Shown in pieces: positions 1-33,655 of a stretch of 33,655 nt of DNA. The stretch is from Paenibacillaceae bacterium. GTDB lineage: Bacteria > Bacillota > Bacilli > Paenibacillales > CANHGK01. The notes beneath the pieces were generated by a model. The model had not been told where the DNA came from. It saw only the letters and a program-made list of their open reading frames with translations, and did no database searches. The translations under genes were made by a program, and so were the position numbers. Numbering within the stretch: position 1 is the first letter of the stretch; each line of letters begins with the position of its first letter. Location of the stretch: assembly GCA_947460235.1 (NCBI GenBank), contig CANHGK010000026.1, positions 1-33,655 of the forward strand, in the 5' to 3' direction.

Positions 1-336
1 ATTGTATTTAGTCTGCGTGCAGGCGCAATGGTGGGCAATGCTTCTCACGAACAATTAGATGCATTAACACGATTCGGCAAAGATATTGGTCTAGCATTCC
101 AAATTCTTGATGATGTACTTGATGAAATTGGTGATGAGATCAAATTGGGAAAACCGCTAAAGAGCGATGAAAAATCCGAAAAGCCGACCTATCCTTTTTA
201 CCTTGGTCTTGAAGTTGCTCAAGAAAAAGTACGTGTATTGACTGAACGTGCCAAAGAAACAATTCGGCATGCTGGTTTTGCTAATATTGAACCACTCTGT
301 CAATTGGCGGATTTTCTGTTAAATCGAGATCATTAA
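1..336 (+). CDS. ispA: Farnesyl (geranyltrans-) diphosphate synthase, C-terminal part
   Basis: This is the last 111 codons of a trans-prenyl diphosphate synthase; the N-terminus and first Asp-rich motif lie outside the window. The enzyme condenses isopentenyl diphosphate with allylic diphosphates in the cytosol to make farnesyl diphosphate. The second Asp-rich motif is clear: GLAFQILDDVLD at visible residues 30-41, the DDxxD that binds Mg-diphosphate. It is followed by a GKP...DE..KPTYP stretch matching the usual post-motif loop. The frame is open from base 1, so an internal ATG at 28 is not the start. The downstream neighbours OLE RNA, oapA and dxs are the expected ones, which supports ispA over a heptaprenyl synthase. 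Confidence 0.93.
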   Translation: MVFSLRAGAMVGNASHEQLDALTRFGKDIGLAFQILDDVLDEIGDEIKLGKPLKSDEKSEKPTYPFYLGLEVAQEKVRVLTERAKETIRHAGFANIEPLCQLADFLLNRDH

Positions 337-353
337 TCCTCCATCACCATCCA

Positions 354-383
354 TTGAGGATACACTCGTTGGTGTGATATAAT
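354..383 (+). promoter_or_regulatory. Extended -10 SigA-type promoter for the OLE RNA
   Basis: TTGAGG (354-359) serves as a -35, followed by an 18-base spacer and a perfect TATAAT (378-383). The TATAAT is preceded by TG (375-376), giving the extended -10 form TGATATAAT. Transcription would start near 390, a few bases before the structured RNA. It lies 18 bases after the ispA stop, so the RNA can be transcribed independently of the upstream operon. Only the sequence match supports it. Confidence 0.72.
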
Positions 384-389
384 TGCATT

Positions 390-1015
390 AATGAGTGGTG
401 CAGTATTCTAGTCAGTCTACGGTACTCGAAGACGGGGCTAAAAATCCGTATAAGGGCATATCGATGAAGTTCCTGGTGTTGGCTTGCTACGCCCAGTGGT
501 GGGCTGATGCTGGGAGTTAAGGATTAAGGGCGATCTGCAATGGCATGCGGGCGTTGACCCTTTTTCCGCGGAGGCCCAAGTGCGTCGCTACTTTTAGCGA
601 TGGCTTGGGGTATGAACCTGCATGAAGCGTGTCATTGGACCCGTTTGTGCAGCGTAGCCTGCCTTGCGTGACCGTTGTTGGGATTGCAGCGAGAGGGTGG
701 TTTACCATCTTCCAATCCGACTTTGCTTTGTGGCCACATGGTAAAGCAGGAGAAGCGGCATGAAATCACGATTGCTAAAGAGGCTAGGGTTCCGTTCCGG
801 GCTGTTGAAGAAATTTCCTAGACTGTTCACAAGCTGTGAAACAAGATGAGGATTATAGTGTGGACTAAGTGGTAATCTAGTCTGACGTACGGTGACGTCG
901 TCAAGTTCGGTTGAAAGGGAAACCGCCTCTACGGCAACGAGAGGGATTCGGACTGGGAAAACCTACTGGACCTAAGCCGCAACGTTTACTCATCTGGTTA
1001 CCCTCAATCTCTTTA
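390..1015 (+). ncRNA. ole: OLE RNA (Ornate, Large, Extremophilic RNA)
   Basis: About 625 bases without a credible gene, between ispA and a four-helix membrane protein gene that is followed by dxs. This is the reported genomic position and size (about 600 nt) of OLE RNA. The region is rich in local helices: CCCAAG/CTTGGG (575-580/604-609) enclosing TCGCTA/TAGCGA (585-590/595-600); TTCACA/TGTGAA (826-831/835-840); and CCTCT/AGAGG (926-930/940-944). The 3' part, with CTGGGAAAACC and CTAAGCCGCAACG (about 952-983), is what I recall as the conserved OLE 3' domain. Known role: OLE RNA forms an abundant membrane ribonucleoprotein with OapA and further partners, and is linked to tolerance of alcohols, cold and Mg. 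The ends are estimates from the promoter and the oapA ribosome-binding site. Short reading frames inside are shadows without ribosome-binding sites. Confidence 0.9.
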
Positions 1016-1031
1016 TCTGGAGCGTATACAC

Positions 1032-1643
1032 ATGAAGTTTTCGATGAAGAGTTCTTTTCAATGGAGTATATTGATTTCGACAATCACCTTTATCATTGCA
1101 GCGTCGCTTAGTGTGCTCGCAACATGGCTCATGGCTGATTTGACGTGGGCTTTAGGTATTATGGTGGTTTTTATTTTTATATTTGTTGGAATTGTGTTTG
1201 ATGTGATTGGGCTCGCGACCGCGTCGGCATCTGAAGTTCCTTTTCATTCAATGGCTTCAAAAAAGGTAAATGGTGCTAGGCAAGCATTATTAATTATTCG
1301 AAACGCAGACCGTGTTTCAAATTTTTGTAATGATGTTGTAGGCGACATTTGTGGAGTTATGTCTGGTACAGCGAGTGCAATGGTAGTTGCACGGATTATT
1401 ATGGATTGGGAAAGTCTTACCGAGTGGTGGAAACCCGCAGTTGGCGTAATTGCTGCTGGATTGGTCTCAGCATTTACTGTTGGTGGGAAGGCACTTGGGA
1501 AGTCATTTGCGATATATCATTCAGTAGAAATTGTTTTACGTGTAGGTAAATTGTTGCATGTGATGGAGCGTATGATGTCAAATAAATCAAATCAAGATTC
1601 CAAATCGCAAGCGGAGAAACGGGGGGGAAAACGTGATTCTTGA
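1032..1643 (+). CDS. oapA: OLE-associated membrane protein OapA
   Basis: A 203-residue membrane protein directly downstream of OLE RNA and overlapping dxs by 11 bases, the position of OapA (BH2780-type). Hydrophobic segments lie near residues 12-33, 38-63, 100-120 and 133-152. The C-terminal tail from about 180 is hydrophilic and rich in Lys, Arg, Gln and Ser, suitable for RNA contact. The ATG at 1032 has GGAG at 1019-1022, nine bases away. Known role of the family: it anchors OLE RNA at the cell membrane. The segment [16 protein letters not shown] (57-72) after the second helix loosely resembles the DUF21 membrane domain of CorC/CNNM Mg transporters; that is inference from pattern only. Identification rests mainly on synteny plus topology. 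Confidence 0.88.
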
Positions 1644-3522
1644 TGAAATTGAACAACCCGGAGATCTCAAAACGCTTAGCATTGCGGAATTAGAACAACT
1701 ATGCTCGGAAATTCGACATTTTTTAATTGAACAATTATCCAAAACCGGAGGACATCTCGCGCCTAATCTTGGTGTTGTTGAGTTGACGGTTGCTTTGCAT
1801 TTTTTCTTGGATTCTCCAGTAGACCGCATCGTATATGATGTCGGTCATCAGGCGTATGTGCATAAAATGTTGACGGGACGGAAACATTTATTTCCGACTC
1901 TCCGAAAATATAAAGGCCTATCTGGATTTGTGAAACGTGCAGAGAGTGAACACGATCATTGGGAAGCTGGACATAGTAGTACTTCGTTATCCGCAGCGAT
2001 GGGGATGGCGATCGCACGTGATCGACTAGGTAAAAATAATCAAGTTGTTGCCGTCATTGGAGATGGTGCACTCACCGGAGGAATGGCGCTTGAAGCGCTG
2101 AATCATATCGGTCACGAAAAAACGCGCATGCTCGTTGTTTTAAATGATAATGAAATGTCGATTGCTCCAAATGTTGGTGCATTGCATAATTATTTAGGTA
2201 AAATTCGGTCGGATCGTCACTATCAAAAAGTGAAAGAAGATATCGAACACTTTCTTAAGAAAATCCCCGCATTTGGCGACAAAATGGCGAAAGCTTTTGA
2301 ACACGTCAAAGACCGGCTAAAATATCTTGTCGTTCCTGGTGTTTTGTTTGAGGAACTCGGTTTTACGTATTTAGGTCCTGTAGACGGTCACGACATGATT
2401 CAGTTACTACAAGCGTTGGAACAAGCGGCAACGATTCAAGGACCTGTTATTCTTCATGTGATTACGATGAAGGGTAAGGGATATGCACCAGCCGAAGCGG
2501 ATTCATATAAATGGCATGGAATCAGTCCCTATAAGATTGAATCTGGCGAAGTACTGGCATCGGGTGCAGCGCATCCTTGGTATTCAGATATATTTGCTCA
2601 AGCATTAATTGAATTAGCTGATAACGACCCTAGAATCATTGCAATTACAGCAGCAATGCCAAGCGGAACAGCGTTAACTAAGTTTGCACAGAAACATCCG
2701 GATAAAATGATGGATGTCGGAATTGCAGAGCAACATGCGACGACATTATGCGCGGCACTTGCAATGCAAGGTATGAAACCTGTGTTTGCTGTATATTCAA
2801 CATTTTTACAACGTGCATACGATCAAATTGTTCATGATGTTTGTCGTCATAATGCAAATGTTGTATTCGCGATCGACCGTGCAGGTTTCGTAGGTGCAGA
2901 TGGTGAGACGCATCAAGGCGTATACGATTTGGCTTATTTGCGTCATGTACCGAATCTTGTGCTTATGATGCCAAAAGATGAGAATGAATTGCGGCATATG
3001 TTGCATACCGCAATTGCTTATAACGATGGACCGGTTGCTGTCCGTTATCCGCGCATGAGCGGATCGGGTGTCGCACTTGATCAAGTATTTAAGACAATTC
3101 CAATCGGTTCATGGGAAATAACACGAGAAGGAAATTATGCGACAATCATCGCGATTGGTCCAATGGTTGCAATCGCAGAAGATGCTGCGGAGCGTATGAA
3201 AAAAGATGGTAAATTCATTCGTGTGATCAATGCACGTTTTGTAAAGCCACTGGATGAAGTAATACTGAGACAACTTGCGCAAGAAAGACATCCAGTGATT
3301 GTTTTTGAAGAAACGGCAGTTATGGGTGGACTCGGTAGTGCAATTTTGGAATGGTATGCGATGCATCATCTCGTAGCCCCTGCCATTCGGTTACTTGGAA
3401 TACCGGACGTGTTTGTTGAACATGGTTCGATACCGCAACAACGCGAGGAAATCGGTTTAACAATTGATAATTTGATTACACATTTACAAGCCATGCATTT
3501 GCGGAATCGACATCACGCATAA
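1633..3522 (+). CDS. dxs: 1-deoxy-D-xylulose-5-phosphate synthase
   Basis: A 629-residue, full-length DXS. It condenses pyruvate and glyceraldehyde 3-phosphate to 1-deoxy-D-xylulose 5-phosphate, the first step of the MEP isoprenoid pathway, and supplies IspA upstream. The thiamine diphosphate motif is GDGALTGG at 143-150 with ND.N at 171-173. The catalytic Glu of the pyrimidine-binding domain is E366 in GIAEQHA. The N-terminal [13 protein letters not shown] (39-51) and the C-terminal transketolase domain are complete. The GTG start at 1633 lies behind a run of seven G's and overlaps the end of oapA by 11 bases, so the two are probably translationally coupled. The start one codon later or upstream is not supported by a better ribosome-binding site. 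Confidence 0.97.
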
Positions 3523-3553
3523 TTAATATGGATTCATCATTAAAGGGGTAAAT

Positions 3554-4375
3554 ATGGCACAAAAAGAACGCCTGGATGTATTGTTGATCGAACAAGGTTT
3601 TTTTCTTACAAGAGAAAAAGCAAAAGGTTCGATTATGGCGGGATTGGTATTTGTCAATCAAGAGCGCGTCGATAAACCGGGTACGAAAGTACCCCGCGAC
3701 GCGCATTTGTTTGTCAAAGGAACCGAACACCCGTACGTAAGTCGCGGTGGATTAAAGTTGGAACGAGCAATTAAGGTTTTTAATCTAGACCTGCAAGACG
3801 CAATTGTCGTTGATGTCGGTGCATCAACTGGTGGTTTTACGGATTGTTCATTGCAGAATGGAGCAAGTTATGTGTACGCTGTTGATGTCGGTACGAATCA
3901 ATTGGCTTGGAAATTGCGTCAGGATGATCGTGTTAAAGTGATGGAACAGTATCATTTTCGTCATGCAAACCCAGCAGATTTTACAATGCCAATCCCATCA
4001 ATTGCAGTTATTGATGTATCATTCATTTCATTGCATTGGATGTGGCCACCGCTCTCACAAATTATTTGTGATGGTGGACAAGCCATGGCGCTCGTAAAAC
4101 CACAGTTTGAAGCAGGACGTGAATTGGTTGGTAAAAAAGGTCTTGTTCGCGACCCGCAAGTCCATAAAAATGTAATTGCACATGTGATTCAGGATGCTGC
4201 ACTGAATGGGTGGAATTCAAAGCAATTAACACATTCACCGATTACAGGCGGTGATGGAAACATCGAATTTTTGCTTCATTTATGTAAAGATGGGCAAGCC
4301 GTGAACTTACAGATGTGGAACGAACGAATTGAACAAGTTGTCAATGAAGCTCATGAGATTCTAATTGTAAAATGA
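3554..4375 (+). CDS. tlyA: TlyA-family rRNA 2'-O-methyltransferase (YqxC)
   Basis: A 273-residue TlyA/YqxC protein. It has an N-terminal S4 RNA-binding domain (about 5-60, with RLDVLL...G and the conserved RGGLKLERA at 64-72) and an FtsJ-like SAM-dependent methyltransferase domain. The SAM-binding loop is DVGASTGGFTDC (87-98). The likely catalytic K-D-K-E set includes K68, D153 in VIDVSFISL and K181 in LVKPQFEAGR. Family members methylate ribose 2'-OH positions in rRNA; the exact target is unknown here. The ATG follows AAGGGG about seven bases upstream. It sits between dxs and recN as in other Bacilli, except that argR, normally the next gene, is absent. Confidence 0.95.
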   Translation: MAQKERLDVLLIEQGFFLTREKAKGSIMAGLVFVNQERVDKPGTKVPRDAHLFVKGTEHPYVSRGGLKLERAIKVFNLDLQDAIVVDVGASTGGFTDCSLQNGASYVYAVDVGTNQLAWKLRQDDRVKVMEQYHFRHANPADFTMPIPSIAVIDVSFISLHWMWPPLSQIICDGGQAMALVKPQFEAGRELVGKKGLVRDPQVHKNVIAHVIQDAALNGWNSKQLTHSPITGGDGNIEFLLHLCKDGQAVNLQMWNERIEQVVNEAHEILIVK

Positions 4376-4407
4376 AATTAGCGGATAATTCGTAAGGGGG
4401 AAAACGC

Positions 4408-6120
4408 ATGATTACACAATTGTCGATTAAAAACTTGGCAGTCATTGAGTTCATTTCTTTGTCATTCGATGAAGGACTTCATGTGTTTACCGGTGAAACC
4501 GGTGCGGGAAAATCGATCGTGATGGATGCACTTAGTTTGTTGCTTGGTGGTCGGGGCTCTGCGGAGTGGATTCGTTATGGCACAGATAAAGCTGAAATTG
4601 AAGCAATGTATGATCCACCAGTAGATCATCCGGCGTGGAATTGGTTGAAATCACGTGAGTACCCTGCAGACTGTTCAGAATCGATTATTGTCAGACGTGA
4701 ATTATCCCGAACCGGTAAAAATGTATGCAGAATTAACGGACAAATGAGCAATTTGGCTTCACTTAAAGAACTCGGTGAATTAATGGTAGAACTTCATGGG
4801 CAACATGAGCACCAAGCATTATCTAAATCAGAATCACATTTAGGTTGGCTTGATGCGTTTGGCGGAACACCGCTTGCAACCTCAAAATCGGCATACCAAC
4901 ATGAATATGCAAAGTTTTTGGAGACGAAACAAACGTTGGATCGCGTAAGTAAAGACGATCAACAAGCAATTCAACAAGCTGATTTGTATCGATTTCAATT
5001 AACTGAAATTCTTGAAGTGAAACCAATCGTTGGAGAAGATGAAACACTTGAAACTGATCGTAAAAGGCTTCAACATTCAGAAAAAATGATTGCAAATGCA
5101 CAAGGTGCATACGAGGCTCTCGGCGGTCAAAAAGGTGCGCTCCCACAAATACATAAAGCAATAAAATTAATTCATGATTTAATTCCGTATGATGAGAAAA
5201 ATTTAAAACCGTTACATGAGCAAATTCAATCTGCCTATTTTCAATTGGAAGATGCATCTTATGAACTACGCGATTATTCCGATGGTATCGATGCAGATCC
5301 TAAATCATTGGATTCCATTGAATCACGATTGGAGGAATTGCGAAAATTAAAGCGTAAATACGGTGTTTCGGTCGAAGATGTTCTCGCGTATGCGGAATCA
5401 TTGAAACAAAAATTAAACCAAATGGAACATCGCGACGAACTAATTGAACAATATCAAAAAGAATTATTAATCATCCAATCACGATTACATGCACTCGGAG
5501 GACAATTGCGCAGTCATCGAGCGCAATCGGCGGAAGTATTGTCGAATGTTGTCGAAGCAGAACTTCGTGATCTACAAATGCCGAGAGCTCGATTTGTGAT
5601 TCAGATTAATGATCGTCCGAATTCTAATCAATTTGGGCCGCATGGTATGGAAATTGTTGAATTTTTAATATCCACGAATCCCGGTGAACCACCAAAACCA
5701 CTGGCAAAAATTGCTTCGGGCGGAGAATTGTCACGGATTATGTTGGCACTTAAGACGATTTTTTCACGGTTGTCGAATATTGGATTATTGGTTTTTGATG
5801 AAGTGGATACAGGTGTGAGTGGAAGAGCTGCACAGGCAATTGCAGAAAAAATGGCAACATGTTCAAGAACGGCGAAAGTATTTGCTGTTTCACATTTGGC
5901 ACAAACGGCTGGAATGGCAGATCATCAATGGATTGTTGAAAAGAAAGTTGAGAACGAACGGACTTTTACCCAAGTGAATGAACTTGACCAAAATGGACGA
6001 GTTGATGAATTGGCACGGATGATTAGTGGTGCTCAAGTAAGTGACAAAACGCGAGGACACGCAGAAGAATTATTGGAAGCAGCAAATCAATTTAAGCAAA
6101 GACTTACTTTAATAAAATAA
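4408..6120 (+). CDS. recN: DNA repair protein RecN
   Basis: A 570-residue SMC-like ATPase of double-strand break repair. The Walker A loop is GETGAGKS at 29-36. The middle (about 150-390) is a long, Gln/Leu/Glu-rich coiled coil. The ABC signature ASGGELSR is at 436-443 and Walker B ends in VFDEVDTGVSG near 462-472. Length is normal for RecN (about 550-580). The ATG has AAGGGGG upstream. RecN binds broken DNA ends in the cytosol and works with RecA. It lies 32 bases after tlyA and about 100 bases before spoIVB, and is probably co-transcribed with both. Confidence 0.97.
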   Translation: MITQLSIKNLAVIEFISLSFDEGLHVFTGETGAGKSIVMDALSLLLGGRGSAEWIRYGTDKAEIEAMYDPPVDHPAWNWLKSREYPADCSESIIVRRELSRTGKNVCRINGQMSNLASLKELGELMVELHGQHEHQALSKSESHLGWLDAFGGTPLATSKSAYQHEYAKFLETKQTLDRVSKDDQQAIQQADLYRFQLTEILEVKPIVGEDETLETDRKRLQHSEKMIANAQGAYEALGGQKGALPQIHKAIKLIHDLIPYDEKNLKPLHEQIQSAYFQLEDASYELRDYSDGIDADPKSLDSIESRLEELRKLKRKYGVSVEDVLAYAESLKQKLNQMEHRDELIEQYQKELLIIQSRLHALGGQLRSHRAQSAEVLSNVVEAELRDLQMPRARFVIQINDRPNSNQFGPHGMEIVEFLISTNPGEPPKPLAKIASGGELSRIMLALKTIFSRLSNIGLLVFDEVDTGVSGRAAQAIAEKMATCSRTAKVFAVSHLAQTAGMADHQWIVEKKVENERTFTQVNELDQNGRVDELARMISGAQVSDKTRGHAEELLEAANQFKQRLTLIK

Positions 6121-6146
6121 CAACTTTTCGTACATCCTCTTGGTGA

Positions 6147-6189
6147 CGGTTCAAATTTCTGAACCGCCAAATCGCATTCCGCCAAATCG
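6147..6189 (+). other. Hairpin and 15-base direct repeat in the spoIVB leader
   Basis: CGGTTCA (6147-6153) and TGAACCG (6160-6166) can form a 7-bp hairpin with loop AATTTC, without a following T-tract. The 11-mer CCGCCAAATCG occurs twice, at 6164-6174 and 6179-6189, a 15-base period. Function is unknown; it could slow read-through from recN or be chance. Confidence 0.4.
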
Positions 6190-6217
6190 GGATGACGAAC
6201 GGGAGGGGATTCATGCA

Positions 6218-7276
6218 ATGGAGTTCCGCAAGGCAAGGCAGCGCACCAAGCAGATGAACCTCATTGCTTTTGTTATGTTGTTGTTGTTTAGTTTTACTGT
6301 AACTCCTTTTGTATTTGCCGCATCAGTGCAAGTCATCCCAGGAGGTCAAACGATTGGGATTCAAATTCAGTCTCAAGGTTTACTCGTTGTTGGGAAATAT
6401 CGGGTGAATGATCAGGATGCAAATCCGACGGTACGAGTTGGTGATCGTATTATGTCGGTAAACGGGTCAAAAGTAACAAATGTAAATGATTTTCGTTCCA
6501 TCGTACAAGAATTAGGTGCAGCTAAAAAAGAAGTGACGTTGACCATTGTACGCGATGGGACACAAATGAATGCAACATTAATTCCTCAATACGATGCGTC
6601 AATGAAAACGTATCGTGCTGGACTTTATGTGCGTGATCAGACGATTGGGATCGGAACATTGAGCTTTATCGTGCCAGAACAACATTTGTATGGTGCGCTA
6701 GGTCATCCCATTACGGACCCTGATTCTAAATCACTCGTTCCGATTACAAAAGGACTGATTTTTCCGGCAGATGTTACTGGATTCCGCAAAGGTACAAGTG
6801 GTATACCAGGAGAAAAACATGCCCAGTGGTCCAATTCACAGGCGCCAAGTGGAACGATTGAACGGAATACACGATTTGGGATTTTTGGTACCTGGAACAA
6901 CAATTCAACATTGGATGTTTTAAAAACAACACCGATGCAAGTCGCATTGCCAAATGAAGTTCATGTTGGTGATGCAGAATTGTTAACTTCAATCCACGAC
7001 AATAAAGTTGAACATTTTAAAGTTCAAATTATTCAAACCGTTCCTCAGGCTGAACCTGAAGTGAAAAGTATGTTGATCAAAGTTACTGACGAGCGATTGT
7101 TAACACAAACAGGTGGAATTGTTCAAGGGATGAGCGGTAGTCCAATTGTTCAAGATGGTAAATTAGTTGGTGTATTGACACATGTGTTAGTGAATCAACC
7201 AACGGTTGGTTTTGCAGCATATATGGAGTGGATGTTGCGTGAAGCCGGTGTAATTGGTAAACAAAACGCTGCTTAA
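6218..7276 (+). CDS. spoIVB: SpoIVB sporulation serine peptidase
   Basis: A 352-residue S55 peptidase that signals from the forespore to activate SpoIVFB/pro-sigma-K processing. A single hydrophobic N-terminal segment (about 14-34) acts as signal or anchor. A PDZ domain follows (about 60-115, with VGDRIMSVNG), then the SpoIVB peptidase domain. The catalytic His is H163 in ALGHPITD and the catalytic Ser is S308 in GMSGSPI. I chose the ATG at 6218 because GGGAGGGG lies at 6201-6208, nine bases upstream; an in-frame GTG at 6140 has no ribosome-binding site and adds a hydrophilic PPNR repeat ahead of the signal segment. The protein is somewhat shorter than the B. subtilis one (about 425). The order recN-spoIVB-spo0A is conserved. 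No clear SigF/SigG promoter was recognised. Confidence 0.95.
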   Translation: MEFRKARQRTKQMNLIAFVMLLLFSFTVTPFVFAASVQVIPGGQTIGIQIQSQGLLVVGKYRVNDQDANPTVRVGDRIMSVNGSKVTNVNDFRSIVQELGAAKKEVTLTIVRDGTQMNATLIPQYDASMKTYRAGLYVRDQTIGIGTLSFIVPEQHLYGALGHPITDPDSKSLVPITKGLIFPADVTGFRKGTSGIPGEKHAQWSNSQAPSGTIERNTRFGIFGTWNNNSTLDVLKTTPMQVALPNEVHVGDAELLTSIHDNKVEHFKVQIIQTVPQAEPEVKSMLIKVTDERLLTQTGGIVQGMSGSPIVQDGKLVGVLTHVLVNQPTVGFAAYMEWMLREAGVIGKQNAA

Positions 7277-7293
7277 TTTCAATTAAAACAAAT

Positions 7294-7360
7294 TTCGACA
7301 GGCAGACTCGACAACGAGTCTGCTTTTTTTCGACATTAATTGCGTTGTTGACTTGTCGAA
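7294..7360. promoter_or_regulatory. Three Spo0A boxes upstream of spo0A
   Basis: The 0A-box core TGTCGAA or its exact complement TTCGACA occurs three times: 7294-7300 (minus), 7329-7335 (minus) and 7354-7360 (plus). The third lies directly behind the -35 of the spo0A promoter, and the second overlaps the T-tract of the spoIVB terminator. Spo0A binding to its own upstream region is established in B. subtilis, so autoregulation is the natural reading. The function here is inferred from the motif. Confidence 0.75.
7302..7330 (+). terminator. Rho-independent terminator after spoIVB
   Basis: GCAGACTCG (7302-7310), loop ACAA, CGAGTCTGC (7315-7323), then seven T's. It is a perfect 9-bp stem ending the ispA-side operon and separating it from the spo0A promoter. 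Confidence 0.95.
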
Positions 7361-7377
7361 TGCGCTATGATTACAAT
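7348..7377 (+). promoter_or_regulatory. SigA-type promoter of spo0A
   Basis: TTGACT (7348-7353), an 18-base spacer, then TACAAT (7372-7377). An exact 0A box fills the start of the spacer. A sigma-H promoter, known for spo0A in B. subtilis, was not recognised. Confidence 0.6.
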
Positions 7378-7413
7378 ATTAGCAAAGAGATATAATTTAA
7401 GGAGTTGTTGGGA

Positions 7414-8238
7414 ATGATTCGTGTACTAATTGCTGATGATAATTTCGAGTTCGTACAATTATTAAATGAGTTTTTATCATCTCAAGAGGGAATTCAAGTC
7501 GTTGGTACTGCATTTCATGGGATCGATGCAATTGAACAATTAGAAAAAATGGAAGAATTTCCGGATGTAATTTTACTTGATATTATTATGCCTCATTTGG
7601 ATGGTCTAGGTGTATTGGATCGAATTCGTCAAATGAGCCCTCAACCGTTTCCGAAGATCGTGATGTTAACGGCCTTTGGACAAGAAGTAATCACACAAAA
7701 AGCCGTACAATTGGGTGCAGCCTATTATATGCTTAAACCTTTTGATTTAGACCATTTGTACCAAAGAATTCAATTGCTTGCTGGCACGGTGATATCGAGT
7801 CAAACAACGCAAGGTTCGATACCAATGACAACGAATTCAATAATTATGAAACAACCGGTAGCAGGAAATTCCAATTCAAAGGCGAAAACATTAGATAACC
7901 AAATTACGACAATTATTCATGATATAGGAGTTCCAGCACACATTAAGGGGTATCAATATTTGCGTGAAGGAATTCTAATGGTTTACCATAATATTGATAT
8001 TTTGGGTGGAGTTACGAAAATCTTGTATCCTGCGCTTGCAGATAAGTTTAACACCACACCAAGCAGAGTTGAACGTGCGATCAGACATGCACTTGAAGTT
8101 GCATGGACGCGCGGAAATATCGATTCAATTAGTCATTTATTTGGGTATACCGTAAATATTAGCAAATCAAAACCGACGAATAGTGAATTTATTGCGATGA
8201 TTGCAGATCGTCTTCGTTTAGAGGATCGTGTATCGTAA
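7414..8238 (+). CDS. spo0A: Sporulation master regulator Spo0A
   Basis: A 274-residue response regulator. The receiver domain (1-125) has acidic residues D10/D11 in IADDN, the phospho-acceptor D56 in LLDIIMP (same number as in B. subtilis) and the conserved Lys in MLKPFD. A variable linker (about 128-165) leads to the Spo0A_C DNA-binding domain (about 165-270). That domain carries the signature [14 protein letters not shown] and the recognition helix region [17 protein letters not shown]. The ATG at 7414 has AAGGAG at 7399-7404, nine bases away; an upstream TTG at 7405 is too close to it. Phosphorylated Spo0A binds TGTCGAA boxes, and three exact ones lie just upstream. Confidence 0.98.
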
Positions 8239-8262
8239 CAATTGCTATTCCTCGCGTTAAGA

Positions 8263-9810
8263 ATGGGGAGTTGCGATCTGTCCTATACATATCAATTACT
8301 GACGATTTTGATTATGTTAAGCGGATTCTATTGGATTGTATTTCTACAACTAAAAAATTATCGTAATCAAAGAGAAATCAAGCATCTCAATTATTTAAAA
8401 CAGCAATATGCTTTATTCTATATATTGGAGCCGATCAACAATGACTTCTTATTTGTTGAAACATATGGAACATTATTTGATCAAAGCTTTAAATCGATTG
8501 GTATTCAATTAAAAGGATTATTTCTCACACAATTGGATCAATTTTTGATTAATGCAAACTATCCGGTCTTAGGGTTGAATCACAAATTATTGGAGTTATT
8601 AAAAACGGGGCAACCCTTTGTTGCAGTCCATGACTTACCGGGAAATCAAACTGTTTATACGATTTACTCCAAATTATCAGACGTTGGACAACCGGATCGG
8701 ATCTCTGGAATTGTTATTGAAATATCCGAACAAAAACAAATTGAGCGTAATTTACGAACGCAGCACCAACAAGTACTGGCAATTTTGGATCATGTTGTGG
8801 ATGTTTATTTTATTTGTAATATGGATTTAATAATTCTTGAAATGTCCGAAGGGATGCGAAATTATTTATCGGAAGATGAATTAGAGATTCTTAAAACGAG
8901 TCCATTTTCTAATCTCGATGTTGCTCAAGAGTTTGCTCAAGAGTTGGTTCAGATTATTGCACATGTTGTACATAACCGTGAGTCACATACACTCGAGAAA
9001 TTCTCCAAAAAACTAAATTTGTGGTTAGAAATTACCGTTATACCATTCAAAGATGAAATTATTTTTGGGATTCGCAATATTACATCTCGAAAAGAAGAAC
9101 AAATTGCATTAGAAAGAATGTCGCAATTAGATTTACTTGGGAATATGGCAGCTGCGATTGCACACGAAATTCGAAATCCGATTACAACGGTATCAGGGTT
9201 CATTCAATTACTATCAAAAGATCCCAAATGGTCTGTTTATTCGCATTTAAATTTGATGTTATCTGAAATTCAGCGCGCCGATCGAATTATTAGTGATTTT
9301 CTTGCGCTGTCAAAAAGCAAAGTTGTTCAGCGGTTACCAATGGACTTAAATTTAATCATTCATTCACTTGTCCCGTTGATGGAGTCGTACGCATTTTTGC
9401 ATAAACAACATCTGCGTATGGAACTCAATAAAGATGTACCGACTTCATTGCTTAATGATGCAGAAATTCGGCAAATGGTGCTTAATTTAGTACGCAATGG
9501 TTTTGAATCGATGGATGAAAATGGAGAAATCGTCATCCGTACTGGAATTGACGATTTGAGTGGTCGTATTGAGTTAATAATTAGTGATCAAGGCCATGGG
9601 ATCGATCCTACAATTATGGACAAAATAACCTTACCACTTTTTACAACGAAAAATAATGGAACTGGATTAGGTTTATCTGTTTGTCAACGGATTGCTGAGC
9701 GCCATGATGCTGAGTTGAATTGGACATCAACTGCACAAGGTACTACGGTCCGTTTACTTATTCCTATCCACCAAATACCGACACATGATCAAGTGTTAAT
9801 ACATGACTAA
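8263..9810 (+). CDS. PAS sensor histidine kinase next to spo0A (sporulation-kinase-like)
   Basis: About 515 residues. There is one N-terminal membrane helix (about 9-27), two PAS-like sensory regions (roughly 55-165 and 170-280), a HisKA domain and a HATPase domain. The phospho-acceptor is H301 in IAHEIRNP. The N box LNLVRNGFESM, G1 DQGHGID and G2 GTGLGLSV are present, so it should be catalytically active. The H-box AAAIAHEIRNPITTVSGFIQLL-like stretch is of the KinA-KinE type. There is no partner response regulator except Spo0A itself, whose stop is about 24 bases upstream. The start is uncertain: the ATG at 8263 lacks a strong ribosome-binding site and a TTG at 8242 is possible, so translation may be coupled to spo0A. 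The direct substrate (Spo0F or Spo0A) cannot be told from sequence. Confidence 0.85.
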   Translation: MGSCDLSYTYQLLTILIMLSGFYWIVFLQLKNYRNQREIKHLNYLKQQYALFYILEPINNDFLFVETYGTLFDQSFKSIGIQLKGLFLTQLDQFLINANYPVLGLNHKLLELLKTGQPFVAVHDLPGNQTVYTIYSKLSDVGQPDRISGIVIEISEQKQIERNLRTQHQQVLAILDHVVDVYFICNMDLIILEMSEGMRNYLSEDELEILKTSPFSNLDVAQEFAQELVQIIAHVVHNRESHTLEKFSKKLNLWLEITVIPFKDEIIFGIRNITSRKEEQIALERMSQLDLLGNMAAAIAHEIRNPITTVSGFIQLLSKDPKWSVYSHLNLMLSEIQRADRIISDFLALSKSKVVQRLPMDLNLIIHSLVPLMESYAFLHKQHLRMELNKDVPTSLLNDAEIRQMVLNLVRNGFESMDENGEIVIRTGIDDLSGRIELIISDQGHGIDPTIMDKITLPLFTTKNNGTGLGLSVCQRIAERHDAELNWTSTAQGTTVRLLIPIHQIPTHDQVLIHD

Positions 9811-9831
9811 TGTGCGTCAGTTTTCAAATAC

Positions 9832-9876
9832 AAACACCCGATCAACTGGTATATGCGTCCAGTTGATCGGGTGTTT
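9832..9876. terminator. Bidirectional terminator between the kinase and kamA genes
   Basis: AAACACCCGATCAACTGG (9832-9849) pairs perfectly with CCAGTTGATCGGGTGTTT (9859-9876) around a 9-base loop, an 18-bp stem. T-rich sequence follows on the plus strand, and the A/T-rich flank also serves the minus strand. It sits between two convergent genes. Confidence 0.93.
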
Positions 9877-9889
9877 TGTTTACGGGCGG

Positions 9890-11287
9890 CTATGAGCATG
9901 GCGGAGTGGAGGTAGGCTCATGTTGCGCACGGAATTTCTTTTGTTTTAATTGATCACGTTTAATGCGCATATCTTTTAAACTGAGATGTGATTGATCTTC
10001 GGTATATTCATCTCGTTTGTCCATTCGCCTTAAACCTTCTGGAATCAAATTTGCACGTGTTGGTGCAATTGCGACATCATATATACTTTTCGGACCATCA
10101 TTCAACTGTTTTTGCACGGTAATAAATTCTTCATAAAAAGCATCCGCGCGACCTTCAATATAATTTGGTGGTTCCGGATAATTCACGATCATTCCTTCAA
10201 AATTTCTAAGAACAACGGCATGATTTGATTGAGAGATGAGGTAAGTTGGAGCAACCGGAATTTTCCCTCCACCACCCGGTGCGTCCACAACAAATGTAGG
10301 TACAGCGTAGCCCGAAGTGTGTCCACGCAGCCCTTCCATTATTTCAATTCCTTTGCTTACAGAAGTCCGGAAATGTCCAATCCCCTCGCTTAAATCACAT
10401 TGATAAATATAATATGGTCGAACACGTGTCATTACTAGGGAATGCATTAATTTTTTCATAATTGGTAATGAATCATTGATCCCTGCAAGTAATACGGTTT
10501 GATTTCCGACAGGAACGCCAGCATCTGCAAGCATCGTACAGGCACGTTTGGATTGTTCTGTAAATTCGAATGGGTGATTAAAATGTGTATTTAACCAAAT
10601 TGGATGATGTTTTCGTAAAATATTACAAAGTTCAGGTGTAATACGCTGCGGAAATACGACTGGCGCTCTTGTACCAATACGAATGATTTCGACATGCGGA
10701 ATGGCCCGAAGTCCTGTTAACAAATAATCTAAGATATGATCATTAATTAAAAGTCCATCACCGCCAGACAATAATACATCACGCACTTCTGGACTGCGAC
10801 GAATATAGTCAATCGCACGATCCATTTGTTGTCTTGGTACGCCCATGCCGACTTGACCAGAAAATCGACGACGCGTGCAATACCTGCAATACATTGAACA
10901 TTGATTCGTTACCAAAAAAAGTACCCGATCTGGATAGCGATGCGTAAGACCAGGTGTTGGTGAGTCTTCATCCTCATGCAGCGGATCTTCTGCATCATAC
11001 GGTGTACGCATCATTTCATGTGATAATGGTACGGATTGTAAACGAATCGGGCAACGTGGATCTGTTTTGTGCATTAAAGAAGCATAATATGGCGTAATAT
11101 TTAGCGGAATTGTTAACGTTGACATACGAACGCCTTCTTCTTCCTCCGGGGTTAAATCAATGACTTGTTTTAATTCGTCAACTGTTTTGATCGTGTTTGT
11201 TAGTTGCCAAACCCAATCATCCCATTGTTCATCGGTTACTTGGTTCCAAATGAGGACATCTTTCCAATTGCGCATGTATGGATTCAT
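9890..11287 (-). CDS. kamA: Lysine 2,3-aminomutase
   Basis: A 465-residue radical SAM/PLP enzyme that interconverts L-lysine and L-beta-lysine. The radical SAM cluster motif is CSMYCRYC, with C130, C134 and C137. The SAM-binding GGD is in LLSGGDGLL. Substrate and PLP residues match KamA: D298 in QCDLSEGIGHFRT, D335 in VVDAPGGGGKIP and PLP-lysine K342. These favour lysine over EpmB-type or arginine-type relatives. The start ATG at 11287 has GGGAGGGA six bases upstream; a TTG six codons further out overlaps that site. No other lysine-fermentation gene is nearby, so beta-lysine may serve as an osmolyte, a precursor or a catabolite; that is not resolved. It lies behind a sigma-54-type promoter. 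Confidence 0.95.
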   Translation of the reverse strand: MNPYMRNWKDVLIWNQVTDEQWDDWVWQLTNTIKTVDELKQVIDLTPEEEEGVRMSTLTIPLNITPYYASLMHKTDPRCPIRLQSVPLSHEMMRTPYDAEDPLHEDEDSPTPGLTHRYPDRVLFLVTNQCSMYCRYCTRRRFSGQVGMGVPRQQMDRAIDYIRRSPEVRDVLLSGGDGLLINDHILDYLLTGLRAIPHVEIIRIGTRAPVVFPQRITPELCNILRKHHPIWLNTHFNHPFEFTEQSKRACTMLADAGVPVGNQTVLLAGINDSLPIMKKLMHSLVMTRVRPYYIYQCDLSEGIGHFRTSVSKGIEIMEGLRGHTSGYAVPTFVVDAPGGGGKIPVAPTYLISQSNHAVVLRNFEGMIVNYPEPPNYIEGRADAFYEEFITVQKQLNDGPKSIYDVAIAPTRANLIPEGLRRMDKRDEYTEDQSHLSLKDMRIKRDQLKQKKFRAQHEPTSTPPCS

Positions 11288-11328
11288 AAAAATCCCTCCC
11301 CTCAAACGGTCTGCACAATAGTATATTG

Positions 11329-11344
11329 AGCAAATGTCATGCCA
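11329..11344 (-). promoter_or_regulatory. Sigma-54 (-24/-12) promoter of kamA
   Basis: On the minus strand the sequence is TGGCATGACATTTGCT. It matches the sigma-54 consensus TGGCAC-N5-TTGCW at every defined position but one, with the GG (-24) and GC (-12) correctly spaced. The predicted start is about 30 bases before the kamA ATG. The gene just upstream encodes a sigma-54 activator, which supports the call. Confidence 0.82.
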
Positions 11345-11387
11345 GTTTGGGAATGGTCAATTGTTTTTTTGAAAAATTTGAACTAGA

Positions 11388-12638
11388 TCAAATGATCCAG
11401 CGTTTTGGTGGTTGATCATCTGAATCATTCGATTCGGTGATCACTCGGTGACGCACGTAAGGAGGGAGATCCTCCAAGGTTAGACGTTCATCGGTCGATT
11501 CTTTCATCAATAATGCAGATTCAAAAACATGTCTCATTTCACGTACGTTTCCGGGCCAAGGATATTTTTCGATCCATGTACGAAGTTCGTCAGAGCATTC
11601 TCGTATCGAAGTGCCGCACGCTTGATTGAGCTCACGTAGAAAATGTTGCATAAGCAAATGAATGTCGCTACGCCTTGAATGAAGGGACGGTAGTTCAATG
11701 GAAATTACGTTCAAACGATAAAATAAATCTGATCGGATCATTGAACGGTTAATCGCTTCTTCGGGGTGGACATTCATGGCTGCAAGGACACGAACATCGA
11801 CCATCGATTCATAGGTTGCTCCGATTCGGCGAACACGACCGTCTTGTAATACACGAAGTAATTTTGCTTGAAGTTGCACATCAAGCATATGAATTTCGTC
11901 CAAAAACAACGTGCCTCCATCGGCTTGCTCAAATAAACCTGCACGGTCAACTGAACCAGTAAATGCTCCGCGTGTCGTGCCAAATAAAATTCCTTCCATC
12001 AATTCACGAGGCATTGCAGCACCATTTTGTGCGATAAACGGTCCGCTTCGACGAGCGCTCGCATTGTGTATACTATGCGCAAGTAATTCTTTACCACTTC
12101 CCGTTGGACCATAAATTAATACACTCGCATTGGTGCGAGCTGCTTTTTGTCCGCGTGTAATTGCTTCGAGGAATAAGGGATGTTCGCCAATTAAATCACT
12201 AAATTCATATTGCGCAGAACCGACAGAATGTGTTTTCGCATTTCCAGTTTTTTTTCGAATCATTTGGTCGCGTAAATCGAGAACTTGTTCGTTTAATCGG
12301 ACCATCTGACTAATATCCCGGGCCATTTCAATCGCGCCAATACATTCACCTTGTTCTAGTAAAGGAATCGTCTGATTTATTGTAGTTACACGCTGTCCGC
12401 AGTGATTCGTATAGGATTGCACGCGCGGTTCTAGTTTTGATCCTGATGCGATAACTGACAATAATGTACTCGTTTCTGCAGTGAGTGAGGGATACATTTC
12501 CAAGACGTTTTTACCAATCACTTGATCACGTGAAAGTCCATCAATTTCAGCCATTTTTTCATTATAAAATATCGTTGTGCCATCACAGTTTATAACATGA
12601 ATGCCGATATCTAATATATTAAGTATTGATTCAAACAT
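11388..12638 (-). CDS. RocR-like PAS/AAA+ sigma-54 activator lacking a DNA-binding domain
   Basis: A 416-residue bacterial enhancer-binding protein. An N-terminal PAS domain (about 5-110) and a short helical linker (about 115-135) lead to a full sigma-54 AAA+ domain (about 145-375). That domain has Walker A GPTGSGKE (177-184), the sigma-54 contact loop GAFTGS (224-229, Ser replacing the last Ala of GAFTGA), Walker B GGTLFLDEI (241-249) and PWPGNVREM near the end. It stops about 20 residues after LEDLPPYV, where RocR/NtrC proteins continue into a Fis-type helix-turn-helix; none is present, nor is one visible in the 100 bases downstream. The start ATG at 12638 follows AAGGGGGTGA; a GTG at 12647 overlaps that site. 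It probably senses a small molecule and drives kamA. Confidence 0.9.
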   Translation of the reverse strand: MFESILNILDIGIHVINCDGTTIFYNEKMAEIDGLSRDQVIGKNVLEMYPSLTAETSTLLSVIASGSKLEPRVQSYTNHCGQRVTTINQTIPLLEQGECIGAIEMARDISQMVRLNEQVLDLRDQMIRKKTGNAKTHSVGSAQYEFSDLIGEHPLFLEAITRGQKAARTNASVLIYGPTGSGKELLAHSIHNASARRSGPFIAQNGAAMPRELMEGILFGTTRGAFTGSVDRAGLFEQADGGTLFLDEIHMLDVQLQAKLLRVLQDGRVRRIGATYESMVDVRVLAAMNVHPEEAINRSMIRSDLFYRLNVISIELPSLHSRRSDIHLLMQHFLRELNQACGTSIRECSDELRTWIEKYPWPGNVREMRHVFESALLMKESTDERLTLEDLPPYVRHRVITESNDSDDQPPKRWII

Positions 12639-12792
12639 ACGAATCACCCCCTTATGATTAATTTTGAACTTGTTTGTAAGGAAATGCTTGAATTTTTCGT
12701 ATCATATTTTGTGAACATCCCGCACGTATTTATCTTTCTATTAATCGTTGGAATTGACCCTCAAAAATGTACCTGTTATTCTGTAATTTAAG

Positions 12793-12798
12793 TATAAT
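12793..12798 (+). promoter_or_regulatory. Candidate -10 element for the YcxB-like gene
   Basis: A perfect TATAAT lies 20 bases before the ATG at 12819. The -35 is weak (TGTACC near 12769). It falls in the 180-base gap between divergent genes; otherwise that gap shows only the ribosome-binding sites. Confidence 0.45.
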
Positions 12799-12818
12799 GC
12801 TAGAAGAGGTGTACTAAC

Positions 12819-13325
12819 ATGCTTAATCCGATTGTGATCAAGTTTTATTTACCTGAACATGAATTTGTCAATGCGATGCGAACGTATAATTGGAAAACGA
12901 AATGGACGGGGCGGGATTTGTTTATTTCTATTTCTATTTTGATGACGTGTATTTGGTCCTGGGGAACCTTCGGATTATCTGCAACAAATATATTTTGTAT
13001 GATTGCTGCAGGTGTATATTTGTTTATTGGTAATTGGATTTTATCTGAATTACCGAAGCGTCAATATCAGCAACAGCCGCATTTCCATCATCCTATGGCC
13101 ATGTGGTTCTCCGATGAAGCGATTATTTCCACAAATGGAAAAGAAGAAACACGCATTGATTGGTCACATTATAAAGAAACCATTGAAACTCGGATGTATT
13201 TTTTTATGAAATATAATAAAGACAGCTATACGGTAGTGCCGAAGCGTGTATTTCCAACGTATGCCCAAATGGAAGCATACCGTTTGTTGGTTGAAAGTAA
13301 AATGCCTATTCAGAAATGGAAATAA
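12819..13325 (+). CDS. YcxB-like membrane protein
   Basis: A 168-residue protein with two adjacent membrane helices (about 31-48 and 52-72) followed by a soluble beta-rich C-terminal domain. That domain has the YcxB-like (PF14317-type) pattern: a phrase around GKEETRIDWSHYKETIET, then Y.VVPKRVF and a terminal helix. The family is widespread in Bacilli and has no established function. The ATG has AGAGG upstream. The gene is followed 31 bases later by a small membrane protein gene and then topB on the same strand. Confidence 0.8.
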   Translation: MLNPIVIKFYLPEHEFVNAMRTYNWKTKWTGRDLFISISILMTCIWSWGTFGLSATNIFCMIAAGVYLFIGNWILSELPKRQYQQQPHFHHPMAMWFSDEAIISTNGKEETRIDWSHYKETIETRMYFFMKYNKDSYTVVPKRVFPTYAQMEAYRLLVESKMPIQKWK

Positions 13326-13356
13326 ATTAGTTTGTTTATTGAACAGAGGTGAAAAG

Positions 13357-13782
13357 ATGCGCGTTATTCAGAAGTCCGAATGTATTTCACGTTGGGTCTA
13401 TGCTGCCGCATTCGGAACCGTTGCTGGTACCGTTGTTGCAATGTGTAAAGAGTTTGGACCTGTCTTCATGAGAGGGTTTACATTCGAGTGGTTAATGATA
13501 TTTGTAAGCATAGGTATTGGATTTATGTATCCATTTGTGCGTAAACCACATCTTGTCTTTAGAGTTATCAGTGCTTCATTGATCGGGTTCGTCGCATATG
13601 TTACGTTTACAATATTTATTATTCAAATCGCTGCACTCGTTTCAATCTTTTTAACGTTCGTAAATTGGCGTGCAGTATATAGCAGGGACGGATTAAAAGA
13701 ATCGGTATCGACTTGGTATGGCAAAGTGACATGGGAAGAACATATCGGGGATTCAGACGGAAGTACGCAAATTTTTTATTGA
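13357..13782 (+). CDS. Small membrane protein of unknown function
   Basis: I do not recognise a family. The 141-residue protein has about three hydrophobic segments (roughly 15-30, 43-60 and 68-104) and a polar, acidic C-terminus (from about 120) ending near GDSDGS. The longer open frame reaches back to 13246 inside the upstream gene, but ATG 13357 has a strong AGAGGTGA at 13345-13352 and starts a plausible cytosolic N-terminus. It lies 21 bases before topB and probably shares its transcript. Confidence 0.75.
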   Translation: MRVIQKSECISRWVYAAAFGTVAGTVVAMCKEFGPVFMRGFTFEWLMIFVSIGIGFMYPFVRKPHLVFRVISASLIGFVAYVTFTIFIIQIAALVSIFLTFVNWRAVYSRDGLKESVSTWYGKVTWEEHIGDSDGSTQIFY

Positions 13783-13803
13783 TTCAAATGGAGGGACAAG
13801 TGC

Positions 13804-16038
13804 TTGAGTAAGCAGTTGGTATTAGCGGAGAAACCGAGTGTTGCCCGCGATTATGCTCGCATCTTAAATTGTAAAACAAAAGGCGAAGGATGCTTCGAAG
13901 GACCGGACCACGTGGTGACGTGGTCCTTTGGTCATTTATGCACATTAAAAGAGCCGGACGATTATACCGACACATGGAAATCATGGAAATTAGAAACGTT
14001 GCCAATGATCCCTGCGTTTGAATTGAAACTGAATGGTGACAAAGGTGCTCGTGATCAATTTAAGTGTATTAAAACGCTCGTTCACCGTAGTGACGTAACA
14101 GAAATCGTAATTGGTACCGATGCTGGGCGTGAAGGCGAGGCGATTGCTCGTTGGATTTTGACGCTTGCTGGGAATAAAAAACCGATGGTCCGCTTATGGG
14201 TAAGTACGATGACCGATGCAGATTTGCGCAAAGGGTTTACAAGTCTTAAACCAGCCTCGGCATATGATTCCTTATATGATGCCGCATTCGCACGCGCGAA
14301 ACAGGATTGGCTCATTGGGATGAATTTTACACGATTGATGACACTAACGAGAGCAACCGGCAAACAAGTTTTGTCTGTGGGACGGGTGCAAACACCTGTA
14401 TTAAGTTATGTTGTCACTCGTGATTTAGAAATTGAAGCGTTTCAAGCGGATCCATTTTATGAGGTGCTCGCAACCTTTGATCGTGGATATAAGGGCAAAT
14501 GGGTTGATGATAAAAACGAATCAAAAATCATTGAAACAAGCATCGCTGAACAAATTGTTGCACGAGTCAATGGAAAACCCGGTCAAATTGCTAATGTCAA
14601 AACCGAATTAAAATCAAAACCTGCACCGCAATTATTTGATTTGACAGCGCTGCAACGACAAATGAACCGTAGATTCGGATTTTCAGCCAAAAAGACGCTA
14701 GACCTTACACAGACACTTTATGAAGAACATAAAATTTTGTCATATCCGCGTACGAATAGCCGATATTTATCCGATTCTATGAAACTAGATTTGCCCAAAA
14801 TCGTTCGCCGGTTAAATTTTGGACCATTCACTTCACTTGTGGAACCGTTGTTGAATCGTGCTAGGGCTAATTCCAATATTGCTGCTGACTGGTTTTCGAA
14901 CGAACGTCGGTTTATTAATAATGCCGAAGTGACGGATCACCATGCGATTATTCCGACAGATACGAATATGGAAGCACAATATGCCCGCTTAACCTCAGAG
15001 CAAAGACTTGTTTTCGACGAAGTTGCGCTGACCTTTTTGGCACAATTTTATACGGATTATTTATATAACAGCACAACGGTTCATACTCAAGTAGAAGATG
15101 ACTTGTTTTTATCGCGCGGCGTTGAAGAAGTTCAACTCGGTTGGCGGACATTGTTTCAAACGGATCCGGATGCAGAACAAGATGCTGTCGGCGGAGATCT
15201 CGATGGCGATAAAGGTAAAAAAGGGAAAACGTCTGTTAGAAAGAAAAAGAGTTCGTCTGACAGTGATGCTGCGGATACTCAAAAGTTACCCCCGCTAACG
15301 ACATGGGATCCCGTTGTCGTTGTTGATGCGGAATTATTATCGAAGAAAACAAAACCACCTGCACGGTTAACAGAAGATTCCATCTTGGCATGGATGGAGA
15401 AATACGGACTTGGAACGCCGGCGACACGTGCGGGCATCTTGGAAACGTTGATTGGACGAAATTTTATACAACGTCAAAAAAAGCAACTGATCTCTTCGGA
15501 TATTGGAAAACAATTTATTAGCTTAATTGATGATCGATTAAAGTCTGTAGAGCAAACCGCAGAGATGGAAGCGGCGCTCGAAGCAATCATGAAAAACCAA
15601 CGATCAGAAGTTGACGTAATGGACCAAATGATTGAAAGACTTCGCGCGGAAATGGCAAGACTAAAATCTGAGGTAATTGCTCTTCCGCGTCATGCTCGCC
15701 TTGGAAAATCACCAGATGGTAAATCTTCAGAAGTTGACGATCCAAGTGCAACCACTACCCGAGTCCAACGGGAAATCATTGGGGTATGTCCGGTATGCGC
15801 TCAATCGTCAATCGTGGAAACAGATAAAGCATTTGGCTGCATGCGTTTTCGAGAAGGTTGTCAATTTACGATTTGGAAAACGATGGCTGGTGAAACCGTT
15901 CCACGCCAAGCGGCAATGGAATTGATCACAGCAGGACGTACATCAATTAAACTTGGATTTATCTCGAAAGCGGGAAAACCATTTGAAGCTTTCTTGATGG
16001 TAAAAGACGGAAAGGTCGCATTCGACTTTGGAGGATAA
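13804..16038 (+). CDS. topB: DNA topoisomerase III
   Basis: A 744-residue type IA topoisomerase that relaxes negative supercoils and decatenates DNA through a 5'-phosphotyrosine link. The TOPRIM domain has E9 in LAEKPSVARD and D106/E110 in IGTDAGREGE. The catalytic Tyr is Y314 in ILSYPRTNSR. The C-terminus carries a CPVC pair (C662, C665) with later Cys residues, a zinc-ribbon-like element, and a final beta-rich domain. An unusual Lys/Asp/Ser-rich, low-complexity insert lies at about 454-496 within the core. The TTG start follows GGAGGG by seven bases and no better in-frame start is visible. Overlapping ribosome-binding sequence links it to the next gene. Confidence 0.96.
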   Translation: MSKQLVLAEKPSVARDYARILNCKTKGEGCFEGPDHVVTWSFGHLCTLKEPDDYTDTWKSWKLETLPMIPAFELKLNGDKGARDQFKCIKTLVHRSDVTEIVIGTDAGREGEAIARWILTLAGNKKPMVRLWVSTMTDADLRKGFTSLKPASAYDSLYDAAFARAKQDWLIGMNFTRLMTLTRATGKQVLSVGRVQTPVLSYVVTRDLEIEAFQADPFYEVLATFDRGYKGKWVDDKNESKIIETSIAEQIVARVNGKPGQIANVKTELKSKPAPQLFDLTALQRQMNRRFGFSAKKTLDLTQTLYEEHKILSYPRTNSRYLSDSMKLDLPKIVRRLNFGPFTSLVEPLLNRARANSNIAADWFSNERRFINNAEVTDHHAIIPTDTNMEAQYARLTSEQRLVFDEVALTFLAQFYTDYLYNSTTVHTQVEDDLFLSRGVEEVQLGWRTLFQTDPDAEQDAVGGDLDGDKGKKGKTSVRKKKSSSDSDAADTQKLPPLTTWDPVVVVDAELLSKKTKPPARLTEDSILAWMEKYGLGTPATRAGILETLIGRNFIQRQKKQLISSDIGKQFISLIDDRLKSVEQTAEMEAALEAIMKNQRSEVDVMDQMIERLRAEMARLKSEVIALPRHARLGKSPDGKSSEVDDPSATTTRVQREIIGVCPVCAQSSIVETDKAFGCMRFREGCQFTIWKTMAGETVPRQAAMELITAGRTSIKLGFISKAGKPFEAFLMVKDGKVAFDFGG

Positions 16039-16042
16039 TGCG

Positions 16043-16966
16043 TTGGAACCATGGAAAGCGGAAATCGAATTTACGACGAATGAACTTCGCTCAGTACTTA
16101 TACAACAAGCCGAGCATCTTTTTCCAGCGGGTGTGCCTGATGTGCGTCCATATGGGGAAGGCTATAGCCAACTGGTTTATACCGTTGGTCCCAATTATGT
16201 GTTACGCGTACCAAAGCAGCAAACGGCCAAGCAAAACTTGTTAAATGGGATTCGTATGGATCAATGGTTACAATCCAGGTTGAGGTCATGTCCACTGCCA
16301 ACGTCGCAAATCGTATGGATGAGTGATGAACCGATCATGATGGCGCTTGTTACAAAGATTCAAGGTCAAACCCCGGGGGTAACATCGGAATCGATACGAG
16401 GTGAATCTGCGGAACAGCTCGCAATTTTTTTGCGTTGGTTACACGATCAATCTGCAGATGAATTACGTGATTATGGTGTTGAAAAGCCGAGTTATATTCG
16501 GATGGAACGAAACCATTTGATCAAAGGTGTCTCTGAGCGTTATGAATTTGCGAGGCAACAACAGTGGTTTGATCAAGTCCAATTAGCCGAGATACATCAT
16601 GTGATTGAGTCATTTCATAACACTGCACCACTAGAATTGATGAATGTTCCGCTTCATGGTGATGTGCATCCGCTGAATCTATTAGTTGATGATGATGGAC
16701 GATTGACTGCAATCATTGACTGGGATGATGCTTATATTGGACATCCAGCGGTTGATTTATCAATTGTGTATTCGTGGATTCCGGAAAATTCGAGATCGTT
16801 ATTTTGGAAATGTTATGGCGTTATCGATGAGCAAACGAAACAATATGCGAGGATGACGGCACTATATATTGGTTTACATATTCATTGGTCCACAATGATC
16901 ACGAACGATGCGAAACGAGAAAAATTAGCTAGACAGATGATTACAGATTGTATTTCCGGGAGATGA
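16043..16966 (+). CDS. APH-family (aminoglycoside/choline kinase-like) phosphotransferase
   Basis: About 307 residues of the protein-kinase-like APH fold. There is an N-lobe with YGEGYSQLVYTV and VLRVPK (ATP-binding Lys). The Brenner catalytic loop HGDVHPLNLL starts at H205 with catalytic D207, and the Mg-binding IIDWDD follows about 20 residues later. The substrate is unknown; family members phosphorylate antibiotics, sugars, choline or other small molecules, and nothing here points to antibiotic resistance. The TTG at 16043 lies eight bases after GGAGG (16030-16034), which overlaps the end of topB. A longer frame from TTG 16028 is less likely because it precedes that site. It is probably co-transcribed with topB and the metallophosphoesterase. 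Confidence 0.82.
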   Translation: MEPWKAEIEFTTNELRSVLIQQAEHLFPAGVPDVRPYGEGYSQLVYTVGPNYVLRVPKQQTAKQNLLNGIRMDQWLQSRLRSCPLPTSQIVWMSDEPIMMALVTKIQGQTPGVTSESIRGESAEQLAIFLRWLHDQSADELRDYGVEKPSYIRMERNHLIKGVSERYEFARQQQWFDQVQLAEIHHVIESFHNTAPLELMNVPLHGDVHPLNLLVDDDGRLTAIIDWDDAYIGHPAVDLSIVYSWIPENSRSLFWKCYGVIDEQTKQYARMTALYIGLHIHWSTMITNDAKREKLARQMITDCISGR

Positions 16967-16970
16967 GCAA

Positions 16971-18125
16971 GTGATGTTCAAAATGGTTATACGCGTTTTA
17001 CTTTCCATCATGCTCATGGTTTGTTTGTTTTTACTAATTGGGTTTTATGCATCACGATGGTTACAAACAATCCATGTTGATGCGTCGGTAGGTTTTTGTA
17101 CGTGGACAATGTTAGCGCTCGTCTTTAGTTATGTGTTTGGACGTATTAAATATGTCCCGGCTGTTATGAGTAATGCACTCAATTACATTGGAGCGATTGC
17201 GATCGTGATTTTTGAATGGAGCGTTTTACTTATTATTGCAGGGAATTTGATAGGAATTGTTGCAGTTTATGGATTTGGCTTTGAAACAAACGAAGTAGTA
17301 CGAGTGCTTGGATTTGTGTCGATTGGTCTTCTTATTGCGGGTATCGTGATTGGTAGTTATTACGCGTGGAAACCGATCGTACGCAAGTATCATTTTGAAA
17401 TTATGAAATCAGCGCTTGGAGAACAGAAATCATTTCGGATCCTGATCGCATCAGATTTGCATGCTGGACGCATTGTTGGACGAAATCATTTGCAACGCTT
17501 GGTGAATATTGTGCAACGCGAGCAACCCGATTTGATTTTGTTAGCGGGAGATGTTCTTGATGACGATGTGCGTCCATTTTTGGATCAGGGGATGGATGAA
17601 TTACTTGGCCAAATGCGCGCGCCACTTGGCGTATTCGCGATTCTTGGAAACCACGAATATTATGGTAGAGGGATTAAACCATATGTTCAAGCGATGCAAA
17701 ACGTAGGGATACGCGTCATGCAAGATGAAGTTGAAGTGCTTCCTGGATTCGGAATCGTTGCCGGTCGGAAAGATGTAACTGCGAATTCAATGATGCGCGG
17801 AGATGGGGCAGGTCGTATGACCGTTGAAGAATTACTACAATCGGCGGACAAAACCAAACCGATCATCGTTTTAGATCATCAACCTCGCGGATATTCACTT
17901 GCGGAAGCGGCGGGAGCGGATTTGATAATAAGCGGTCATACACACCGAGGACAGATTTGGCCGAATCATTTTTTCACGAAACGCTTATTTGATTTGGATT
18001 GGGGTTATGCGAAGTTTGGTAAGATGCATGCGATTGTTTCCTCTGGATTTGGCACATGGGGACCACCGGTTCGTTTAAATTCGCAATCAGAAGTTGTGAT
18101 CGCTAGTGTCATGATAACTGGATAA
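16971..18125 (+). CDS. Membrane-anchored metallophosphoesterase (YkuE/YaeI-like)
   Basis: A 384-residue protein. The N-terminal half (1-135) has four to five hydrophobic segments. The rest is a calcineurin-like metallophosphoesterase with all metal-binding motifs: SDLH (161-164), GD (193-194), GNHE (226-229), H303 in LDHQP and GHTHRGQ (322-328). Relatives act on lipid or phosphodiester substrates at the membrane; the substrate is unknown here. The start is GTG 16971 or ATG 16974, both behind GGGAG, four to seven bases after the upstream stop. No terminator is obvious after it. Confidence 0.88.
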   Translation: MMFKMVIRVLLSIMLMVCLFLLIGFYASRWLQTIHVDASVGFCTWTMLALVFSYVFGRIKYVPAVMSNALNYIGAIAIVIFEWSVLLIIAGNLIGIVAVYGFGFETNEVVRVLGFVSIGLLIAGIVIGSYYAWKPIVRKYHFEIMKSALGEQKSFRILIASDLHAGRIVGRNHLQRLVNIVQREQPDLILLAGDVLDDDVRPFLDQGMDELLGQMRAPLGVFAILGNHEYYGRGIKPYVQAMQNVGIRVMQDEVEVLPGFGIVAGRKDVTANSMMRGDGAGRMTVEELLQSADKTKPIIVLDHQPRGYSLAEAAGADLIISGHTHRGQIWPNHFFTKRLFDLDWGYAKFGKMHAIVSSGFGTWGPPVRLNSQSEVVIASVMITG

Positions 18126-18214
18126 TTTTACGCAAGAAAAAAAGGGATACAAAAACGGATAGAGAATTGGTATGAAGATAGCATTTTCTCGGTTCGGGGG
18201 TGTGTTTATTGTTG

Positions 18215-20080
18215 ATGTTTGATATAAATTTAAAAGATCAAATTCGAAAAAATGCGATCGTGTACAAAACTTGTGTGACGGCTTTTTTATTTGGAATTGT
18301 GTTCGAACTAATCGATTTAACATCACGCGTTGAACGACATTATTTGATGATCTCCACCTTAATCTTGGGTTTAATGCTTTCGCTCTTGTTAGGGTATTTT
18401 AATAAACATCAAACACGTTCAACTTGGTCTCCATATTTGGCACTTTTTAATTTGTCTATTGTAGGTGCACTATTTATTTATTCGGATGGTTCACTACGCG
18501 GACTGTTTATTTTTTATTTAACGTTAATGATTACTGCAATATTTATGAATACGCGATTTTTAATTTATATGTTCACAGTTGGATTGGGCGGACATATTTA
18601 TTATTTTATTCATTCAGGTTCTACAATTTCGGAATTGCCGTTACGAATGGTAGACACAGGAGCGTATTTTATTGCAGCTGGTATTATTGTGTATTTTTCT
18701 CAAAAGATCACGAATTTCTACTTAGTTGATTTAAAACTAGCGCATATGAAAACCATCGAATTAAATGAATCACTCCTAGCCCAGTCACTTGAATTAGAAT
18801 TGAATAATAAACAACTTCTTCGATTGAACCAAGTCAAAGATCATATGATTTCTAATGTATCACATGAACTACGAACCCCGATTCATGCAGTGACTGGTAT
18901 GGTTTCTTCGTTATTGGATGGGGTAGCCGGTCCTTTGTCGCAAATTTTGCAAAAAAATTTATCTGTAATTCAAGCAAGTGCGCAGCGTCTAACAGCACTC
19001 GTTAATGATATTTTGGATTTTTCAAAATTGAGCACAAATGATTTAGAGTTTCACCCGAAGTCAATTGATGTAAAATTGATTTTGAAAAACACATTGGATC
19101 AATTAGAACCGAACATTGGGATGAAGGAACTTGTGATAAAAAATGAACTTGATTCGAACTTCGTTCCTCGCGTATATGCTGATGAACTTCGAGTGGAACA
19201 AATTTTTAGACATCTCATTTCCAACGCAATTAAATTTTCTGATCATGGTAAAATATCGGTTCGTGCATCGATTCGCGAACAATTTGTTGAGTTCGTAATT
19301 AAAGATTCAGGTATTGGTATTGCGAGTGATCGGTTTGATCAAATTTTTAATTCATTCGAACAAGTTGATGGATCATTAACGCGCAGATACGGAGGTACTG
19401 GACTTGGTCTTTCTGTTGCAAAAAAACTAGTGGAATTACATGGTGGTGAAATACGAGTGCGCTCTGTACTCGGCGTTGGAAGTGAATTTACTTTTACGTT
19501 ACCCATTTCAAATCAAGAAGATCGTTCTGTTTCGGAAGTGTCAATGATTACGTCACGTGAGAAAGAACGCCAAGATTTAAATGTTTTTGATGGATCATCC
19601 GAAAGGGATATCGTTGGTTTTGGTGAGGATGGACATATTCTTGTCGTGGATGATGAACCAATTAATCTCCACGTGATGTCAGTATTACTTGAGAAAAATT
19701 ACGCAAAAATTACTGTTTGTCATAGTGGGACTGAAGCATTAGCATTATTGAAATCTGGTATGAGACCAGATTTGGTTTTGCTTGATGTAATGATGCCGCG
19801 TTTGTCCGGCTATGAGACGTTGCAACTATTGAGAAAGACGTATTCATTAGAACAAATGCCTGTGATTTTGGTAACCGCTAAAAACTCCTCAGAAGATAAA
19901 CAGCAAGGGTTTACCTCGGGCGCAAATGATTACATCGTTAAACCTTTTGATCGGATGGAATTATTATCTCGAATTCATGCACACTTAAAATTACAACGTG
20001 CAAATTACAAACTGACGGTAATGCGTAATCGCCTCGTTGATTTGTTAAAAGAAAAAAATATTCAAGTACCGTCGGAATGA
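18215..20080 (+). CDS. Membrane hybrid histidine kinase/response regulator
   Basis: About 621 residues. Five to six membrane helices (about 18-165) are followed by a coiled linker, HisKA with H217 in NVSHELRTP, and HATPase with N box HLISNAIKF, G1 DSGIGI and G2 GGTGLGLS. A C-terminal receiver has the acidic pair in VVDDEP, phospho-acceptor D524 in LLDVMMP and Lys in IVKPFD. No output or HPt domain follows, so a separate phosphotransfer partner is expected. No partner gene is adjacent. The start is ambiguous: GTG 18200, TTG 18209/18212 and ATG 18215 all lie at or just after GGGGGTG (18196-18202). Confidence 0.88.
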   Translation: MFDINLKDQIRKNAIVYKTCVTAFLFGIVFELIDLTSRVERHYLMISTLILGLMLSLLLGYFNKHQTRSTWSPYLALFNLSIVGALFIYSDGSLRGLFIFYLTLMITAIFMNTRFLIYMFTVGLGGHIYYFIHSGSTISELPLRMVDTGAYFIAAGIIVYFSQKITNFYLVDLKLAHMKTIELNESLLAQSLELELNNKQLLRLNQVKDHMISNVSHELRTPIHAVTGMVSSLLDGVAGPLSQILQKNLSVIQASAQRLTALVNDILDFSKLSTNDLEFHPKSIDVKLILKNTLDQLEPNIGMKELVIKNELDSNFVPRVYADELRVEQIFRHLISNAIKFSDHGKISVRASIREQFVEFVIKDSGIGIASDRFDQIFNSFEQVDGSLTRRYGGTGLGLSVAKKLVELHGGEIRVRSVLGVGSEFTFTLPISNQEDRSVSEVSMITSREKERQDLNVFDGSSERDIVGFGEDGHILVVDDEPINLHVMSVLLEKNYAKITVCHSGTEALALLKSGMRPDLVLLDVMMPRLSGYETLQLLRKTYSLEQMPVILVTAKNSSEDKQQGFTSGANDYIVKPFDRMELLSRIHAHLKLQRANYKLTVMRNRLVDLLKEKNIQVPSE

Positions 20081-20090
20081 TTTCAATCGG

Positions 20091-20135
20091 ACGTCAAAGA
20101 GATGATTACTTCTCAGAGGCGTTCTTTTCTTTTTT
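20091..20135 (+). terminator. Terminator after the hybrid kinase gene
   Basis: ACGTC...GAG (20091-20101) pairs with CTC...GGCGT (20112-20122), with one G-T pair and a small internal loop, followed by a T-rich run to 20135. The stem is imperfect but correctly placed. Confidence 0.6.
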
Positions 20136-20148
20136 AAACACTTTTCGA

Positions 20149-20154
20149 TATAAT
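20149..20154 (+). promoter_or_regulatory. Candidate -10 element for the DUF695-RraB gene
   Basis: TATAAT lies 28 bases before the ATG at 20183. No convincing -35 is visible in the T-rich terminator tail upstream. Confidence 0.45.
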
Positions 20155-20182
20155 AAAAGAGTGAATTGGAGGAGAAAATAAG

Positions 20183-20935
20183 ATGGCATCAAGATTTAAT
20201 TTATACATGACAGAAATCAATGAGCAAACCGCTTGGGTGGAAGTAGAAATGCGCTTTTCCGACAAAGCAGCAAACACGAATTATCCTGAAGTATACAATG
20301 TGAATATTGCGATTCGGGAAGCAGACCGCGATGGATTACCAAAAGTGAATGAATTGGTTATTTTGGAAGCTTATGAATATACGATAATTAATGCATTAGA
20401 GCAAGATGGACACAGTCTTTGTGCTGGTAGAGTAACAATGGGTGGAGTGCGCCAATTGTTTTTCTATACGAATCCATTATCGGTCGACCCAGGTAAGAAA
20501 ATTGCGGACATGTGGGGTGATACGCCTGCATTTGAAACGAGAATTACCGGCAGAGAATCCGACCCGGATTGGGCGTATTATTTCGATTTCCTTTTGCCAA
20601 GCAATGAAGAACGTATGCAGATGCTAAGTCGACAGCGCATTGAACAATTAAAAACAGAGGGCGATACGCTTTTAAGTCCGCGTCCAATTGTTCATACTGT
20701 CACTTTCCATACGTCAAAACAAAGTGAAGCGTTCCGCGATTCGATGACGAAATTAAGGTTTTCGATTGAAGATCACTATGTAGACGAAAAAACGGGGGAT
20801 TATGTCGTAGAAATTTGTCGTGATGATCGTCCAGACTATGATACGATTGGTGATGTTACGGCATCTTTAACTGAACTTGCACAATCTTTTGAAGGAACAT
20901 ATCGAGGTTGGCAAACCATTGCGATCTTTGCATAA
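20183..20935 (+). CDS. DUF695 - RraB-like two-domain protein
   Basis: A 250-residue soluble protein. The N-terminal part (about 5-135) resembles DUF695 (W.EVEM...YP....I.I). The C-terminal part (about 145-248) resembles RraB/DUF1260: a helix, then VTFHTSKQSEAFRDSM, a Lys/Asp-rich strand, ICRDDRPDYDTI and a final helix with AQSFEGTYRGWQT. RraB inhibits RNase E in Gammaproteobacteria. Its role in Bacillota, where RNase E is usually absent, is unknown. The ATG follows GGAGG. The DinB-like gene starts 20 bases later with its own ribosome-binding site. Confidence 0.8.
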   Translation: MASRFNLYMTEINEQTAWVEVEMRFSDKAANTNYPEVYNVNIAIREADRDGLPKVNELVILEAYEYTIINALEQDGHSLCAGRVTMGGVRQLFFYTNPLSVDPGKKIADMWGDTPAFETRITGRESDPDWAYYFDFLLPSNEERMQMLSRQRIEQLKTEGDTLLSPRPIVHTVTFHTSKQSEAFRDSMTKLRFSIEDHYVDEKTGDYVVEICRDDRPDYDTIGDVTASLTELAQSFEGTYRGWQTIAIFA

Positions 20936-20954
20936 CGAACCGGAGGAAAATTCA

Positions 20955-21434
20955 ATGAGTCAAACATCAGAAATCGCATTATTTGAACAATTGGCGTTTA
21001 TCCGCGGGTTAACGTGGAACGTTTTTGATCGAATTCCGGTAGCGCAACACGATGTAATGCCTGCTGGTTTTCGGAATCATATTCGCTGGCAATTGGCCCA
21101 TGTGCTGTTTGTCATGGAGCGGTTTGCATTCCAATTGTGCGGACAACCTTTTGAAGATCATGATATACTCGCTAAACAATATGGTAATGGATCTACCCCA
21201 CATACTTGGGATGGTTCTGAAATGTCAGTAGATCAATTGAAATCACGATATTCAGATCAAATCGATCGCGTTCGTGCAGCGTTAATTGGTAAACTAGACG
21301 AACCACTATTAGAGCCATATCAGACGGCAAATGGTGCAAAAATGAATACGCCTCGTGAATTAATGACGTATGCAGTGTTTCATGAAGGCATGCATTTGTC
21401 TGTAATAAAAATGTACAGTTCACTTTTGAAATAG
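20955..21434 (+). CDS. DinB superfamily protein
   Basis: A 159-residue four-helix-bundle protein of the DinB/YfiT type. Potential metal-binding histidines sit at the usual places: RWQLAHVLFVMER in the second helix and FHEGMHLSVIK near the C-terminus. Family members include bacillithiol S-transferases and DNA-damage-induced proteins of unknown activity; I cannot assign a substrate. ATG 20955 follows CGGAGG by eight bases; the open frame extends into the upstream gene but without a ribosome-binding site. It lies 22 bases before copZ and is probably in the same transcript. Confidence 0.82.
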   Translation: MSQTSEIALFEQLAFIRGLTWNVFDRIPVAQHDVMPAGFRNHIRWQLAHVLFVMERFAFQLCGQPFEDHDILAKQYGNGSTPHTWDGSEMSVDQLKSRYSDQIDRVRAALIGKLDEPLLEPYQTANGAKMNTPRELMTYAVFHEGMHLSVIKMYSSLLK

Positions 21435-21456
21435 AAGATTGGATGGAGGACTATCG

Positions 21457-21663
21457 ATGAAACAGATTGAATGGCAGGTAACAGGGATGTCATGTGGACA
21501 CTGTAAACAATCCGTCGAAAAGGCTATCGCATCACAAGGTGCAGTTGGAGTTGTCGATTTAATGGCAAATACAGTCTCAATCACTTTTGATGAAATGAAA
21601 ATCGATCTTCATGCGATTCGTTCGGCGATCGAAGATCAAGGGTATGAAGTGGCAGGGAATTGA
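21457..21663 (+). CDS. copZ: Copper chaperone CopZ
   Basis: A 68-residue single heavy-metal-associated domain of the CopZ/Atx1 type. The Cu(I)-binding motif is GMSCGHC with C13 and C16. The beta-alpha-beta-beta-alpha-beta pattern is complete, ending in IEDQGYEV. It delivers Cu(I) to the CopA ATPase encoded directly downstream. ATG 21457 follows GGATGGAGGA (21441-21450). A CsoR/CopY-type repressor gene, often first in this operon, is not present here. Confidence 0.93.
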   Translation: MKQIEWQVTGMSCGHCKQSVEKAIASQGAVGVVDLMANTVSITFDEMKIDLHAIRSAIEDQGYEVAGN

Positions 21664-21665
21664 GC

Positions 21666-23834
21666 GTGATTCAGAATGTAGAATTAATGATATCCGGAAT
21701 GACGTGTGCTGCATGTTCTGCACGGATTGAAAAGCGCATAGCGAAGCTTGATGGCGTCGACAATGTTTCTGTTCATCTTGTCCTGGAAACGGCAAACATC
21801 AATTACGATTCAAACACAGTTCAGGTGCATCAGATAATCGATACGATTGAAAAACTTGGATACGGAGCATTTATCCCTTCTGATACTTCTGATGAACGAA
21901 ATGAACAGCGATCTGCACAAAAGAAAAACAAGGTTAAAGAATTATTGATTCGTTGGGTGTTGGCGTTTCTTTTTGCAATTCCGCTTTTGTGGCCGATGAT
22001 GTTTGTGGGGCCACATTGGATCAACGACCCGTTGCTTCAATTCTTTTTTGCATCGGTCGTTCAGTGGGGAATTGGTTGGCCTTTTTATCGGAGCGCTTTC
22101 TATGCGCTGAGAAGTAGAAGTGCAAACATGGACGTGCTTGTCGTCATTGGAACAACGTCCGCGTATGGATATAGCATATGGAGTACGTTTTGGATGGCAA
22201 AGATGTCAAATGACCATGCAATGTACTTTGAAACAGCTGCCGTGTTGATGGCTTTTATCGTATTCGGTAAATGGCTAGAGGCTTCGGCTAAAGGAAGAAC
22301 TTCCGAGGCGATTGAAGCGCTCATGTACATGCAGCCTCAAACGGCATTTGTTCGTACAGCGCAGTTTCCCAATTTTATAGAGCGTGCAGTAAAGTTCATT
22401 TATCCAAGTCAACATGTACTTGTCAAAGCGGGTGCGAGAATTCCTGTTGACGGATTCGTCATTGAAGGGGAGTCTAGCGTTGATGAATCGATGATGAGCG
22501 GTGAATCAATCCCCGTCGATAAATTAACTGGATCGTTTGTTTATACTGGGACGATTAATTTGTCTGGACCGATCGTGGTGGAAGCTGTCCATGTCGGTAA
22601 CCAAACAGCGCTCGCACAAATGATTCATATGGTTGATCAGTCGCAACGTGAAAAAGCACCGATTCAACGAATTGCGGATCGGGTTTCGGCAATTTTCGTT
22701 CCGATTGTTTTGTTGATTGCGCTCGTTACGTTTGTAGCAAGTATCATTTGGTTTGGTACTGTTTATTGGTCTGATGCGCTCAACCATGCAATCAGTGTCC
22801 TTGTGATTGCTTGTCCATGTGCCCTTGGGCTAGCAACGCCAACTGCGCTTGTTGTGGGAACTGGGCAAGCTGCAAAGCAGGGGATTTTTTTCCGAAATGT
22901 TGAAGCACTTGAAATTGCAAGTCAAATCCGCACCGTAATCTTTGATAAAACGGGTACGCTAACGACAGGGAAAATGATGGTTCGCGCGTTAGATTTTGAA
23001 CCAAATATTGATCAATTGTGGTTAATTTCTGCAATCGTTTTACTAGAATCACGTTCGGAACATCCAATCGCTAAAGCGATCGTAGAACACTTTGGGAAAA
23101 TGGCTGATACTGCTAATTTACAATTGCAAAGCGGATCATTTTCAACAATTGTTGGACAAGGGATCAGCGGTATCATTGATGGTCAGACAATTATGCTTAG
23201 CAATAAACCCATTCAATCAACGCAAGCCGCAGAACTTCGTAAATTAGGAATGCCTATCGTAACGATATCTCTAAACGATAAGGTTGTCGGGTGGATCGCA
23301 TGTGAAGATCGGATGAAGGATGATGCGAATGCAACGATTTTGAAATTGAAATCAATGGGCATCGTATCTGTCATTTTATCCGGAGATCATGAGTATTCGG
23401 TAAACTATGTTGCAAGGGAACTTGAGATTTCGGAATGGTATGCCGCTATCGGACCACTCGATAAATTTAAGATTGTTGAGCAATTAAAAAATCGGGACGG
23501 TTACGTTGCAATGGTTGGGGATGGCATGAATGACGCAGTAGCACTTCAATCGGCTACGGTAAGTATGGCAATTGGTACTGGGGCGAATTTAGCGATGTCA
23601 ATTGCTGATCTTACGCTTATGCGCGGTCATTTAATCAGTGTGCTTGATGCCTTGCACTGGAGTAAGAAAACGGTACGGACAATTCGTCAAAATTTAGCAT
23701 GGGCATTTGTTTTTAATTTGATTGGAATTCCCGCGGCCGCTTTTGGGTTCCTAGAACCTTGGATTGCAGGTGCGGCAATGGCACTGAGTTCCATTACAGT
23801 TATTGGAAATTCGTTATTATTAAAAATAAAGTGA
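21666..23834 (+). CDS. copA: Cu(I)-exporting P1B-type ATPase
   Basis: About 722 residues, a full P-type ATPase exporting Cu(I) across the membrane. It has one N-terminal HMA domain with GMTCAAC (C14, C17). Eight membrane helices are expected, with the metal-site CPC at 383-385. The phosphorylated Asp is D427 in DKTGT, the SEHPIAKA nucleotide-binding motif and hinge GDGMND are present, and MALSS lies in the last helix. In the penultimate helix the usual YN pair of Cu(I) pumps reads FN (AFVFNLIGIP), a conservative change. GTG 21666 lies seven bases after CAGGGA and so starts just after the copZ stop; a TTG at 21660 overlaps that stop and is less likely. Confidence 0.94.
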   Translation: MIQNVELMISGMTCAACSARIEKRIAKLDGVDNVSVHLVLETANINYDSNTVQVHQIIDTIEKLGYGAFIPSDTSDERNEQRSAQKKNKVKELLIRWVLAFLFAIPLLWPMMFVGPHWINDPLLQFFFASVVQWGIGWPFYRSAFYALRSRSANMDVLVVIGTTSAYGYSIWSTFWMAKMSNDHAMYFETAAVLMAFIVFGKWLEASAKGRTSEAIEALMYMQPQTAFVRTAQFPNFIERAVKFIYPSQHVLVKAGARIPVDGFVIEGESSVDESMMSGESIPVDKLTGSFVYTGTINLSGPIVVEAVHVGNQTALAQMIHMVDQSQREKAPIQRIADRVSAIFVPIVLLIALVTFVASIIWFGTVYWSDALNHAISVLVIACPCALGLATPTALVVGTGQAAKQGIFFRNVEALEIASQIRTVIFDKTGTLTTGKMMVRALDFEPNIDQLWLISAIVLLESRSEHPIAKAIVEHFGKMADTANLQLQSGSFSTIVGQGISGIIDGQTIMLSNKPIQSTQAAELRKLGMPIVTISLNDKVVGWIACEDRMKDDANATILKLKSMGIVSVILSGDHEYSVNYVARELEISEWYAAIGPLDKFKIVEQLKNRDGYVAMVGDGMNDAVALQSATVSMAIGTGANLAMSIADLTLMRGHLISVLDALHWSKKTVRTIRQNLAWAFVFNLIGIPAAAFGFLEPWIAGAAMALSSITVIGNSLLLKIK

Positions 23835-23871
23835 ACTTTTTTAAGATTCGATTTGAAGTCTGCTCAATAAT

Positions 23872-23899
23872 TTGATAGTCTAAAAACTGCGCGTAATAT
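23872..23899 (+). promoter_or_regulatory. Candidate promoter of the phosphoesterase gene
   Basis: TTGATA (23872-23877), a 16-base spacer and TAATAT (23894-23899) lie about 30 bases before the ATG at 23931. It is moderately close to the SigA consensus. Confidence 0.45.
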
Positions 23900-23930
23900 G
23901 TAGATTAAGATCGTAAGGGAGACGAGAAAC

Positions 23931-26237
23931 ATGAATTTAGCAAAACGTTGGAGTCGATTCGGATGGGGCATGATGGTTGCGATTATGCTATGGTCAATGA
24001 TTGGAATAGTAGGGGTGCAAGGTGCAGCTTCCGCAACTGGATTGCCGAAACCAGATCACACCGTCATTGTTGTCATGGAGAATCATTCATTCACTTCAGT
24101 AATCGGCAGCGCAAAAGCGCCACATATTAACTATTTAGCAAAAGTCGGAGCATTATTCACAAAGGCGTACGCGAATGAACACCCAAGTCAACCAAATTAT
24201 CTAGATTTATTCTCCGGTTCAAATCAAGGAGTAAAAGATGATTCTTGTCCGCATACGTTTTCAGCACCAAATTTAGCGTCAGAGTTGTTAAAAGCTAATT
24301 TATCGTTTGCGGGCTATTCGGAAGATATGCCTTCTGTTGGTTATACAGGTTGTACGGTTAAACAATATTTCCGTAAACATAACCCATGGGTTAACTTTGA
24401 TAATGTTCCTGCATCTTTGAATAAGCCTTTAACGGACTGGCCTTCTGATTTCTCCAAATTACCAACGATTTCATTTGTTATTCCAAATCAAGATAACGAT
24501 ATGCATGACGGAACAATTGAACAAGCAGACAAATGGTTAGAAACGAAACTACAAGCATATGAAGAATGGGCACTATCCAATAATAGTCTATTGATCGTAA
24601 CATGGGATGAAGATGATTATTCCAAAGATAATCAAGTTCCAATTATTATGTATGGCCCTATGGTTAAACCTGGTAATACGATTGAACCAATCACTCATTT
24701 TAATGTTCTTCGTACATTAACAGATATGTACGGGTTAACAGCAATGGGCGGTGCTGCGACAGTTGAACCGATCAAATCAATTTGGGTTGATCCTAATGAC
24801 ACACAAAAACCTACTGCACCAACTGGAATTTCAGTGACTCATCGTACGAAACAAGTAGTTGATCTTGCGTGGGTAGCGGGTACTGATAATAACCGAATTA
24901 ATTCATATGAAGTTTTCCGTAATGGTGTTTTAGTTGGTAAAACGACGAAAACCGTTTTAGTAGATTCAAGTGTTCCGCTCGATGGTGAAGCGTTCTATAC
25001 CGTCGTTTCCATTGATGCCGCAGGAAATCGCTCGGATGCAAGTCAAGTATATACATTGCCTAAATGGCCTATCGATGGTGCGTTGACGGCAACGATTTAC
25101 TACCGTAGCAGTGATTCACAATGGATTCATTACCAACCAGATGGCGGAACGTGGACTGAACTTCCAGGATTCCAAATGGTTGAATCACCAATTAAAGGAT
25201 ATCAATATGTTCAAGTGTGGACTGGTACTGCTAAAGGGATTGCAGGCGCTGCGTTCCACAATGCAGATAATGTATGGGATAGTAACAATAATAAGAACTT
25301 TGTCATTCCAAATGGTGTCTACACATTAGAGAATGGCGTATTAAAAATGGGTGCTCCATCTAATGCAGTATCTGAACCAGCTGTAACCATTTATTATGCT
25401 GCATCCGTACCGACGAACATTCATTATCATATTGATGGTGGCGTTTGGACAACATCGCCTGGTGTGAAGATGTCTGAAACTAATTTGAATAATTTTCAAA
25501 CATTCAAAATTTTGTTAGGGTCTTCTGGTAAACAAGTTGAGGCAGCATTTAATGATGGAACTAAATGGGATAGTCAAAATATGTTGAATTATAAATTTAC
25601 CGCAGGTGTATATACCGTTAAAAATACATTGATTACACCTGGAGCACCGGATGGAATTATTTTGCCGCCAGATCCGACGCCTTCACCAACACCAGTTCCA
25701 TCAATAATTCCAAGTCCAACAATTTCAGTAGAACCATCACCGACAGCTACTGTTTTTGCTAGTCCAATTCCGAGTCCAAGTCCAAGCGCAAGTGTATTGC
25801 CAACCGTTACTCCATCACCAACACCGGAGCCTACGGCGACGCCATCACCAACACCGATACCAACTGCGACACCGACTTTGGAACCGACACCGACACCTAC
25901 AGCAACACCGACCATTGTACCAACTGCTACACCAGCACCAACAAAAAAACCAACAATTAAAGTAACTGCTTATTATAAATCCGCTAATAAAGTTACTGTT
26001 AACTATCGAATTAATAAAGGCCCTTGGATGAAGTCAACCATTGCAATGGTTAAATCAATGGATTTCAAAGGGTATGTTGCCCTTCAATGGCTCGTACCAA
26101 CTGCACAAAGTTATATTGATGTTACTTTTATGGATGGTAAAAAGTTAGATAATAATAAAGGCAAAGGATATCGATTGTATGTTGGTTCCAATGCTGTTGC
26201 AAAAGGGAAAGCAATCAAAGGCGTGCCAGTAAAATAA
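23931..26237 (+). CDS. Secreted phosphoesterase with FN3 and CBM25-like modules
   Basis: A 768-residue exported, modular enzyme. The signal peptide ends near GAASA (31-35). The catalytic domain (about 40-285) resembles the PF04185 phosphoesterase/acid phosphatase family: VIVVMENHSF, ANEHPSQPNY with the likely nucleophile Ser, DNDMHDG and WDEDDY. An FN3 domain follows (about 293-378). Two CBM25-like starch-binding repeats lie at about 385-473 and 482-573, each with IYY, IHY....G.W, AAF and WDSN/WDSQ patterns. A Pro/Thr/Ser linker (about 578-676) and a third, more divergent CBM25-like module (about 677-768) complete it. No sortase or SLH anchor is visible, so it is probably released or bound to glucan. 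The ATG follows AGGGAGA. Substrate is unknown: phosphomonoester or phospholipid are both possible. Confidence 0.88.
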   Translation: MNLAKRWSRFGWGMMVAIMLWSMIGIVGVQGAASATGLPKPDHTVIVVMENHSFTSVIGSAKAPHINYLAKVGALFTKAYANEHPSQPNYLDLFSGSNQGVKDDSCPHTFSAPNLASELLKANLSFAGYSEDMPSVGYTGCTVKQYFRKHNPWVNFDNVPASLNKPLTDWPSDFSKLPTISFVIPNQDNDMHDGTIEQADKWLETKLQAYEEWALSNNSLLIVTWDEDDYSKDNQVPIIMYGPMVKPGNTIEPITHFNVLRTLTDMYGLTAMGGAATVEPIKSIWVDPNDTQKPTAPTGISVTHRTKQVVDLAWVAGTDNNRINSYEVFRNGVLVGKTTKTVLVDSSVPLDGEAFYTVVSIDAAGNRSDASQVYTLPKWPIDGALTATIYYRSSDSQWIHYQPDGGTWTELPGFQMVESPIKGYQYVQVWTGTAKGIAGAAFHNADNVWDSNNNKNFVIPNGVYTLENGVLKMGAPSNAVSEPAVTIYYAASVPTNIHYHIDGGVWTTSPGVKMSETNLNNFQTFKILLGSSGKQVEAAFNDGTKWDSQNMLNYKFTAGVYTVKNTLITPGAPDGIILPPDPTPSPTPVPSIIPSPTISVEPSPTATVFASPIPSPSPSASVLPTVTPSPTPEPTATPSPTPIPTATPTLEPTPTPTATPTIVPTATPAPTKKPTIKVTAYYKSANKVTVNYRINKGPWMKSTIAMVKSMDFKGYVALQWLVPTAQSYIDVTFMDGKKLDNNKGKGYRLYVGSNAVAKGKAIKGVPVK
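25676..25955 (+). repeat. Low-complexity Pro-Thr/Ser linker repeats
   Basis: Degenerate short repeats around CCAACACCG/CCATCACCA encode PTP/PSP units between the second and third CBM25-like modules. The reverse strand shows a Val-Gly open frame that is only the antisense of this repeat. Confidence 0.85.
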
Positions 26238-26253
26238 ATATAGCTATAAATAT

Positions 26254-26305
26254 AAATAACCCGAATGTACTTCGTCAGAGATGACGTTATGCATTCGGGT
26301 TATTT
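26254..26305. terminator. Bidirectional terminator between the phosphoesterase and mscL genes
   Basis: AAATAACCCGAATG (26254-26267) pairs with CATTCGGGTTATTT (26292-26305). An inner stem CGTCA/TGACG (26273-26277/26282-26286) is capped by a GAGA tetraloop. T-runs lie on both outer sides, so it can end both convergent genes. Confidence 0.93.
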
Positions 26306-26310
26306 TGTTG

Positions 26311-26700
26311 CTAATCCTTTTTTAGTGAATCTCTAATTTCTCGTAGTAACTTAATTTCTTCTGATTCGGATGCTGTGACTGGTTTTATATCCTTTTCTCC
26401 AAGTAACTCATCATTTAATTTAAGTCGAGTAAGCACTTTTACAAATAGAAAAATTGAAAATGAAACAATTAAAAAATCTATAATCGATTGTAAAAATGAA
26501 CCGTATTTTATGATTGAATCACCGATGGTTACACTCAAATTTGAAACATTTAATCCACCGCCAAGTAAGCCGAGTAACGGCATTAACAAATCGTTGACCA
26601 ATGAGGAGACAATTTTACCGAATGCACTTCCGATGATGACACCGATGGCTAAATCAAGCACATGACCTTTGATTGCAAATTTTTTGAAATCATTCCACAC
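26311..26700 (-). CDS. mscL: Large-conductance mechanosensitive channel
   Basis: A 129-residue MscL, the emergency osmotic release valve of the membrane. The N-terminal amphipathic start is MWNDFKKFAIKGHV, TM1 has DLAIGVIIGSAFGKIVSSLVND (about 15-36), TM2 lies at about 68-90, and the C-terminal helix is charged (LLREIRDSL). I chose the GTG at 26700: AGGTG lies eight bases upstream and the protein then begins exactly at the family's usual position. A longer frame from ATG 26715 has no ribosome-binding site and itself contains that site. Confidence 0.96.
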   Translation of the reverse strand: MWNDFKKFAIKGHVLDLAIGVIIGSAFGKIVSSLVNDLLMPLLGLLGGGLNVSNLSVTIGDSIIKYGSFLQSIIDFLIVSFSIFLFVKVLTRLKLNDELLGEKDIKPVTASESEEIKLLREIRDSLKKD

Positions 26701-26757
26701 GTAATTACACCTCATATTTTCAGATTATTATGTCAATTATAGGTTAATTTATCGATG

Positions 26758-26775
26758 ATGTGAACAGTTTCGTAA
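26758..26775. promoter_or_regulatory. Rex-like operator upstream of cydA
   Basis: ATGTGAA-CAGT-TTCGTAA resembles the Rex consensus TTGTGAA-N4-TTCACAA (11 of 14 positions). Rex senses the NADH/NAD ratio and controls cyd genes in several Bacillota. It lies about 30 bases upstream of the Crp/Fnr-type site. No Rex gene is in the window; this is motif evidence only. Confidence 0.5.
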
Positions 26776-26798
26776 CAATCCCCGAAAATTTGCGCTCC

Positions 26799-26814
26799 TG
26801 TGATGTGTATCACA
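26799..26814. promoter_or_regulatory. Crp/Fnr-type activator site of cydA
   Basis: TGTGATGTGTATCACA is an exact TGTGA-N6-TCACA palindrome, extended by C/G to 18 bases. Its centre lies 41.5 bases before the start predicted from the -10 TACGAT (26836-26841), the class II activator distance. The -35 region (CAGTCG) is poor, as expected for an activated promoter. Bacillus Fnr recognises this palindrome. Confidence 0.78.
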
Positions 26815-26835
26815 GTCGTAATGATTCACGTAATT

Positions 26836-26841
26836 TACGAT
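26836..26841 (+). promoter_or_regulatory. -10 element of the cydA promoter
   Basis: TACGAT matches four of six consensus positions and is placed for a start near 26848, about 25 bases before the cydA ATG and ahead of its GGGGGAG ribosome-binding site. The placement relies on the Crp/Fnr palindrome. Confidence 0.5.
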
Positions 26842-26873
26842 GGATACAAATAGATAAATTGGGGGAGTAATTT

Positions 26874-28289
26874 ATGGCGGCTATTGATTTAGCAAGATGG
26901 CAATTTGCGATTACTACGGTATATCATTTTTTATTCGTTCCATTATCCATCGGACTCGCGTATTTGGTTGCATTCATGGAGACGGTGTATGTCGTAAAGG
27001 ACGATGAACGTTTCAAACAGCTTGCGAAATTTTGGGGTAAACTATTTATGCTAAATTTTGCAGTTGGTGTCGTAACAGGGATTATTCAAGAGTTTCAGTT
27101 CGGGATGAATTGGTCGGATTATTCGCGATTTGTCGGTGATATTTTTGGCGGACCGTTAGCGGTTGAAGCACTTGTGTCCTTTTTCCTCGAATCGACCTTT
27201 ATCGGAATTTGGATTTTTGGTTGGGAACGACTTCCGAAAAAGATTCATCTTCTCGCCATCTGGATGGTGGCAATTGGGACAACGATTTCAGCATTTTGGA
27301 TTTTGACGGCCAATGCATGGATGCAAGAACCAGTTGGATTTATCGTACAAAATGGTCATGCTGTAATGAATGATTTCGGTGCATTATTAATGACGAAGCA
27401 ACTTTGGACGGAATTTCCACATGTGATTTTTGGTGCGTTAGCAACGGGAGCATTTTTTGTGACGGGTGTAAGTAGTTATCAATTGCTACGGAAGTATGAA
27501 GTGCAATTGTTCAAAATCTCATTAACGATTGGATTAATCGTTGCCTTTTTCTCCAGTTTGCTTGTGGCAATTGCCGGCCATGATCAAGCGCAACACTTGA
27601 TGGTGAATCAACCGATGAAGATGGCTGCATCGGAAGCACTCTGGGACACATCGGGTAAAAGTGCACCTTGGACGGTGTTCGCGAGTATCGATACTGAACA
27701 TCAAAAAAATTCGTTTGCATTTGAAGTTCCTGGTTTACTCAGTATGCTGGCCTACAACAAATTTGAAGGTCAAGTGAAAGGAATCCATCAATTACAACGA
27801 GAGTATGTGCAAAAATATGGACCTGGTGATTATGTGCCACCGGTAAAAACGACGTTTTGGAGTTTCCGAATCATGGTTGTAACCGGCTCTCTTATGATTT
27901 TGCTTGGATTATATGGAATTGTGAAAATTTTACTCGATCAGATGGAACGCTTAACGATCTTTTTGAAAATTCTATTGTGGTCAATTCCACTCCCGTTTAT
28001 CGCAAATTCATCGGGTTGGATCATGACGGAAATAGGTCGTCAGCCATGGGGCGTGTTCGGATTCTTGAAAACGGCAGATGGTGTATCGCCAACGGTAACG
28101 GCAGGGATGATTTGGACATCGATGATCGGATTCACAGTAATATACGGGTTGTTAGCGGCAGCATTGATCAAATTGTTCGTACATTTTATTAAAAAAGGTG
28201 TACCTGCTCAAACTACGTTAAACGGTCAAGAAGAACGTGCGGAACAACCTAGTAAAAGTGCATTTGGTTCCACTGCGGAGGTGATTTAA
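26874..28289 (+). CDS. cydA: Cytochrome bd ubiquinol/menaquinol oxidase subunit I
   Basis: A 471-residue integral membrane protein with about nine helices. Heme ligands match CydA: H18 in TVYHFLFVP, H183 in EFPHVIFG and M384 in GWIMTEIGRQPW. K249 and E254 in KMAASEALWD form the quinol-oxidation site, and the acidic E98/E106 pair of the proton path is present (GPLAVEAL...FFLEST). The quinol loop is of the short Gram-positive type. With CydB it reduces O2 to water at high affinity using quinol electrons. The ATG follows GGGGGAG. It is the first gene of cydABCD, behind Fnr- and Rex-like sites. Confidence 0.97.
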   Translation: MAAIDLARWQFAITTVYHFLFVPLSIGLAYLVAFMETVYVVKDDERFKQLAKFWGKLFMLNFAVGVVTGIIQEFQFGMNWSDYSRFVGDIFGGPLAVEALVSFFLESTFIGIWIFGWERLPKKIHLLAIWMVAIGTTISAFWILTANAWMQEPVGFIVQNGHAVMNDFGALLMTKQLWTEFPHVIFGALATGAFFVTGVSSYQLLRKYEVQLFKISLTIGLIVAFFSSLLVAIAGHDQAQHLMVNQPMKMAASEALWDTSGKSAPWTVFASIDTEHQKNSFAFEVPGLLSMLAYNKFEGQVKGIHQLQREYVQKYGPGDYVPPVKTTFWSFRIMVVTGSLMILLGLYGIVKILLDQMERLTIFLKILLWSIPLPFIANSSGWIMTEIGRQPWGVFGFLKTADGVSPTVTAGMIWTSMIGFTVIYGLLAAALIKLFVHFIKKGVPAQTTLNGQEERAEQPSKSAFGSTAEVI

Positions 28290-28291
28290 TC

Positions 28292-29302
28292 ATGTTAGAA
28301 ACGATTTGGTTTGTACTTATTGCAGTATTGTTTATCGGGTTCTTTTTCTTGGAAGGATTCGATTATGGCGTTGGGATGTTGCTTCCATTTATTGGGAAAA
28401 ATGATGTGGAACGTCGCGTTGTGATTAACACGATTGGACCATTTTGGGATGGGAATGAAGTGTGGTTTTTGACGGCTGGTGGAGCGATGTTTGCGGCGTT
28501 CCCGAATTGGTACGCGACACTTTTTAGTGGATTTTATTTGGCATTATTTTTGTTGCTCGTCGCGTTAATTGGCCGGGGTGTCGCATTTGAATTCCGAAGT
28601 AAGCTCGAATCACCTGTTTGGCGAACGATGTGGGATTGGATTATCTTTTTTGGTAGCCTTGTTCCGCCATTGATTTGGGGAATTGCGCTTGCAAATTTGA
28701 TGCGCGGTGTTCCGATTGATGCGAAAATGAATTTTGTTGGTTCGTTTTGGGATTTAATAAGCTTGTATTCCGTCACATGCGGTGCAAGTATGGTATTGTT
28801 ATTTGTCTTACACGGTGCGTTATTTTTATCGCTCAAAACGACTGATGTGATGCAAGAGCGTGCACGTTCGGTGGCGTTGGCAGTCGGGCAATGGGCAACT
28901 GCTTTGGTCATGTTGTTTGTATTACTCAGTTATATCGAGACCGATATGTTTACGCGTAACGGGATCAATCCAGGTGCTGTTCCGATTTTGGCTGGATTTG
29001 CGCTCTTTTCTGTGCAATATTTTTTGAAGCAAAAACGAGATGGATGGGCATTCATCATGAATTCGGTAACGATCGTTTTGTCGACGATCACGGTCTTTAT
29101 GGACTTGTTCCCACGTGTGATGATTAGTTCACTCAATCCTGCTTGGACATTAACCATTTATAACACTGCATCGGGTCCATATACCTTAAAAGTAATGACA
29201 ATCGTGGCAATATCCGTTGTTCCGATCGTCCTAGGGTATCAAATTTGGTCGTACTGGACGTTCCGTAAACGGATTAGCACGACGGACCATTTGGAATATT
29301 AA
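28292..29302 (+). CDS. cydB: Cytochrome bd oxidase subunit II
   Basis: A 336-residue, about eight-helix membrane subunit that pairs with CydA. Characteristic family phrases are visible: FFFLEGFDYGVGMLLPF near the N-terminus, the GPFWDGNEVWFLTAGGAMFAAFP region (about 48-71) and the GRGVAFEFRSK loop. The start ATG is two bases after the cydA stop with GGAGGTG upstream, so translation is coupled. Length is typical of Bacillus CydB. Confidence 0.96.
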   Translation: MLETIWFVLIAVLFIGFFFLEGFDYGVGMLLPFIGKNDVERRVVINTIGPFWDGNEVWFLTAGGAMFAAFPNWYATLFSGFYLALFLLLVALIGRGVAFEFRSKLESPVWRTMWDWIIFFGSLVPPLIWGIALANLMRGVPIDAKMNFVGSFWDLISLYSVTCGASMVLLFVLHGALFLSLKTTDVMQERARSVALAVGQWATALVMLFVLLSYIETDMFTRNGINPGAVPILAGFALFSVQYFLKQKRDGWAFIMNSVTIVLSTITVFMDLFPRVMISSLNPAWTLTIYNTASGPYTLKVMTIVAISVVPIVLGYQIWSYWTFRKRISTTDHLEY

Positions 29303-29303
29303 G

Positions 29304-31046
29304 ATGATGAAACGACTTTTTACGTACTCAACATCAGCACTGATGCGTCTGGTGGTGGCCGTCCTTGTGACGGTCATTGCAGGCGTTTTTGTTATCGTTG
29401 AAACGTCTCAACTTGCATCGCTCGTTGATCGTGCATTTATAGGGAAGGAAGGATTATCGACATTACATGATGGCATCACGGTTGTGATCATCATCATTAC
29501 ACTGCGTATCATTGTATCCTCTGTGGGTGAATATTTGGCGTTACTCGCGGCTGCTCACGTAAAAAGGGATTTGCGAATTGCATTAATCAAAAAGTTAGGG
29601 GATCTTGGACCACATTATGCCAAAGGTGAATTTCGCGGCGAACTATTGACGACGCTGATCGATGGCGTTGAACAATTGGAAACATACATCGCAAAATACA
29701 TCCCGCAAGCGGTTCTCTCCGCCGCATTACCGTTTGCAATTTGGTGTGTTGTATTTGAATATGACATGACGACGCTATGGATTCTATCGATAACATTGCC
29801 TTTGTTAATTTTTTTTATGATATTAGTTGGATGGTCTTCTCGAATGAAAGCAAATGAGCAGTTCCAAACGTTACAGCGGTTAAGTGGTCATTTACTTGAT
29901 GTACTGCGCGGATTGCCTACGCTAACGATCTATCAGCGTGTAAAGGCTCAAACGGACATTATTGGACGAGTAAGTGAGTCTTATCGTCAAACGACCATGG
30001 CTACGCTCCGAATTGCATTTTTATCAGCGTTCGTCATGGAACTGTTTGCGACATTAAGTACAGCGATGGTTGCAGTATTTTTAGGACTTCGGCTAATCGA
30101 TGGTCAAATTGATTTTTACCGGGCGTTCTATTTGCTACTGCTTGTACCTGAATTTTATAATCCAATTCGTAACGTTGGGATGCAGTATCACGCCGCACAA
30201 AATGGCATGGAAGCGATGAAAAGAATGTTAGCAATTTTGGATACACCGAATCCTGGATGGAGCGAATCGTGTAATGAAGCAGCATCGCAGAATACGATCT
30301 CAACACTTATATTCAACGATGTGTCAAGTACGGTTGGGGGATTGCATCATTTGTCTTTCTCCATCCGAAAAGGAGAATGGGTCGCAATCGTCGGAGCGAG
30401 TGGGGCAGGGAAAAGTACACTGTTTGACCTGATCTGTGGTTGGATTCGTCCATCCCATGGTGAGATTCAACTGGGTGATTCGATGGTATCGAATGATACG
30501 ATCGGTGCATGGCGAAAAAACATAGCAATTGTTTCACAAACTCCAGATTTTGTCGAAGGAACCATTGCCGAGCAACTCAATATGTACAATCCGCTTGCAA
30601 CTGATCATACCATGAAAGATGTGGCTCGGCTTGCCTTGTGCGCGGATTGGATTGAACAATTACCAATGCAATACGAGACGCAGATCACAGAGGAAATAAG
30701 GTTAAGTGGTGGTCAAATCCAGCGGTTGATGCTCGCAAGAGCGCTTCTTGCAGCGCGGCCGATCTTGTTGCTCGATGAAGCGTTCTCTCAATTAGATGTC
30801 GAAACAGCGTCCGAAATACAGCATGCCCTTGTAAGATGGAAAAATGAAAAAAATGATGAACGAACGATCATCGCCATTGCACATCATATCGAACAAGCTA
30901 CATGTGCCGATCGAATTTTTGTCATGGAAAATGGAACATTTATTGATTCCGGTTCGCATGATGTACTCCTAAAACGTTGTGATTTGTATAAAAACTTGTG
31001 GGCGATTCAAAACGAGACGAAGGAGATGACACCTCACCATGCGTGA
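29304..31046 (+). CDS. cydD: ABC transporter CydD (cytochrome bd maturation)
   Basis: A 580-residue half-type ABC exporter with six N-terminal membrane helices (about 10-300) and a nucleotide-binding domain. Walker A is GASGAGKST, the signature is RLSGGQIQRLMLARALL and Walker B is ILLLDEAFSQLD, with a later H-loop in AIAHHIEQA. CydD pairs with CydC; the complex is needed for cytochrome bd assembly and is linked to thiol or heme handling. The start overlaps the region directly after the cydB stop (one base gap). The 3' end overlaps cydC by eight bases. Confidence 0.93.
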   Translation: MMKRLFTYSTSALMRLVVAVLVTVIAGVFVIVETSQLASLVDRAFIGKEGLSTLHDGITVVIIIITLRIIVSSVGEYLALLAAAHVKRDLRIALIKKLGDLGPHYAKGEFRGELLTTLIDGVEQLETYIAKYIPQAVLSAALPFAIWCVVFEYDMTTLWILSITLPLLIFFMILVGWSSRMKANEQFQTLQRLSGHLLDVLRGLPTLTIYQRVKAQTDIIGRVSESYRQTTMATLRIAFLSAFVMELFATLSTAMVAVFLGLRLIDGQIDFYRAFYLLLLVPEFYNPIRNVGMQYHAAQNGMEAMKRMLAILDTPNPGWSESCNEAASQNTISTLIFNDVSSTVGGLHHLSFSIRKGEWVAIVGASGAGKSTLFDLICGWIRPSHGEIQLGDSMVSNDTIGAWRKNIAIVSQTPDFVEGTIAEQLNMYNPLATDHTMKDVARLALCADWIEQLPMQYETQITEEIRLSGGQIQRLMLARALLAARPILLLDEAFSQLDVETASEIQHALVRWKNEKNDERTIIAIAHHIEQATCADRIFVMENGTFIDSGSHDVLLKRCDLYKNLWAIQNETKEMTPHHA

Positions 31047-32787
31047 ATTCAATCATCTTCTCGCCCTAATGAAACCGTATCGCTGGCGTGTTCTACTGTC
31101 GATCCTCCTTGGCTCAATGACCGTTGGTGCGAATATTGGTTTGTTTGGAACATCTGGTTTTTTAATCGCTTCAGCAGCATTACACCCTGAGAATGTTTTG
31201 CTGATTTGGACACCGATTGTCGGTGTGCGTTTTTTTGGATTATCTCGTGGTGTGTTTCGATACCTCGAACGATTATCGTCGCATGATGTAACGTTTCGGA
31301 TGTTGTCAGATTTACGCGTCCAAGCATTTCGTAACGTAGCACGGCTGGGATCGTCCATTTGGCAGCGGAAAAATAGTTCGGATCAATTAGGTGTTTTGAT
31401 TAGTGACATTGAACAAGTACAATTTTTTTATTTGCGTATCGTCGCACCGGTTGTCGTGATGTTGCTTACAATTCTATTGGGGACGATCATTTTGGGACAA
31501 TTCGATGCGCGAATGGCAATTATATTATGTATAGCGCTACTTGTCAGTGGTTTGGTCATTCCAACGATCTCACTGATCCAAACATCAAGCGATGGAACGA
31601 ATGCAGTCGATGCTCGAGCAATGGTTCAAAAACAAACGGCGACGTACTTGAAGCAACTGATGACTATCCTGCTTTTAGACAATCGATCTGATCATCAACT
31701 TCGAATCGAAGAATCGCAGCAGTGTTTGTTTACTGCTCAGCGATCGCTACTTACAACGTCAACAATTTGGAATGGAGTCATTGCCTGGATCAGTCGGATC
31801 ACGATGGTTGTCCTGTTGATTCTTGCTGTTCCTTTATATGATCAAGCGAAAATACAAGGTGTTGATATCCCGCTAATTATGCTAATTAGTTTGGCATGTT
31901 TCGAGGCAGTTTTGCCAATTCCGCAAGCATTTGCTCAGTGGGGACAAATTAAAACATCTGCGACTCGATTGTTTGATTCCAATGCATTTGATCGAACGGA
32001 AGAATCTACTATGTTCAAAAACGATTCATCAAACGGTGCGGCCAAAGTAGAATTTTTGCATGTATTCGCACATTACTTAGATGCGTCAAAAGATGCCTTA
32101 TCTAACGTATCGTTTTGTATACAACCAGGTGAACGTATCGCAATCGTAGGCGAGAGTGGGGCGGGTAAAAGTTCTTTACTTAAAGTACTTATGAATGATT
32201 TGGCGATTTCTAATGGGTTAATTTTAATCAATGACATCAATATTCTTAATGATGATTATTCATCACGGGTTAACCAAATGACCATCGTACCGCAGCATGT
32301 TTATTTATTTCACGTGAGTGTTTTGGATAATATTCGCATTGCAAATGCCGAAGCATCGCGGGAAGACGTAATCATAGCAGCAAAGCAGGCAAATATTCAT
32401 GATCGAATCATGAATTTGCCAAGTGGGTATGATACGATCACTGGTGATTTGGGTGGTCAGTTGTCAGGAGGAGAACGTCAGCGAGTTGGTCTCGCAAGGG
32501 CGTTACTTAGAAAGCGTTCGTTGCTTGTCTTTGATGAACCACTTAATGGACTTGATGCCCAAACAGCGTTTGATTTTACGGCGGAAGTTCATGCATCGCA
32601 TGAAAATCAGACGTTGTTATGGATTACCCATCGCTTTGAAGGAATCGAATTGTTTGAGCGGATCTTGGTCATGCACCAAGGAAGTTTGGTTGAGCAAGGG
32701 ACGCACTCGGAATTGTTACAACGCGGTGGTTATTATTCGGAGCTGCGCAGATACGATAGGGGAAAAATAAGAAAGTACACGAATTAG
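31039..32787 (+). CDS. cydC: ABC transporter CydC (cytochrome bd maturation)
   Basis: A 582-residue half-type ABC exporter, the partner of CydD. Six membrane helices (about 15-300) precede the nucleotide-binding domain with Walker A GESGAGKSS, signature QLSGGERQRVGLARALL, Walker B LLVFDEPLNGLD and H-loop WITHRFEG. The conserved N-terminal phrase FGTSGFLIASAALHPE is typical of CydC. It overlaps cydD by eight bases and ends in a terminator stem, closing the operon. Confidence 0.94.
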   Translation: MREFNHLLALMKPYRWRVLLSILLGSMTVGANIGLFGTSGFLIASAALHPENVLLIWTPIVGVRFFGLSRGVFRYLERLSSHDVTFRMLSDLRVQAFRNVARLGSSIWQRKNSSDQLGVLISDIEQVQFFYLRIVAPVVVMLLTILLGTIILGQFDARMAIILCIALLVSGLVIPTISLIQTSSDGTNAVDARAMVQKQTATYLKQLMTILLLDNRSDHQLRIEESQQCLFTAQRSLLTTSTIWNGVIAWISRITMVVLLILAVPLYDQAKIQGVDIPLIMLISLACFEAVLPIPQAFAQWGQIKTSATRLFDSNAFDRTEESTMFKNDSSNGAAKVEFLHVFAHYLDASKDALSNVSFCIQPGERIAIVGESGAGKSSLLKVLMNDLAISNGLILINDINILNDDYSSRVNQMTIVPQHVYLFHVSVLDNIRIANAEASREDVIIAAKQANIHDRIMNLPSGYDTITGDLGGQLSGGERQRVGLARALLRKRSLLVFDEPLNGLDAQTAFDFTAEVHASHENQTLLWITHRFEGIELFERILVMHQGSLVEQGTHSELLQRGGYYSELRRYDRGKIRKYTN

Positions 32788-32807
32788 CGAACGTAAGTTC
32801 GCTTTTT
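32786..32807 (+). terminator. Rho-independent terminator after cydC
   Basis: AGCGAAC (32786-32792), GTAA tetraloop, GTTCGCT (32797-32803) and a T-run to 32807. The stem begins within the cydC stop codon. Confidence 0.92.
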
Positions 32808-32818
32808 GTGTTTTCTTT

Positions 32819-32827
32819 TGTTATAAT
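32819..32827 (+). promoter_or_regulatory. Extended -10 promoter of the recombinase gene
   Basis: TGT-TATAAT: a perfect -10 (32822-32827) preceded by TG (32819-32820). No good -35 is seen, since the terminator stem occupies that place; extended -10 promoters tolerate this. Confidence 0.55.
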
Positions 32828-32859
32828 GTTTTTACTCATTGATTACGGTGGTGTTGCTC

Positions 32860-33636
32860 ATGAAGCAAGAGGTTTGGATTCGTACGACGCGGCAAGGTGA
32901 ATATGCACTTAAATTTAATTACTCGGAGTTCATACGCAAGCAAATCGCTCAAATTCCTGGTCGTAAATTTAATCTCAAAACAAACTTGTGGTACATTCCT
33001 TATTCAGAAGAAGCACTCATAGAACTTTCGATTCGGATCGGAATCGAACAACTGTGTTCCGATGAATTAGAAATTCGCATGATTCTCGAACGTATTAAAC
33101 CTCATATTCAGATCCGTTTGGATGCCGAAGCGAATGAACAATGGATCCAAAAAGCCGATCAAGATTTACTACTTCGAAATTACAGTTCACGTACTCGAAA
33201 AGTTTACACTAATCACATCCGTAGATTTGCATCTTTCATTCAAAAACCTCTCACACTGGCTGAATTTGCCGACATTCGTAACTATTTACTTAAAGAAATT
33301 AACGAGAAACAACAATCTGCATCATTTATTAATCAATTTGTTAGCGCATTGAAATTTCTTTTTGATACTACACTTCATCGCAATGATCTTTCTGTACAAA
33401 TTCCTCGTGCAAAAAAAGAGAAGAAGTTGCCATGTGTGCTTAGCGTGTCGGAAATTGGAGCATTATTAACTAACGTCCGTAATCTCAAGCATAAATGTCT
33501 TATATTTGAGCTCTTACCGTTTTATTGGACAGGCCAGAGTGTGAGTTTTCGATCACATACCAGCTCAAATTTTCATTTTTGGATTAACCAGCTTTCTTCA
33601 TTAACGCCTTTTGCTTCAAATCGTATCGTTTCATGA
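32860..33636 (+). pseudogene. Tyrosine recombinase/integrase, catalytic core lost
   Basis: From ATG 32860 (GGTGGTG seven bases upstream) the frame encodes 258 residues. Residues about 3-60 form an unusual N-terminal domain (FNYSEFIRKQI..IPGRKFN...NLWYIP), reminiscent of HARP-type or integron-integrase N-termini. Residues about 97-185 are a core-binding SAM-like domain (RNYSSRTRKVYTNHIRRF...SASFINQFVSALKFLF). The catalytic domain begins with LPCVLSVSEIGALL and KHKCLIFE. Where the first catalytic Arg is expected (TGLRVSE), the sequence reads TGQSVSF and then homology stops; the HxxR box and Tyr are absent. The last 30 residues overlap an opposite-strand coding end. I infer a gene broken by deletion or insertion. 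Confidence 0.75.
33504..33570. repeat. 9-bp inverted repeat at the recombinase breakpoint
   Basis: ATTTGAGCT (33504-33512) and AGCTCAAAT (33562-33570) are perfect inverted copies 49 bases apart, flanking the point where recombinase homology ends. They could be element-end or hairpin sequences, or chance. Confidence 0.45.
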
Positions 33637-33655
33637 ACGAGGCAGGGGTTAAATA
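33573..33655 (-). CDS. C-terminal end of an unidentified minus-strand protein
   Basis: On the minus strand the frame is open from the window edge to TGA at 33575-33573, giving 27 codons that end ETIRFEAKGVNEESWLIQK. This amphiphilic, non-repetitive tail looks coding, and it overlaps the degraded end of the recombinase. A transposase C-terminus is possible, given the context, but the fragment is too short to assign. Confidence 0.35.
   Translation of the reverse strand, partial: FNPCLVHETIRFEAKGVNEESWLIQK

Follow-up and report, generated by a model that had tools for sequence, protein, structure and literature searches.

Control of spo0A and spoIIA by sigma-H is a textbook step of sporulation. 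Sigma-H promoters carry a -35 element of consensus RNAGGAWWW, 11–13 nt upstream of a -10 element RNNGAATWW, and spoIIG and spoIIE are known for an unusually long spacing between -35 and -10. In the excerpted account of Bacillus subtilis on which we draw (PMC12090719), spo0A is transcribed by sigma-A from Pv and by sigma-H from Ps, and boxes 0A1 to 0A4 make up a set of autoregulatory sites that has long been known, with 0A4 overlapping the Ps -10. According to the same excerpts, these boxes mainly repress the rate of initiation (0A4 being of little effect), modelling derives the rise of spo0A from the levels of RNA polymerase holoenzyme, and spoIIG and spoIIE are sigma-A-dependent, with the spoIIG boxes lying upstream of the promoter (PMC12090719). 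For Clostridioides difficile, the parts of the literature consulted describe strong binding of the Spo0A DNA-binding domain upstream of spo0A, a core motif TGTCGAA and a proposed autoregulation (PMC3485338); in that species spo0A reportedly depends on sigma-H, and its kinases are described as orphans (PMC3485338, PMC11210211).

Here we analyzed the spo0A locus of a Paenibacillaceae bacterium (genome of 2.72 Mb, 99.2% complete) within a single 33,655-nucleotide stretch of DNA, hereafter the window. Like the B. subtilis region as excerpted, the locus has several 0A boxes upstream of spo0A, and its box 3 is the counterpart of 0A4; unlike that region, it lacks a sigma-H -35, holds box 3 in the spacer of a sigma-A-like promoter, and has a kinase gene after spo0A (Table 1). 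C. difficile, on the evidence of the same partial sources, shares the TGTCGAA core at spo0A but differs in its sigma-H control and its orphan kinases. The excerpted spoIIG and spoIIE cases resemble what we propose for the window, namely Spo0A control of a sigma-A promoter, but concern genes other than spo0A, and the 18-bp spacing in the window is not a long spacer. Autoregulation of spo0A through multiple 0A boxes is thus already known in kind, and two of the three boxes here are conserved. What is new is that a sigma-A promoter appears to have taken the place of a sigma-H one while the surrounding 0A boxes were retained, and that a kinase gene lies directly behind spo0A. None of the titles and abstract openings screened described a 0A box overlapping the terminator between spoIVB and spo0A, a move of spo0A from sigma-H to sigma-A, or an operon joining spo0A to a kinase gene.

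Table 1. Features of the spoIVB-spo0A-kinase region, in window coordinates. Box positions relative to transcription are counted from an estimated spo0A transcription start at 7384.
Feature	Position	Strand	Remarks
spoIVB (SpoIVB peptidase), gene upstream of spo0A	6140..7276	+	TIGR02860, 376 bits against a cut-off of 305; true start uncertain
0A box 1, exact	7294..7300	-	about -90 to -84; relatives have no fixed counterpart
Intrinsic terminator stem-loop of spoIVB	7300..7325	+	T-run 7324-7330; -16.2 kcal/mol
Degenerate 0A box CTCGACA, 6/7	7307..7313	-	within the terminator stem-loop
0A box 2, exact	7329..7335	-	upstream member of the order-wide inverted pair; about -55 to -49
Place of the relatives' sigma-H -35	7336..7353	+	here TTAATTGCGTTGTTGACT, without AGG
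Sigma-A-like -35, TTGACT	7348..7353	+	hexamer match; box 3 follows directly
0A box 3, exact	7354..7360	+	downstream member of the conserved pair; in the sigma-A-like spacer; about -30 to -24
Sigma-A-like -10, TACAAT	7372..7377	+	spacer 18
spo0A	7414..8238	+	TIGR02875, 363 bits; Response_reg and Spo0A_C domains; in-frame TTG at 7405 is a possible start
Histidine kinase (HisKA and HATPase_c)	8242..9810	+	start TTG 8242 or ATG 8263

The 0A-box cluster and its counterparts in relatives

The original prediction held that three exact copies of TGTCGAA/TTCGACA lie between spoIVB and spo0A, far above chance for a 7-mer. All three are there. Their clustering is indeed unusual, given that three box starts never came within 60 bp in 400 whole-window simulations under a first-order Markov model. 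The 7-mer itself is another matter: it is not rare in the window and is only slightly over-represented (11 copies versus a shuffle mean of 7.47, with 7 of 100 shuffles reaching 11). With exact and near-exact boxes adjoining a genuine spo0A (TIGR02875), the region has the make-up of an autoregulatory spo0A promoter. An Rfam scan of 7000-7600 gave no match. Elsewhere, recN contains two exact TGTCGAA copies (5540 and 5550, spanning 5540-5556) 10 bp apart, the separation of a tandem 0A pair; this is probably chance.

We searched 198 genomes of the host's order and compared spo0A loci from 106 of them plus the window's own. The 110 order loci (L112-L221) were reduced to 101 rows, or 102 with the window, by excluding two duplicates (L149, L161) and seven loci with no detectable upstream spoIVB (L142, L144, L155, L157, L159, L160, L216). 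The window's genus and family (f1) are represented in this sample by a single genome. Its Spo0A is fast-evolving (end branch 2.11) and has its closest named match in Saccharibacillus, at 57%, from which we take the order to be that of Paenibacillus.

An inverted pair TTCGACA...TGTCGAA upstream of spo0A, 26 bp from start to start, was found in 94 of the 102 rows. The spacing is 27 bp in one further row and 25 bp in the window, and six rows lack an exact upstream partner. Boxes 2 and 3 correspond to this pair in position and orientation, and the recognition stretch of the Spo0A DNA-binding domain is unchanged in the window's genome. Because the pair is conserved order-wide and the DNA-binding stretch has been kept, the autoregulation originally proposed is supported: the region is a putative autoregulatory control region of spo0A, to which Spo0A is predicted to bind.

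Box 1 fared differently in the comparison of upstream regions. In most relatives, a distal plus-strand box precedes the paired box by 74-106 bp, and an AT-rich ATTATA stretch separates the two. Among the 96 rows with a pair, this distance is 74-76 bp in 49, 85-86 bp in 21, 19-20 bp in 3 and 93-106 bp in 3, and the remaining 20 have no such box. Box 1 lies 35 bp upstream of box 2 in the opposite orientation to the relatives' distal box, and matches none of these classes. We also considered whether box 1 or box 3 is a copy of the relatives' distal box accompanied by an upstream sigma-A promoter; the window has no such spacing, and this candidate was rejected. Nor did the 137-bp gap between spoIVB and spo0A show a separate sigma-A promoter upstream. 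The two main distal-box distances in the relatives differ by roughly one turn of the helix, as though to preserve phase.

The predicted promoter between boxes 2 and 3

When aligned on box 3, the sequences of the order give the consensus TTCGACAGaAGGAattt-N9-TGTCGAA, in which AGGAATTT is the predicted -35 and GAA(T) of box 3 the predicted -10 of the relatives' sigma-H promoter Ps of spo0A; the sigma-H consensus given above is borne out by these sequences. The window shares with its relatives the inverted box pair and an upstream spoIVB, which in most of them also has a terminator. It departs from them where they carry TTCGACAGAAGGAATTT-N9-TGTCGAA in a pair spaced at 26 bp: its own pair is spaced at 25 bp, and AGGA is absent. 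In 98 of the 102 rows, AGG with A, G or T as the next base occurs 17-18 nt before box 3 (within 26 nt). The four rows without it are the window, L163 of family f3, L146, which is one base off (AAAGT), and L154, which has a sigma-H-like site further downstream. Among the excluded loci, L142, L144 and L155 still have AGG(A/G/T) ahead of a TGTCGAA box, while L157 has the TTCGACA box and lacks the exact plus-strand one. Two more of them, L159 (genome G068) and L160 (genome G021), belong to one genus (g18) and are second spo0A-like genes with no exact 0A boxes upstream. In L216, an unrelated stretch, by eye part of a transposase gene, lies upstream of spo0A at the place expected for the end of spoIVB, and the usual promoter pair is absent.

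Scoring gave a concordant picture. In the last 140 bp, only the window and L163 had a best sigma-H score as low as 14/18; the other 100 rows scored 18 (7 rows), 17 (57 rows), 16 (33 rows) or 15 (3 rows). The window reached no more than 14/18 anywhere within 7000-7414, a 16/18 sigma-H-like site occurring 930 bp upstream, inside spoIVB. The window still has the GAAT of a sigma-H -10, within and just past box 3 (7358-7361). What the window does contain is TTGACT-N18-TACAAT, which matches TTGACA/TATAAT at 10 of 12 positions with a spacing inside the 16-18 bp of sigma-A promoters. Ranked by sigma-A score downstream of box 3, L163 came first among the order rows (11/12) and the window next; L204 and L194 tie with the window yet retain the sigma-H -35. 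Composition-matched Markov sequences reached the window's score in 56 of 3000 cases over 72 bp and 91 of 3000 over 137 bp, and that of L163 in 10 of 3000 simulated sequences. A match of this quality argues weakly when taken alone, and the case for a sigma-A-type promoter draws on its coincidence with the loss of the sigma-H -35. As originally claimed, a box lies next to the -35: box 3 directly follows TTGACT and thus sits in the spacer. That earlier observation did not reveal that the promoter between the boxes departs from that of nearly all relatives.

In 38 of 80 spo0A loci outside the order, the 300 bp upstream contained an exact plus-strand box. AGG stood 16-18 nt before the nearest box in 26 of these, and the other 12, including Alicyclobacillaceae and several Clostridia, lacked it there. 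The Ps-type layout is thus widespread in the phylum, not universal.

SigH, its other targets and the kinase gene

Three sigma-H target genes, including spo0A, were examined. Upstream regions of spoIIAA and spoVG were compared in 14 genomes, namely the window's and 13 relatives. At spoIIAA, 12 of the 13 relatives have a GCAGGA -35 that matches the core at 7 or 8 of 8 bases. The sigma-H motif was absent upstream of this gene in the window's genome (L276) and in f3, and both have sigma-A-like sites scoring 10/12 instead (TTGAAA-N18-TAAAAT in the window's genome and TTGAAA-N18-TATGAT in f3), compared with at most 8 in the other 12 genomes. Simulated sequences reached these scores in 58 and 27 of 3000 cases, respectively. 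At spoVG, all 13 relatives, f3 included, have the sigma-H motif; none was found upstream of the window's spoVG (L289), where the sigma-A score is 8/12, no better than in several relatives.

Loss of the sigH gene does not account for this, and we rejected it: the window's genome encodes an intact (360.9 bits) and conserved SigH, with 84-89% identity to 12 relatives and 71% to f3. Sites matching a strict sigma-H consensus number 24 in the genome versus one for a reversed control pattern; taken with the identity of SigH to those 12 relatives, this count does not favor an altered sigma-H specificity either. We inspected 20 of the 24 sites, and many lie 25-130 nt ahead of an open reading frame with a Shine-Dalgarno-like site. 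A looser pattern gave 18 hits, mostly inside or near open reading frames and with no usable positive control, which the strict pattern did supply. Sigma-H thus seems to be alive in this lineage, but spo0A, spoIIA and spoVG appear to have left it, and its regulon in the window's genome may have shifted. Several of the genes preceded by strict sites (L306-L325) look signalling-like, among them a histidine kinase, two related PilZ-like proteins, an Hpt-like protein and a response regulator, all named by eye.

Behind spo0A, on the same strand, the kinase gene starts 3 or 24 nt past the stop codon, the adjacency expected of a two-component operon. The two genes probably form one operon, and we infer that the kinase acts on Spo0A. 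Among NCBIfam models, the kinase is closest to AtoS and KinD, below their cut-offs. A similar same-strand kinase was found downstream of spo0A in none of 146 other loci with at least 700 bp of downstream sequence (of 148 loci examined, 125 reach at least 1400 bp and 73 at least 2300 bp), and in none of 14 order genomes with 2.2 kb. According to the part of the literature consulted, it is for lack of such a neighborhood that sporulation kinases are termed orphans (PMC11210211). A search for Spo0B (PF14682) in 18 order genomes gave two sub-threshold matches and detected the B. subtilis protein; the model is too narrow here for the result to bear on the phosphorelay.

Readings of the locus

On balance, we think it likely that the ancestral pair of boxes 2 and 3 was kept while the sigma-H promoter Ps was lost and a sigma-A-type TTGACT-N18-TACAAT arose in its place, since the sigma-A match coincides with the loss of the sigma-H -35. 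Under such an exchange, sigma-A RNA polymerase would transcribe spo0A and the downstream kinase gene together. Bound to boxes 1 and 2, Spo0A~P would occupy a position suited to activating a sigma-A promoter, and on box 3 it would lie within the polymerase footprint and slow initiation, so that activation from boxes 1 and 2 and repression from box 3 could combine into a feedback with a ceiling. The sign of this regulation in the window is a guess, given that the B. subtilis boxes are mainly repressive. On this view, it is Spo0A~P and the co-transcribed kinase, rather than sigma-H, that would raise spo0A when the cell starves.

The locus might instead be an ordinary Ps, at which sigma-H uses the retained GAAT with a degenerate -35 and TTGACT/TACAAT arose by chance. 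The survival of GAAT at box 3, the conservation of SigH and the 56 simulated sequences that equal the sigma-A score all fit this idea, but we consider it unlikely, without dismissing it, given the missing AGG at a place where 98 of 102 rows have it, the pair spacing of 25 instead of 26, and the lack of the motif at spoIIAA and spoVG while consensus sites persist elsewhere in the genome. Were the lineage losing sporulation, a degenerating spo0A promoter with boxes surviving by chance could also explain the loss of sigma-H motifs, and the small genome and fast-evolving Spo0A would agree with it. However, three exact boxes, an unchanged Spo0A recognition stretch and an intact, conserved sigH speak against decay, as do intact spo0A, spoIVB, spoVG and spoIIAA and the open frames after spoIIAA that resemble the spoIIAB and sigF of relatives; we hold it to be improbable. 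Yet another proposal concerns the terminator: Spo0A bound to box 2, and to box 1 at the stem foot, would alter spoIVB termination, as a roadblock or through changed read-through into spo0A. The overlap itself is as originally described, box 2 covering two T of the T-run; box 1 abuts the foot of the stem, and contact recurs in the order. Of 92 rows with a recognized terminator, 21 have an exact box in contact with the uninterrupted T-run, where uniform placement predicts 12.4 (the sd of 3.2 assumes independent rows, an assumption that does not hold), and such contact is seen in 17 of 34 rows with an intergenic gap of at most 200 bp, versus 5.6. But 13 of the 21 contacts fall in f11, where a single layout was inherited (the others are two each in f6, f7 and f8 and one each in f3 and f1, the latter being the window), and contact is absent in the other 71 rows. 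The boxes keep their distance to the downstream pair (distal box at 74-76 or 85-86 bp in 70 of 96 rows), not to the terminator. Moreover, transcription of spoIVB is a late event of the forespore, while the activity of Spo0A~P falls before division and in the mother cell. The suggested effect of Spo0A on spoIVB transcript ends therefore found no backing in the relatives, most of whose boxes are clear of the terminator. We rate such a function as very improbable and not supported as a selected one; the terminator adjoining box 2 appears simply to end spoIVB.

Beyond the promoter exchange at spo0A, a broader reading is that sporulation entry has been uncoupled from sigma-H, maybe in parallel in f3: spo0A and spoIIA would have moved to sigma-A promoters, the boxes been kept and a kinase partner gained, with sigma-H conserved and its sites standing before other genes. 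We put this forward tentatively, as a possibility that we find somewhat less probable than its opposite. The window and f3 may have made the exchange together or apart, and their common ancestry is neither shown nor rejected: a tree holding them together was not rejected (AU p 0.293), both being long branches. A lineage with sigH and Spo0A boxes but without sigma-H promoters would offer a natural test of the part played by sigma-H, and of whether Spo0A feedback alone can carry the sporulation decision. A spo0A-kinase operon would name a direct candidate for the kinase feeding Spo0A, and, if the reading is true, the orphan master regulator would have been turned into an ordinary-looking two-component system. 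As a minor observation on the neighboring gene, the stem of the spoIVB terminator often spans the spoIVB stop codon in rows of the order (L169, L175 and L116, for example).
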